From: Deltaproteobacteria bacterium
Lineage (GTDB): Bacteria > Myxococcota_A > UBA9042 > DTJE01
Reading direction: 5' to 3'
Assembly: GCA_029555025.1 (NCBI GenBank)
Contig: JAKPTZ010000045.1
Span: 1-64,000 of the forward strand
Length of the DNA stretch: 64,000 bases
The notes below the pieces were generated by a model, which saw nothing but the letters and a program-made list of their open reading frames with translations, searched no databases and was not told where the DNA came from. Both the position numbers and the translations under genes were made by a program. This document shows positions 1 through 64,000 of this stretch, in pieces; the first letter of the stretch is position 1; each line of letters begins with the position of its first letter.

Positions 1-120
1 GAACTGGCGACGGCGTCCGAAGAGGACAAGCCGGCGATCCAGGAGCAAATCAGGCTGCTGGTCGAGGTTCTTGACCAGATGCGCGGCATTTACCAGACGT
101 TCAGCGCAATCAAAATCTGA
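1..120 (+). CDS. C-terminal fragment of an unidentified protein, truncated by window start (…ELATASEEDKPAIQEQIRLLVEVLDQMRGIYQTFSAIKI*)
   Basis: Frame 1 is open from base 1 to the TGA at 118-120, directly upstream of the next same-strand gene. Confidence 0.55.
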   Translation, partial: ELATASEEDKPAIQEQIRLLVEVLDQMRGIYQTFSAIKI

Positions 121-188
121 TGGGGGATGACGGAATGAAAACTACTGAATCAATGAAAGTCATCAACCTCGTCGGAGGAGGAACCGTG

Positions 189-3100
189 ATGAAGAACTTC
201 GCAAGAACGGCGATTCTTACGGCGCTGGCCGCCGTGATGTTTGCTGGTTGTGCCCAGGACGTCGGCACCATTGACCGCGTCAAGGACAACTACGTCAAGA
301 AATTCGACCTGCTCTACAACGCCGACGGCACCAGGAAGGAATGGTTCTTCCGCCTGACGGTAACCGAAACGCCTTACGCCTCGGCTTACTCGTTCAACGG
401 CGCGCAGGATCCGATCGAACGCGGCGTTTTCGAAATCCAGGAAGACTACCTGTACTTCTACCGCACCTACTCCTTCGTCGAGAACGAGTACGACGACAAT
501 CCGCGCGTCGATACCCACACGAAACTGACCAACCTCGACGGCACCGATTACCTGCTTAACGGCAAGCCGGTTTGGAGGGACAAGAACTCGCCGGTGATCG
601 CGTATCCCATCGCCAGCCACTTCGACATTATCTGGGATTACAACCCGGTCACTGGCGAACCCGGCAATGTCCTTTCGGAAAATTCGTCCGACAGGATGTG
701 GTATGAACGCGACTTCGCCCGCATCGACTGGGGCTCGAACATGCTGCCGACTTACGTGCAGAAGTTCCAGAGCGACTTCAGTTACCAGACAATCTTGGTC
801 GATTCGTCCAGCATCGAGGACATGGACATCAATCCATCGACCGGTTACATGAGCTTCGTGAACTCCGTGATCGCCGGCGTCGAGACGGACTACATCGACG
901 GTTTCGGCGAAATCCCGATTTGCTGGTATTACCCCTGGTACGCGGGCGGCCTGTATGAATGCGTGTCTGAAGAAATCACGATGCGCGGTTCTTTCATGGC
1001 GGTCGATACCGCACGCGAGCAGGAATACCATCCGATCCAGTACACGGACTACGACCAGGCCCGTTTCGGGTTCTTCAGGGCCGAACGGCTTCGATGGGAT
1101 CAGGACTATGGCCTGACCTATCACCTGTTCCAGAGATACGCGACCCGCTGGGACATCTGGAAAAAGGACGCCGACGGCAACGTCATCGGCGTACGGCCGG
1201 TCGTCTATCATGTCAGCCCCGGATTCCCGAACAACATGGTTTCGGAAGCCCGGGCAATCGCGGCGGAATGGTCAAAGGCCTTCGACGCCACCGTGAAGGG
1301 TGTTACCGGCAAGAACGTCAACGAACTGCCGGCGTGGACGCAGCACGGCCCACAGATGCTTGACGCGGACGGAAACGAAGTCTTCGTCGATCACATGTTC
1401 ATCATCTGTGAAAACAACCAGGCCGACCTGGACCTTCGGGATCGCGACGAGGGCACGCTCGAGACCAGCGAAGCGATCTGCGGTTCCCTGGCCGACGAAA
1501 AGGTCAACGGCGATCTTCGTTACAGCTTCCTGTACTCGGTCAACGAACCGGGCCAGGGCACCCCTTACGGCTACGGACCTCCCGCGTGGGACCCAATCAG
1601 CGGCCGCATCGTTTCCGGTAACGCTTACGTCTATAATGCCGCCTTCCGCGAGGGCGCCGTCCGCGCGCTTGACCAGGTCGAACTCCTGGCCGGCGTGAAG
1701 AGTTTCCGGGAAATCGCGAACGCCGAATACATCGAAGAGGCCATGCGCAACGAAAGGCTCGAGCAGTTCAGCTACTGGCGCAACGGGTTTACCAATGAAG
1801 AAGCGCAGAAGATGGTTGACAAGCTCGTGACACCGGCCGTAGCGGACGCACTTTCGACGTCGGTTCGCAAATCCGATCAATCGCCGGTGGCCGGCCGCAT
1901 GAACATCATCTCCAAGGTACCGAACCTTGAAAGCATGTTCGTCAACAAGGATATCCGCTGGCTGTTCAAGGATCCTTCGCTGTTCGGCCAGGACGGCAAC
2001 GCGATGAACGCCAGGTTCGGCGAGGAAGAAAACAACACGGCGTCCGTGTCCAGCAAGCACCTGCTGCGCAACTGGGCAAACGGAAGCGGCACACTTGAAA
2101 AGATTAAGGAATTCCAGAAGATGGCCGCTTCCGGCATCGACCGGGCGGAATTCTACGACGGCGCCCTGATGGGACTGGCCAAAATGTACAAGACCAAGTA
2201 CGACATGGCCGTCTGCGACGCGCTTAAAGGCCAGTCCGGCCTGATCTACGACTACTCGAAGTTCAATGATTCCAAGCCGTGCAATGTTGCCGACCTGATC
2301 GAGCAGCTCCGCTCGGCGCTGGTTGTAGCCAGCCAGGGTACGCCGTTCGGGTACAAGACCATTACCAACCCGACCCCGCTCGAACTGGCCACCTACGATC
2401 CGGCCGTTGCCGCTTCACAGAAGGCAATGAAGGATATTCTTGCCGAAATCAGGCCGCAGTACATCGATGAACTGCAGCAGCTGATTTTCTACGGCGTGGC
2501 GATCCACGGGGTCGGACACACTGTCGGTCTGCGCCACAACTTCGAGGGTTCGTCCGACGCAATGAACTTCCCGAAGGCCTACTGGGACCTGAAGGTTAAG
2601 AAGGTCGGCGACAAGTACGAAGGCGTTGGCATGTTCGGCGAGACAGCTGAGCAGGTGGCCAAGGAAATACGGGCCATGCAGTATTCGTCGGTCATGGATT
2701 ACTACGCCAAGTTCAACATGCCGTGTCTCGGCATTGGCATGTACGACATCGCGGCTGTCAAGTACGCTTACGGCAACCTGGTTGAAGTGTATCGGAACAA
2801 GCCGGACACCACGGATTACGATGCCTACATCAACGCGGATCCGACCGCCGGGTTGCCCGAAAACACCCCATCCATCAAGGACCGCGGGGAAGACTTCGGG
2901 ATCGCGCTTCGTCGTGTCCACCACACCCAGTGGCCGAACATGTTCGGGGATCCCGCGGCAATGTACGACCGTGTCGATGTTGACAAGTTCGAAATCTACG
3001 GAGCCAAGTGCGAAAGCGAAGGCGCATCCTGCGGCCAGGGCAAGGTCTGCAAGAAGTTCTATGAAGGGCTTCTGTGCTCGGCGGAAGACAAGGTCATCGC

Positions 3101-4532
3101 GCCCTACCGCTTCGGTTCCGACGAACTGGCCTTCTACCTGCCCACCGTCAGTCCATGGGACGAAGGTGTCGATGCATATGAAATCGTTCGCAACCTGAAC
3201 GAGATGTACGACAACTACTGGGTATTCCGCGGTTACTGGCACCAGGATCCGACCTTCTGGCCGTCCTACTATGACGAATGGGTCCGCCGCCTCTTCGTGA
3301 TGATGAAGATCCAGTTCCAGTACTGGGCCATCAACTTCAAGGTTTTCAACAACAACGGCTTCTGGGAAGGCAAGTTCGGAATGCCGTGGGAAAAGGACAT
3401 CAACGGCGGTCTGTCCGGCGCCCTTGCGGCCCACCTGTCGTTCAACGTCTTTGCAGGCACCTTCGGTCGCCCGATTCCGGCCGCATACGGCTTCAATTAC
3501 CTGCGCAACAGGTATGAACCGCGCGACTCCGTCAACGCCAGCTCCTACACGAACCAGATCTACCTGCTGGAAGAAAACGGCGCCCGCCCGCTTTATGCGT
3601 CCTGGGACTACAACTACTATGACCCGGTCGTCGTCGCTGCCGGCACCATCTATGACCGCCTGGCGGCCTTCGAGAATATCGCCGACCCGTCGTCATACAT
3701 CCTGGCGGCCGATAACCAGGCCGACACGCAGAAGTACTACATCAACTACGGCTCGGTTTTCCGGAACGAAGTGAACGCGCTGTTTGGCGGCATCATGGCG
3801 AACAACGCCGACAATTACGGCTGGTGCATCATGCTGCACCCGGTTTCCAACCAGCCTATCGGCTTTGGACCGCGCGACTTCGTCAGCCTCGATGGCACCA
3901 ATCTTGGTTGCGAATCGACCTATAAGGGTTGCTTTACCAAGTCCGGCTCCGGAAAGGCCGACAGGCTTGTCTCGATCCATCGCGCCGACATCGAGGGTAA
4001 TCCGTGCTCGTCGGATCAGGTTTTCGTGGATGTAATGGGTTCGGCCCTTGAGCCCGAAGAACAGTACGTCTTCCCGACCACCCAGTTCCGTATCCCGATG
4101 CTTGCGGCCTACTACGGTTACTCGATGCTTATCGACAACCAGGATCGGTCGTTCATCGATGGTACCCGCGTGTGGTTGAAGGGCGATGCCTATGAACTCC
4201 AGCCGCCCCCGGGCGCCGAGACCGCCCTGTGCGAGGATCGCTTCACCGGTCGGCAGTACATGGCGTACCGCATTCCTGGCGATGGATACTGGCCGGGATT
4301 CGACCTGGTCTCTCAGTGCCAGGAAATCTTCAAGTGCTATGACCCCGTCCTTAACGACACGCTCACCCAGGACGAGGCGGAACGGTGCGAGTTCATCGCG
4401 AAGACCAAGGACGTCAGCAACCTTACGATTGACGACCTGCGCGACACCTACCTGTTCCACCAGTTCCAGTTCCTGGTCGGCAAGCTCGAACTGATCCGCA
4501 CCATGTACACCGCTTACGAGTTCTCCTACTGA
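189..4532 (+). CDS. Very large zincin-like lipoprotein (zinc-dependent metalloprotease family-like), with a degenerate catalytic motif HGVGHTVGLRHNF
   Basis: ORF 120..4532. The likely start is ATG 189, after a GGAGGAGGAA SD, giving lipoprotein signal MKNFARTAILTALAAVMFAGC. Motif HxxxHxxGxxH at about 2505-2537. Confidence 0.85.
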   Translation: MKNFARTAILTALAAVMFAGCAQDVGTIDRVKDNYVKKFDLLYNADGTRKEWFFRLTVTETPYASAYSFNGAQDPIERGVFEIQEDYLYFYRTYSFVENEYDDNPRVDTHTKLTNLDGTDYLLNGKPVWRDKNSPVIAYPIASHFDIIWDYNPVTGEPGNVLSENSSDRMWYERDFARIDWGSNMLPTYVQKFQSDFSYQTILVDSSSIEDMDINPSTGYMSFVNSVIAGVETDYIDGFGEIPICWYYPWYAGGLYECVSEEITMRGSFMAVDTAREQEYHPIQYTDYDQARFGFFRAERLRWDQDYGLTYHLFQRYATRWDIWKKDADGNVIGVRPVVYHVSPGFPNNMVSEARAIAAEWSKAFDATVKGVTGKNVNELPAWTQHGPQMLDADGNEVFVDHMFIICENNQADLDLRDRDEGTLETSEAICGSLADEKVNGDLRYSFLYSVNEPGQGTPYGYGPPAWDPISGRIVSGNAYVYNAAFREGAVRALDQVELLAGVKSFREIANAEYIEEAMRNERLEQFSYWRNGFTNEEAQKMVDKLVTPAVADALSTSVRKSDQSPVAGRMNIISKVPNLESMFVNKDIRWLFKDPSLFGQDGNAMNARFGEEENNTASVSSKHLLRNWANGSGTLEKIKEFQKMAASGIDRAEFYDGALMGLAKMYKTKYDMAVCDALKGQSGLIYDYSKFNDSKPCNVADLIEQLRSALVVASQGTPFGYKTITNPTPLELATYDPAVAASQKAMKDILAEIRPQYIDELQQLIFYGVAIHGVGHTVGLRHNFEGSSDAMNFPKAYWDLKVKKVGDKYEGVGMFGETAEQVAKEIRAMQYSSVMDYYAKFNMPCLGIGMYDIAAVKYAYGNLVEVYRNKPDTTDYDAYINADPTAGLPENTPSIKDRGEDFGIALRRVHHTQWPNMFGDPAAMYDRVDVDKFEIYGAKCESEGASCGQGKVCKKFYEGLLCSAEDKVIAPYRFGSDELAFYLPTVSPWDEGVDAYEIVRNLNEMYDNYWVFRGYWHQDPTFWPSYYDEWVRRLFVMMKIQFQYWAINFKVFNNNGFWEGKFGMPWEKDINGGLSGALAAHLSFNVFAGTFGRPIPAAYGFNYLRNRYEPRDSVNASSYTNQIYLLEENGARPLYASWDYNYYDPVVVAAGTIYDRLAAFENIADPSSYILAADNQADTQKYYINYGSVFRNEVNALFGGIMANNADNYGWCIMLHPVSNQPIGFGPRDFVSLDGTNLGCESTYKGCFTKSGSGKADRLVSIHRADIEGNPCSSDQVFVDVMGSALEPEEQYVFPTTQFRIPMLAAYYGYSMLIDNQDRSFIDGTRVWLKGDAYELQPPPGAETALCEDRFTGRQYMAYRIPGDGYWPGFDLVSQCQEIFKCYDPVLNDTLTQDEAERCEFIAKTKDVSNLTIDDLRDTYLFHQFQFLVGKLELIRTMYTAYEFSY

Positions 4533-4700
4533 TCCGACGACCAATCACGTCTGAATCGGTCAGTTCGCCAGACAGCTTGAACACAAGCACCGACTGTTGT
4601 CTGAAGGCCCAAAAAGCGTGATAATGGGCTGCCCCGCAACTTCTTCAAGTCGGAAGGGCGTTGCCGGCAGGGATTGATCCGATCGGAACCGGAGGACAAT

Positions 4701-5024
4701 GTGAAGTCTGCATTGTGGTTTCTGATACTGCTGCTTCCGATGGCCCTGGCGTGCAGCCCCATTTCCGCAAGCAAGGCCATCTCGCGCGCCGACGAATCAC
4801 TCAAGGCGGCCCAGGCGATTGGCGGAGAGGCCAAGTGCCCTTACGAATTCAAGGCCGCCACGCTGGCACTTGAATACGCAAAGGATCGCGAGGGAACATC
4901 GGACTTTGAGGCGGCGATCGAGTTCGCGAAGAAGGCCCGGGAACTTGCCGAGGAGGCATCGAGAAAGGCCTCGCTTATCGAGGACGGCAACCAGGCCAGA
5001 CTGGATCAGGGGGTTACCCAATGA
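4701..5024 (+). CDS. Small lipoprotein, DUF4398-like helical domain
   Basis: GTG start with GGAGGA SD; signal VKSALWFLILLLPMALAC; ADESLKAAQAIGGE…YEFKAATLALEYAK resembles DUF4398. Overlaps the next ORF by 4 bp. Confidence 0.7.
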   Translation: MKSALWFLILLLPMALACSPISASKAISRADESLKAAQAIGGEAKCPYEFKAATLALEYAKDREGTSDFEAAIEFAKKARELAEEASRKASLIEDGNQARLDQGVTQ

Positions 5025-6241
5025 AAGGCATTCCCTCTTCCGGCGTCGTGTCCTTCCGCCTTTTCCTGGCCGGATCCCTGGCCGCCTGTCTGCTGGTTGC
5101 ATCGTGCGTCCCGCAGTCCCAGATTCGCAAGCGCGCCCGGGACGTTTCCAGCCTGATCGGCGATCAGCGGGAATCCATTTACAACTGTGCTCCGGTCGAA
5201 CTCGCGACCGCGGAAATCAATATCGAGATAGCCAGGAATGAAAGCTCGCTTGGCAGATCCGTCGCGGCCGTCCGCCACATGAAACTCGCCGAGGAGGCCG
5301 CGGAGAAGGCATTCGCACAGTCCCGCGACAACGTGTGCCTGAACGACTCCGATGGCGACAAGGTGCCCGACCGGAAGGATCGATGCCCGAACCAGCCGGA
5401 GGACGTCGATGGGTTCCAGGATGCCGACGGCTGTCCGGATCCGGATAATGACGGTGATACGGTTTTGGACGATCAGGACGAATGCCGTGACGTCCCGGGC
5501 CCCGTCATGAATAAGGGATGTCCAATTGTCGATACGGACGGCGACGGACTTCCGGACAAGGAGGACAGGTGCCCGCAGGTCAAGGGGTTAATCGCCAATT
5601 TCGGATGTCCGATTGTCGATACCGACGGCGACGGGCTGCCCGACAGCGAGGATCGGTGTCCCTATGAAACGGGACTGATCGCCAATTACGGATGCCCGAT
5701 TGCCGACCGGGATCAGGACAAGGTTCCCGATGTCGAAGACGCCTGCCCGGACGAGCCCGGACCGATTTCGACCAGGGGATGCCCCTACAGGGACACCGAT
5801 GGCGACGGACTCCTTGATCCGGACGACCTCTGCCCGATGGATCCGGGACCGAAGGATCACAAGGGTTGCCCCTACAAGAGAATCGAAATCACGGAAAAGA
5901 AGATCGAATTGCGCGAGAAGATCTTCTTCGTTTCAGGAAAGTCGGTCATCAAGCGCGAGTCGTGGCCGCTGCTGAACGAAATTGCCAAGGCAATGGCCGA
6001 TCACCCTGCCATCAAGGTCGATATCGAAGGCCACACGGACGATGTTGGCAACGATCGGGCAAACATGAAGCTTTCGCAGGCACGCGCGAACTCGGTAAGG
6101 GCCTATCTTGTCAAGAAGGGGGTCGAGCCGATGCGCATGCGCGCGGTCGGATACGGCGAGGATCGCCCGATTGACGACAATTCCACGCCGGAAGGACAGG
6201 CAATCAACCGGCGCGTTGAATTCGTGATAACGGCGCACTGA
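5021..6241 (+). CDS. OmpA-family lipoprotein with DUF4398-like N-terminus and thrombospondin type-3 repeats
   Basis: Lipobox LLVASC; repeated DTDGDGLPDxEDRCP units; C-terminal OmpA motif (VDIEGHTDDVGNDRANMKLSQARANSVRAYLV…YGEDRPI…NRRVEFVI). Confidence 0.93.
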   Translation: MKGIPSSGVVSFRLFLAGSLAACLLVASCVPQSQIRKRARDVSSLIGDQRESIYNCAPVELATAEINIEIARNESSLGRSVAAVRHMKLAEEAAEKAFAQSRDNVCLNDSDGDKVPDRKDRCPNQPEDVDGFQDADGCPDPDNDGDTVLDDQDECRDVPGPVMNKGCPIVDTDGDGLPDKEDRCPQVKGLIANFGCPIVDTDGDGLPDSEDRCPYETGLIANYGCPIADRDQDKVPDVEDACPDEPGPISTRGCPYRDTDGDGLLDPDDLCPMDPGPKDHKGCPYKRIEITEKKIELREKIFFVSGKSVIKRESWPLLNEIAKAMADHPAIKVDIEGHTDDVGNDRANMKLSQARANSVRAYLVKKGVEPMRMRAVGYGEDRPIDDNSTPEGQAINRRVEFVITAH

Positions 6242-6298
6242 CGCTGGAACGCTTCTGATTCGCCAGGGTACTGACCCGGGCGCTCAAGGACCATATTC

Positions 6299-7528
6299 AT
6301 GATTTCAATGAAAGGAAAGCAGGTGCTGCTTGGGGTAACCGGCGGGATTGCTGCATACAAGGCGGCCTTCCTGGCACGCGAGCTGATGCGCGCGGGCGCG
6401 GCCGTTACGACCGTTCTCACTGAGTCCGCCGGGAAATTCATCACTCCGCTAACATTCGAATCGCTTACCGAAAGACCGTGCCGAACCGACGACGACATGT
6501 TTGGCGGGCTTTCCGGGGAAACCCATATTTCCCTTGCCAGGGACAAGGATCTTCTGGTCATCGCGCCGGCCACCGCCACGACGATAGCCTCACTGGCACT
6601 GGGAACGGCATCCAACCTTCTGACGGCGACGGTTCTTGCCTCAAGGTGCCCAATAGTCCTTTGCCCGGCAATGCACACCCAGATGTGGGAGTCGGTGCCG
6701 GTGCGGCGCAACATTGACCTGCTGATGCAGGATCCTCGATACGTGGTGGTTCCGCCTGACGAGGGCGACCTTGCCAGCGGCGATCATGGCCCGGGAAGGC
6801 TCCCGGACGCTTCCAGGATTGTCGCCCACTGCCTTGCAGCGCTGACGCCGCGAACCCTGGCCGGTAAAACCGTGGTTGTGACCGCCGGCCCGACGCGGGA
6901 GCAGATTGACCCGGTCAGGTGCATCACGAACCCGTCCTCGGGACGAATGGGCTTCTTTCTTGCAGAGTCGGCCCGCAGACGCGGCGCGGATGTCCGCCTG
7001 ATCCTGGGGCCATGCGACATTTCGCCCGATTTCGGGGGTCCCGGAGGGACTTTCACCGTCACCAGGGTACAGACAACGACCGAAATGCTCGAGGCGGTTC
7101 GGGAAGCCATCAACGGCGCTGACGCCCTTCTGATGAGCGCGGCACCGGCCGACGAGCGCCCGGTGCGTCGTGCATCCGGCAAGATTCGCAAGGAAGATTT
7201 CGAGACCAGCATCGAAATCGAACCCAACCCGGACATCCTTGCCACGCTCTCTGCATCGACCGCCGGAATGGTCGTTCTTGCATTCGCGGCCGAAACCAGC
7301 GTTTCCGAGGACATGGCAAGGGCCAAGATGAAACGAAAAGGCGCGGATCTCCTGTTCGCCAATCCAGCCGGTGACGGCAAGGGATTCGGGGACGTTCGCA
7401 ACGGCGGGACTCTGGTTGCCGCGGATCTCGCCGAAGTGCTGACTATTGAGGATGAATCGAAGGAATCGCTGGCGGAGATCCTGGTTGACGCCGTTGTCGA
7501 TGCCATGAACAGGAAGGCGGGACGCTGA
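6299..7528 (+). CDS. coaBC: Bifunctional phosphopantothenoylcysteine decarboxylase / phosphopantothenate-cysteine ligase
   Basis: VLLGVTGGIAAYKAA N-terminus, PAMHTQMWE, VVVTAGPTREQIDPVRCITNPSSGRMG. Start may be ATG 6308. Confidence 0.95.
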   Translation: MISMKGKQVLLGVTGGIAAYKAAFLARELMRAGAAVTTVLTESAGKFITPLTFESLTERPCRTDDDMFGGLSGETHISLARDKDLLVIAPATATTIASLALGTASNLLTATVLASRCPIVLCPAMHTQMWESVPVRRNIDLLMQDPRYVVVPPDEGDLASGDHGPGRLPDASRIVAHCLAALTPRTLAGKTVVVTAGPTREQIDPVRCITNPSSGRMGFFLAESARRRGADVRLILGPCDISPDFGGPGGTFTVTRVQTTTEMLEAVREAINGADALLMSAAPADERPVRRASGKIRKEDFETSIEIEPNPDILATLSASTAGMVVLAFAAETSVSEDMARAKMKRKGADLLFANPAGDGKGFGDVRNGGTLVAADLAEVLTIEDESKESLAEILVDAVVDAMNRKAGR

Positions 7529-7532
7529 CTCT

Positions 7533-8318
7533 ATGAACGATGGAAAATCCCAGGAAGCCGCGCGCCTGGCGTCCGCGCTGATTGCCGTCCTTTCCTCGAC
7601 ACAGGATTTGATCCCCGACCTGCCGGTGGCCGGAGGTTCGCGTCGGGCGCGCGTCGCCAGAACGCCTGGCATCGCTATCCAGGATGAACCAGCGCAGGCT
7701 GCCCCGGCGCCACCCAGGGCCGGTCAGACCCCCGCGGTTCAGGACGCCGACCAGTTCCTGAAGTCCCTGCCGGATGCCCTCGGTCCGCTGCGCGAGGCGG
7801 TTGCAGGATGCGGGCGATGCCGTCTGGCCTCGGGGCGAAGGCACACCGTCTTCGGGGAAGGTCCGCCAAACCCGATGCTGATGATCGTCGGCGAATCGCC
7901 AGGCGCGCGCGACGATGAGCTTGGTCGTCCATTCTCCGGTGAACCCGGGGAACTCCTGACGAAAATAATCAACGCAATGGGCCTGGATCGAGAGCGCGAC
8001 TGTTACCTTGCGACGGTGTTGAAATGCCGGATGCCTGACGAATCGTCGCCGCCGCCGGATCTGGTCGGGTTGTGCCGCCCGTTCCTCACCCGCCAGGTGC
8101 AGATCGTGAAGCCGCGCTTCCTGATTGCAATGGGTCAGACTGCCGCAATGGTTCTTGCAGGTTCACCCAGCATCAGCAGGCTTCGCGGACGCCTCCTGAT
8201 GCATGATGACATCCCGATGCTGGTGACTTATCATCCGTCCGCGCTGCTGCGCGACCCGGCATTGAAGAAGCTGGTGTGGGAAGACGTGAAGCTGATCATG
8301 GCCAGGATGAAAACATGA
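7533..8318 (+). CDS. Uracil-DNA glycosylase, family 4 type
   Basis: GCGRCRLASGRRHTVFGEGPPNPMLMIVGESPGARDDELGRPFSGEPGELL and LVTYHPSALLRDP motifs. Confidence 0.92.
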   Translation: MNDGKSQEAARLASALIAVLSSTQDLIPDLPVAGGSRRARVARTPGIAIQDEPAQAAPAPPRAGQTPAVQDADQFLKSLPDALGPLREAVAGCGRCRLASGRRHTVFGEGPPNPMLMIVGESPGARDDELGRPFSGEPGELLTKIINAMGLDRERDCYLATVLKCRMPDESSPPPDLVGLCRPFLTRQVQIVKPRFLIAMGQTAAMVLAGSPSISRLRGRLLMHDDIPMLVTYHPSALLRDPALKKLVWEDVKLIMARMKT

Positions 8319-8334
8319 ATCATGGAGCTTGCAA

Positions 8335-9378
8335 ATGGAAAACGCGGGAAGAAGATACGGAACGCACAGGGTGGTCGAGCCGAAGGGGACACTGCCCCAG
8401 GCGGCATGGAAGGTTGACAACTCGTTGCCCATCGATCCGTCCGAAATTCTGATCGAAGTCGAGATGCTCAACATCGACGCCGCCTCTTTTACCCAGATGA
8501 AGGAGGCCGCCGGCGGCGACCCCGACGGCATCGCCCGAATCATCATGGATACCGTCGAAAACCGCGGGAAACAACACAATCCGGTTACCGGTTCCGGCGG
8601 CATGCTGGTCGGAAAGGTCGCCATGAAGGGCGCCGAGTATGACGGCCCGATCGAGGCCGCTGTCGGCGACCGTATCGCGACACTTGTCTCGCTTTCCCTG
8701 ACCCCGTTAAAAATACGCAGGATCAAAAAGGTCTTCATCGATCGCGACCAGGTGGAGATTGAAGGACACGCCATCCTGTTTTCAAGCGGCATCGGCGAAC
8801 GCCTTCCGGACGACTTCCCCAGGGACGCGGCCCTTGCCGCGCTTGACGTTGCCGGGGCTCCCGCTCAGGTCTATCGCCTGGTCAGGCCGGGAATGGACGT
8901 GGGCATCATCGGTACCGGGAAATCCGGCCTGCTCTGCGCGGCCGCCGCGAGAAAGGTGCTTGGCAACTCCGGTCGCGTGTTCGGCGTCGTGCACCAGCAG
9001 TCCATCATCGATGAGGTGTCGAAGTATGGATACTTCGACGAACTGATACTGGCCGACGCCACAAATCCGGTCGATGTGTTCGAAAGAATCAACCGGCTGA
9101 CCGGCGGTCGCCTGCTGGACGTGACGATTAACACGACCAACGTGAAATCAACCGAGATGGCGACCGTTCTCTCCACCAGGGACGAGGGCATCGCATACTT
9201 CTTCAACATGGCGACGTCCTTCACCGCGGCCGCGCTCGGCGCGGAAGGCGCCGGCAAGGACGTCACCCTGCTCATCGGAAACGGATACGCGCCGGGACAT
9301 GCGCGGGCCACCCTTGACCTGATTAGATCGGACGATAAGCTCATGTCACTTTTTGGCGCGAAGTATTCCAACGGCTGA
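8335..9378 (+). CDS. kdd: L-erythro-3,5-diaminohexanoate dehydrogenase (lysine fermentation pathway)
   Basis: [15 protein letters not shown]…[13 protein letters not shown]…[14 protein letters not shown]…[16 protein letters not shown] closely resembles Kdd from lysine fermenters. ORF 8329; ATG start 8335. Confidence 0.85.
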
Positions 9379-9392
9379 AATCGGGGGCCAGG

Positions 9393-9992
9393 ATGCCGTA
9401 TTTCCAGCAGTTTTATGGACTTGAAGTGATCTGTGGACCGATGTTCTCGGGCAAGAGCGAGGAACTGATTCGCAGGCTTCGAAGAGCCCAGATCGCCCGC
9501 CAGCGCGTCCAGGTATTCAAGCCGGCCATCGACAACCGATACTCCCAGGACTGCATTGTTTCCCATTCCGAACTTTCCCTTCAGGCCAGGGTCGTGAATT
9601 CCAGTGCCGAGATACTGGATCTGCTTGACGACCGCGTCGAGGTCGTCGGCATCGACGAGGTTCAGTTCTTTGACCAGGGCATCATCAGGGTTTGCGACAA
9701 ACTGGCCAATCTTGGCAAACGGGTGATCGTTGCCGGACTGGACACGGATTTCAGGGGTATTCCGTTTGAGCCGGTACCGCAGTTGATGGCGATTGCGGAC
9801 TACGTGACGAAGACACTTGCGGTCTGTCATCGCTGTGGCGCGCCGGCAAGCCGAACCCAGCGCATGTCGGCCACAAGGGATCGGGTCGTTGTCGGTGCCG
9901 TCGATTGCTACGAGGCCCGTTGTCGCCGCTGTCACGATCCGGATCTGCCCGATCAGTTGACGATGTCGCTGAAGGATGGCACAACGCTGTAA
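9393..9992 (+). CDS. tdk: Thymidine kinase
   Basis: [35 protein letters not shown]; zinc-binding CHRCG…CRRCH. Confidence 0.95.
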
Positions 9993-10083
9993 AACCCGGG
10001 AATGGACAAAAATTCCTTTTCTTTTTTTGCCCGCGTTAATACAATGCGGCGCGGACTTTGGGTATAAGGTGAGGTTGGCCTCG

Positions 10084-10551
10084 ATGAAGCGTTTAGTTGC
10101 CGTCGTTCTTGTTTTCAGCATGCTGGGGCTTGGTTGCTACAACACTTACCAGATTTCCGGGGAACAGCTCGAACAACTGCAGGTTCCTCCGGAGTCCGGA
10201 AACTCGATGACCGTTGTTGACGTCAAGGGTCAGGCAGTCGAGGTCAAGGACGACACCCGGCTGTTCGTCACATCCGAAGGCGGCAGGCGTTACCCGATCA
10301 CGCCGTTTAACTTCAAGCAGACTGAATCGCAGCTTGTCGCTTCCGACCGTGACTACATCCTCGCTCGTGACGGCCTTCGCGAAGGTGCCCAGATCGAGCA
10401 GGTCAGCACGTGGAAATGGGCTCTTGGCGTCACCGGTGGCGTCGTCCTGGCCGGAACCATCATCGGCCTGATCGCCTGGGCCGCAGCCTCCAGCGGCACG
10501 TCCCAGGGCGGCAACAGCCCTGCCCCTGCCGCGCTGCAGATTGGCAGATAG
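10084..10551 (+). CDS. Small lipoprotein of unknown function
   Basis: ATG 10084; MKRLVAVVLVFSMLGLGC lipobox; C-terminal hydrophobic glycine-rich segment. Confidence 0.7.
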   Translation: MKRLVAVVLVFSMLGLGCYNTYQISGEQLEQLQVPPESGNSMTVVDVKGQAVEVKDDTRLFVTSEGGRRYPITPFNFKQTESQLVASDRDYILARDGLREGAQIEQVSTWKWALGVTGGVVLAGTIIGLIAWAAASSGTSQGGNSPAPAALQIGR

Positions 10552-13261
10552 CATCCGGAATGATGTGAACCCCGACGCCCAAGATTCATCCGCTTCCCGA
10601 CTCAGAACTCCACACCTAAGGTTTCCCCGGAAGATCGCGGTCGTCTTTCTTGTAATCGTGACATTCCTTGCGGGCCTTGCCGTTCTTGTGCCGTTCCTGG
10701 TCAAGGAAATGGCCGGGGCCCGGATCGACAGGGCCGGCGCCTCGCTGAAAGGCGTGTTCCGTCATGACGACATCCGCATTGACGGACCATCGACGCTCTT
10801 CCTCCCATCGCTGCTGTTCCAGGATCCTGATGGAATCGAGGTTTCGGCGGCCGATATCAGGATATCCGTGGATCCACTTGCCATGCTTACTGGCGGGCGG
10901 AAAATCACGGCCGTCGAGGTCGGACGGGTCAGGATCGTCGCCGGCTCCAGGGAGGAGCCGATTGAACCCGCAAAGTTCGCTGGCAGGCTGATGTCGCGGC
11001 TACTCAGCCGTGGCGATACGGTTTCGGCCGCCCGTGAAACGGCCCCGGTTGAATCGATGCATGAACCGCCCAGGCGCTCCATGCTTCCCGACATCAGGAT
11101 CAACAGTATTGTCGGCAGAATCGACAGTTCCATCGTGTCGGGCGAATTCTCTTCCGGCAGAGCGAATCTTGCCCCGGAACCGGGCGCCGTCGATGCCGCA
11201 ACAAGAACCGGCCGGATTGAAATTACCTTCAGGCCATCCGGCTCGACGACGGCCTGGCGCATCGACGTCAACGCATCGGTCGGGCCAGGCTTCAGGCCGG
11301 ACAGCGTCGTCGCGTCAGTTTCCCCGCCGGTTTCGATGCGGCTTCGCGGACTCGCCGTGCAGGCCGATTCGGTCACCTGGAAGAAGCGTGAATTTCGCAT
11401 CGACGGCATCAAGGCCAGCCTTCCCGACTCAAAGAGGCTTCCGGGTGAGATATCCGCCGGTCAATTGATGGTTCGCTTCAAGCCCCTGGGACCGGGCGAC
11501 GTCCCGGCCGCCCGACTTGTGCCGTCTGATATTGAGCGCTTTTTCCCGAATTCCCTGATGCTTCTGCTGAACGCAGTCGCCATTCAGGAGCTCAGGATTG
11601 CCAGACCTGTGCTGGATCTGGCCATTTCCGCCGGTGACGGCACGCCCCCGGCGGCAGTCGCATCCGTTTCCGATCCCGGGACCGGATCCCTGCCTGAAAG
11701 GATTTCTCGTACGTTCGGGTCGATTTCCCAAAGGGCCGAAAGCCTGCGAAGTTCCCTTTCCGGACTTGCGCAGAAGTACACCGGAACGCGGCTGGCCGTA
11801 AATGGAGCCACTATCCGTTACGTGAACACATCAGGACGGAAGGACCCGATTTCCGACCACACCCTCTCGAATCTTGATCTTGTTGTCGAGCGCGGCAGCA
11901 AATCGGCCCTTCTGGCAACCCTTATGTTTGAATCCCCGGAATCATCGTCGCTGCGAAACGAAGCGACCCTGATGGTCGGCCTCGACGGGTCGGTCGATAT
12001 CGGACTGTCGGCCTCGAAGCTCCTGCTTGAGCCCTACCGGATGCTGTTGCCGGCGTGGCTGCAGATCGACCGATCGACCGCGATAACCGACACCGACTTC
12101 CGCATGAAAATTCAAGATGGAGGAAGGATTGAGGCTTCTGGTCGCATGAACCTGGCTGACGCGGGCATCCTGATTCGCGAGATCGCGACCGATGCCATGA
12201 CCTCCGTCAAGCTTGGAGTTTCAGGCACCGCCACAGTGGACGGCACCGCCGGAACCATTTCGATGCCGGACTCCGTCGCGTCGCTCGGCGGGATTCGAAT
12301 CCCGTTCTCGTTTCAGGCAAGCGGATTGAATGTCAGGCCGATACTGAAACTTGATGCCCGCATCGACAGGATTGACGGGAAGACGCTTCTTGAATCGATT
12401 CCGGCGGCGGCGATTCCGATCCTTGCCGGCACCAGGCTTGACGGCACTTTCGCGGCCGGGATGCGATTCGCCGTCGATACGGGCAATATAAGCGGCCTCC
12501 TCTTCGATTTCACTCCGGACATGGCGGATCTGGTAACCGTGGATCTTGGCCCCGCGATCAACCTCGAACTCCTTCGGAGCACCTTCCTTCACAGGATACA
12601 GGACGACAACAAGGTCATCGTCCGCAGAATCGGATCGGACTCGCCCGGCTGGGTTCCTTACGCCAGGATTCCACCATTCCTGGTTCGTGCCCTGATTGCC
12701 TGCGAGGATGCCCGCTTCTTTTCCCACGAAGGCTTTTCGAAAGCCGGCATCCAGCGATCGCTGAAGGTCAATCTCGAGCGCGGCGGATTCTTCCAGGGTG
12801 CCAGCACGCTCTCGCAGCAGCTTGTTAAAAACCTCTTCCTCTCGCGGGAGAAGACTCTTTCACGCAAGCTGCAGGAAGCCTTCATCACATGGCAGGTTGA
12901 AAAGAACCTGCCAAAGGAAAAGATTCTCGAGTTGTACCTCAACGTGATTGAGTGGGGGCCGGACGTGTGGGGCCTTAAGGAAGCCGCCAACCACTATTTC
13001 GGCAAGGATCCGTCGGCCCTTTCGGTTCTGGAGGCCGCGTTCCTTGTCCTTATAATCCCGAGCCCGTTGAAGTACCACAAGTTCTTTGAAGACGGGCGTG
13101 TTCCCCCGCATTTCATGAAGAGAATCCGCGAGCTGGTTGACACGCTCCATTCAAGGGGGGCCGTGAGCGATCTGGAGGCCATTTCCGCGGCCCAGCAGGG
13201 TATTCGATTTGTCAGCTCCGGGACCCCTGCGCAGGTACTTGATTCGGAATTCAGCGACTGA
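10541..13261 (+). CDS. GT51 peptidoglycan transglycosylase with long N-terminal AsmA/DUF748-like region
   Basis: N-terminal TM; long beta-rich periplasmic region; C-terminal GT51 motifs EDARFFSHEGFSKAGIQRS, GASTLSQQLVKNLFL, KILELYLNVIEWGPDVWGLKEAANHYFGK. TTG 10541 or GTG 10565 start. Confidence 0.9.
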   Translation: MADSIRNDVNPDAQDSSASRLRTPHLRFPRKIAVVFLVIVTFLAGLAVLVPFLVKEMAGARIDRAGASLKGVFRHDDIRIDGPSTLFLPSLLFQDPDGIEVSAADIRISVDPLAMLTGGRKITAVEVGRVRIVAGSREEPIEPAKFAGRLMSRLLSRGDTVSAARETAPVESMHEPPRRSMLPDIRINSIVGRIDSSIVSGEFSSGRANLAPEPGAVDAATRTGRIEITFRPSGSTTAWRIDVNASVGPGFRPDSVVASVSPPVSMRLRGLAVQADSVTWKKREFRIDGIKASLPDSKRLPGEISAGQLMVRFKPLGPGDVPAARLVPSDIERFFPNSLMLLLNAVAIQELRIARPVLDLAISAGDGTPPAAVASVSDPGTGSLPERISRTFGSISQRAESLRSSLSGLAQKYTGTRLAVNGATIRYVNTSGRKDPISDHTLSNLDLVVERGSKSALLATLMFESPESSSLRNEATLMVGLDGSVDIGLSASKLLLEPYRMLLPAWLQIDRSTAITDTDFRMKIQDGGRIEASGRMNLADAGILIREIATDAMTSVKLGVSGTATVDGTAGTISMPDSVASLGGIRIPFSFQASGLNVRPILKLDARIDRIDGKTLLESIPAAAIPILAGTRLDGTFAAGMRFAVDTGNISGLLFDFTPDMADLVTVDLGPAINLELLRSTFLHRIQDDNKVIVRRIGSDSPGWVPYARIPPFLVRALIACEDARFFSHEGFSKAGIQRSLKVNLERGGFFQGASTLSQQLVKNLFLSREKTLSRKLQEAFITWQVEKNLPKEKILELYLNVIEWGPDVWGLKEAANHYFGKDPSALSVLEAAFLVLIIPSPLKYHKFFEDGRVPPHFMKRIRELVDTLHSRGAVSDLEAISAAQQGIRFVSSGTPAQVLDSEFSD

Positions 13262-14462
13262 GATTCATGGCGGCGACGATCCTTGCAAGGGCTTCGGCTG
13301 CCGCCGAATCGGCCGGAAACTGCACGGACAGCACCTCCGGGAGCCTGCAGATGACGGACTCCCTGTCCATTTTGTCCATCAGGAAGCGGATTTCCCTTGT
13401 CCGCTCCCTGGAAGAGCCTTTGCGCGACCATGGAACAGACTTTTCATCCATGGTTCCCATCGCCATCTCCATCACGACCCGGCGCCCATCCGGAGACGCC
13501 CGGAAATCGATGACGCCGGTGGCGACCGGCTGCCTGCCAATGCGAATCAGATCGTGGCCGCGGATCTCGAACGCCGGCTGTGAAACATCCCCGAAGCCCT
13601 CAGGCGGATCCACCGGATGCAACGCCCACTGACCTTCACAAACCCCGAAGTCGGCGGTCAGGAGCAGAACCGGCACCGGCTTTCCACCCGAACCTTCAAG
13701 AAATCCGACACCGGACGGCTTCCTGACGCAGGCGGCTTCAAAGCGATCCTTCAAGACCTCGCGGACAAGATCGCGGTCGCCGAACATCGGCAGCGGATCA
13801 ACGACCCTGCCCGCCTCCATGTCAACCACGATGAGCCTTCTGGACTCAACCGGATGTGCGCCGCCAAGATATGACTCGGCCACGAAGCTGAATGCCGCGA
13901 AACGGCCCGACGAGCCGACGAACTTCATGGACTCGACGTGGTAGTACTCGCCGGCCATTTCGGGATCGGCCTGAACCGCGTCAACGATGAAGCTGTCCGT
14001 CTCCTTCCAGCCCGCGGTCAGTTCGGGAACCAGGTCAATCGGCCGGGAAGGGGGGGAGTCTTGTCGATACTCCTCCATCACCAGACCGGCCATCATTGAA
14101 CGCTTCTTCCTTGTGACCTGCCTGGCGGGCCGAATCTCCGGTCTTGCAACGCGAAGGCTCCCATCGGCCGTCAGCCAGGCGTGCCCAGGCAACTGGGACC
14201 ACGAAAGACCTGCACCGTCTTCACGGCCCAAAACGATGGTTGTGCCCTTCGCCGTGTGAATCAAAGCGAGTGCCAGCATCGGTTTGACGGTCTCGGGATC
14301 GGAAGGCTCGTCCTGGCGAACGTCCGGCAAACGGGCGGTCTTCATTTCATTCACAAGATTCTGCCTGATCTGCTCGGCCCCCGGGTATGGCTGCTTTTCC
14401 CTGCAACCTCCGGCAATAACCAGTGTAAAAACCGCAAGTGCCGCCAGGACTGACTTGTGCAT
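13251..14462 (-). CDS. Lipoprotein with DUF3298/RsiV-like region
   Basis: MHKSVLAALAVFTLVIAGGC signal; YLGGAHPVESRRLIVVDMEAGRVV resembles the DUF3298 GGAHP motif. Confidence 0.7.
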   Translation of the reverse strand: MHKSVLAALAVFTLVIAGGCREKQPYPGAEQIRQNLVNEMKTARLPDVRQDEPSDPETVKPMLALALIHTAKGTTIVLGREDGAGLSWSQLPGHAWLTADGSLRVARPEIRPARQVTRKKRSMMAGLVMEEYRQDSPPSRPIDLVPELTAGWKETDSFIVDAVQADPEMAGEYYHVESMKFVGSSGRFAAFSFVAESYLGGAHPVESRRLIVVDMEAGRVVDPLPMFGDRDLVREVLKDRFEAACVRKPSGVGFLEGSGGKPVPVLLLTADFGVCEGQWALHPVDPPEGFGDVSQPAFEIRGHDLIRIGRQPVATGVIDFRASPDGRRVVMEMAMGTMDEKSVPWSRKGSSRERTREIRFLMDKMDRESVICRLPEVLSVQFPADSAAAEALARIVAAMNLSR

Positions 14463-14515
14463 CTGAATCACCAGGGCGTAAGGACAGCAAAACCTTACAA
14501 CAGAATCAGGAAAAG

Positions 14516-15457
14516 CTACCAACCCTGGTCGGCAAGTTCCGAAAAAAGCTGCCGTGCCCTGTCCGTGACCTTGTCGGGGAACAACGGCTGGATCCGGGCA
14601 TACAAATCCCCCGCCGAACCTGATTTCGAGGGCACGCCATGGCCCTTGAGCCTGATTCTGGTGCCTGGCTGGGTGCCGGGAGCAATCTTGACCTTCCTGA
14701 CACCCTCCAGGATCGGCACGTCTGCGGATCCCCCAAGCACCATGACCGACACCGGGACGAGGATGTCACACGACAGATCGTTTCCGGATCTTGAAAAGAC
14801 CGGATGCTCCTCTACCTGAATGACCAGGAACAGGTCACCACGTTCCGCGCCGGCCGGTGAATGTCCGCCCTTGCCGCGCACCCGCAGCCTCGTCCCGGAA
14901 CTAACGCCCGGCGGTATCCTGACCGTAACCTTCTCCCAGCTTCCGGCACCGTCGGGTATCTGAACATCAAGCGCGGCACCTTTCATTGCCTCCAGGAATC
15001 CAAGACTGACCGCCTGCTCCATGTCCTGTCCGCGGGAAGGCCTTGCGTGTCGCCTGCCGCCCATGCCCGAACCGGCGAACATCTGCGACAGGAGATCCTC
15101 GAACCCCGCCCCCGGCCCCCCGAAGCCCTGCGTCCTGAAGCCACCGCCCCTGAACCCCTCGCCGCCCCCGAAGATGGACGAAAAATCAAACCCTCTGAAG
15201 ATGTCTTCCTGGCTGAAACGCTGACCGAAACCCTCGGCGCCAAACGTGTCGTATTCCTTCCGTTTCTTCTCGTCGGACAAAACCGCGTACGCCTCGTTGA
15301 TCTGCTTGAATCTCTCCTCGGCAGCCTTGTCTCCCTTGTTGCGGTCGGGATGGTACTGCATCGCAAGTTTGCGATAAGCCTTCTTCAACTCATCGGCGCC
15401 AGCGTCCCTTCCGACCCCCAGAATCGCGTAATAGTCCTTGCCTTTCATAAGTTGCAA
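14516..15457 (-). CDS. DnaJ/CbpA-type co-chaperone (type II, no zinc finger)
   Basis: J-domain [39 protein letters not shown] region; DnaJ C-terminal substrate-binding domain. Confidence 0.92.
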
Positions 15458-15613
15458 ACCTCCGCGGCTGGAATTATGTGTTCGATCCGTCTGGAACGGA
15501 AGATGTCATCAGTGGATCATGGCGGCGAAATGATGACATTATCTGTCACCAACTGTGCGTTCGACTCCCTGAATCAATATAATACGGCCGGAATGTGCCT
15601 TTGAGCAGATGAA

Positions 15614-16474
15614 GTGAACAGTATATCGACAGTTCCTGCAGTCGTGCGCGCAACGTTGATGGCGGCGTGTCTCCTGTGCGCGTGCGCTTCCGACGTGAAC
15701 GACCCCGGACAGGACGTTGCGGCCGCGCCGGACTCGGTCACCGACCAGGATTCCATGTACATCGAATTCGATGCAATCGTACTTTCCGACGTATGGACGG
15801 AAATCGGCGGCCAGTCCGACCAGGGGACGGCTTACGATACCGGTGTTCCCGTCGATACGAACGAATTCGCGGACTCCACGGCCCTGGACATTCCCATGCT
15901 CCGCGACTCCTGGGCGGACGCTTCGACGGATCTAACGGTTCCAGAAGACTCGACCGGCGCAGGCGACATGGATGGCGAAATCGGTGCAAATCTCCGGATT
16001 CGCTGCGAGACTGGCGACCCTGAATGTCCGGAAGGTTTCCAGTGCGCCGACGACTCGATGAACGGTCGTTTCTGCAAGCCCGAAAGCGATTGCAACCTTT
16101 CCGGCATCAGCAGTATCGCGGATCTTCTTGAAGGGCTTGATATCTTTGATATAACGACACCGATTTTCATCAAAATATCGACCACCGTGTCAATGGGAAG
16201 CCAGACCTGCTCAATGCTTAAATGCGAAACCGACAACCCGTGCTGCAATCAATGCTGGGCCGGTCTTGTAATCGATGAATCGGACGTCCCGATCCAGCTT
16301 ACAGGCTCGGACGGCATGATTGGATGCAAGGGAACCGAATGCGATTTCGATCAGCACTGCGTTCCGATGTCACCGGGTGAAAAATACATCATCTGGGGAA
16401 CGGCCCAGATGTTTGGTGACGGTCCCCAGCTCAAGGTTGAAGGCTTCTGCCCGGCTTCCGTTATCGACGCCTGA
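15614..16474 (+). CDS. Secreted lipoprotein with Asp/Ala/Pro-rich linker and Cys-containing C-terminal domain
   Basis: GTG start; signal AACLLCACASD; acidic linker; C-terminal Cys clusters. Confidence 0.65.
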   Translation: MNSISTVPAVVRATLMAACLLCACASDVNDPGQDVAAAPDSVTDQDSMYIEFDAIVLSDVWTEIGGQSDQGTAYDTGVPVDTNEFADSTALDIPMLRDSWADASTDLTVPEDSTGAGDMDGEIGANLRIRCETGDPECPEGFQCADDSMNGRFCKPESDCNLSGISSIADLLEGLDIFDITTPIFIKISTTVSMGSQTCSMLKCETDNPCCNQCWAGLVIDESDVPIQLTGSDGMIGCKGTECDFDQHCVPMSPGEKYIIWGTAQMFGDGPQLKVEGFCPASVIDA

Positions 16475-16520
16475 ACGGCTCGGGTTATACTCCAGTTCGC
16501 CACACGAGTGCGGTGCTGCC

Positions 16521-17270
16521 ATGCCGGAAATCAAACTTGAATCGGATCAGCCGCGGGCGACTGCCCTGGTGACCGGGGCAACGGTAAGGGTCGGACTTGA
16601 AATCGCCCTGGCCCTGGCCCGTTCTGGTCGGGACATGGTGCTTCACTGCCGAAGGCATGACCAGCGCGCCGAGGATGCCGCGGCGGCCGTCGCCGCCACT
16701 GGGGCCCGGGCTTTCATAGTCGAGGCCGATTTGACCGATCAGCAGGCGGTCGAGAGGATGTTCCGGGACATCGGCCAGATGGCCGGCGGGCTCGACATCC
16801 TGGTCAATTCAGCCGCGGTGTTCGGCTTTTCGCCGCCGGACAACCTTTCCGTCGCGGATTTCGACCATTTCATCGATACCAACCTGAAGGCACCCTACAT
16901 GTGCTGCATCCTTGCCAGAAAGCTGATGAAGCCCGGGGCAAGCATTGTCAACATCGCCGACGTCGCCGCCGAGCGACCGTTTCGCAACCATGTGCCTTAC
17001 TGCATCTCCAAGGCCGGCATCGTCATGCTGACCAGGTCGCTCGCCAAGGCATGGGCGCCCGATATCCGGGTCAACGCGATATCTCCCGGCACCGTGCTTT
17101 TCCGGGACGACGAGGACGAGGCAACGCGCGCGGCAGTCAGGCGACGCATACCGATGGCGCGGATCGGCACCCCGGAAGACGTCGCGAAGGCAGTAATCTT
17201 TCTGTGCGACAACGCCGCCCACACAACGGGGGCAATCCTGCAGGTGGATGGCGGCAGGTCTCTGGACTGA
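16521..17270 (+). CDS. SDR family oxidoreductase, pteridine-reductase-like
   Basis: ATG 16521; TGATVRVG (TGX3RXG), D-x12-YCISK catalytic arrangement, C-terminal VDGGRSLD. Confidence 0.88.
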   Translation: MPEIKLESDQPRATALVTGATVRVGLEIALALARSGRDMVLHCRRHDQRAEDAAAAVAATGARAFIVEADLTDQQAVERMFRDIGQMAGGLDILVNSAAVFGFSPPDNLSVADFDHFIDTNLKAPYMCCILARKLMKPGASIVNIADVAAERPFRNHVPYCISKAGIVMLTRSLAKAWAPDIRVNAISPGTVLFRDDEDEATRAAVRRRIPMARIGTPEDVAKAVIFLCDNAAHTTGAILQVDGGRSLD

Positions 17271-17298
17271 AAGGCCGATCCATGCCCGATATTCCGGG

Positions 17299-18342
17299 CT
17301 ACAGCAACTCACCCGAAGCATTTACGGGACGATGCAGATGACGGCGGGCACGGTCGGTCGCGACGCGTCCCCTTGGCGTGCGCTGGATGAAGCCTTCCTG
17401 AATCAGATAGGGCTCGAAGACCTCCTCGATGGTGTCACGCTCCTCGGACAGGGCCGCGCAAAGGGTTTCCACGCCGACAGGACCACCGCCGAACTTGTCG
17501 ATGATGCAATAAAGATAGCGGCGATCCGACGAATCCAGCCCGAACTGATCGACGTCAAGGCGTTCCATGGCCGATCTGGTGACTTCCAGGGAAATCCGGC
17601 CATCTCCCTCGACCTGCGCGAAGTCGCGCACACGGCGCAGCAGCCGGTTGGCAATCCTGGGCGTGCCCCTGGATCTGGCCGCCAACTCCGACGCGGCCTC
17701 GGGCTCGATCTGGACACCAAGGATCTTCGCCGACCTGGTGACGATGGTCTGCAAGTCCTTGACCGGATAGTGTTCAAGACGTTCTACAATTCCGAACCTG
17801 TCGCGCATCGGCGACGTAAGCAAACCGGATCTGGTCGTGGCGCCGATAAGCGTGAATTTCTTCAACTTCAGCTTGATTGACCTGGCGTGCGCACCCTCCC
17901 CGATTATCACGTCGAAGTTGAAATCCTCCATCGCGGGATACAGGTTTTCCTCGACAACGGTGGTGAGGCGATGAACTTCATCGATAAACAGCACATCCCT
18001 GTGTGCAAGGTTGGTGAGAATCCCGGCAAGATCACCCTTCTTTTCCAGGGCGGGGCCGGATGTCTGCCTGATTTCGACGCCAAGTTCCCTGGCCAGGATA
18101 TGGGCCAGCGTGGTCTTGCCAAGCCCCGGCGGGCCACAGAGAAGAATGTGATCAAGCGCCTCGCCGCGCTGCCTGGCGGCGGAAACGAAGACCTTCAGCT
18201 TGGCTTTCAGGGCGTCCTGGCCGACAAACTCGTCAAGCGTCCTTGGCCGGAGAGACGCCTCCATCACTTCTTCTTCAGTCTTTTCCGGCGCAATAAAACG
18301 ACCTGTCGTGTCCGCCATCTGTTTCACCTCGAACTCAGCCAA
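17299..18342 (-). CDS. ruvB: Holliday junction branch migration DNA helicase RuvB
   Basis: [61 protein letters not shown]. Confidence 0.97.
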
Positions 18343-18920
18343 CCCAGGGCCGCCATTACCATGGATTCCAGGTCTGCATCCGGCTGAACCGGATCAAGGG
18401 TTCTTATCGCCGCATCGACATCCCGTGGATTGTATCCAAGATTGGCAAGCGCCGATCGAAGATCGCTGACCAGCGTCGGCGCGACCTGGCCGGACACCGC
18501 GGGGGCCGTGATTGGCAGGCTCATGAAGCGTTCGCCGAGTTCCATGACCAGACGCTCGGCGGTCTTCTTTCCGACGCCGCTTATGGTTGCAAGAAGCCTG
18601 ATATCCTTCTCGCGCACGGCCTGGACCATGACGTGAACCGGCAACCCGCCCATGATGGCCAAAGCCATCTTCGGTCCGATGCCCGTAACGTTGCGCAACA
18701 GGTCAAAGACCAGCCGCGTGGTATCGTCGAAGAAACCGAACAGCGTGATCGCGTCCTCGCGCACGACGGTCCGGATCACCAGCACGACGTTGTCCCCGGG
18801 CATTCCAAGATCAAGCGCGGTCTGGGCATCGACGTTGACTTCAAACCCGACCCCGCCGACATCGACCACAGCGATCCCGGACTCGCAGGATACAAGTTTC
18901 CCCTTCAGCCTGCCTATCAT
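18324..18920 (-). CDS. ruvA: Holliday junction branch migration protein RuvA
   Basis: [10 protein letters not shown]…[14 protein letters not shown]…[16 protein letters not shown]; adjacent to ruvB and ruvC. Confidence 0.97.
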
Positions 18921-18938
18921 CTGAACCTCCGACCGGTA

Positions 18939-19511
18939 TTATCGGATCGAATCAAGATACATGGCCCTTTCGCCGCCAAGCATAGCATGTGTCATGGCAA
19001 TCGCCAGGGCGTCCGCGGCGTCTTCGGGCGGATTTCTGTCCATTCCCAGTATCGCGGGCACGATGGACATCATCTGGGACTTCTCGGCCCGTCCGCTGCC
19101 TGCGACGCACTTCTTCACCTGCGCGGGGGAATACTCATTGACGGGAAGACCGGCGTTGCCAACCGCCAGCAGCAGCACCCCGCGGGCATGACCCAGCTTC
19201 AAGGCCGAGTCGGCGTTCTTCGAAACGAACACCCGCTCAAGAGCCACTTCATCGATTCCAAAGCTGCGGATGACTTCTGACACGCGGGAGTAAAGCTCGA
19301 CCATCCTCCTGGTCATCGATGCCACCGACTGTGAAGGATCTTCGCCGAGAAGCGCGGATATTTCATCAGATGGCGCCGGCTTGCCGGTGTCAAGGCGCAG
19401 CACGCCGTAATCGACGCAGCGCAGGTTTCCCCACGTGCCTTCGATGATGCCGTAACCGGTCTTGCGGCTTCCGGGGTCAAGTCCGAGAATTCGGGGCATA
19501 TCCCCAATCAA
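18939..19511 (-). CDS. ruvC: Crossover junction endodeoxyribonuclease RuvC
   Basis: [17 protein letters not shown]…[24 protein letters not shown]…[12 protein letters not shown]. Confidence 0.97.
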
Positions 19512-20257
19512 CCCATCAGGGATTCAAGTTCAGATTCATCGACGTCGAAGTTGGTCCAGACGTTCTGGGTATCGTCCAGATCCTCGAGCGTCTCGACGAA
19601 GCGCAGCATCTGCTCGGCTTCCTTGCCGGTCAGGCGGATCATGTTCTGGGGAATCTTGGCGAACTTGGCCGATGTAACGTTGAAGCCGGCTGACTTCAGG
19701 GCATCCGCCACGGCCATCAGGTCGGACGGCGCCGTCGTTACCTCGAACAGTTCCTCCTGATCCTGAACGTCGTCGGCACCAGCCTCGATTGCGGCCTCGA
19801 CCAGCGCGTCTTCCTCGACGCCGGCGTGGTCGACTTCGATCAGGCCCTTCTGGTCGAACATCCAGGCGACCGCGTTCTGGCTGGCCATGTTGCCGCCGGC
19901 CTTCGTGAACACGCGACGGATTTCGGAAACGCAGCGGTTCTTGTTGTCGGTCTGGCAGTCAACGATGATTGCGGCGCCACCGGGTCCGTAACCTTCGTAC
20001 GTGACTTCTTCATAAATCACGCCTTCCAGTTCGCCGGTACCCTTCTTCACCGCCCTGTCGATATTGTCGAACGGCATGTTCTGCCCGCGGGCCGTCAGGA
20101 TCGCCTGCCTCAGCCTGGGGTTGCCTTCCGGATCACCGCCGCCCATCCTTGCGGCAATGGTGATTTCCTTGATGAGCTTCGTGAAGATCTTGCCGCGCTG
20201 GGCGTCAAGCTTACCTTTCTTGTGCTTAATGGTTGCCCATTTACTATGACCTGACAT
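19508..20257 (-). CDS. YebC/PmpR-family transcriptional/translation regulator
   Basis: [32 protein letters not shown], the YebC family signature; precedes ruvC. Confidence 0.96.
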
Positions 20258-20439
20258 TCCATTGCCTCACATCTGAGAGGGGCCAAAAAAAAAGCAACGG
20301 ACTTTTACCACAAAATCAAGCCATTTACAATCCGCCAACACGCAGAAAGTGGTTCGACAAGTGTAAAAAACTGACGGAAAGGGAATGCCGGGATGCAAGC
20401 GATCGGAAGGGCACAAAAAGCGCAACCATTTGAATTTAA

Positions 20440-21600
20440 TCAGAATGCATCAGCACGAAGGGCGTCGACCTTATCGGTCATCTCCCAACGGAAACCGTCA
20501 CGCCCAAAATGGCCGTAAGAAGCGGTCTGGCGATATACCGGGGTCAGAAGGTCCAGTTCCCCGATCAGCCTGCCAGGCCTGAAATCAAAATGCCTCCAAA
20601 TCAGTTCCGAAATGCGGGCCTCCGGGATCCGTGACGTTCCAAAGGTCTGGACAAGGATACTTACCGGTTCGGCGACGCCGATTGCATAGGCGACCTGAAG
20701 TTCGCATCTTTCCGCAAGCCCGGCCGCCACGATGTTCTTTGCAGCATACCTGGCGTAGTAGGCCGCGCTGCGATCGACCTTGCTCGGATCCTTGCCGGAA
20801 AACGCGCCGCCGCCATGCCTGCCCATCCCGCCGTACGTATCGACGATGATCTTGCGACCGGTCAGCCCGCAGTCGCCCATCGGCCCGCCGATGACGAAGC
20901 GGCCGGTCGGATTGACGAATATCTTCGTGTCCGCGGTCATCAGTTCAGCTGGAATCACCTTTTCGACGACGTGGGAAATCACCGCGTCCCGGATATCGGC
21001 AAGCGTGACGTCCGGCGTGTGCTGGGTTGAGACGACCACGGCCTGAACCGACACCGGACGGCCATCGGCATATCGGACGGAAACCTGGGACTTTCCGTCG
21101 GGACGAAGAAATCCAAGTGTTCGGTCCTTCCTGACGTCGGCAAGTCGGGACGTCAGTCGGTGGGCCAGCACAATCGGCATCGGCATCAGTTCCGGGGTCT
21201 CGGACGATGCGTAACCGAACATCATGCCCTGATCCCCGGCGCCCTGTTCATCCGGCGAATCCCTGTTGACGCCCATGGCGATATCAGGGGACTGCTTGTC
21301 GATGCTGGTGATGACGGCGCACGTCTTTGCCTCGAATCCAAGTTCAGGGTCGTTATACCCAATCTCGGATATCGTCTTTCGCACCACCGCCGGGATATCA
21401 ACCCAGCAATCGGTCGTGATTTCCCCGGCAACCAGGGCCATTCCCGTGGTAACCAGAGTCTCGCACGCAACGTGACAATTCCTGTCCTGCGCGATGATGG
21501 AATCCAGAATGGCGTCGGAAATCTGGTCGGCAACCTTATCCGGATGGCCCTCGGTCACGGATTCCGAAGAAAACAGCATGGTATCGGTTGTCATGTTCAA
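20440..21600 (-). CDS. metK: S-adenosylmethionine synthetase
   Basis: [59 protein letters not shown]. Confidence 0.98.
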
Positions 21601-21635
21601 ACCTCGAAAATCAAATCGAATTCAGGCTTCCAATG

Positions 21636-21665
21636 ATCCGGTGGGCCGGGCGCCCGGCGCCGGAT
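21636..21665 (-). promoter_or_regulatory. Perfect-stem GC-rich hairpin in the metK 5' leader
   Basis: ATCCGG-TGG-GCCGGGCGCCCGGC-G-CCGGAT, 36-65 nt upstream of the metK start; the inner 14 bp is a perfect palindrome. Confidence 0.4.
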
Positions 21666-21937
21666 TTGTAGCGATATTTGACACCAAAATCAACCAAAAT
21701 TGTCCGAGTTTGATGGAAACGTACATCGAACCGGGACGTTATGAATCCAACCGGGATAAACCTGCCGGATGTCACACGACGGGAAATCCCAGGGTCACCA
21801 CCTTGAGGCCCGCGTCCGCAACCCAAGTCGAACAGAAGCCATCTTGCGGGTTAATCGTTTGTAAAGTAAGTTGGAAACCGATGAGGCGCCAGTCCCGACA
21901 TCTGGTGCCCGGGTGAAGGATACAGGGAGATTTTTCA

Positions 21938-22705
21938 ATGATTTTCGCAATCAACGGCGCTCGAGGACGAATGGGCCGAATGCTTGTCGAAGTGCTTTCA
22001 GACCCGACCGTTTCTTCGACCCATCAGGTGGGCGGGCTGGTTGAAAGGGCCGGACACCCCGACACTGGCGGCATTGTGCGGGTCGCGGGAACGGATCTTG
22101 TGCTTGTCGATGATCCGGAGGCCCTTCCACGCGATATCGACGTCGGACTGGATTTCAGCGCCGCCGGGTCGGGTACAGCATTCGCCAGGGCGATGGCCAG
22201 ACGCCATGCCGCGCTGCTTGTCGGCGTCACCGGCCTTCCCGCCGGGGATCTTCTTGCCTTGCGCGAGATCGGCAAAAAGACTCCGGTTCTGGTCGCGGCA
22301 AACACCGCTCTCGGGGTTCTGTGCCTTTCCGAGCTTGCCGCGACGGCAAGGCGAATGCTTGGAAACAATTACGACGTCGAAGTGTTTGAGATGCACCACA
22401 GGCACAAGAAGGACGCCCCGTCCGGAACTGCGCTCACGCTTGCCCGAAGGCTTGAATCGACCGGGCTTCACGCGGCCGCCGACAGGAACGGGCAGCGCCA
22501 GGATGGCGAAATCGGCATATCCGCGGCTCGTGGGGGGGAAGTGGTCGGGGTTCACACGATTTACTTCCTGGGCCCGAACGACCAGCTTGAACTGACCCAC
22601 CGGGCGAACTCAAGAAAGGCTTTTGCCGAGGGCGCTGTGAAAATGGCGGCCCTGCTTCGCGCGAAGGCCCCGGGTTACTACGAAATCAACGATCTTCTTC
22701 GTTGA
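21938..22705 (+). CDS. dapB: 4-hydroxy-tetrahydrodipicolinate reductase
   Basis: INGARGRMGRMLVE, VFEMHHRHKKDAPSGTALTLA. Confidence 0.97.
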   Translation: MIFAINGARGRMGRMLVEVLSDPTVSSTHQVGGLVERAGHPDTGGIVRVAGTDLVLVDDPEALPRDIDVGLDFSAAGSGTAFARAMARRHAALLVGVTGLPAGDLLALREIGKKTPVLVAANTALGVLCLSELAATARRMLGNNYDVEVFEMHHRHKKDAPSGTALTLARRLESTGLHAAADRNGQRQDGEIGISAARGGEVVGVHTIYFLGPNDQLELTHRANSRKAFAEGAVKMAALLRAKAPGYYEINDLLR

Positions 22706-23771
22706 TCACCGTATTCTTCCAACTCGACATTATCTCGAAGAATGCCATCCGGTTCACGATGTCCTGAAGGAAGGCTGCCGCACCATCAAAGCCAAACTGC
22801 GGCTTCGGAAAGAACGAGTGGTGATCCTGACATGGAAACCATGCCTCCAGGAAGGGCTCGTCGGTCGTGGCTGCAAACTTCGTGAAGTTCGAATTCCCGA
22901 TCGTCAGGGCCATCGGCTCGCCCGGATCGTCATCGAATATCGCCGACAGATCGACGGCACAGTCGCCGGAACCGGTCACCGCGCCGCGACACGGGACGCA
23001 TCCGACCTCCTGCAGGAAGCCTGCTGCAGCCTGTATCATTGAAGCGTCACCAACCAGGCCAATCCTGCGGTTCAGAAGGGAATGCGGCACAACCCACTCG
23101 AACCTGGGAACGATTCGGCCAAGTTCCGCATTCACGAACTCGGCTCCACGCTCGCGTCTTCCGCACGCGGAAGCGACAATCCCGACAAACCTGGAAGTAT
23201 TGTCGAAGCCAAGCGGGATGGGTGCCTGAACCACCCTGGCGCCGGTTCTTGCTGCAATGGCGGCAGCGACCCGAAGACCGTTCGGAAGGGCGACGATGAT
23301 TCCGGAACGGCAGACGGCGGCCAGATCGGCCACGACGCACGATGATGGCCAGCAGGAAGACACGGAAAGCCCCAGGCCGTCCCGGACAAGCGCCGAAACG
23401 GCCTCGACGTCCGCTTTGCCGTCCGGCTCGTTCCGCGTGACGGGAATTCCGGTTATTGCAACCGAAAACGGGGAAATTCCGGCACCGGCCGAAGTGATGG
23501 CGTCAGCCAGCGCACACATGGCGTCCTCGACCCCCGCGATCCAGTCGGCACCGTCCCGGCGTGCAAGCGGCTGGCCGTCTTTCGCCAGCATTCTTTCAAC
23601 GATATCGACCCGGTGCAGCCCGTCATGACGCTGAACCACCCGCGCCGCCTCGGCGACTTCCTCGGGTGAGGATCCGGTCACGTTGAACCGGGCGTCGCCA
23701 ACCAGGTTCACGACCACGGCCACGCCTTCCAACCACGGTCGGCCATAATCCTGCGGGTTAAATTCCAGCAC
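22686..23771 (-). CDS. Nitrogenase component 1 (NifD/K)-like protein, short, single subunit
   Basis: ORF to 23795; SD AAGGAG precedes GTG 23771. VAITGIPVTRNEPDGKADVEAVSALVRDGLGLSVSSCW…IPLGFDNTSRFV…RRIGLVGDASMIQAAAGFLQEVG…FPCQDHHSFFPKPQFGFDGAAAFLQDIVNR resembles NifD/K-type domains. Partner of the NifH-like gene. Confidence 0.75.
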   Translation of the reverse strand: MLEFNPQDYGRPWLEGVAVVVNLVGDARFNVTGSSPEEVAEAARVVQRHDGLHRVDIVERMLAKDGQPLARRDGADWIAGVEDAMCALADAITSAGAGISPFSVAITGIPVTRNEPDGKADVEAVSALVRDGLGLSVSSCWPSSCVVADLAAVCRSGIIVALPNGLRVAAAIAARTGARVVQAPIPLGFDNTSRFVGIVASACGRRERGAEFVNAELGRIVPRFEWVVPHSLLNRRIGLVGDASMIQAAAGFLQEVGCVPCRGAVTGSGDCAVDLSAIFDDDPGEPMALTIGNSNFTKFAATTDEPFLEAWFPCQDHHSFFPKPQFGFDGAAAFLQDIVNRMAFFEIMSSWKNTVINEEDR

Positions 23772-24594
23772 CAAGCGTCTCCTTGATGAAAGCATCGAAT
23801 TCGGCGTCGGTCATCGGCGTCGGAACGGGGTGACTTTCCGGCGCATCGCCCATCATGACATCGGCAAGCCCCTGAAAGATTGCGACGACGTCCGAATCGG
23901 GATCGGCCATGACAATTGGAAGGCCGGCAATCTCTGCGCGGGCAATCAGGGGATGTCTGGGAATCTCGGCGACAATCCTGGTACCGATGCGCCGCGCGAA
24001 CTGCCGCATGCCGTCGTAGTTGGTCTGCGGCCCGGTCGAATTGAGGATAAGACCGCCAAGCCCGATTCCGTTGGTCGCGAAACGCTTCATCGCCTTGGCG
24101 ATGTTGTTTGCCGCGTACAGCGCCATCACGCCTTCGCTGATGACGATATAAACCAGATCCGCCCTGCCCTGCCGCAAAGGCGCCGCGAATCCGCCGCACA
24201 CGACGTCGCCAAGGACGTCGAAAATCGCCGCGTCGTAATTGCCCTGCTCGATCAGTTCAAGCTCATCAAGGACTTCGAACATCCTGGCAACGCCGCGACC
24301 TCCACAACCGACCCCGGGCTCGGGCCCGCCGCACTCGATACAGTCCAGTCCAAGCCGGCCCTTGAAAACGATCTCGTCGGCCGACTCGATGCTTCCGGCA
24401 AGGTGATCGATAACGGTGGTCAGGCCGCTGTCGGGGGTCAGAAGGTTTCTTGTCGAGTCCGCCTTCGGATCGCATCCGACGTGAAGTACCTTCAATCCAC
24501 GGCTGGCCAGGATGGCGCTGATGTTCGACGCCACGGTCGATTTCCCGATTCCGCCCTTGCCATAAAGGGCAATCATTTTCGTCTTCCGGATCAA
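23758..24594 (-). CDS. NifH/BchL/CfbC-family ATP-dependent reductase (nitrogenase-like Fe protein)
   Basis: KMIALYGKGGIGKSTVASNISAIL, VGCDPKADSTRNLL, GGPEPGVGCGGRG, FDVLGDVVCGGFAAPLR; both 4Fe-4S Cys contexts present. Confidence 0.95.
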   Translation of the reverse strand: MIRKTKMIALYGKGGIGKSTVASNISAILASRGLKVLHVGCDPKADSTRNLLTPDSGLTTVIDHLAGSIESADEIVFKGRLGLDCIECGGPEPGVGCGGRGVARMFEVLDELELIEQGNYDAAIFDVLGDVVCGGFAAPLRQGRADLVYIVISEGVMALYAANNIAKAMKRFATNGIGLGGLILNSTGPQTNYDGMRQFARRIGTRIVAEIPRHPLIARAEIAGLPIVMADPDSDVVAIFQGLADVMMGDAPESHPVPTPMTDAEFDAFIKETLGAGI

Positions 24595-24716
24595 TTGGGT
24601 CCTCTTATAATTTCAACGTTCCAGCGCCGGATTCTACATGACTTCGCGGGTGCCGGCACACGTTTTCCCAGCGTAATGCCAACAAATTCAAGTCATTTAT
24701 TTTCCGTGCCGGCAAG

Positions 24717-24738
24717 CTTCCGTTATTCTATACGGAAG
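24717..24738 (+). promoter_or_regulatory. Inverted repeat CTTCCGT-N8-ACGGAAG in the divergent intergenic region
   Basis: Exact 7-bp arms just upstream of ATG 24758; GTGCCGGCA also occurs at 24650-24658 and 24706-24714. Confidence 0.4.
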
Positions 24739-24757
24739 GACGTACGGGGGCCGAACC

Positions 24758-25132
24758 ATGAATCCGACCGCATTCCAGATATTCTGTGGATATTACCTTG
24801 GCCTGGACAGCGAATTCGGCGCGAAGTTCTTCAACGTCCATTCACTGGCCGCCCATTATGGAATCGATGCCGGCACGCTTCAGGAATTGATGGCGGCGCA
24901 TGGAATGGTTCCCGAAAACATGCGCCACATCGACTTCAACGTGGCAAAGGCCCATGGAATCGCACAGGAACTGACCTTCACCGCGTCCAGGGAGGACGTG
25001 ATCAGGCACGCCCGGGATTCCTTCGACGCATTTGTCCAGGCGGCCCGCAAAATGGATCCCGCCAAGGTTTTCGAGGACATCGATTACGACGACGTGTGGG
25101 AAGACGAAAAGGACAACCGCGGCAACCGCTGA
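24758..25132 (+). CDS. Conserved-looking 124-aa hypothetical protein divergent from the NifH-like gene
   Basis: ATG start, codon usage consistent with coding, flanked by non-coding sequence; no recognised family. Confidence 0.65.
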   Translation: MNPTAFQIFCGYYLGLDSEFGAKFFNVHSLAAHYGIDAGTLQELMAAHGMVPENMRHIDFNVAKAHGIAQELTFTASREDVIRHARDSFDAFVQAARKMDPAKVFEDIDYDDVWEDEKDNRGNR

Positions 25133-25202
25133 GCCCCTCACACTTGACTGAATCCCTGAATCGCAGGAATCTTCATCGGGGCATCCGGTCCCGATTATGA
25201 CC

Positions 25203-25283
25203 GCGAGAGTGGTGGAACTGGCAGACACGCCGGACTTAGGATCCGGTGCCACTGGCGTAGGGGTTCAAATCCCCTCTCTCGCA
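25203..25283 (+). tRNA. tRNA-Leu (anticodon TAG)
   Basis: Acceptor GCGAGAG/CTCTCGC, anticodon arm CCGGA-CTTAGGA-TCCGG, T arm AGGGG-TTCAAAT-CCCCT; CCA not encoded. Confidence 0.95.
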
Positions 25284-25330
25284 CAGACAGGACGTTTCAT
25301 GGCGGTGTCCGGCCGGTCTTCGGCCGTGGA

Positions 25331-27157
25331 TCAGTCCGGGCAGGCCGACCAGTTCCCACCGGCATCACGGCACTGGCAGGCCGGACGGCCGCTCACGGCA
25401 AGCCAGGTCTCAATGTCGGCAGGCTTTCTGGTGACTGGAACCGAAATCCAGCCGCGAAGAAGTGCCTCGTCAGCGATATCGATCTCATCGCAAAGTCCAA
25501 TCCGGGACGGCGCAATCCTGTTCACAACACCGACGACGCATCTGCGGCTGTACGTTTCGGGATCATCGGTTCCATGGATGTCCTCGATGTACAGATCCAC
25601 GTCATGGGTCGAAATCCGGTCGCCCGCCGAAATCGCCCGGAGGTATCCGGGATTGACCAGGATGTGGGTATCCCGCCAGAAGGCATCGGGGTTGTCGAAC
25701 GCCTGGCCTCGGAACCTGATATCGACGGTGCCGTCGTCAAGCGTCGTCACGAAGACGTTCCGGCCGAACATCGTTTCCCTGGTGACGTCCGATTCCGTCG
25801 CGCCACCGGTCACGAGCATCGCCGTACCGAAGCCGGTCGGGACGTATTCGCCGTCACCGGTGTTGATCCTGGCCCGGAACTTCGCCTGGATCTCCGGAAT
25901 GGCCGGATTCAGGTCGAAATTGCCGGACACGTCGCACGACGCGGCGGGACTGGTTGCGGGATCAAGCAGGATGGCGGCCAGCTCCGTGTCGAACTCCATC
26001 CAGGGGGCCGGATAGGTGTTGCACGTCATCGAATACGTCCATCCCGACTCGGGATAGTGGAAGGTCGCGCTGCGATACCCGTAGCTCATTCCGCTGTGGC
26101 CGAACGACGTGCCCAGTTCATGCGTGAAGCTCTGGGTCGCGATGCCGTAATCGGTCGGGTACCCCAGCATCCTGATGGTTCCCGTGGCGGTCATCTCCGA
26201 AACGGACTCCGGCGAAAGCACCCTGCCGGAAAACACAGACCTGACAAACGAAGCCAGGTCGTGGGGAGTGCTTACCAGGGCGCCGGCAGCCCATGCATAT
26301 GACGGGTGGGCCAGATATGTCGAATCGACCAGCGTCCTTGTTATCAGCATGTCCTGGGGAAGCAGGTCGGCGGCCATAGGAAGCAGCGAGAGAAGGCCGG
26401 GATCGACGATTGTCAGGTCGTTCCCGGCAACGGTCAGATCAAGGTAGCCATGGATGAGCCTGGCCTTGCGGAAGGTGTTCACGTCAAGGAAGGTGTCCTT
26501 CAGGCCAAACGGCAGCGTCAGCTCGCGTCTGATGTTGCGGGCCAGGGGACGACCTGTGACATCCTCGATTATCAGGGCGGCGATGAACGTGTTGGTATCG
26601 GAATAGAAGCCTTCCGTTCCAGGCTCGAACATCATCTCCCCGTCATGCACCGCATCGACTATCTGCTTCGGCGACATGCTGGATTCGGGATCGGTCAGCA
26701 TCGACATCGTGATGCCGGGAATGACCAGGTAATCCGGAATTCCGGATGTCATGTCCAGAAGCATCCTGACGGTCACGCCGGACCACTTTTCATACTCCGG
26801 AAGATAGGTGGTCAACGGCTTGTCCAGGTCAACAAGCCCCTGCTCGACCAGCTTCATCATCACGACGCCCACGAAGAGCTTGGTGTGGCTGCCAACCCTG
26901 AAGAGATGATCGCCATCGACTGGACTGCCCCTGCGGACATCGGCCACCCCGGCGCTGCCCTGCCATTCGAATCCGTCCGGATCGATAAGCGTCAATTCCA
27001 CGCCCGGCACATGCGAAAAGCCAACGTAGTCGTCAAGAAGAATCTGCACGGCCGACACGGTACTTGCATCGAGGGCATTCGGCGATCGCCCGCAACCCCC
27101 GGCAAACTGGGACAAAATGACCGCCGAAATCAGGCAACCAATCATTTTAGGACGCAT
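25331..27157 (-). CDS. Serine hydrolase (beta-lactamase class C / D-Ala-D-Ala carboxypeptidase-like) lipoprotein
   Basis: Signal/lipobox QFAGGC; SxxK = SHTK in LFRVGSHTKLFVGVVMMKLVEQG; DMTSGIPDY; YSDTN. Confidence 0.88.
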   Translation of the reverse strand: MRPKMIGCLISAVILSQFAGGCGRSPNALDASTVSAVQILLDDYVGFSHVPGVELTLIDPDGFEWQGSAGVADVRRGSPVDGDHLFRVGSHTKLFVGVVMMKLVEQGLVDLDKPLTTYLPEYEKWSGVTVRMLLDMTSGIPDYLVIPGITMSMLTDPESSMSPKQIVDAVHDGEMMFEPGTEGFYSDTNTFIAALIIEDVTGRPLARNIRRELTLPFGLKDTFLDVNTFRKARLIHGYLDLTVAGNDLTIVDPGLLSLLPMAADLLPQDMLITRTLVDSTYLAHPSYAWAAGALVSTPHDLASFVRSVFSGRVLSPESVSEMTATGTIRMLGYPTDYGIATQSFTHELGTSFGHSGMSYGYRSATFHYPESGWTYSMTCNTYPAPWMEFDTELAAILLDPATSPAASCDVSGNFDLNPAIPEIQAKFRARINTGDGEYVPTGFGTAMLVTGGATESDVTRETMFGRNVFVTTLDDGTVDIRFRGQAFDNPDAFWRDTHILVNPGYLRAISAGDRISTHDVDLYIEDIHGTDDPETYSRRCVVGVVNRIAPSRIGLCDEIDIADEALLRGWISVPVTRKPADIETWLAVSGRPACQCRDAGGNWSACPD

Positions 27158-27434
27158 TTTGAAAGTCCTCCCGCACTCGTAAAAGCCCAATGACACACCA
27201 AAGATACAACAAGACAATTCCCTTTGTAAACAAGAGGTTGTCTCGTGACACTTCGCGTCATAACCCCTTGCAAACCAAGCAGATTCCTGACCTTTGGGGA
27301 CTAAATCCGGTTAACAATTTCACAACATCACATAAGAATTTCGGCTCCGCCGCCGATACCACCGGGTGTTGAAAGAAGGCGTGACTACCTTTAATCTTTA
27401 TGCGGCTTTGAATCGTCTTCTCGTGGAGCATCAA

Positions 27435-29027
27435 ATGAAACGGCTCACCCTTGTTGTCCTGCTTTGTTTCGCCGGCCTTGTCCCGGCGCTTGTCGGATGT
27501 GGCGGCTCGAACGCGGAGGAAGATATCGTTCAGGGCAACGACATCCAGTTCGTCGATTATGGCAGCGAAGACGACATCGCGACCGGTGACGCCGTCGCTG
27601 ACATCGCGCCGGACACGAACGGCGATGCCGACACGGCCGAAGTGGTGCCGGATACCGTCCTTGACGCCGGTTCCGACGCTGGCCAGGATCTGGTGGTTCC
27701 GGACAACACGCCGGTGGATAACGGCACCGACAATGTCGAACCGGTTGACGAGGGCCAGGATCTTCCGCCCGTGGCAAACTTCTGCAATTCATTGAAAGAC
27801 TGTGAAAGTTTCGAAGTCTGCGACCTGGCCACCGGCGTATGCGAGGAACGAAGCTCGTATAACCTGATCGTCGGCAACGAGGATCTGTTCCAGTTCAAGC
27901 CGGCGGGTGGCCAGTACGGGGATTTTGTCATCCTGGACGGCAGCCGATTCCTGACCAACCCGACGACCACCGCAGTCCGCGCCGATATCGACAAGGCCCT
28001 GATTGCCGGTTCGTCGGTTGCGCACTCGACCATCAGCGCCCATCGCATACTTGGCGTCGTGCCGAACAAGGGCGGTGAGGTCGGCGTCGTGTTCCAGCAG
28101 GCCACCCCGGTTTATCAGAAGTACCCTGATCCGTTCACCTACACCACGACAAACGTGATGGCCTGCGACGGCAGCACGCCCGCCGCGACCGGAACCGCCG
28201 GCGGACTGGGCGATGTCGGCCCGCATGCCGCCGGATACGTCGATTTCGTCAGCGATGACGTCAGGGTCTATTACCCGGCCGAATGCGGTTCAGTCCGTCG
28301 TCCAGGGATCCCGGGCACCTATCCCGTCCTGATAATCGTCCCGGAAGCCCAGGACACGAATTTCCCGTTCATCAATTTCGACTACCTGGGCCAGATGCTG
28401 GCGACATGGGGAATCGTCACGGTAAGCCTTGACGCAAAGCTGGTCGAGGAGGATCCGCAGGGACACCCGAAGAAGGTGTTCGCCACCGCACCGAAGTACC
28501 TGAACGCCGACCTGGGCCTGCTTCATTCCGCAATGACCGGCGTCCAGACCGGCGGCACTTTCGCCTGGATGGTGTTCGGCAGCGGCTCCGACACGCTGAA
28601 CCTGCTCAAGGACGTTGACAAGGAATCGACCATTTACAACAAGGCCGTTGCCACCATCGCGATGGCGCCGTCCATCAAGCTCAACAAGAACGGGGCCCAG
28701 TACTTCATGGCGCTGCTGGGACCGAAGGACACCATCGCAAACAGCAGCTATGCCAACGATTCGTATTCGGCATTCGACTCGCCCAAGTGGAAGGTTCAGG
28801 TCGTCGGCGGCAATCACAGCCTCTTTACCGATCACCAGATGTATTACGGCGGCGGAATGATGCCGATAATGGACGGCGAGCCCGAAATCATGCGCAAGGA
28901 ACAGCTCTACCTGTCGGTGAGCATGATTCTTCCGTTCCTGCAGCTTGCGTTCGGCCTTGACCAGCCGTTCGAGGATCAGGTCAAGACAGGCTTTTCCGAC
29001 GGCAAACTGGTCGTTTCGAAGGGCTAG
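27435..29027 (+). CDS. Lipoprotein with Asp-rich linker and alpha/beta-hydrolase-like C-terminal domain
   Basis: MKRLTLVVLLCFAGLVPALVGCGG; acidic linker; PGTYPVLIIVPEAQD…ATWGIVTVSLD… resembles chlorophyllase/PET-hydrolase-like folds. Confidence 0.7.
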   Translation: MKRLTLVVLLCFAGLVPALVGCGGSNAEEDIVQGNDIQFVDYGSEDDIATGDAVADIAPDTNGDADTAEVVPDTVLDAGSDAGQDLVVPDNTPVDNGTDNVEPVDEGQDLPPVANFCNSLKDCESFEVCDLATGVCEERSSYNLIVGNEDLFQFKPAGGQYGDFVILDGSRFLTNPTTTAVRADIDKALIAGSSVAHSTISAHRILGVVPNKGGEVGVVFQQATPVYQKYPDPFTYTTTNVMACDGSTPAATGTAGGLGDVGPHAAGYVDFVSDDVRVYYPAECGSVRRPGIPGTYPVLIIVPEAQDTNFPFINFDYLGQMLATWGIVTVSLDAKLVEEDPQGHPKKVFATAPKYLNADLGLLHSAMTGVQTGGTFAWMVFGSGSDTLNLLKDVDKESTIYNKAVATIAMAPSIKLNKNGAQYFMALLGPKDTIANSSYANDSYSAFDSPKWKVQVVGGNHSLFTDHQMYYGGGMMPIMDGEPEIMRKEQLYLSVSMILPFLQLAFGLDQPFEDQVKTGFSDGKLVVSKG

Positions 29028-29069
29028 CCGACCGCGGCTCATCTTCAAATCAAACCGAGGTTCAGGGAA

Positions 29070-30752
29070 ATGGCGGACGATCCGCAGAAAGTAATCTATT
29101 CGATGATGGGCGTCGGCAAGGTTCACGGCCAGAAAACCGTGCTGAAGGACATCTGGCTGTCGTACTTCTATGGGGCCAAGATCGGCGTAATCGGCGCCAA
29201 CGGATCGGGCAAGTCGTCCCTGCTGAAGATAATGGCCGGCGTCGATACCGAATTTCTGGGCCAGACGGCGTGTGCTCCCGGGTTTTCCATAGGTTACCTT
29301 GAACAGGAGCCGAAGTTGGACCCGCAGAAGACGGTTATCGACGTCGTGAAGGAAGGCGCGGCGCCAATCGTCGAACTGCTTGCGGAATACGATCGAATCA
29401 ACGAGCGCTTCGGCGAGCCGATGTCCGACGACGAAATGGACGCCCTGATGAAGCGCCAGGGCGAAGTACAGGACAAGCTTGACGCCGTTGGCGCGTGGGA
29501 ACTGGACAGCCGCCTGGAACTCGCCATGGACGCGCTGCGCTGCCCGCCGGCGGATACCCCCGTCAACATCCTGTCCGGGGGCGAAATCCGCCGTGTCGCG
29601 CTTTGCCGCCTGCTGCTGCAGAATCCGGACATACTTCTGCTGGACGAGCCGACCAACCACCTGGACGCGGAATCGGTTCACTGGCTCGAACAGCACCTTC
29701 AGCGTTACCAGGGAACGGTAATCGCGGTCACCCACGACCGGTACTTCCTTGACAACGTCGCCGGATGGATTCTTGAACTTGACCGCGGCGAGGGTATCCC
29801 GTGGAAGGGCAATTACAGTTCCTGGCTTGAGCAGAAGCAGGAAAGGCTGGCGCGCGAGACTAAATCCGAAAGCGAACGCCAGAAGACGCTGGCGCGCGAG
29901 CTCGAATGGATTCACATGTCGCCACGCGGGCGGCAGGCCAAGGGGAAGGCCAGGGTCACAGCTTACGAGGAACTGCTTGCAAAGCAGCCCGAGCAGATGA
30001 TCCGGGAACTTGAAATATACATACCGGCCGGACCTCGGCTTGGCGACCGGGTTATCGAAGCTGGCGGCGTATCAAAGGCTTTCGACGACAGACTCCTTAT
30101 CGACAACCTGAGCTTCCTTATGCCGCCCGGGGCCATCGTCGGGATTGTCGGACCGAACGGAGCCGGAAAGACAACGCTGTTCAAGATGATCACCGGACAG
30201 GAGAAGCCGGATTCCGGGACGATCAACCTTGGCGCCACAGTCAGGATTGCGTGCGCCGACCAGATGAGAAGCGTCCTGGATCCAGACAAGACGGTCTGGG
30301 AAGTGGTGACGGGCGGGGCCGACCGCATCCTTCTTGGCGGTGTTGAAATCAACTCGCGGGCGTGGGTTGCAAGATTCAACATCACCGGCGCGGATCAGCA
30401 GAAGAAGGTCGGCGTGCTGTCGGGCGGCGAGCGCAACCGCGTGCAGCTTGCATGGATGCTGAAATCGGAAGCAAACGTCCTGCTGCTGGACGAACCGACC
30501 AACGACCTTGACGTCAACACGATGCGGGCACTGGAAGACGCTCTGCTGAACTTCGCCGGGTGCGCGATGGTGATTTCCCACGACCGGTGGTTCCTGGACA
30601 GGATTGCAACCCATATCCTGGCGTTCGAGGGCGACAGCAGCGTCGTCTGGTTTCCTGGCAACTACTCGGATTACGAAAGGGATCGCCGGGAAAGACTTGG
30701 CGAGGCCGCAGATCAGCCGCACAGGATCAGGTACAGATCACTGGTCAGGTGA
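29070..30752 (+). CDS. ettA: ABC-F energy-dependent translational throttle protein EttA
   Basis: YSMMGVGKVHGQKTVLKDIWLSYFYGAKIGVIGANGSGKSSLLKIMAG; two ABC domains with LSGGE signatures. Confidence 0.93.
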   Translation: MADDPQKVIYSMMGVGKVHGQKTVLKDIWLSYFYGAKIGVIGANGSGKSSLLKIMAGVDTEFLGQTACAPGFSIGYLEQEPKLDPQKTVIDVVKEGAAPIVELLAEYDRINERFGEPMSDDEMDALMKRQGEVQDKLDAVGAWELDSRLELAMDALRCPPADTPVNILSGGEIRRVALCRLLLQNPDILLLDEPTNHLDAESVHWLEQHLQRYQGTVIAVTHDRYFLDNVAGWILELDRGEGIPWKGNYSSWLEQKQERLARETKSESERQKTLARELEWIHMSPRGRQAKGKARVTAYEELLAKQPEQMIRELEIYIPAGPRLGDRVIEAGGVSKAFDDRLLIDNLSFLMPPGAIVGIVGPNGAGKTTLFKMITGQEKPDSGTINLGATVRIACADQMRSVLDPDKTVWEVVTGGADRILLGGVEINSRAWVARFNITGADQQKKVGVLSGGERNRVQLAWMLKSEANVLLLDEPTNDLDVNTMRALEDALLNFAGCAMVISHDRWFLDRIATHILAFEGDSSVVWFPGNYSDYERDRRERLGEAADQPHRIRYRSLVR

Positions 30753-30763
30753 CCTGGCCGCCC

Positions 30764-31792
30764 TCAATGACAAGACCAGTCGGCTTCACCCTGGAAATCC
30801 TTGCCGTGCGGGGCCTGGCCCGATATCACGAATATGGTGCGACGGTTCTTTTCCTCCGGGGTGTTGTCCGGCGTCTCGACCGCAAGGACGGTTTCGCCGA
30901 AACCGTGCGAACACACGGGAAGCCTGACCCCATGCGCCTTCAGCCAGGACGCGATCGCGGCGGCGCGCTTCCTGGAAAGCTCGAAATTCGATTCGTGGGA
31001 GCCGACGGTATCGGTGTAGCCGGCCACGAACAGCTTGAAGCGGATCTGCTTTCCCAGGGTTGAAAGGGCCTTCTCGGTGCCTTCGACGACAGCGTGCAGC
31101 TTGCGTTCCTCGCTGGCCCTGATTTCAGCCTTGCCAAACTCGAAATTGACTTCGTCGTGCGGAACCGGAACCGAATAGGGAGTAAACGAAACGTTCCTGG
31201 AAAATCCCTTGTCGTCCATGGCAACCAGCTTGACCAGTCCGATTTCGCCGGACGGAGGCTGGAATTCGAACGGCTTCTGGACGCCCTCGAACATAAGGGG
31301 ACGCTCGATTGCCAGCAGTTCGGAATCGTCCGGAGCAAAAAGCAGCAACTGAACCTTCCTGACCTGGCCCGAAGTGGAAAAGCCGATCTTCCCGGCATCG
31401 AGATCGATTTCCGACTCGTTCACGGAGATGTCGAAGGGATTTGCCACGATGGCCGTGAATTCGACCGAAATCGACTCCGACATGCCTTCCGCGATGAAAT
31501 CGGCCCGGTAGGTGACGCGCCCCGGAATCTGACGCCAGTTCACTTTCCAGGTTTCGCCGCCGTTCAGTTCCGGCCTGGAGAACTCCATCTTCCTTCCATC
31601 ATCAACCGCGACCGTCAGCCTGATGTTGCGGATTTGGCGTATTCCATGGAATACCAGCCCGGGCTGATCGTCCCCGCCAAGGGCCCGGTCGATCACTTCG
31701 ACCTCGAAGTCATCCTGAACCGCGGCCACAGCCGGAGACGCAACAATCATGAAGGAAATCAGGAAGAACAAACTTGCGGAAGGACGGTTCAT
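30764..31792 (-). CDS. OmpA-family envelope protein
   Basis: Signal peptide; C-terminal KLFVAGYTDTVGSHESNFELSRKRAAAIASWL…GFGE…NRRTIFVIS. Confidence 0.85.
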   Translation of the reverse strand: MNRPSASLFFLISFMIVASPAVAAVQDDFEVEVIDRALGGDDQPGLVFHGIRQIRNIRLTVAVDDGRKMEFSRPELNGGETWKVNWRQIPGRVTYRADFIAEGMSESISVEFTAIVANPFDISVNESEIDLDAGKIGFSTSGQVRKVQLLLFAPDDSELLAIERPLMFEGVQKPFEFQPPSGEIGLVKLVAMDDKGFSRNVSFTPYSVPVPHDEVNFEFGKAEIRASEERKLHAVVEGTEKALSTLGKQIRFKLFVAGYTDTVGSHESNFELSRKRAAAIASWLKAHGVRLPVCSHGFGETVLAVETPDNTPEEKNRRTIFVISGQAPHGKDFQGEADWSCH

Positions 31793-31829
31793 TTGCGCAC
31801 CTCGCATCGGGAGACCGGGAGGGCGCGCG

Positions 31830-33485
31830 TCAGACCAGGCGCCCCTCCTCGAAGCTGTATTCCCAGCGGGAAAGATCGGTCGAGGCCGGAAGAGACGACC
31901 TGAACTCGATACCCATCATGCCGTCAAGAAACTTCGACATGCACGACAAGCTTCCCCTGGCCCTCATCTTCAGCCACCTTACAGCAAATCCGCGCACTTC
32001 ACCAGCAGCGCCCGTCCCGGAAGAAATTCTCACGACTTCGGCCACCACCGAAATACCCCATACCTGAGAACCGGGACAGACGAATGACACGGTCAGGCGG
32101 TGGCCGACCACGGGAAGCCAGGTAGAATGAAGAAATGCCCCGGATGCGCTGGAGTTTGCAACCGTTGCCTGGCTGACCTGGCCGTTGTAATGACAACGCG
32201 CGGTTGCCAGCCGCTGCAGCCTGGCCCTGCCCCGTCTGTCAAAGGCCGCAAGTGGCTCGCTGGCGGCCTTCAACGCTTCCACCTGATCCGGGGGCCTGGT
32301 CGCCGGCTTTTCCGGAGATGTCGTCCTGACCTTTACCGACGCTTCCGGTGCGTGCCCCGGCCAAATCGCCGCGACCGAAGCGGCCGGAATGGAGTCGGGA
32401 GCATTGGAGACGGTCTGCCCGTCGTATTTCCACGCCGCCGTCACCGAGTCGGCCGTCGATACTACAACGGGAGTCGCCGTTGAACCTGACGCGGCCTGCG
32501 CCGGCTGCCTGCCGGAACCGGCTGCGTCCGCCCGCCGCCTTTCAACAAACGCCGCGCCGCGGAATGCCTCGCGCATTTTCTTCCTGAAATCTTCGGCGCT
32601 TGACGGTCGCCTGTTCCTGTCCGGTTCAAGCGCCATGGCTACGAATGCGATTGCCTCGGGCGAGCATTTCACGGACGGGTTGGCCTGCAGCAGGGACGGC
32701 GCCCGCTGCCTGACCTTGCGAATCCCGACCTCGATCGCGGTCTCCCCGGTTATCGGCAGACGACCGGTAATCATCTCGTAAAGAACGACCGCAACAGCGT
32801 ACAGATCCGTTCTCACGTCCAGTTCACGTCCCATGACCTGTTCCGGGCTCATGTATGCGGGAGTCCCGAAGACGCTGCCCGCCCACGTACGTGATTCCAT
32901 CGGACCGCCGACGACCTTCGCGATTCCAAAGTCCAGAACCTTCACGAAGACGCTGCCACCTGAATCTTCACGGACAAACACGTTCTCCGGCTTCAAGTCC
33001 CTGTGCAGGACGCCCGACCGATGCGCTTCGGAAAGCGAATCAAGAATCTGGTCGGTGATTTCCAGGGCCATCGGAATCGGCAGGGAACCACGGCGCTCCA
33101 GTATTTCTGAAAGCGGACGCCCCTGAAGCAGTTCCATCACCAGAAACAACCCGCCCCGTTCGTCCTCGCCGAAATCATATACGCTGATGGTGTGAGGACT
33201 CTTCAACCTGCTTACGGCGGCGGCCTCCACGCGGAAACGTTCGCGCGCATCCTGGTCGTTGACCTTGTCCGGGTTCAGCACCTTGATGGCGACGTCCCGA
33301 TGCATCGACTTCTGCCTGGCCAGATAGACAGAGCCCATGCCGCCCGTGCCAATCTTGCGGATGACCTCGAAGCGCCCGTCAATCAGCGTGCCTTCAAGGC
33401 CCTCGTATCCATCGCGGCGAACCTGTTCACGTGTCCCCGTAAGGACACTCCAGACCTTCGAAAGCGCCGGGATGTCGAAGCCCAT
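31830..33485 (-). CDS. Serine/threonine protein kinase with C-terminal PilZ-like domain
   Basis: Kinase motifs GTGGMGSVYLA, HRDLKPENV, DFGIAK; C-terminal RGRAR…NSSASGAFL (PilZ RxxxR…[DN]xSxxG). Confidence 0.9.
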   Translation of the reverse strand: MGFDIPALSKVWSVLTGTREQVRRDGYEGLEGTLIDGRFEVIRKIGTGGMGSVYLARQKSMHRDVAIKVLNPDKVNDQDARERFRVEAAAVSRLKSPHTISVYDFGEDERGGLFLVMELLQGRPLSEILERRGSLPIPMALEITDQILDSLSEAHRSGVLHRDLKPENVFVREDSGGSVFVKVLDFGIAKVVGGPMESRTWAGSVFGTPAYMSPEQVMGRELDVRTDLYAVAVVLYEMITGRLPITGETAIEVGIRKVRQRAPSLLQANPSVKCSPEAIAFVAMALEPDRNRRPSSAEDFRKKMREAFRGAAFVERRRADAAGSGRQPAQAASGSTATPVVVSTADSVTAAWKYDGQTVSNAPDSIPAASVAAIWPGHAPEASVKVRTTSPEKPATRPPDQVEALKAASEPLAAFDRRGRARLQRLATARCHYNGQVSQATVANSSASGAFLHSTWLPVVGHRLTVSFVCPGSQVWGISVVAEVVRISSGTGAAGEVRGFAVRWLKMRARGSLSCMSKFLDGMMGIEFRSSLPASTDLSRWEYSFEEGRLV

Positions 33486-33591
33486 GTTCCACCGGGAATC
33501 AAAGCCGCGGACGAAACACTCCGTCCCCAAATAGGATGGAATCAATCTTGGAATCGGTCAAGCGTGCCGGGCGTTGATTTGTTAACTTTGT

Positions 33592-35637
33592 TTACGCTTC
33601 AAACCGCATGCGTAAGGCGACGAAGGCGACCAGAAGGAATGACAGGATGACCAGCGGGCCGGCCAGCGGTGAATCGCCGGCCGAACAACCACCGGAAGCC
33701 TTGCCAGAGCCGGTATCCTGTTCGATCGACGCGTCCGCGGGCTGATGACCTTCATCGTTGACGACACTATCGACTCCAACGCCGGTATCGACACCCGGAA
33801 CCTCCGCCTGCGGGCCTTGGTCTTCCGGCTCGATCACGTCGGACGCGACCTCTTCGGAAGCCTCCGGCGACGGATCCGCGACCTGTTCGTAACCAGGTAC
33901 GGGAATGTGGGTACGAACATAAGGCGACTTCGACGAAACCCCGGCCGGATTCAGGTCCAGAAAGCGGCCCATCCAGTAGGCTGCCAGAAGGTCGCCGCCC
34001 GGGTTCATCCTGGGGCCGCCGCCGCCGTTGGCTTCGAAAGGATCGGACCTGGCGTCGAAATTGGACGGCGGGCGGATCGACGGATCAAGCGCCTCGGTCG
34101 CGACGGGGCTGTCGGTCCGGTTGGTTCCCCCTTCCAGGATCAGAGTGGTCGTACCGTCAACCGCAAGGCACTGTTTCGCCTCAATCTCCGCCTCGTCACA
34201 ATTGATGACTGCATCGTTCATGTACGGACCGAGCTTGTACGCGGTCAGCAGGGCCGCGGTCTGATCCGCCATGGCGCGATCCACGCCGGCGTCGGTCAAT
34301 CCCATCCACACCATATTGTAGAAGGGCTGCTTTGAAAGCTTCGCCGTGCGCGTGCGCCCTGGCTTGTCCCACCATCTTTCGGTCATGAACTTCTGCAGGA
34401 AGCCGTTCACGACGGGGTCGGACTCGGTGTACAGCGCCAGCCATATCGCGGTCGCGATCATGTTGACGTTCGAGAAGTTCGTCTTCAGTTCGACCAGGAT
34501 GTAATCAAGGATCTCCTCGTTTTCCAGGGGCGGGGTCGTCATCTCCAGGTAGTTCCGGTTGCCCATCAGTTCCTGATAGATGTACGTCTCTATCTCGGTC
34601 GAACCGGTTACGTGGTAAAGCCCCTTCATCACGCCCAGGGCCATGATCAGGTTAAACAGGTTGTATCCGGGGCTTCCGGCCTCGACGTAAATCTTTTCCA
34701 TGGAGTACGGATTGAAGTCATGGAACATCGTCGGACGTCCGTCGGCGTCCATGATGATAAGGTCGTACATCCCGAATCCTATCGGGCCTTCCATCGTGGA
34801 AATATCCCGCGTCTCCATCAGCATCGCGGCCGTCGCAAGTGCATCCTGCTGCATGCGGGTCACCAGCGCCTGGTCGATGTCCGGGTCGCCGACGGCCGCG
34901 TCGTAAAGCAGCACCATGGCGAAAATCTGGCCGATCATCTGATCCTTCGAGCAGGAGTCTTCCCAGATCCATGTGTCCGGCGGCAGGGTTCCCTTCGAAT
35001 TGTCGGCACGCCAGGTTCCGTTGTTCTTCGGGGCCGGCAGCGGATTGCCGTCGCCGTCGGCAAGATCGACGATGTTGCGATTCAGGCGAGGAATCGGCGG
35101 CGCCTCCGGATCCTCGTCAACCAGCCTCTGGACGCCACGGGCCACGACACCGGGGGTTCCGGTAATCTGCCAGAAAACGTGCTGCGTCTCGATGGCCCGA
35201 ACCAGGTCGCGACGTGCCTCGGCAAGCTCGTCGGCCGGGGCATTTTCGCGCTTGAGCGTCATGTACTTGAAGGCGGTCGCCGCGACAGCCACCCCGCCGA
35301 ACATGCCCAGGTCGCCGTACTCCTCGTAATTCGAAAACATCTCGTACGGATGCTTGCCGGTCACCGCCTTGACGTCTTCCGATTCAGACTGATCCAGGAA
35401 CTGGTTGATCAGCGCCAGGTTGTCCGGGGACGTCAGGTTGGCTTCAAGCGACCATCCCTGCGGCAGGGCCAGGAAACGATAGTAGGCCCTGTCGTGACGA
35501 GCCATCTCCTGGTGCAGGTCGGGATAGCTTTCCTTCGGGAAGATCGGCTCGGGCACGATCGGGTCGGCCGAGGCCTGAAGGGATACCAGGCAGCAAAGTG
35601 CCGCCGCCGCGAAATGGATTCGAATACTGAGCATCAT
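33592..35637 (-). CDS. Large secreted protein with MYXO-CTERM-like C-terminal sorting signal
   Basis: N-terminal signal peptide; C-terminus SGKASGGCSAGDSPLAGPLVILSFLLVAFVALRMRFEA after an acidic linker. Confidence 0.75.
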   Translation of the reverse strand: MMLSIRIHFAAAALCCLVSLQASADPIVPEPIFPKESYPDLHQEMARHDRAYYRFLALPQGWSLEANLTSPDNLALINQFLDQSESEDVKAVTGKHPYEMFSNYEEYGDLGMFGGVAVAATAFKYMTLKRENAPADELAEARRDLVRAIETQHVFWQITGTPGVVARGVQRLVDEDPEAPPIPRLNRNIVDLADGDGNPLPAPKNNGTWRADNSKGTLPPDTWIWEDSCSKDQMIGQIFAMVLLYDAAVGDPDIDQALVTRMQQDALATAAMLMETRDISTMEGPIGFGMYDLIIMDADGRPTMFHDFNPYSMEKIYVEAGSPGYNLFNLIMALGVMKGLYHVTGSTEIETYIYQELMGNRNYLEMTTPPLENEEILDYILVELKTNFSNVNMIATAIWLALYTESDPVVNGFLQKFMTERWWDKPGRTRTAKLSKQPFYNMVWMGLTDAGVDRAMADQTAALLTAYKLGPYMNDAVINCDEAEIEAKQCLAVDGTTTLILEGGTNRTDSPVATEALDPSIRPPSNFDARSDPFEANGGGGPRMNPGGDLLAAYWMGRFLDLNPAGVSSKSPYVRTHIPVPGYEQVADPSPEASEEVASDVIEPEDQGPQAEVPGVDTGVGVDSVVNDEGHQPADASIEQDTGSGKASGGCSAGDSPLAGPLVILSFLLVAFVALRMRFEA

Positions 35638-35787
35638 TCACCCCGTGGGGACAAAGAAACAAACGAGACCGGGTATCCCGCCGCCGGCATCAGGCGGCCG
35701 GGAGAGACCCGGGGCATGTTACGGAAAGGCCCGCCCGGAATACAGCACGAACGTTGAGGAACCGGCACCACTGGCTTCCCGGTGGCA

Positions 35788-36414
35788 TCAGGCCTGATCG
35801 CCGGACTTCTTCCTGCCGCGTGTGACCTCGGGTTCGGTGGCATCCAACGGCTCCAGAACCACCGGCTTCGGCTGGTTCTTCGCGGCAATCGCCCGTCCGG
35901 CTGCCGACATGACCGACTCGGCCGACGCCGGCGCCTTCTTGCGCGACTTGGCGTTCGGGCCAAGCATGCCTATGGCTGACTGGGCAACCTTCCGGAAGCA
36001 CGACGAACAGTAATGCTCCCAGTTTTCGTGGGTGTTCAGCAGCACCAGCACGTCCCCAAGGAATTCCTTGGAGACCGGGACCTTGCCCAGTTTCTCGATG
36101 GCCGCGGCGAATTCCGCCGTGGGCATCCTTTCCCCTTCGTTGGCCCCTTCGGTGTAATAGACGGTCACCGGTTCCCCGATGTCCTTCTTGCCGCAGCGGT
36201 CACAGTCGAAGACGATTCTCTTCATGCCGTCCTCCTCGATGCCGAATTTTCGCAGGTATTCCTGCGGAGTGATACCGTTTTTCTGGAAGAAATCCCAGAA
36301 TTCCCGGCAGAACTGAGGTTCGGTACAGTTGCGGCAGCAGGCCGCGACCAGACGGAAGAACTTCCCCCCGCAAAGTATCTTGTCCATCGGAATTTTTACG
36401 GGTTCGCCGTCCAT
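35788..36414 (-). CDS. Hypothetical protein with multiple CxxC (zinc-ribbon-like) motifs
   Basis: CCRNC, CDRCGKKDIG, CSSCFRK; ORF 208 aa. Confidence 0.65.
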   Translation of the reverse strand: MDGEPVKIPMDKILCGGKFFRLVAACCRNCTEPQFCREFWDFFQKNGITPQEYLRKFGIEEDGMKRIVFDCDRCGKKDIGEPVTVYYTEGANEGERMPTAEFAAAIEKLGKVPVSKEFLGDVLVLLNTHENWEHYCSSCFRKVAQSAIGMLGPNAKSRKKAPASAESVMSAAGRAIAAKNQPKPVVLEPLDATEPEVTRGRKKSGDQA

Positions 36415-36559
36415 GCGCCGAATCCTAGCAGAAGGCCCTTATTTTGGAATTCAGGAATCGTCGTTTAGACAGAAATACGCGACGATTCCCGTCATCATTC
36501 GCCACGGCCCTGCAAAAGCCGGCGTATCGGTATAAGATCCCGCTCCGTGAACGACCGGG

Positions 36560-37792
36560 GTGATGACCATGGGTGCGCCGGTGAGTCGTGACATTTTCGA
36601 TTTCGGCAACGTCCGCTGGCTGCTTCACTGCGCCGAGGGGCCAACACCGGTCGAGGTGGCCGAGGCGGCCAGACGCTACATGGATCTGGAGCTTCGGCCC
36701 TGGAACCGCCGGATGCAGGAAGACGTAATCGACATCCTGTCTGGCGCCAAAGCCGAGGCAGCGGCCGTCATTTCAAGACCGGGGGCAAGGGCGGCCCAGG
36801 CCACCGATATCAGCCTTTCACAAAGCACATCGACCGGCCTGACACTCGTGGCCCGCGGCTTCCCGTTCGAACCGGGCGACGAGATCATCGCGCCGCTTGG
36901 CGAATTCCCTTCCAACGTCTGGCCCTGGAAGGGGCTGGCCGACAGTGGGGTGACCTTCCGCGAAGTGCCCCTGTGGGACGGGCACAAGTCGGGACGCGAA
37001 GCCTGGATATCGACGCCGCCAACCGCACACGACAGTCCGGAGGAAAGACTTGCGATGGCGATCGGGCCGCGCACCAGGATGGTCACGGCAAGCTGGGTCA
37101 GGTTCCAGGACGGGCTGCGCATGGACCTGGGGCTGCTGGGGCGTCTGTGCCGCGATCGCGGCGTGCCGCTGGTTGTCGATGGCATTCAGGGCGCGGGGGC
37201 GATGGCACCGGATCTTACCGACGTGTCCGCGTTTGCCACGGGCGGGCACAAGGGCCTGCTGGCCATGTCGGGCCAGGGATTCCTGTGGACGGATCCGGAT
37301 TTCAGGAAGCGCCTTTCGCCGGTCGGATCGTGGCTGTCCGTAGAGGAAGGCGGCAATTTCAACCGGGCCGTGACCGATTTCGACCGCAACTGGCAGGAAA
37401 ACGGCCACAAGCTGGAACAGGGCGGCTACAACGTGATCGGGGCGCTGGTTCTTCGCGGCTCGCTTGGCGTCATCAACGAGGTCGGCAGTCACAACATCGA
37501 AACGCACATCCGCGGCCTGCAGGCTGGACTGGTCGAACTGCTGCGAGCGCGCGCCGACGCGTCCTGGCGGCCGGAACTTGAGAGGCTTGGCGCCCTGGTG
37601 TCCGCCGGCCGAACCGGACCGATCCTGGGCATCAGCCACATGGGCCGCGGACCGGAATTCCTGGACGGCCTGGTGGCCAGCCTGCAAAGGCAAAACATAT
37701 TTGTATCGCTGCGGGAAGGTTACCTGAGAATCGCCCTGCACTGCTGGCACGACCACGACGACATCGAAGCGGTCGCGGCGGCGCTTACCTGA
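36560..37792 (+). CDS. Aminotransferase class V-fold PLP enzyme
   Basis: SQSTSTGLTLVARGFPFEPGDEIIAPLGEFPSNVWPW…VVDGIQGAGAMAPDL…FATGGHKGLLAMSGQGFLW (PLP-Lys region). Confidence 0.87.
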   Translation: MMTMGAPVSRDIFDFGNVRWLLHCAEGPTPVEVAEAARRYMDLELRPWNRRMQEDVIDILSGAKAEAAAVISRPGARAAQATDISLSQSTSTGLTLVARGFPFEPGDEIIAPLGEFPSNVWPWKGLADSGVTFREVPLWDGHKSGREAWISTPPTAHDSPEERLAMAIGPRTRMVTASWVRFQDGLRMDLGLLGRLCRDRGVPLVVDGIQGAGAMAPDLTDVSAFATGGHKGLLAMSGQGFLWTDPDFRKRLSPVGSWLSVEEGGNFNRAVTDFDRNWQENGHKLEQGGYNVIGALVLRGSLGVINEVGSHNIETHIRGLQAGLVELLRARADASWRPELERLGALVSAGRTGPILGISHMGRGPEFLDGLVASLQRQNIFVSLREGYLRIALHCWHDHDDIEAVAAALT

Positions 37793-37810
37793 AGGAGCCC
37801 CGCTTTACGC

Positions 37811-39637
37811 ATGCCGACACCTGTTTCCACCCAGCCGCCGATTGTTGTCTGCAAAGGTCTTTGCAAGGCCTTCGGCGCCCAGGAACTGTTCGAAAACATC
37901 GACCTGAACATCCACGAGACGGATCGCCTGGCAATCATCGGGCCAAACGGGTCGGGCAAATCAACGCTGCTGAAAATGATTGCGGGGATCGAGTCGATCG
38001 ACGCGGGCAGCATTTCGATTCGCAAGGGCGCCAGGCTGTGCTACGTCGAACAGACGCATCGTTTCGATCCCGACATGACTGTCGAACAGGTTATCTGGAC
38101 GTCGCTGGATTCGGTGATGCCGGAAACCCATGAAAACCATGGCGAGCGGGAGGCCCTGGTTTCCGCCACGCTCAGCCGCGTTGGATTCACGGATCGCACC
38201 CAGAAGGCGGGAACCTTGTCCGGCGGCTGGCAAAAGCGGCTTGCGATTGCGCGTGAGATCGTCCGCGGCCCGGATCTGCTGCTGCTGGACGAACCTACCA
38301 ACCACCTGGACATTGACGGCCTGACGTGGCTGGAAGACATGCTTGGCGCGGCCCGGTTCGGCGTCGTCGTCGTCAGCCACGACAGAAGATTTTTGGACGG
38401 GTTCGCAAAAAGGATCGTGGAACTCAGCCGCCGTTACCCGGAAGGCAGTTTCATGTCGATTGGCAACTACCAGGCCTTCCTTGACGCCCAGGCGGACTGG
38501 TTTGAAAGCGAGGCAAAAAGCAGGCTGTCACTGGAAACGCGGGTCAAGCGCGAGACCGAATGGCTGATGCGCGGACCGAAGGCGCGCGCGACCAAGGCCA
38601 GGTACCGCGTGGATGAAGCGCATCGCCTGATTGACGAACTGAACACTGCGCGCGAGCGCGGCCGGGTCGCGGAGACCGATTTCGAGTTCACGGGCACCGG
38701 AAGGAAGACGAAGCGGCTGATGGTCGTTCGCAACCTGGCGAAGTCGCTGGGCGGCAAGCCCCTGTTTTCGGGACTGGATCTTATAGTGTCACCTGGAATG
38801 CGAATCGGGCTGGTCGGCCCGAACGGATCCGGCAAGACGACCTTCCTGCGGCTGCTGGCGGGTGAGCTGGAACCGGACGACGGGTCGGTGCGAACCGCGC
38901 CTAGCCTGAACGTGGTCTATTTCGACCAGAAAAGGGAAAAACTCGATCCGGCGCAGACACTTCGACGGACGCTGGCGCCCGATGGCGACTCCGTCTTTTA
39001 CCGCGACGAGCCGATCCACGTTCAGTCGTGGGCTTCGCGCTTCAGGTTCAGGCGGGATCAGCTTGATTCGCCGATCGGCAGCCTGTCCGGCGGCGAGCAG
39101 GCCAGGGCACTGATCGCGTGCCTGATACTTCGCAAGTGCGACCTGCTGCTGCTTGACGAACCGACGAACGATCTGGACATCCCGACGCTGGAAGTGCTTG
39201 AGGAAAGCATCGTGACCTTCCCGGGTGCTGTGATGCTGGTCACGCACGACAGGTACATGCTCGACCGCGTGACCACGGTGACGCTGGGCCTGGACGGACT
39301 GGGCGGAGTTTCGGCGTACGCCGATTTCGAACAGTGGTACGCCGTGATGCAGGAGGCCGCGAAGCCTGCACGGGACAAGGCTCCGGCCCGCGAACGCCCG
39401 AAACAGAAGAAGAAGTTGACCTACCTTGAAGACAAGGAACTGAAGGGAATGGAGGACGCGATTTCGGCGGCCGAGGCGGCGCTTGAAAAGGCCCGCGCCA
39501 GGCTTGGCGACGCGTCGATCGCGACCAATCCCGGGGAACTGCAGAAGGCGTGCCAGGCGGAAGGCCTTGCCGCGGCCGAGGTCGAACGGCTTTACTCCCG
39601 CTGGTCCGAGCTGGAAGAAAAGCAGAACTCCGACTAG
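37811..39637 (+). CDS. ABC-F ATPase, Uup-like
   Basis: Two ABC modules (IIGPNGSGKSTLLKMIAG, LVGPNGSGKTTFLRLLAG), LSGGWQKRLAIARE, C-terminal coiled coil. Confidence 0.9.
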   Translation: MPTPVSTQPPIVVCKGLCKAFGAQELFENIDLNIHETDRLAIIGPNGSGKSTLLKMIAGIESIDAGSISIRKGARLCYVEQTHRFDPDMTVEQVIWTSLDSVMPETHENHGEREALVSATLSRVGFTDRTQKAGTLSGGWQKRLAIAREIVRGPDLLLLDEPTNHLDIDGLTWLEDMLGAARFGVVVVSHDRRFLDGFAKRIVELSRRYPEGSFMSIGNYQAFLDAQADWFESEAKSRLSLETRVKRETEWLMRGPKARATKARYRVDEAHRLIDELNTARERGRVAETDFEFTGTGRKTKRLMVVRNLAKSLGGKPLFSGLDLIVSPGMRIGLVGPNGSGKTTFLRLLAGELEPDDGSVRTAPSLNVVYFDQKREKLDPAQTLRRTLAPDGDSVFYRDEPIHVQSWASRFRFRRDQLDSPIGSLSGGEQARALIACLILRKCDLLLLDEPTNDLDIPTLEVLEESIVTFPGAVMLVTHDRYMLDRVTTVTLGLDGLGGVSAYADFEQWYAVMQEAAKPARDKAPARERPKQKKKLTYLEDKELKGMEDAISAAEAALEKARARLGDASIATNPGELQKACQAEGLAAAEVERLYSRWSELEEKQNSD

Positions 39638-39665
39638 AAAGATGTGCGCGACTCGCGGCGGGTAC

Positions 39666-39822
39666 GGGCGAATTTTCACGCATGCGGGCGAATTTCCACG
39701 TTTCGGGCGAATTTTCACGTGGGGGGCGAATTTTCATTCGCCCCTTGTACGGGCGGATTACATCCGCCCGCTGCGGTCCGGCACGATGCCTTCAATCTGA
39801 CGGGCGAATTATCATTCGCCCC
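39666..39822. repeat. Cluster of GGGCGAATTTTCACG half-sites (about 19-20 bp period) and GGGCG[AG]AT…AT[TC]CGCCC palindromes
   Basis: Units at about 39666, 39686, 39705, 39724-39744 (palindrome), 39751-39769 (palindrome), 39802-39822 (palindrome). Confidence 0.8.
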
Positions 39823-39843
39823 GGCGAAGGCGGGTCCGTCGCC

Positions 39844-40908
39844 CTACCGTTTCAATGCAGCAATGAGTTCGTCAAACTCGCCAAGGTCAATCTGCTGGGC
39901 GCTGTCCGACAGTGCGTGCGCCGGGGACGGATGGACTTCCACCATCACACCCGAAGCCCCGGCCGCCATCGCGGCTTTGGCCAGCGGAATCACCAGATCG
40001 CGGCGACCGGCCGCGTGACTGACATCGACTATGACGGGCAGTCGGCTCATCTGGCGAAGCAGGGGCACCGCGCTGATGTCCAGGGTATATCTGGTTTCCC
40101 TTGCGAACGTCCTGATACCGCGCTCGCACAGGATGATGTTTTCGTTTCCTTCGCGGGATACGTACTCCGCCGCCAGCATGAACTCGTCCAGGGTCGCCGC
40201 GAACCCGCGCTTCAGCAGAATCGGCTTCCCGGTCGCACCGGCCGCGCGCAGAAGCTCGTAATTGGCCATGTTGCGCGAACCGATCTGCAGGATATCGACC
40301 GCGGCGGCGACCGCATCGACAGACCTTGTGTCGGTGACCTCGGTGACCACGACCATGTCGAAGTCGGTTCTGATGCCATCCAGAATGCCAAGGGCTTCTA
40401 CGCCCAACCCCTGGAACGAATACGGAGACGTGCGCGGCTTGAAAGCCCCGCCACGCATGAAATGGATCTTGCGCGAGACCAGGTGACGGGCGACTTCGCT
40501 GGCCTGGGCCGCGTTCTCAATCGCGCAGGGACCGGCTATCACGACCGGATCACGGCCAATCAGGTGGCCGCGCACGTCGATGACGACATCCTGCTCGCCT
40601 TGGGCGCGCGACACCTTCAGATGCTCGATCCCCGCGGCCTGCATGCTTTCCAGGCTGGCCCTGAATATCTCCTTGAATATCTGGCGGATGACCGCGTCCG
40701 AAAACGGGCCCTTGTTGCCGGCAACGATTGAGTCAAGCATCTCGTTTTCACGCCCGGGGCAGAACATGCTGATATCGTTGCGTTCCTTAACCGCCTGAAC
40801 TTCCAGGACCAGTCTGGCGCGCTCGTTAAGCAGTTCCAGGATGCCACGGTTGACCTGGTCAATCCGCCCGCGCAGGGTCACCAGTTCACTGCAATCGGTG
40901 TCTTTCAT
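39844..40908 (-). CDS. Bifunctional chorismate mutase / 3-deoxy-7-phosphoheptulonate synthase
   Basis: N-terminal chorismate-mutase helix (LRGRIDQVNRGILELLNERARLVLEV); DAHPS core VIAGPCAIEN, FMRGGAFKPRTSPYSFQGLG, CERGIRTF. Start ATG 40908. Confidence 0.95.
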   Translation of the reverse strand: MKDTDCSELVTLRGRIDQVNRGILELLNERARLVLEVQAVKERNDISMFCPGRENEMLDSIVAGNKGPFSDAVIRQIFKEIFRASLESMQAAGIEHLKVSRAQGEQDVVIDVRGHLIGRDPVVIAGPCAIENAAQASEVARHLVSRKIHFMRGGAFKPRTSPYSFQGLGVEALGILDGIRTDFDMVVVTEVTDTRSVDAVAAAVDILQIGSRNMANYELLRAAGATGKPILLKRGFAATLDEFMLAAEYVSREGNENIILCERGIRTFARETRYTLDISAVPLLRQMSRLPVIVDVSHAAGRRDLVIPLAKAAMAAGASGVMVEVHPSPAHALSDSAQQIDLGEFDELIAALKR

Positions 40909-40918
40909 CGGCAGCCCC

Positions 40919-41146
40919 CTATTTCCACTGCTGGGCACAGGACTCGTGACAATGACGCTCGCAGTCAGACCTGGTGTCGATCGGGCTGGTCGGACTGTAT
41001 TCATAGGGCTGGCCCACGGGCGACGCCGAACAACCGCGCAGGCAGTCGTTCACCTGCTGCTGACAGCCGGGGGCGACGACCACGGGATAGCATGCCGCGC
41101 ACGCGACCGTCAGAAGCACCGACATGACCAGAATCAATGCCTTCAT
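40919..41146 (-). CDS. Small Cys-rich lipoprotein (75 aa)
   Basis: MKALILVMSVLLTVACAAC signal/lipobox followed by a Cys-rich mature region. Confidence 0.6.
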   Translation of the reverse strand: MKALILVMSVLLTVACAACYPVVVAPGCQQQVNDCLRGCSASPVGQPYEYSPTSPIDTRSDCERHCHESCAQQWK

Positions 41147-41158
41147 ACCCTGCCCCGC

Positions 41159-42469
41159 CTACTCGACGACAGCCGGAACCGCAACCGCCGCCGGGTCGTT
41201 ACCCAGGAGTTCCTGAACGTTGAAACCGACAAACGGATTGTCCGGGATCGGCTTCGATCCATAGGCAAACCAGAACTGGCCGGACGCGGGCTTGAACACT
41301 ATCGAATAAATCGCCGCATTGACCGCGATCGCCCCGCCGGTGGCGGTTTCGACGTCGAACTGGCCCTTCGGGTACTCGATCATGTCGATCGGGTTGTACC
41401 TGTCGCGCAGGATGCCGGCGGCGACCGCAGGATCGACCGAACCATAGACCTTGTCGTCACGGACGTTTTCGAAGCCCGGTTCCAGAAGCTGACGCAGGCG
41501 CATGTAACGGCAATAGGTCGAGGTTCCCGGATCCTTGGGGTCCTCGTACGGCTGCATGTCCTCGGTGACGAAATGATTGGTGATGTAATTCACGCCGTCA
41601 TCGCCGAGTTCTTCGTAATGGATGTGCGACGCGGTCATCTGGAAAACGACCGCCCTCTTCTCGTGGCCGGACGTGACGACCATGTTCTCGGCCGACATGC
41701 GATCCGAATTGACAATGTAATCAATGACTTCGTCGATCTTCGTGAAGTGCGAAAGCATGTAGTTCACGCCCTGCACCGTCGGGACACCCTCGCGATCCAG
41801 GTCGTTCATGGACCCGTTTTCATTCGTGGCGATCGAAAGACCGGCCGTATTCATGCCGTTGTATGCGGCAACGCAACCGGGGAAACCCACGACTACGTAT
41901 GGAATCCGGCCTTCCGGCGCACGCACCATAATCGTCGGGTAATCGAGAAGGTAGGACATGTCGCCCCAGTCCAGGTTCCGGCCATGGATCAGTTCACCAT
42001 CGACGGTGGCTGGACCCGCCGCCGCGAACTGGGAACACTGCAACATACCGGCCTCGAAGAAATCGAGCACGATTTCGCCGTACGCCAGGGCCATGCAGCG
42101 GTCCATCGTCCAGCCTTCCGCGCCGGCCACTTCCGCCATGCCTTCACATTCGTCGATCACGTCGGGATACGACTGTGCCATCGCGTCATCCAGGAAGCCG
42201 TAGTCCCGGGCGATGAATTCCAGCAGACCCAGTTCGGTCGTTTCCAGGAATTCGACGCCCTTGACCAGTTCATCATGCAGGAACGTCGCGTGCTGCTTTC
42301 CCATTTCGTAAGGCGTGCCCTTCAGGCGCAGTATCCTTACGCCGTCGCGCATCTCGACGCCCGGTTCGAAATTCGTCGCGTAGATGTCGACTTCTTCAAC
42401 GGAATCGGCACAGCCGACTGCCAGAGCCATGGCCGCCGCGAAAGCAATCACAAAACCGTTCGTCCGCAT
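41159..42469 (-). CDS. C45-family (acyl-CoA:6-APA acyltransferase-like) Ntn-hydrolase lipoprotein
   Basis: Signal MRTNGFVIAFAAAMALAVGC; LQCSQFAAAGPATVDGELIHGRNLDW with putative N-terminal nucleophile Cys; GFPGCVAAYNGMNTAGLSIATNE. Confidence 0.82.
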   Translation of the reverse strand: MRTNGFVIAFAAAMALAVGCADSVEEVDIYATNFEPGVEMRDGVRILRLKGTPYEMGKQHATFLHDELVKGVEFLETTELGLLEFIARDYGFLDDAMAQSYPDVIDECEGMAEVAGAEGWTMDRCMALAYGEIVLDFFEAGMLQCSQFAAAGPATVDGELIHGRNLDWGDMSYLLDYPTIMVRAPEGRIPYVVVGFPGCVAAYNGMNTAGLSIATNENGSMNDLDREGVPTVQGVNYMLSHFTKIDEVIDYIVNSDRMSAENMVVTSGHEKRAVVFQMTASHIHYEELGDDGVNYITNHFVTEDMQPYEDPKDPGTSTYCRYMRLRQLLEPGFENVRDDKVYGSVDPAVAAGILRDRYNPIDMIEYPKGQFDVETATGGAIAVNAAIYSIVFKPASGQFWFAYGSKPIPDNPFVGFNVQELLGNDPAAVAVPAVVE

Positions 42470-42569
42470 TGTTCCACCAGAAAAAATCCGCCCGCCGATT
42501 CTACACCAAATGCACGAGCGAATTACACCCGCCCGCGGGGCCCGCCCCACGGGCGCTTCTCGTGCTCTC

Positions 42570-42611
42570 GGCGCGCGACGGTCATTAAAGCCCCGCAGGG
42601 TGTCGCGCGCC
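42570..42611. repeat. Inverted repeat GGCGCGCGAC…GTCGCGCGCC within a highly structured intergenic block
   Basis: Exact 10-bp arms 42570-42579 / 42602-42611, with nested CCCCG/CGGGG complementarity. Confidence 0.55.
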
Positions 42612-42698
42612 TCCGGGGCGTTCCGCTACGGGTACCCCGCGGCCCCTTCGGTGTTACGCCCAACGTTTCAGTCGTCAGGGGCGTAAGACCTTGTTTGC

Positions 42699-43559
42699 TC
42701 AGTAGTTCCTGATCAGGACTTCATCAATCGGCGCCATACGGCGTGACGCATCGCGATTGATCATACGGCGGGCTGGAACGATGGAAATATCAAACCCATC
42801 ATAAAGAGAGATAAGTTCCGGGGTTGCATGATTTGACAGCAGTACCCTGGCCCCGACTTCCGAAAGCCTCTTGAAGACGTTCGAAAGCCTGACCTGATCG
42901 TCGAACGTGAAGTCATCACGGGCATAGGACGTAAAATGGGCGGTCTTCGTCAAAGGAACGTACGGGGGATCAAAATAGACGAAATCACCAGGCCCCACAT
43001 CAGTCAAGATGCTCTCAAAATCTCCGCATTCAATCTCCGCGTGCTTCAAAGCCGCCGAACAAGCCTGAATCTGCTGCGCGTCATAAATGCCCGGATTAAC
43101 GTAACGGCCAACTGGCACGTTGAAGTGGCCTTTGGAGTTCACCCTGAAGAGCCCGTTGAAACACGTCTTATTCAAATAGATCAGCAGGGCTGCCCTTTCC
43201 ACGTCCGACATCTGCTCGTGGTTGAAGCGATTTCGAGCCTGATAGAAATATTCGTCACTATTACGAAGCTTCAACTCGTCAAGGTACTTGATCAAGGATT
43301 CCGGCTCATCCCTGACCACGCGATACGTCGTTACGAGGTGCGGATTGGCATCACATAGGAAAGACCGCGCTACGGTGCCCTGCGATGCAAGCTTGAAGAA
43401 TACCGCGCCGCCACCGATGAAAGGTTCGAAATAATTGCCGATTTGCCGTGGAAGCATCTTCTCGATCCACGGAAGAATCTGACTTTTCCCGCCAGCCCAT
43501 TTGATAAACGGGGCGGCATATGGTGCAGAGATTTCTTTCAAATCAAATGTCCAAACCAA
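42699..43559 (-). CDS. Dam/D12-class DNA adenine-N6 methyltransferase
   Basis: PFIKWAGGKSQIL (SAM motif), YFEPFIGGGAVFF, DFVYFDPPYVPL (DPPY). Confidence 0.95.
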   Translation of the reverse strand: MVWTFDLKEISAPYAAPFIKWAGGKSQILPWIEKMLPRQIGNYFEPFIGGGAVFFKLASQGTVARSFLCDANPHLVTTYRVVRDEPESLIKYLDELKLRNSDEYFYQARNRFNHEQMSDVERAALLIYLNKTCFNGLFRVNSKGHFNVPVGRYVNPGIYDAQQIQACSAALKHAEIECGDFESILTDVGPGDFVYFDPPYVPLTKTAHFTSYARDDFTFDDQVRLSNVFKRLSEVGARVLLSNHATPELISLYDGFDISIVPARRMINRDASRRMAPIDEVLIRNY

Positions 43560-43938
43560 AGAAGAGTTTCAACCAGGCTTCCAAATCTTCAAGTTCAACG
43601 ACCTTCCCCGTCGAAAACAAGGAGGACTTCATGTTGGCCGTAAAACCTTCGCCGGAAATGACAATTATTCCCCTGATGGGCCAGGCGTCGATGTCCTCAA
43701 CAATTGCCGGGATCTTCTCCTCTGCCGAGCCCGAGACCGCTTGGTACTTACATTCGACGCCCAGGCGAAGTCTTGACACCGGATGGGTTAACACCACATC
43801 GATCTGCCTCACCGCACCCCAAATTCGCCGGGCAACGCGGACCTGAGTTTCAACCACAAGGCCAAGCCCCTCTGCAATTTCCACAACCCGTTTTTCAAGA
43901 TCCTTTCCGTTTTCTGGGGCCTTCGACCTTCCCGGCAT
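43543..43938 (-). CDS. PD-(D/E)xK-type nuclease-like protein (putative restriction endonuclease, 131 aa)
   Basis: RQIDVVLTHPVSRLRLGVECKYQ (D…ECK core); overlaps the methylase by 17 bp. Confidence 0.75.
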   Translation of the reverse strand: MPGRSKAPENGKDLEKRVVEIAEGLGLVVETQVRVARRIWGAVRQIDVVLTHPVSRLRLGVECKYQAVSGSAEEKIPAIVEDIDAWPIRGIIVISGEGFTANMKSSLFSTGKVVELEDLEAWLKLFFGLDI

Positions 43939-44531
43939 TCCAAATTCACCACGATGAAAACCCGCCCCGATTAGAAACCGATAATTGTGCTGTGGTCAAC
44001 AGTTCCCTTTGCGCTATTACCGTGACCAGCCCAACAATTCTTTGCATGAAGACATTGAAAAATACGTCTGACTACGATTACCATTCTCTTTACAGACATC
44101 GGGTAACCCCTTGATCTTGCGCAAGAATTATCCGGCGCTAATATCATTCATCTAGTTAAAGTCGGCACATTTCTCAAAATTTTCAACAGGTTATTGAAGT
44201 CGCGCTCCGACAATCGCTGGGCGTACGCCGATGGCCAGGGCAGGCGGCGGGGAAGCCTGGAGCGGCATACCCCACCCGATGCGATGCGAGGGCGTGAACA
44301 GGATTCCGGATTAATGACAGCGGCCGGCGAATCGGCGCGGTGCAATCCGAAAACAAGCGACTTCGTGCATCAGCCGACCGAGCCGACGCCCGAACGAACG
44401 ACGTGAACGCCCCGAACTCGCACGGGAAGGGGTGAAGGGGGAGCCGCGGAAGGGTTTACCGCCGACCGCCAACCATCACCGGGCGTACTCCCTTTCCTAT
44501 GAGGGGATGGCTCAGCGTTGCGTCGCGGCTG

Positions 44532-47500
44532 TCACCACCGGCCGACGATGGTTTCAAGGGTGACCGGGCCGACAAGGCCGGTCGCGACGATGGTGTCGCC
44601 CTTTTTGTCGAACTGGGCCGCCGTCGGATCCTTGGCAAGGCCAAGGCCGACCAGGCGATTGCGCAGGGCCGGAACCAGAACGACGGAAATCTCGTTTTCA
44701 CCCGACATCAGGTACTGGGTGACGTCCAACCTGTAAGGCTCGGATATCACCTCATAAGGGCCGGATCCGTTGATGCTGACCGCCGCGGCCCCGTGTACGA
44801 TGCCCAGGTCGATGTAAAGCGCGGTCCTTTCCTCGGTCGGGACGTCCCACAGGAATTCGAAGCCGGACGTGAAGGTCGCCTGGTAAAGCCCCTGGCTGGA
44901 GCAATGCTTCAACGCCTCGACGTCACGCCAGTCGCCCAGGGCGTTTTCGGTCGAACCGTATGCGCCATCGACGACGTCGTCACCTTCAACGAGCAGGCTC
45001 CAGCCATCCAGGGTCAGGACGTCATGGAGTTCCCCGGACAAGGGCGCCAACCCTGCCCGGCTTTTCAAATCCGCCGGAGCTGGCATCCCGCAAATCACGA
45101 ACCGTGAAGTCCACGCCGGTATCGCCACCGTGAACATGCCGCCGGCCTGCAAATTGAGCGGTGCCACCCAGCCTTCCATCGCATCCGCGACCACGCCGCC
45201 GCCGCAATCGACATCGGGGGTGACCTGGACTTCCTGGTCCTGGTCGGACGGGTTGCGGATGAACCATATCCGGGCGTCGCCCATGTCGCGGGCGATCGTG
45301 CGGACGGTCGCGCCGCGGGATGAAATATCGAAGGCGGAGCGAAGGCCGGCTGTCATCAGCGCGGCGGCAAGCCCGTCGGCGGTAAACAGTTGCGGGTTGC
45401 CGTTCTCCACCGTCGAAGGCGTTTCGACGACAGGAACCGAAGCGGCATTCGGCAGGCCCGAAAGCGCGTCAAACGCCGCGTCAACCGCGGCATCACCGGC
45501 CTCGTAATCATGGAAGCCCGGCTGCACCGCCGGTGCATCGCCAACGACCACGACCGGCAGTCCGTCCGCAGCCATGGCCGCCAGGTTCTGCGCCGCGGCC
45601 TTTTCCATCCAAGGCGCGCGCATTACCACGACCGAGCCGTAACTGGCATCGCCGACGACAAGCCGCCCATCCACAACCTGGGCGGAAGCCAGCGCGTCGT
45701 CGTTGATCCATTCCCAGGTGTAGCCCAGATTTTCGACCGCCTGCATCACCGGCCAAACCGCGCCCATCCACCAGGTCGAATCACTTGGATTGAAGCCTCC
45801 GAACAGCCCCTGGGCCATCTCGAGCATGCCTTCCTGGCCGCGCGGGTTTTCGTCGCCGAACTGGCCCTTGAACAGGGTTTCCTGGTGGTCGCGCAGCGAC
45901 ATGATCGAAGCCGGAATGCCCAGGTACGGGTAATAGACAAGCACGTCGGCCCTGGGCGTGCCCTGGCGCAGCATGTATTGCACGCGGGCCGCGTACCGGT
46001 TGATGGTGTCGATGAACGGCCAGAAAGGATTGGCCTCGCTGATGTTTTCCGAATACGTCCCAAGGCCCGAATACGGCGACGAGAACGCGTGCCAGTCGGT
46101 TTCGCCGTACTTATCCAGCCCGGTCTTGAACGGGAATCCGTGATAGACGGCCTGGTTCACGCCCGACGTGTACAGTTTGTCCAGCCACGCGCGGATCTTG
46201 GTCGGCGTGGACATGTAGTCACGACCGGCCGAAACCAGCGATTCAGCGGAAACGACGTTCCTGCCGTACAGGTGCGCGCCTGACGCCATGACCTTCAGCG
46301 ACAGCTCGGATCCGCCGCCGTAAAGCTGCTCGGTTTCGGGAACCGATGCCACACCGGCCGCACGGATCGAATCAATGTGCAGCCCGTATGGCTGGATTCG
46401 GAACTTCATCCCGCGGGCTGAAGCCCATGTCGTGCTGGTGCCGATGTAACGATCGATGAAAAGGTCGGAAACCGTCTTCTGGTAATCCCGGGCGATCCTG
46501 CCGTCCATTTCGCCGAACACGAACGGACACTTGTTGGCAATCCCGGCGCCGTCGAACACGTAATTGTCCGCGCCAGGCGCCACCACCGCCGGCAGCCACG
46601 GTCGCACGTCGTAACCGCGCATTTCCTGGAACTTCTGAAGAAAGTCTGCCGGGAAGAAGCGCTCGGTGCTCATCTCGAAACTATCGACGAACAACCCGCG
46701 GATTGCCGTGCCGTACAAGTCGCCAAGACCGGCGTCCTGGCCGGCCAGGACTTCGGCCCCGCGCACGACCTGATCGACGTCGAAATGGTCGAACACGAAC
46801 GCTTCCTTCGGCTCGGCGTACGCGTTCAGGTGGACGAACTGGCCGTCCGGACATGAATGGAAGGCAACGATCAGCCAGTCACCGGCAGGCGCGTCCCAGG
46901 TCAGCTTGCCGTCGGGCTTCAGGCTTGCAGTCAGCACTGTGACCGACTCATCGTCCAGATTCACCTGGTCGGTCAAATCCCATACGTCGGGATTGCGGAT
47001 TCCGCCGATCTTCCTGGCGGCCAGGACTTCCACGGTCGTGCAACCCTCGGGCAGCCACCGGGCCATCGGCTCGCCGATGCCTTCGGCCAGCGCCGCGACC
47101 TCGTAAAACGGATCCTTCGGAGGTTCGCCAATCTCGATGGTTACGCTCTTCGGACCGGTAACCGGGAATTCCGACCAGAGCAGCGTCCGCATCGAATCGT
47201 CGATGGTTACATGCGGGCCCCCGCTTGGCCAGCCGGAGCCGACCGTCAGATCCAGCATGATTCCATTGGCCTGGGCTGCCTCGGCGGCCAGCCTGACACG
47301 CGACCAGAACAACTCGGAACCCCAGTCGAAACGGCGCGCGACTTCGGCCTCGTCCGGTTCCCAGTCAAGCGCCGCGCTCATCGAGTTGACCTCGGCTCCG
47401 CCGAAACCGTTGGCGGCAAGCAGAGCCACCTCCCGCTGAAGTTCCTGGTCATCAACGTCGTTCCCAGGCCACCACCAGCGAACCCACGGCCTGTATTCGG

Positions 47501-47642
47501 CCGAAGGCGAATCCCACTGATCCCAGTCCAGTTCCGCCAGCGAACCGCCATCGCCGCAGCCGCCGGCGAATGCCGCCATCACCGCGATGCAGGACAGAAA
47601 CGAAAGGCGCCATCCAGGAAACCTTCGAAAACGATTATCCAC
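44532..47642 (-). CDS. GH106-like alpha-L-rhamnosidase family lipoprotein
   Basis: Lipobox MAAFAGGCG; RPWVRWWWPGNDVDDQELQREVALLAANGFGGAEVN; C-terminal galactose-binding-like domain. Confidence 0.85.
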   Translation of the reverse strand: MDNRFRRFPGWRLSFLSCIAVMAAFAGGCGDGGSLAELDWDQWDSPSAEYRPWVRWWWPGNDVDDQELQREVALLAANGFGGAEVNSMSAALDWEPDEAEVARRFDWGSELFWSRVRLAAEAAQANGIMLDLTVGSGWPSGGPHVTIDDSMRTLLWSEFPVTGPKSVTIEIGEPPKDPFYEVAALAEGIGEPMARWLPEGCTTVEVLAARKIGGIRNPDVWDLTDQVNLDDESVTVLTASLKPDGKLTWDAPAGDWLIVAFHSCPDGQFVHLNAYAEPKEAFVFDHFDVDQVVRGAEVLAGQDAGLGDLYGTAIRGLFVDSFEMSTERFFPADFLQKFQEMRGYDVRPWLPAVVAPGADNYVFDGAGIANKCPFVFGEMDGRIARDYQKTVSDLFIDRYIGTSTTWASARGMKFRIQPYGLHIDSIRAAGVASVPETEQLYGGGSELSLKVMASGAHLYGRNVVSAESLVSAGRDYMSTPTKIRAWLDKLYTSGVNQAVYHGFPFKTGLDKYGETDWHAFSSPYSGLGTYSENISEANPFWPFIDTINRYAARVQYMLRQGTPRADVLVYYPYLGIPASIMSLRDHQETLFKGQFGDENPRGQEGMLEMAQGLFGGFNPSDSTWWMGAVWPVMQAVENLGYTWEWINDDALASAQVVDGRLVVGDASYGSVVVMRAPWMEKAAAQNLAAMAADGLPVVVVGDAPAVQPGFHDYEAGDAAVDAAFDALSGLPNAASVPVVETPSTVENGNPQLFTADGLAAALMTAGLRSAFDISSRGATVRTIARDMGDARIWFIRNPSDQDQEVQVTPDVDCGGGVVADAMEGWVAPLNLQAGGMFTVAIPAWTSRFVICGMPAPADLKSRAGLAPLSGELHDVLTLDGWSLLVEGDDVVDGAYGSTENALGDWRDVEALKHCSSQGLYQATFTSGFEFLWDVPTEERTALYIDLGIVHGAAAVSINGSGPYEVISEPYRLDVTQYLMSGENEISVVLVPALRNRLVGLGLAKDPTAAQFDKKGDTIVATGLVGPVTLETIVGRW

Positions 47643-47815
47643 AGAAACCTCCGGAACCAGGCGTGATGGCGGCAGGTCGCCGCATGGGAGCCGTTTCCCC
47701 CGATTATAGACTTATGCGACGGATTTGCGAAAACGGACAGAAGGTCATCTGCTCCATGTGGCTGGAGTCGGATTGCGGCAGGAATATCAAACAGGCGGGC
47801 TGTTCATTCAACCCA

Positions 47816-48820
47816 TTACTCAACACAGTCACAGGTCGGCAGGAATTCATAATCGCCCAGATATTCCATCAGCTCGTATGTGCATGATTCGGTCTTTCCG
47901 GTGGTCGTTCCAAGTGACTGGCAGTAATCCGGACAACTTACGTAATCCTGGTATTCGTCCTCGTGACAGAAGCACAAGTCACCGTCGTTGTCGCAGAAGC
48001 CCAGGAAGCTTTCATATTCGCACGCGCCAAGACACCGGCAGTCCATGAAGTCATCGAAGAACTCTGGAACCTCCAGCAGGCAACCCGAATTGCAGATACC
48101 ATTTTCAGACCAGCCGCAAGGATCTTCCGGAGCACATGTGCATTCAGTATAGAGTCCATAGTAGCAGTCGTCCGAGATCGCCTGAAGGTCTTCGCAATCG
48201 CTTGTGCAGTCGCAAACCAGCATGCCGAGTTGAGGCACGCACTCCCCGCCCAGCAGGCCGTCCTCGATGCACACTTCGCGACAATCGTATTCGCGCCACT
48301 GATTGTCATCGTCACAACCGCAGATCAGGTACCCGAAATCGCACGAATCGACATCAACCCCGAACTGGCATGAACCGGAACACGACGGTTGGGAGGAGTC
48401 GGGAGTGACGTCAGATGGATTGCCGTCGTCACCAACAACGGTTTCATTCGGCAAATCGGGATCGGCATCGGAACCATGAATGTCCTGGACATCCTTCTGG
48501 ACGACATCAGGCACATCAGGAACGGCTGCGTCCGCGTCCGCTCCGGCATCGATGTCCGGCCCTGCGTCAAGGACAGAGTCACCACCGGGATCCCTGGCAT
48601 CGAAATCGCCCTGATCCCCCGGCAACAGGTTATCCCCCACGACATCAAAATTTTCAACGGAGTCTGGGTTCCCCGAACCGTTATCATGGCCTGATTCGCC
48701 GGCCCCGCAGGCGACAAAAGCAACCAGAACGCCCAAAGCAAACATCTGAATTGCGGCCTGAAGCACCATAAGGCACCGACGATTGCAATTCTGCCGTGAG
48801 GACACTAAAAATCCTGTCAT
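47816..48820 (-). CDS. Cys-rich lipoprotein with Asp-rich linker
   Basis: AGGAGGT SD before ATG 48820; signal ALGVLVAFVACGAG; acidic linker then many Cys residues. Confidence 0.7.
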   Translation of the reverse strand: MTGFLVSSRQNCNRRCLMVLQAAIQMFALGVLVAFVACGAGESGHDNGSGNPDSVENFDVVGDNLLPGDQGDFDARDPGGDSVLDAGPDIDAGADADAAVPDVPDVVQKDVQDIHGSDADPDLPNETVVGDDGNPSDVTPDSSQPSCSGSCQFGVDVDSCDFGYLICGCDDDNQWREYDCREVCIEDGLLGGECVPQLGMLVCDCTSDCEDLQAISDDCYYGLYTECTCAPEDPCGWSENGICNSGCLLEVPEFFDDFMDCRCLGACEYESFLGFCDNDGDLCFCHEDEYQDYVSCPDYCQSLGTTTGKTESCTYELMEYLGDYEFLPTCDCVE

Positions 48821-48821
48821 G

Positions 48822-49988
48822 TCAGACCTCCTGCCTGGAAACGAAATCCCTGATTCGATCAACAGCCTCTGAAAGCCGTGAAATCTGGTTGGCGTAAGCA
48901 AGCCTTATGTGCCGCTCGGGCTGGTTGATACCGAAATCCTTGCCGGGCGTTACCGCGACGCCGACATCTTCCAGAAGCTTGCGGCAGAAACAGTCGCTGT
49001 CGTCCGTAAGCCCGCTGCAGTCGGCATAAATATAAAACGCGCCGGACGGGCGCACCGGGATCTTCAGCCCGACCGATTCCAGGGCCGGAACAAGGAAATC
49101 GCGGCGCCGCTTCATCTCGGCACGCCGCTCTTCCAGGATGGCGATCGTCTCCGGATGGAAGGCCGCAAGCGCCGCATGCTGCGCGGCGGTCGAAGCGGCG
49201 ATAAAAAGGTTCTGGGCCAGTTTCTCGATATCCCTGACGAAGCGATCCGGCACGACAAGCCAGCCAAGCCGCCAGCCTGTCATCTGGAAATACTTGGAAA
49301 AACTGTTTACCACGAAGATGTCGTCGCCGGCCGCCAGGGCCGTCGGCGCATCACCGTCGTATGTAAGGCCGTGATAGATTTCATCGACGATCAGGTGCAG
49401 GCCGCGATCCCTGGTGAATGCGGCAATCGAACCGATTGCTTCGGCCGAAAGCATCGTGCCGGTCGGGTTTGCCGGCGACGCGACCATCACGCCGGCCGTG
49501 CGATTGTTGAAGTGACGCGCAAGATCATCGACTGTCGGCTGAAATCCCGTTCCGGAACCGACCGGCATGCCAACCGGCACCGCGTCGAACGACTTCACGA
49601 AGTGACGGTTGCACGGATACCCGGGATCCGGCAGCAGCCACTCGCTGCCGGGATTTGCCAGGCACGCAAGGGCCAGGACAAGGGCGCCAGAAGCGCCGGC
49701 CGTGACCACAATCCGGGAGGCTGGAACATCGACCCGGTACCTTTCCCGATAAAAATCCGAAATGGCCTGGCGAAGTTCCGGCAGCCCGAGTGCGTTCGTG
49801 TAAAACATCCTGCCGTCAAGTATGGCCTGCGCGCCCGCCCTGCGGACAGGCTCCGGGGTTGGAAAGTCCGGCTCGCCGACTTCCATGTGAATGATGTCAC
49901 GGCCCTGCGCCTCGAGTTCCTTGGCTCTGGCAAGCAGTTCCATCACATAGAAAGGTTCGATTCCGCACAATCTTTCAGCCGATTCCAT
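48822..49988 (-). CDS. Aminotransferase class I/II (PLP-dependent)
   Basis: IIHMEVGEPDFPTPEPV, SPANPTGTML, NSFSKYFQMTGWRLGW (SFSK lysine). Start ATG 49988. Confidence 0.94.
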   Translation of the reverse strand: MESAERLCGIEPFYVMELLARAKELEAQGRDIIHMEVGEPDFPTPEPVRRAGAQAILDGRMFYTNALGLPELRQAISDFYRERYRVDVPASRIVVTAGASGALVLALACLANPGSEWLLPDPGYPCNRHFVKSFDAVPVGMPVGSGTGFQPTVDDLARHFNNRTAGVMVASPANPTGTMLSAEAIGSIAAFTRDRGLHLIVDEIYHGLTYDGDAPTALAAGDDIFVVNSFSKYFQMTGWRLGWLVVPDRFVRDIEKLAQNLFIAASTAAQHAALAAFHPETIAILEERRAEMKRRRDFLVPALESVGLKIPVRPSGAFYIYADCSGLTDDSDCFCRKLLEDVGVAVTPGKDFGINQPERHIRLAYANQISRLSEAVDRIRDFVSRQEV

Positions 49989-50255
49989 CACCACGCCTCC
50001 GCGAAAGGACGGTTCCGGACAATTCCTGTCGGAACCGGCCGGAGTATAACGCCGAAACGACTTATGGGAACATGGACTCAACCGGCTCCAGAAATTCGTC
50101 CAGAACGGCCGGTGCTACTTATCGCCGGCGGGCTTCGGCTGCTTCAGTGAATTCCCGCGCGTCGACATTTTCCGTGCCGCCGCTTTTCGGGATACAATCC
50201 GGCCTTCGATTGGTCGCGGGCGATCCGTTTATCGTTGCAGGAAAGGGGGGGCTGT

Positions 50256-52685
50256 ATGACTTCGTTGAGCCGCTTGACGGCCGGATTGTGTTTCATATTT
50301 CTTGCCGCAACCGGATGCTCGTCCCAGGTGGGACAAAACCCGGTTCGAACCCTGAGGGCTTCTGCGGGGGACGGCGCCAGCGCATCGATTGACGTTGACT
50401 CGTCGCTCGGGGAAGCCAGCGTCACCTTCACCAGAACGTCGGACGCCGACGGCAGCGTCACCGGCGACCGCATGAACGTATCCGGCACCTATCTGCTCAA
50501 TTTCAGCGGATCCGCCACAGGCGACGCGGTCCTGACCATTCCACTGGCAGCCAGTCTGCTTCCGGACGAATTTTCGCCTGCATCACTGACCGTTGAACGC
50601 CAGGATCCGTTGACTGGAGACTGGGTTCCGGCAGCCAGTCTGACGGACTATGACGTCAAATCCAGGGAGATATCTTTAGTGGTGCCGCTGGAACCGGAAT
50701 CCCGGTCGTCGACAGCGAGGTCGGCCTCGATGGTGTCTTGCGCCCTGACGGTGGCCGAAGCCAGCTACCGGGTCGGGCTCGCGCTCTGGACGAACTCCAT
50801 GGAAGCCAGGATCCCCGGATCGGCTTTCGTGATAACCTACTATCCGCATGCGGCCGGAAGCGACTGGACCGTTCCGGATGACGCGTCCTGGAAAAGCTCC
50901 AGCGGCCGGGCGACAGATCCCGCGACCCCCGACTACATCGAAGACCTTGACGCTGCCCTGAACGACGCCTATGCGAAGCTGCTTGCGGTGTCCGATGGAA
51001 CCGACGCGATCTTTTCGCCGTTGACCGACGATCAGCGCCATGTATTCGTGGAATCATGCGGAGAATCGGCCGGACTCAGCCCGATGGGCGGCCCGATGAA
51101 AATTTCCGCCAGCCAGATCAAGTCCTTCAACGACATGAAGGGCGTGGCCGGCCACGAGCTGGTGCACGTGTTCCAGGGGCAGTACTTCCTGACTGGCAAA
51201 ACCGGCCGGCTGGCGCACCTGGTTGCCGGGGTGGGCTCATGGTTGTGGTTCATCGAAGGCTCGGCGAACTACTTCAGCGCCAGGGCCCAGTCGCTTTCCG
51301 GGGCCGCAAGGGACACGCTTTACGGACGAAACGAGGACGGCAAGTACATGAGCCTGGGGCTTTCCGCCGGAAACGACCAGAGTTACTACATGACGGCCCA
51401 CTTCCTGGACTTCATCGCCGACCGCGCGGGCATAGGTGTCGTCCCGGCCGTCCTCAGGGCGGGCTCCGGTTCAAATTCCACGGCTGCACTTTCTCGCGCG
51501 CTTCTGGATTCACCCCGCGGCGACGGGATTGGCACCATCCTTGAGGCGTACGCGCAGGCCCTGGTAAAGACGCCGGAGACCGGATCGGGCTTGCATCTTC
51601 ACCTGGTCGCAAACCTGCTTAACCACCAGATGGACGCGGAATTGGGCTACCTTTCGGGAACTTCATTCTCAAATTCAACCACCTTCCTGACCCTGAAACG
51701 ACTGTTGCCCCCGCTGAGCCTTGCATATGCAGAGGCGCGCGACACGACTGCGACCGATTCCTTGCTTGTGGTGGAGGCCCTGCCGACGAACCCGTCCTCG
51801 GTTGCGACATTCACCTGGGATCGTCTGGGTACGACCGACGCAGTTTTCGCGGACGCACTGCCCCTGGAGGACTACTCCGGAAGGACACTGACCGTGAAGA
51901 ACTTCGGCGCCAGTCAGGTCAAATCCGGATTTTCCCAGATCATCGTCAACAACGACCTGTCGCGCCACCATGAAATCGACTTCAAGTACTACATCCTGAT
52001 TCCGTTGCCGGTCATCGGCCAGGACGATGGCAGCGCCACGGTCGATACGTCGCAGCTTGGAAACATCCCGGCCGATTACATAAAGGAATTGCGCCTTCTG
52101 CGGATGACCGATGCCGGTACATACGAACTGCTGACGAAATTCTCCCCGGCCGGCGGACAGACCGTCGTTTCAAACCGGGCAATCCTGAAAGACGACCTGC
52201 TTGAAGTCCAGACGGTCGACCGGCACGGCAACGAATGGCCGGAATTCGACATGGGCGAGGCGGTGACCGTTTACGTGGGCTGTCATGACTTCGTCGACGG
52301 CGCGGACGTCTGGGGTTGCGAAAAACTGGACTGGGTCGGCCAGGACACGGAATCGACGGCGTTCATCGACGCAGCCACGGTCAAGTGCCTGAACAACAAC
52401 TACCGGCAGTATTATGCGATGGCGTTCGACGAAATCGACATGTGCCGCGACTGGTGTGACGACCGGGCTTCCGGCGGCGGCACCTGCCTTACCCCCGGCG
52501 AAGGCGGCGAAGGACTTTGCGGCAGCATTGAACCCGGCAACGACTTCTGCCTGGACGGCGAGTGCTGGAACTGCTGCGCCGACTGCGAAGAACCGGCCAT
52601 TTACCTGTTTTCATGCATGTACGGCTGCCAGACCGGAGTGATTGAACTCCACGGCATCAAGACGGTCGTTTGCGAATGTAACTAA
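50256..52685 (+). CDS. Large lipoprotein with HELVH metallopeptidase-like motif and Cys-rich C-terminus
   Basis: MTSLSRLTAGLCFIFLAATGCSS; VAGHELVHVFQGQYF; C-terminal CXXC cluster. Confidence 0.75.
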   Translation: MTSLSRLTAGLCFIFLAATGCSSQVGQNPVRTLRASAGDGASASIDVDSSLGEASVTFTRTSDADGSVTGDRMNVSGTYLLNFSGSATGDAVLTIPLAASLLPDEFSPASLTVERQDPLTGDWVPAASLTDYDVKSREISLVVPLEPESRSSTARSASMVSCALTVAEASYRVGLALWTNSMEARIPGSAFVITYYPHAAGSDWTVPDDASWKSSSGRATDPATPDYIEDLDAALNDAYAKLLAVSDGTDAIFSPLTDDQRHVFVESCGESAGLSPMGGPMKISASQIKSFNDMKGVAGHELVHVFQGQYFLTGKTGRLAHLVAGVGSWLWFIEGSANYFSARAQSLSGAARDTLYGRNEDGKYMSLGLSAGNDQSYYMTAHFLDFIADRAGIGVVPAVLRAGSGSNSTAALSRALLDSPRGDGIGTILEAYAQALVKTPETGSGLHLHLVANLLNHQMDAELGYLSGTSFSNSTTFLTLKRLLPPLSLAYAEARDTTATDSLLVVEALPTNPSSVATFTWDRLGTTDAVFADALPLEDYSGRTLTVKNFGASQVKSGFSQIIVNNDLSRHHEIDFKYYILIPLPVIGQDDGSATVDTSQLGNIPADYIKELRLLRMTDAGTYELLTKFSPAGGQTVVSNRAILKDDLLEVQTVDRHGNEWPEFDMGEAVTVYVGCHDFVDGADVWGCEKLDWVGQDTESTAFIDAATVKCLNNNYRQYYAMAFDEIDMCRDWCDDRASGGGTCLTPGEGGEGLCGSIEPGNDFCLDGECWNCCADCEEPAIYLFSCMYGCQTGVIELHGIKTVVCECN

Positions 52686-52898
52686 TCCGGGGCGGGAGTC
52701 CATTCTCCCGGACTTCGGATGAACGAAATCGAGGCAAGCGTGCTGTCGGCCGGCACAACAATCTGCCTCCTCTCCAGTTCGATTATTGACGCATGCCGTC
52801 ATTGGGCCAACATTCCGGACGTCATTTCTGATAGAATCCGCGGCATATGCGCCCCGGCCGCGTCCGGGGACCTTTCAGTCGTTTTTCGAGGCCCGCCG

Positions 52899-54359
52899 AT
52901 GAAACCGATTCCATTCGTCCTTGCTGTATTTGTTGCCACAATGGCGGCCGCCGGTTGCGGCAATGGTGAAAACGGAAATGACGTCATGTCAGACGTGAAG
53001 GCCGGCGATGTCGCCCCCGAAGCGGCTGCCGACACCGTCGAGGACAGCCTGCAGCCGATTGACGCCACCGGCGAGGCGACCACCGATGGCGCGGTTCAGG
53101 ATGCGCTGCCGGAAGACACCGCCGACGCCTCGATCCCGGACATCCCGTCCGACACGACGGGCGACGTCCCCGTGGACACCGCCCCGGAATTCCACTGGCA
53201 GCCAGGTTGCACCGGCGTGCCGACCGGTGCGTCGTGGACACTTGTTGAAGACAGCACGTTCAAGCGCGGCCCCCTGATCCAGATGTCCGACCGCGACACC
53301 GTCACGGTCGTGTGGCGAACCGCGACGGTGACGACCGACGAAGGTTGCGTCGATTACACCGTCAATGACCAGCCCCTGACCGAATGCGGGCTTCCGGACA
53401 AATACGGCCAGTACGAAATCACGCTTGACGACCTTCCGGCCGCGACCGAAATCCATTACTCGGCACGCGTTGGCGAAACCCGTACGACCGACCTGACGTT
53501 CCGCACGATGCCGGACACCCCGGCGCCGATGAAATTCGCGGTTTTCGCCGATGCCCACTGCAACATCGAAAACCTGCGGAAGATGACGGCAATCGCGCTT
53601 GCCGAAGGCGTCGATTTCGCTTTCGGTATCGGCGATTTCGTCCACCAGGTCGAAGTTGCCCAGTACGATGAGACTTTCCTCGGGTTCCAGAATCTTGGAA
53701 GCCGCGTGAACATCTGGACCGTCATCGGAAATCACGACACCGGGGCGGATCCTTCGAACCACGAGTACGAATTCTTCAACAGCTTCGTCAGCCCGATCGG
53801 CATTCCCGAAGAAGTAGAGGACGGTTACGGCGAAGGCTACTGGGATCGCCGGATCGGAAACGTGTGGCTTGGCGGCGGATGGGTACGCGATTTCTATCTT
53901 TCGACACCTGAAACCGAATGGGGCGAGGTCGCCTTCTTCAAGAAGCGCTTCGAATCCGAGGAATACAAGACCGCGCAGTGGCGCCTGTTCTTCATACACG
54001 AACCACCGTACTGCCAGGGCTGGGGCGGCTGCAGCTATTCCGGCGAATTATGCCTGCGCACATCCCTTGTGCCGCTGGCCGCCGCCAACGGAATCCAGGC
54101 GATGTTCCACGGCCACATGCACGGTTACGAATACGGTGTGACCGAAGGCGTCCACACCATTCTTCCCGGCGGCCTGGGCGGCTCGCTGGACGACACATGC
54201 GAACCGACGCCCGAGCTGCCGCAGCCATGGACATTCAACTACGTGCACAACTTCGCGATTGTCGAAGCCAACTGCGACAAACTGGTTGTCCGCTTCATGA
54301 ACCTTGACGGCGGCGAGTACGACAGGCTCGAGATTCCGTACGTGGCGCCGCAGGAATGA
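52899..54359 (+). CDS. Metallophosphoesterase lipoprotein with Asp/Ala-rich linker
   Basis: Signal FVATMAAAGCGN; FAVFADAHCNIENL, WTVIGNHDTG, FHGHMHGYEYG metallophosphatase motifs. Confidence 0.88.
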   Translation: MKPIPFVLAVFVATMAAAGCGNGENGNDVMSDVKAGDVAPEAAADTVEDSLQPIDATGEATTDGAVQDALPEDTADASIPDIPSDTTGDVPVDTAPEFHWQPGCTGVPTGASWTLVEDSTFKRGPLIQMSDRDTVTVVWRTATVTTDEGCVDYTVNDQPLTECGLPDKYGQYEITLDDLPAATEIHYSARVGETRTTDLTFRTMPDTPAPMKFAVFADAHCNIENLRKMTAIALAEGVDFAFGIGDFVHQVEVAQYDETFLGFQNLGSRVNIWTVIGNHDTGADPSNHEYEFFNSFVSPIGIPEEVEDGYGEGYWDRRIGNVWLGGGWVRDFYLSTPETEWGEVAFFKKRFESEEYKTAQWRLFFIHEPPYCQGWGGCSYSGELCLRTSLVPLAAANGIQAMFHGHMHGYEYGVTEGVHTILPGGLGGSLDDTCEPTPELPQPWTFNYVHNFAIVEANCDKLVVRFMNLDGGEYDRLEIPYVAPQE

Positions 54360-54421
54360 AACGGGAATACCGCATCGGCGCGCCGTGTTAATATCCGTCA
54401 TCGATTTCCGGGAGCATTCCC

Positions 54422-55255
54422 TTGAACAGCACCATTTCACAGGCCCTGAAGATCGCCAGGTTTGACCTGGGGACCTCGATAAGGACCAGCAAGGCCGTCG
54501 TCACCATGGCGGTTTATGCGGGACTCGCCCTGCTGGTCGCCGCCGTGACGACCTTTCTTCAGAACAAACTGCTTGCCGAACCAGGCGTCCAGGAAGGCCT
54601 GAAGACCCAGATGGATCAGATCCAGCAGGTCATTTCGGCCGCGCTTGGAAACGACACCCTGCTGGCGAACCACCTCGTCAACATGCCGGTTGCCCTGATG
54701 GTATTCTTCTGGCTGACCCAGTCGTTCCTTCCGCTTCTGATTGCTGTCATCAGCAGCGACATGCTCAACCGCGAAATCAGGACGAAATCGGCCCGCTTCG
54801 TTCTCCTGCGGGCCTCGAGATCCTCGCTGGTCATCGGCAAGTGGCTTTCCCACACGACCGTTTTTGTCGCCGCAATCGTTCTTTCCTGGGTCGTGTTCCT
54901 TGGATACCTGGCGTTCAACCTGAACGGCTTCAACCTTTTCCAGTCCATTCCGCTGATTATGAAATTCTTCGGGTTCACCCTGCTGATCGGCTTCTGCTAC
55001 CTGGGACTGACCAGCCTGATGTCCTCACTGGTCGATGGTTCCGGAACCGCGCTGCTGCTGACGATCGTCGTCCTGCTGTTCCTGGCGGGACTGGCCCAGT
55101 CAGACATGTTCGGATGGGCATCGCCATCCCACTACCGATACAAAATCTGGTCACCGAGGGCGGATGAAATCCTGGCCGGCGTCGGGGCATACGTGCTGTT
55201 TGGAACCCTGTTCTTTGCGGCCGCCTGGCAGCGTTTCCTCAGGAGGGACATATGA
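54422..55255 (+). CDS. ABC-2-type transporter permease
   Basis: Six-TM-like hydrophobic profile; overlaps the downstream ATPase gene by 4 bp. Confidence 0.82.
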   Translation: MNSTISQALKIARFDLGTSIRTSKAVVTMAVYAGLALLVAAVTTFLQNKLLAEPGVQEGLKTQMDQIQQVISAALGNDTLLANHLVNMPVALMVFFWLTQSFLPLLIAVISSDMLNREIRTKSARFVLLRASRSSLVIGKWLSHTTVFVAAIVLSWVVFLGYLAFNLNGFNLFQSIPLIMKFFGFTLLIGFCYLGLTSLMSSLVDGSGTALLLTIVVLLFLAGLAQSDMFGWASPSHYRYKIWSPRADEILAGVGAYVLFGTLFFAAAWQRFLRRDI

Positions 55256-56202
55256 ACCCGACAGAACAGCAGCAATCGGGCGGCATTGCGGTCCAGACGG
55301 AAAACCTGTCCAAGGCTTTCGGAAACCTGATCGCCGTTGACAGGCTGAACCTGCAGATCCCGACCGGTTCCATCTTCGGCCTGCTCGGACCGAACGGGGC
55401 CGGAAAGACAACCACGTTTTCGATGTTGTGCGGCTTCGTCAAGCCATCTTCCGGGTCGGCGACGGTCCTGGGTTATCCGTTGAAGGAATTTCCATTTCAC
55501 GCCGGGCGCCTTTCGGCGCTTCCGCAGGACGCCAGGTTCAATCCCGACAGGACGGTGCTGCAGAGCATGATCTTTCTGGGGAGCCTGGTCGGGCTGGCCC
55601 GGCGGGAAGCCGAGGATCAGGCGACTCAGCTTCTTCGCGCGGTGGATCTGACGGACGCGGCCCGCATGAAAGGTGCCCACCTTTCACACGGCATGTCCAA
55701 GCGCTTCGGCATTGCCCAGGCATTCCTTGGCAGGCCCGACCTTGTCATGCTTGACGAACCGACCGCAGGCCTTGATCCGCGAAACGCGTTCACGGTGCGC
55801 CAGATGATCCGGGCGCTTGCCGGCACCGCGACCGTCGTCGTATCAAGCCACAACCTTGCCGAGGTCCAGGACCTTTGCACCCACGCGGCCATCATTTCAC
55901 AGGGCAAGCTGGTTTCCTCGGGACGCATGGACGACCTGACATCGCGCAACCAGCAGGTGATGATGACCATTTCCAACCTGGACGCCGCCATTCAGGCCAG
56001 AATCGAAGCCATTCCGGGAGTCGTCGGCGTGATGGCGGGTGGAAACGATGGCGAGTTGAAGGTGATGTTCAAGACCACGGCGGACCAGAAAGTCGAGGAT
56101 GCGGTTTCCGCAATCATTGCCGGAGCAATCGCGGCCGGCGCGTCGGTCAGCGGCGTCAGGCGCGGCCAGGATCTGGAACAGCGCTACCTTGAAGTGACCT
56201 GA
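55252..56202 (+). CDS. ABC transporter ATP-binding protein
   Basis: LLGPNGAGKTTTFSMLCGFV Walker A; LSHGMSKRFGIAQAFLGRPDLVMLDEPTAGLDP signature/Walker B. Confidence 0.93.
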   Translation: MNPTEQQQSGGIAVQTENLSKAFGNLIAVDRLNLQIPTGSIFGLLGPNGAGKTTTFSMLCGFVKPSSGSATVLGYPLKEFPFHAGRLSALPQDARFNPDRTVLQSMIFLGSLVGLARREAEDQATQLLRAVDLTDAARMKGAHLSHGMSKRFGIAQAFLGRPDLVMLDEPTAGLDPRNAFTVRQMIRALAGTATVVVSSHNLAEVQDLCTHAAIISQGKLVSSGRMDDLTSRNQQVMMTISNLDAAIQARIEAIPGVVGVMAGGNDGELKVMFKTTADQKVEDAVSAIIAGAIAAGASVSGVRRGQDLEQRYLEVT

Positions 56203-57080
56203 ACGGGGTCGATTACGACGCCGCCCCGGATCCCGACAACCCTTGATGCCACCCGACATGCGCCGGCAACGATTTCTTCCGGGTTTCCCGCGACGCCCTG
56301 CCTTTCTGCAATTATGAAGCCGCTTGCGAATGCAGCCGCGAAGGCATCGCCGGCTCCGGTGGGATCGACCGTTTCAACAGCCGGCGCGGATGCGGCGACA
56401 CGCCGGCCGCCAACCACGCCGACCGCCCCTTCCGATCCAAGGGTAACGACGACGTCGCGCGCGACCTGCCCGGGAAGCAGGCGAAGCGCGTCCTCGACGC
56501 CGCCGGAAACTTGTTCGGCCTCGGCCTGGTTCATGAAAAGGACGTCAAGAAACGGCAGTTGCCCTGCCCCCAGGGAATCAAGAATCGGCAGGTTCCATCC
56601 CGCGCACGAGCTTGTGCGGCAGCCGGCCGCCGCGGCTTCGGCAATCCGGCTCTCCAGCAGACGGCATTCGATCAGGCCGCCGACATGAACCCACCTCGCA
56701 GGGGGAAAAGCCGGGCATCTGTCAAACGAATCCCAGTCACCTGAACTGATGAACGCTCGATCCCTGGCGTCGGTCCACACCAGCGTCACAAATGGCTCGG
56801 AAGCCGATCCCCATGGAATTGCCCTGATGCCGGTGCGCCGGCAGCACTCCTCGATGGCTCCGTCAACAACCCACGAAGTGCGCGGATACATGAAGCCGGT
56901 CGAAATGCCAAGAGCCGCGGCTACCGAGGCCGCATTCAAGGCCCCGCCCAGACCGATCGGAATGGACGGAACGTATTGTTCGGTTCCGGGAAGCGGGGTT
57001 ACCCCCGAAGGCACGAACGCCTCCAGAAATGCGGGACCGACCACCAGGAGTTCAATGGAATCGCCTTCGAAATTCCGCAT
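56184..57080 (-). CDS. PfkB-family carbohydrate/nucleoside kinase
   Basis: GLGGALNAASVAAALG, VETVDPTGAGDAFAAAFASG. Confidence 0.9.
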   Translation of the reverse strand: MRNFEGDSIELLVVGPAFLEAFVPSGVTPLPGTEQYVPSIPIGLGGALNAASVAAALGISTGFMYPRTSWVVDGAIEECCRRTGIRAIPWGSASEPFVTLVWTDARDRAFISSGDWDSFDRCPAFPPARWVHVGGLIECRLLESRIAEAAAAGCRTSSCAGWNLPILDSLGAGQLPFLDVLFMNQAEAEQVSGGVEDALRLLPGQVARDVVVTLGSEGAVGVVGGRRVAASAPAVETVDPTGAGDAFAAAFASGFIIAERQGVAGNPEEIVAGACRVASRVVGIRGGVVIDPVQVTSR

Positions 57081-57182
57081 GCCGGAAACCTGACTTCAAA
57101 GCCCGGGATATGGTTGCCCGAATCAAGGCCCGGCGCAAGACGAACCGAACGGGGCTGACTGAACCAAAGTGACCACCGAAAT

Positions 57183-57218
57183 TTGCAAAAACGACAAATT
57201 CAGATTGTCAGTTTGCAA
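57183..57218. promoter_or_regulatory. Imperfect dyad upstream of glnA: TTGCAAAAACGACAA-ATTCAGA-TTGTCAGTTTGCAA
   Basis: Arms read directly from sequence; 78 bp upstream of glnA ATG. Confidence 0.45.
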
Positions 57219-57295
57219 TATTGCGCGTAAACTTCAGTCGAATTTCGCTTGAAAGCTTCTAATTTGACAATTTTTCACAGACAGGAAGCAAAAAA

Positions 57296-58639
57296 ATGAC
57301 ATCATCCGTCAACTGGTTCGCAAAGGAAGATCTTCTGCAGATGTGTGCCGCCGAGAGGATCAGGTTCCTGCGTCTTCAATTCACCGACGTCAACGGCGTC
57401 AATAAAAATGTGGAAGTGCCCGAACGGCAGTTCGAAAAAGCACTTGATGGAAAGATCATGTTCGACGGCAGCTCGATTGCCGGATTCGTCCGAATCGAGG
57501 AATCTGACATGCTGCTGAAGCCCGATCTGAAGACTTTCCTGATATTCCCCTGGGAGGATCAGCGCGGTCGAGTGGCGCGTGTCATCTGCGATATCGCCAA
57601 TCCGGACGGAAGTCCGTTCGACGGCTGTCCGAGAACCGCCTTGAAGAAAATGACCGCAAGAATCTCCGAAATGGGTTGCGTTGCGATGCTTGGACCGGAG
57701 GCGGAGTTCTTCCTTTTCCAGAGAAACCCCGACGGTTCGCCGTCAACCACGACGCACGATCGCGGCGCCTACTTCGACCTGGCGCCGATCGACAAGGGGG
57801 AAGACTGTCGTCGGGCGATCGTGAATTCTCTGGAGCAGATGGGGTTCGAGGTCGAGGCGGCCCACCACGAATGCGGGGCTGGCCAGCACGAAATCGATTT
57901 CAAGTACGATGAGGCGGTCGCCACCGCGGACAAGATTGCCACCTTCAAGTTCGTCGTCAGGAAGGTCGCCCTTGATTTCGGGCTTCACGCGACCTTCATG
58001 CCCAAGCCCCTGAAGGGAATCGCAGGGTCGGGCATGCACACGCACATCTCCCTTTTCAAGAACGGCGCCAACGTCTTTGACGACCCGGCCAGCGAAGACG
58101 GGCTTTCGGAAATGGCACACCACTTCATCGGCGGGCTGCTGCGGCATGCAAGGGCCATGTGCGCCATCACGAATCCGACCGTGAATTCGTACAAGCGGCT
58201 GGTTCCCGAGTTCGAGGCCCCCACGAACATCGTCTGGTCGCTTCGCAACCGATCGCCCCTGCTAAGGATTCCGGATCAGCGTGGCAACGGCTCACGCGTT
58301 GAGGTCAGGAATCCCGATCCGTCCTGCAACCCGTACCTGGCCTTCGCAACGATGCTGGCCGCCGGCCTGGACGGGGTTGCCGGCCGAATCGACCCGGGCC
58401 CGGCGATCAACAAGAACATCTTCGCGATGTCCCAAAGGGAAAAGGCCCGCCTGAAGATCGAGGAACTGCCGGTGGACTTGATGGACGCGGTCAACTGCCT
58501 GCGCCGGGATCCGGTGGTTCGCCAGGCGCTGGGCAACCATCTCTACGATGCAATCGTCGAATCCAGAACCCACGAATGGGCCGACTACATATCCACAGTG
58601 CACCAGTGGGAACTTGACCACTACCTCGTGCGCCACTGA
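57296..58639 (+). CDS. glnA: Glutamine synthetase type I
   Basis: FTDVNGVNKNVEVP, MFDGSSIAGF, GPEAEFFLF, HHECGAGQHEIDFKY, FMPKPLKGIAGSGMHTHISL, NRSPLLRIP. Confidence 0.97.
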   Translation: MTSSVNWFAKEDLLQMCAAERIRFLRLQFTDVNGVNKNVEVPERQFEKALDGKIMFDGSSIAGFVRIEESDMLLKPDLKTFLIFPWEDQRGRVARVICDIANPDGSPFDGCPRTALKKMTARISEMGCVAMLGPEAEFFLFQRNPDGSPSTTTHDRGAYFDLAPIDKGEDCRRAIVNSLEQMGFEVEAAHHECGAGQHEIDFKYDEAVATADKIATFKFVVRKVALDFGLHATFMPKPLKGIAGSGMHTHISLFKNGANVFDDPASEDGLSEMAHHFIGGLLRHARAMCAITNPTVNSYKRLVPEFEAPTNIVWSLRNRSPLLRIPDQRGNGSRVEVRNPDPSCNPYLAFATMLAAGLDGVAGRIDPGPAINKNIFAMSQREKARLKIEELPVDLMDAVNCLRRDPVVRQALGNHLYDAIVESRTHEWADYISTVHQWELDHYLVRH

Positions 58640-58719
58640 AGCGGATCCCCGCAAAGAATTACTTGGCAGTTTGTGACGGCTGCAATACCATCGAAAGGTA
58701 ACACACAGGCGGCGCAGAA

Positions 58720-59400
58720 ATGAACTCTCCGGCAAAATCCGCCTCTGCCCCCATCCGCGTCATGATAATTGACGATCACGAAATCTTCAGAACCGGACTT
58801 GAGCAAATCATCCGCGGACAACCGGACATGATCTTCGGGGGTGGCGCCGGATCCAGTGCCGACGCGATGGCAATCATCAGGACATCGCCACCTGACGTGG
58901 TGATACTGGATCTTTCCCTGAAGGGAAGATCGGGAATCGACGTGCTGAAGGACGCTCGGGCGCTTTCAGGCAGTGCCAGGTTCCTGGTTCTGACGGTCCA
59001 CGACGAAAACCTTTTCGCCGAGCGCGCCCTGCGGGCCGGCGCAAGTGGCTTCATCATGAAGGAGGAGGGCGCCGGCCGGGTTCTCGAGGGCATCAGGGAG
59101 GTTGCCGCCGGCCGGTTCTTCTTTTCCAGCTCCGTGTCCCAGAAGATCCTCGGCACGATGTCCGGGCGGGCACGGGAAGACGGCCGGCTGCCCATGGATC
59201 GACTGACCGACCGGGAACTCGTGGTATTCGAACTTTTCGGTCGCGGCCTGAACACCCGCCAGATTGCCGCGGATCTCAACCTCAGCCAGAAAACCGTCGA
59301 GGCGCATCGCGAGAACATCAAGCGCAAGCTGGGCATTGCCGATGGCCAGGAACTCCTGCGGCGCGCGGTTCTGTGGGTCCAGGATCTTAACGTTTCATAG
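58720..59400 (+). CDS. NarL/FixJ (LuxR-HTH) response regulator
   Basis: Receiver VMIIDDHEIFRTGLEQII…DVVILDLSLKGRSGID; HTH LTDRELVVFELFGRGLNTRQIAADLNLSQKTVEAHRENIKRKLG. Confidence 0.95.
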   Translation: MNSPAKSASAPIRVMIIDDHEIFRTGLEQIIRGQPDMIFGGGAGSSADAMAIIRTSPPDVVILDLSLKGRSGIDVLKDARALSGSARFLVLTVHDENLFAERALRAGASGFIMKEEGAGRVLEGIREVAAGRFFFSSSVSQKILGTMSGRAREDGRLPMDRLTDRELVVFELFGRGLNTRQIAADLNLSQKTVEAHRENIKRKLGIADGQELLRRAVLWVQDLNVS

Positions 59401-59500
59401 GGATTTTCCCTATGCGACATTCAGGTAATCCTCCAATCCAAGTGAAATCCGGATGCTGCGATACTTCAATGGTCTGCCAAAAAATCTGAAGGGGGAAGCC

Positions 59501-59707
59501 ATGAAGACCGGTTGCCGCAAGAACGGTGATATCGGGCTGTCCGACTCTTTCGAGTGCCGCAGCCGCAGGATGGTCGTTTCGCTGGACAAGTGCCTTTCCG
59601 ACTTCGTTGACGCGGATGTCTATCAGCGCCGACGCCGAGCGTGCTTCAGATGTCCCGAAGGTCGCCGGAACAGGGAGGCCTTCGCAGGAAAATTCATCGG
59701 CGAATGA
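59501..59707 (+). CDS. Small 68-aa Cys-containing hypothetical protein
   Basis: ATG 59501 preceded by GGGGGAAG; MKTGCRKNGDIGLSDSFECRSRRMVVSLDKCLSDFVDADVYQRRRRACFRCPEGRRN…; CxxC motif. Confidence 0.4.
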   Translation: MKTGCRKNGDIGLSDSFECRSRRMVVSLDKCLSDFVDADVYQRRRRACFRCPEGRRNREAFAGKFIGE

Positions 59708-59833
59708 TCCGGGCGTCCCGACCGAAGCCACTGTAATTGAACGAATTAACAAGATAATTTTGACAGTGACCCGCCATGTGGAAAGAATCTGTTACAGGTG
59801 CCGATTCACCTGGCAACACATAGGGAGAACCCG

Positions 59834-61648
59834 ATGACAAACATAAATGAACTGCGGGCAAAGGCCCACTGGCCGCCGGGATGGAACGCCGCGCGCTTCC
59901 TGATTCTGGCCCAACCATGGCTGCCGGTTCTGCGGGCGGATGCGGACATCGAATCCATCCGCAAAACCCTTCTTGATCGAATCAACCTTCGTCATTTCGA
60001 GACATATTCCGACGACCACGACATTCACGACCTCGATCGTGTCATCGTTCGCGATTGCGCCCGCGCCTGGCGGGGAATCCTTCATCCGCGAAGCGAGCGG
60101 CTTGCCGGTCTCAGCGTGCTCAAGTGCATGATCGATGTCGCGACAGGTCACCCGCGTCCCGACCTTGAAGATGGATTCTGGGCAGAAATCTGCCACCTGC
60201 TTCTCGGACTCGAGGGATTTGTCAGGCTGCACCAGTCGGACAGCCTTCTTTCCCGCAACGGCCTTTCGGGACGGCAGGCGGCAATCATGCGCTCAGCCGA
60301 ACTGGACAGGCTCTCGGTCGTCATGAACAAGGCTTCCGGACGCTTTTCCTGCGGCCTGGAGCCTGAGATGATGAATCAGCGCGAGAACCGCGTGAAAGGA
60401 ATCCTCAAGGAACTGGACGCGACCGAGGACGACTGGCTTGACTGGCGCTGGCACCTTAAGAACCTTGCAACCGGGGCCGAGAAACTTTCAAGAATTGCCA
60501 CCATTACCGATGTTGAACGCAAGTGCCTTGACCAAGCTGCCAGGGCCGGAATCCCGGTCGCGGTGACTCCATATTATGCGTCCCTGTTCTGTGACCGGCC
60601 CGGTGACGCCGATCGCGCGATCCGGGCCCAGGTTATTCCACCGGAAAGCTATGTCGACAGCTTCAACAATGAAGCCGGTGGATGCGGTCCGTACGATTTC
60701 ATGCGCGAGAACGATACGTCGCCGGTGGATCTGATCACCCGGCGTTACGCGTCGATTGCGATTTTGAAGCCGATTAACACGTGTCCCCAGATATGCGTCT
60801 ATTGCCAGCGTAACTGGGAAATCGAATCACCCGACGCCCTGGAACGCATCTCCCCGCGGGATCGGATGGAAAACGCGATCGCATGGCTGGATAACCACCC
60901 GGGGATCCATGAAGTGCTCGTGACCGGCGGCGACCCGCTGATGATGGATAATCGATCACTTGGACGTATTCTCGAAGGCATCGCCAGGATCCCGCATGTC
61001 GAAAGAATCAGGATCGGGACCCGGACTCCAGTGACGCTGCCGATGCGCATCGACGACGACACGGCAAGGATGCTCGGCTCCTTTAAGAGTCCTGGATTCC
61101 GCGAGATCTGCCTGATGACGCACGTGGAGCATCCATCCGAGGTGACACCCGACTTCGTCGAGGCGGTTTCAAGGCTGCGCGACGCGGGCGTGCCGGTTTA
61201 CAACCAGCTTGTTTACACCTTCTTCGTCTCAAGGCGTTTCGAGGCCGCCAGCCTGCGCAGGCTTCTGCGCCGTTGCGGGGTCGATCCGTATTACACGTTC
61301 TATCCGAAGGGCAAGGAAGAGACGGCCGAGTACCGCGTGCCGATAGCCAGGCTGCTGCAGGAGCAGAAGGAGGAATCCCGACTTCTCCCCGGTCTGGCCA
61401 GAACCGACGAGGCCGTCTACAACGTGCCCGGACTTGGCAAGAACTACCTGAACTCCTGGCAACACCGTGACCTTATCTCAATCAGGCCGGACGGCGCCCG
61501 GGTTTACGAGTTCCATCCGTGGGAAAAGAAGATATCGTCGCAGGAAACCTGGGTGGGCGACGACGTCCCGATCCTTGGATACCTGTCAAGGCTCGCGTCG
61601 ATCGGCGAGGATCCGGAAGAATACGACAGCATCTGGTACTATTTCTGA
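59834..61648 (+). CDS. KamA-family radical SAM aminomutase, long form, glutamate 2,3-aminomutase-like specificity residues
   Basis: NTCPQICVYCQRNWEI (CX3CX2C), LVTGGDPLMMDNRSLGRILEGIARIPHVERIRIGTRTPVTLPMRI, HVEHPSEVTPD; about 280-aa N-terminal extension. Confidence 0.9.
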   Translation: MTNINELRAKAHWPPGWNAARFLILAQPWLPVLRADADIESIRKTLLDRINLRHFETYSDDHDIHDLDRVIVRDCARAWRGILHPRSERLAGLSVLKCMIDVATGHPRPDLEDGFWAEICHLLLGLEGFVRLHQSDSLLSRNGLSGRQAAIMRSAELDRLSVVMNKASGRFSCGLEPEMMNQRENRVKGILKELDATEDDWLDWRWHLKNLATGAEKLSRIATITDVERKCLDQAARAGIPVAVTPYYASLFCDRPGDADRAIRAQVIPPESYVDSFNNEAGGCGPYDFMRENDTSPVDLITRRYASIAILKPINTCPQICVYCQRNWEIESPDALERISPRDRMENAIAWLDNHPGIHEVLVTGGDPLMMDNRSLGRILEGIARIPHVERIRIGTRTPVTLPMRIDDDTARMLGSFKSPGFREICLMTHVEHPSEVTPDFVEAVSRLRDAGVPVYNQLVYTFFVSRRFEAASLRRLLRRCGVDPYYTFYPKGKEETAEYRVPIARLLQEQKEESRLLPGLARTDEAVYNVPGLGKNYLNSWQHRDLISIRPDGARVYEFHPWEKKISSQETWVGDDVPILGYLSRLASIGEDPEEYDSIWYYF

Positions 61649-61688
61649 CGATTATCGATTTGCCCCGGGATCGTTTATAATCCGGAGC

Positions 61689-63176
61689 ATGCGCATGAGC
61701 ACCGGACACACCCGAGTTTTGCTGACAGGCATCCTGCCCTGCCTTGCCATTCTTTCGTTGGCAGGCTGCGGCTCGTCGTCGGTCACGAACGACGCCCACA
61801 CCGATTCGGGTTCCGACGCCCCCGACGCAACTGACGCCGCCCTGGACGAAGGCCCTGCCGATGCCGGCCGTGACGCCGGCACAACGGGGGACAACTCGAC
61901 CGGCGATGACGGCCAGGCCGACTTAAGCGACATGGAACCTTTAGATACCGGTCCCGATGTCACTCCCTGGGACACCACCGACGACCACGGCCGGGATGAA
62001 GGCCTGCCAGACATTCCCGCCGACGGCGACGCCGGAATTGACGACGGTCAGCCCGACACCCCTGACACATTTTTCGATTCGCCCCCAGACCCCGGGGATT
62101 CGGAAGATATCGCGGAGTGCCCCGAGCTGGACTGCAACATCGACTGTCCGAAAGGCTTCAAGACGGACGGTGGCGGATGTCCGACTTGCCGGTGTCGGGA
62201 ATGCGGCGACATGCAGGACTGCTTCGGCCTGGCCGACTTCATGTGCGACAATCCAATCTGCACGTCGGGAGGGGACTGCACCTGCGATTGCGGGGAATTC
62301 GCCGATCACAACTACGTCTGTCCCGACGGAACCGTCATATGCATGGGAAGGTGCTCTGATTCCGGAGTCACGTTCATGCACGACGTCGAGCAGGAATGCC
62401 CCACGCTTTGCCAGGCCGGGCGGACGATCGACCTTCAGTGCCCCGACGGCCTGTTTCAACCCTGGTGCGAATGCAGGACGGACGACTGCCGCCCGGAATG
62501 CCGCAATATCGGCACGCCCGAAGAGGGCTGGTACCAGCCGTGCAGCGGCGAGGCATTGATGCTGACGAAGTGCCAGGGGCATCAGGTGTTTTGCGACAAA
62601 ATCGGTTCAAAATCGGAAGGCTGGTACGACACGGCAGGAAACAGGCTTTCCTGGACCGTCTGTTCTCCTGCCTGGGCATGCCGTGCGTTGTCAGACGCAT
62701 GTTCTTCGCTGGAATGCTCGGGCTCTGAACCGTCTGGCCAGATCAACTGTCCCGACGGAAGGTCATCCCAGTTCTGTTCATGCACAAGATCAGGTGCCAT
62801 GGAATGCCCCGCCAACCCGCAGGCAACATGTGGAAATCACTGGCGCGGATGCGCCAGGGCCGGGGAATTTCTTCGGACTGATGCGTGGCTGCAGTGCTGC
62901 CCCGGAACGCTGCGCCTGCGACCGATCCGCGATATCGATGGAACGTGCGTCCCCGATGACACAAACCCCGCGGGCTCCTGCAGCGAATGCGGCGATGGCC
63001 TGTGCGAATCCCCCGAAGACCGCTGCAACTGCCCTGAAGACTGTCTTGATGGCCTTTTTCCCGGCTATCCCGGTTCCCCGTGCCTGCGCGACACCGAATG
63101 CCCGCCCGACCTCGTATGCGGAAATCCTTCCGGCCATTCCGGCTTCTGCGTGGCCGGAGATACCCGAAGGCGCTAG
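61689..63176 (+). CDS. Cys-rich lipoprotein with long Asp-rich linker
   Basis: [30 protein letters not shown]; acidic linker; many Cys; [20 protein letters not shown] repeat-like module. Confidence 0.75.
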
Positions 63177-64000
63177 GTCAGGCTGGGCCTCCTGATTTTC
63201 AGAAGGTCGAACCACACGACGGAAAGCATGCCGGTTCCCAGGCTCATCAGCAGATCCGGGACGTGGGGCGGCGCGAAATGGAACAGATCCCGCGCAAATG
63301 GAACAAACATTATCACCGGCAGCAGAATGACGGTTCCAGCCAGCACCCACACAAGCGCCCGGTTACCGACCCTTAGCATTGACCACATGGTTCTGGACCA
63401 CGAGCGGTTCACCATGATCAGGGCAAGAAAAGCAACGACGAGCGTTCCGAATGTGAGAGCCCGGGCGGCATCTTCAGAATGACTGCCGGTTGCCATCCAA
63501 TAGACCCCCAGACACGCCGCAAGCACGCTGAATCCCTGAAGCAGCGCAACTCGAATGGACTTGAACGAAAACAGCCGCTGGGAACTGCCGCGGGGGGGCC
63601 GGGCCATGACATCCGACTCGGCATCCTCGGCCTCGAAAACCAGCGAACAGGACGGATCAATTATCAATTCCAGGAACACAATATGTATTGGAAGCAACAG
63701 AAGCGGCCAGGAACTGAAGAATACCGGAATCATGGACAGGCCGATAATCGGGATGTGAACGGCGACAATGAACGTGATTGCCTTCCGGATGTTGTCGAAC
63801 ACCCGGCGTCCCAACCTCACGGCATCAACGATCGAACCGAAGTCATCGTGTGTCAGAACCAGATCCGCCGCCTCGCGCGCGACATCGGTTCCGCGTCCAC
63901 CCATGGCGATGCCGATATGTGCGGCCTTCAGTGCGGGAGCATCGTTCACGCCGTCACCGGTCATCGCGACGATCTCGCCGTTCTGCTTCAGCGCCTGTAC
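63173..64000 (-). CDS. Cation-translocating P-type ATPase (C-terminal part; 5' end beyond window)
   Basis: [46 protein letters not shown] followed by C-terminal TM helices; frame open to window end. Confidence 0.95.

Follow-up and report, generated by a model that had tools for sequence, protein, structure and literature searches.

Introduction

In known nitrogenase-like enzymes the catalytic component holds two or more [4Fe-4S] clusters (PMC11423573). In MarHDK six P-cluster cysteines are spread over D and K (PMC12552129). Isr has one conserved cysteine in D and three in K, other NifD homologues having three (PMC11423573). CfbD, the outgroup to all D and K proteins (PMC12552129), retains three N-terminal cysteine ligands (PMC11423573).

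The locus described here lies within a 64,000-nucleotide stretch of a deltaproteobacterial contig, referred to as the window. It resembles CfbCD, whose substrate is Ni-sirohydrochlorin a,c-diamide, in consisting of two genes, one for a NifH-like reductase and one for a component-1-type protein of ~350 aa. It differs from CfbCD in that the short component-1-type partner has no conserved cysteine, and this protein is a shortened K-type subunit, a K paralogue from which the single cluster ligand and roughly half of domain I have been lost.

Organisation of the locus

The two-gene unit spans positions 22686-24594 of the window on the reverse strand and comprises the following features.

22686..23771, (-): gene of the 361-aa partner, a short component-1-like protein of K type, with GTG start (PF00148, E 1.1e-21)
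23541..23771, (-): domain I remnant of the partner, residues 1-77 (alignments and secondary structure of two AlphaFold models)
23758..24594, (-): gene of the NifH-like reductase, 278 aa (open reading frame; PF00142, Fer4_NifH, E 1.3e-79)
23779..23784, (-): AAGGAG ribosome-binding site of the partner, within the 3' end of the nifH-like gene (read from the sequence)

The nifH-like gene starts with TTG behind AGAGGA, with an alternative ATG at 24576. The partner frame gives 369 aa from its first ATG (23795) and 361 aa from a GTG at 23771, which is positioned 7 nt past AAGGAG (23784-23779) and is the better start. The partner start overlaps the nifH-like stop by 14 nt, so translational coupling is likely. 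An upstream start or frame restoring the partner N-terminus was sought and rejected, as the nifH gene occupies the upstream frame; the N-terminal cluster domain noted as absent in an earlier sequence-only reading of this DNA is indeed missing. A frameshift or mis-assembly was ruled out by orthologues of the pair in separate MAGs.

The NifH-like reductase

The P-loop GKGGIGKS is retained together with CDPKADST, GVGCGGRG and DVLGDVVCGG, and the P-loop, switch aspartate and two cluster cysteines place the protein in the NifH/BchL/CfbC family (PF00142). It scored below cut-off with the curated models for nifH (274.9 bits, cut-off 394), BchL (189.6 bits, cut-off 345) and CfbC (NF033200; 271 bits, cut-off 402). 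The five NifH-like proteins associated with the pair form one clade (SH-aLRT 100) with clade-specific residues at Av 143 (R in place of K143) and Av 146 (L in place of E146). Both positions, which from NifH-NifDK complexes generally we take to belong to the component-1 docking face of NifH, point more to a dedicated partner than to a reductase shared among several.

The short partner

The partner passed the Pfam cut-off for PF00148 (77.7 bits, cut-off 28.6) and has a D/K fold, which assigns it to the nitrogenase component 1 superfamily. Each of its best 50 PDB structure matches was a D/K-type chain (lowest E 4e-12), the top ones mostly of K/N type. Only profile positions 120-398 of 399 were matched, so the N-terminal, cysteine-bearing third is missing. 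The sequence-only reading had described an intact NifH-type reductase and one short D/K-like partner lacking N-terminal cluster cysteines, and this anatomy was recovered in full.

The closest sequence relatives are long K-type paralogues (L054-L062, and on contig C45 of the same genome) at ~26-35% identity. They share domains II and III with the partner and differ from it in keeping a domain I with a DGPDC-type cysteine. Long relatives from Myxococcota and Elusimicrobiota begin GVYLA.NAIPD....DGPDC....HD, and the DGPDC cysteine, or a cysteine close by, was present in nearly all of those aligning at that region. The short clade retains G...N and HD but has lost the DGPDC cysteine, and alignments against the long relatives place a gap of ~58 residues before its DWLDGY motif. 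The domain I region is thereby residues 1-77 in the partner versus ~135 residues in the long relatives, DGPDC cysteine included. AlphaFold models of the partner (pLDDT 85) and of one long relative (pLDDT 82) contain two and four domain I strands respectively, and in the partner model domains II and III are complete and confidently folded.

The known ligands of component 1 clusters are domain I cysteines, sometimes aspartate. Beyond the lost DGPDC residue, no cysteine is invariant across the five orthologous partners, which have two to nine each. The cysteines listed in the sequence-only reading are all present in the window partner (nine in total), but as none is common to all orthologues they are not family-wide cluster ligands. 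That reading had taken the pair for a homodimeric minimal reductase with its own rewired Fe-S cluster, a proposal consistent with the CfbCD-like arrangement of a single component-1-type gene next to a single NifH gene, and with the nine cysteines of the window partner. It now appears most improbable: the short clade has no invariant cysteine to hold such a cluster, the AlphaFold model has a pruned domain I and no replacement cluster domain, and the CfbD model (TIGR03282) did not match the partner. A non-cysteine ligand may nevertheless be present. With the known cluster-holding cysteine lost, the partner probably cannot work like known nitrogenase-like enzymes.

Assignment to characterised subfamilies

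The best curated-HMM resemblance of the partner was to BchZ (31.4 bits, cut-off 529), with NifK close behind (30.6 bits, cut-off 427); all scores were far below cut-off. Molybdenum nitrogenase (NifHDK) is further distinguished by the sub-threshold nifH score and by the lack of an adjoining D gene at the locus, and DPOR/COR by the sub-threshold BchL score. The pair shares with DPOR/COR (BchLNB, BchXYZ) a K-type fold, and its long relatives an apparent 3+1 division of cysteines between D and K; unlike DPOR/COR, the short partner has no conserved cysteine ligand. The six P-cluster cysteines over D and K that characterise MarHDK are lacking, since the pair has a single component-1-type gene and this encodes no conserved cysteine. 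On these scores the partner lies outside the characterised subfamilies tested by curated models (NifDK, BchNB/YZ, CfbD), in agreement with the sequence-only reading, and it is set apart from Mar by the P-cluster cysteines only.

Distribution and phylogeny

Of 13 genomes searched in the GTDB family, five contain the pair: the window genome (G000; 97.6% complete), G036, G176, G206 and G070. In G070 a contig end truncates the partner, leaving four complete partners. Compared with the window, the other NifH-like proteins are 60-65% identical and the partners ~33-39% identical. Named counterparts of these contigs carry the labels Myxococcota, Deltaproteobacteria, Anaeromyxobacter and, in one case, Oligoflexales MAG. 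There was no further full-length match among the 52 genomes of the class searched, and scans of genome and viral contigs for close relatives with a single protein gave no match.

In four of the five genomes (all except G070) the partner end faces dapB at the same site. With five orthologous pairs in separate MAGs, the pair is not a product of chance. The conserved neighbours are dapB, metK, yebC and ruvCAB, with no linked pathway gene among them. In G011 and G040 dapB and a small neighbouring gene are ~28 nt apart with the pair missing between them, indicating that both genes were acquired or lost together. The five partners form one clade (SH-aLRT 96), and the partner and NifH-like clades have the same two closest members, G036 and G176. 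The pair is thus a conserved, co-encoded and co-inherited unit in uncultured, mostly Myxococcota-labelled bacteria.

The small gene (24758-25132, +) encodes an orphan protein of 124 aa with no Pfam match and an invariant FCGYYLGLD motif; one homologue has a weak HTH resemblance, and the gene adjoins dapB in some genomes. It was rejected as a third component, being present in 12 of the 13 family genomes, most of which lack the pair, and adjoining dapB in pair-less G011 and G040.

Between G036 and G176 the partners are 52% identical, the long K subunits 75-77% and the NifH-like proteins 80% in both kinds. The partner therefore evolves faster than the K subunits that bear a cluster, with no such acceleration in its reductase, as expected if catalytic constraint has been lost. 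Such divergence, the loss of domain I strands and ligand and the fact that some relatives have no partner at the corresponding site would also fit a relic, a decaying K paralogue kept only by linkage to nifH. This is highly unlikely, however: the four complete orthologues are open frames of 356-361 aa with the same pruned domain at about 35-50% identity, ~40 columns of the short-clade alignment are invariant, and the predicted fold is confident.

Component 1 genes and reductases elsewhere in the genomes

A whole-genome search of the window genome returned a single Fer4_NifH gene in the assembly, that of the window. Its other component 1 clusters have no adjoining NifH: C45 carries a D-K-D set, and C15 a D-K set that continues on C117, apparently with its D gene divided by the contig break. 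The D-K-D set (L043:7451-12342) is near feoB, and the same set occurs in G158 of the same genus (L047). The sole NifH-like protein of this genome thus probably also serves the NifH-less D/K sets.

Surplus NifH-less K-type genes numbered 2, 4, 4, 1 and 10 in the pair genomes versus 2, 0, 2, 2, 0, 0, 1 and 0 in the pair-less ones. The surplus was higher in pair genomes (exact p 0.015; permutation without the most fragmented genome, G206, p 0.028), in counts made by eye over 13 fragmented, related and non-independent MAGs and with a test chosen after the counts were known. In G206 itself the nitrogenase-like matches include ~15 of K type and many of D type, alongside ~six NifH genes, a large expansion in one MAG.

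D-like genes upstream of long K genes encode ~three cysteines (FFC or HC, EC, STC); with the one cysteine of the long K this makes a DPOR-like 3+1 division likely in the long enzymes. The short partner could form a hybrid heterodimer with the product of a distant D-like gene, a subunit in which three cysteines would hold a [4Fe-4S] cluster with the fourth site open or filled by a non-cysteine ligand. The D-K-D cluster of the window genome, with one D in excess, would suit this arrangement. In G036, however, all five D genes adjoin a full K gene, which rules out orphan-D pairing as a general rule, and G158 has the D-K-D set with no short pair found (86% complete). A hybrid of this kind is quite unlikely.

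Candidate mechanism

Our preferred reading, held tentatively and with somewhat less than even confidence, is of a NifH-type reductase that orphan D/K enzymes also use and that is accompanied by a dedicated, cluster-free pseudo-subunit. The NifH-like protein would be a standard [4Fe-4S] electron-transfer protein driven by ATP, and would act as general reductase for the D/K-type enzymes of the genome that have no NifH of their own. The short partner would dock on the reductase or on these enzymes as an adaptor, holdase or regulator and would not itself catalyse. This reading draws on the intact NifH motifs, the sole NifH, the surplus of NifH-less D/K genes, the gene overlap and the matching clades, and, for the partner, on the missing invariant cysteine, the loss of the DGPDC ligand with two of four domain I strands and the fast divergence. 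Against it stand the clade-specific residues on the NifH docking face and the confidently folded domains II and III, which in relatives form much of the substrate site.

Alternatively, the pair may be an autonomous cluster-free reductase. The partner, probably as a dimer, would bind an organic substrate, or a cofactor of the tetrapyrrole or corrinoid kind, in the space between domains II and III, to be reduced directly by the [4Fe-4S] cluster of NifH with no relay cluster. The dedicated, overlapping gene pair with clades of its own, the clade-specific residues on the NifH docking face, the retained and well-folded domains II and III and the G036 gene set, in which each D has its own K and no orphan D is left for pairing, all agree with such an enzyme. 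It remains doubtful, since all characterised relatives rely on a cluster in their catalytic component (PMC11423573), the partner evolves fast and no pathway gene is linked to the pair. That the pair represents a relay-free class of the nitrogenase superfamily, in which ATP-gated electrons would pass from a NifH-type [4Fe-4S] cluster straight to a substrate or cofactor on a cluster-free component 1 scaffold, is unlikely.

If cluster-free, the partner would be either the first catalytic component of that kind or the first pseudo-subunit of the superfamily; to our knowledge neither has been described in it before. The short clade offers a natural test of the need for domain I and its cluster, and the fact that some genomes encode many D/K-type enzymes but few NifH-type reductases raises the question of reductase sharing.

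Long relatives and radical SAM neighbourhoods

Group IV systems (Mar, Isr and Nfa; BHDK sets) are similar to the pair in combining NifH with D/K-type proteins. The short pair differs from them in having no adjoining D, no ligands and no window homologue of the radical SAM proteins tested.

The long K-type relatives, mostly 420-480 aa, are encoded in H-D-K or D-K sets. At L054, L056, L062, L143, L144, L145 and L048 such sets, or a NifH-like gene, stand beside radical SAM genes, a layout that resembles isrBHDK (PMC11423573). Some of these radical SAM neighbours have a B12-binding or SPASM domain, and the neighbourhoods are possible cofactor or natural-product pathways of a new kind. A radical SAM link was rejected for the short pair: homologues of the four radical SAM proteins tested were absent from the window, and in G036 one lies ~7 kb from the pair with other genes between. 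At a further locus (L045:5539-8796) NifH-like and D-like domains are fused in an open frame of 1085 aa, which is followed by a K-type gene.
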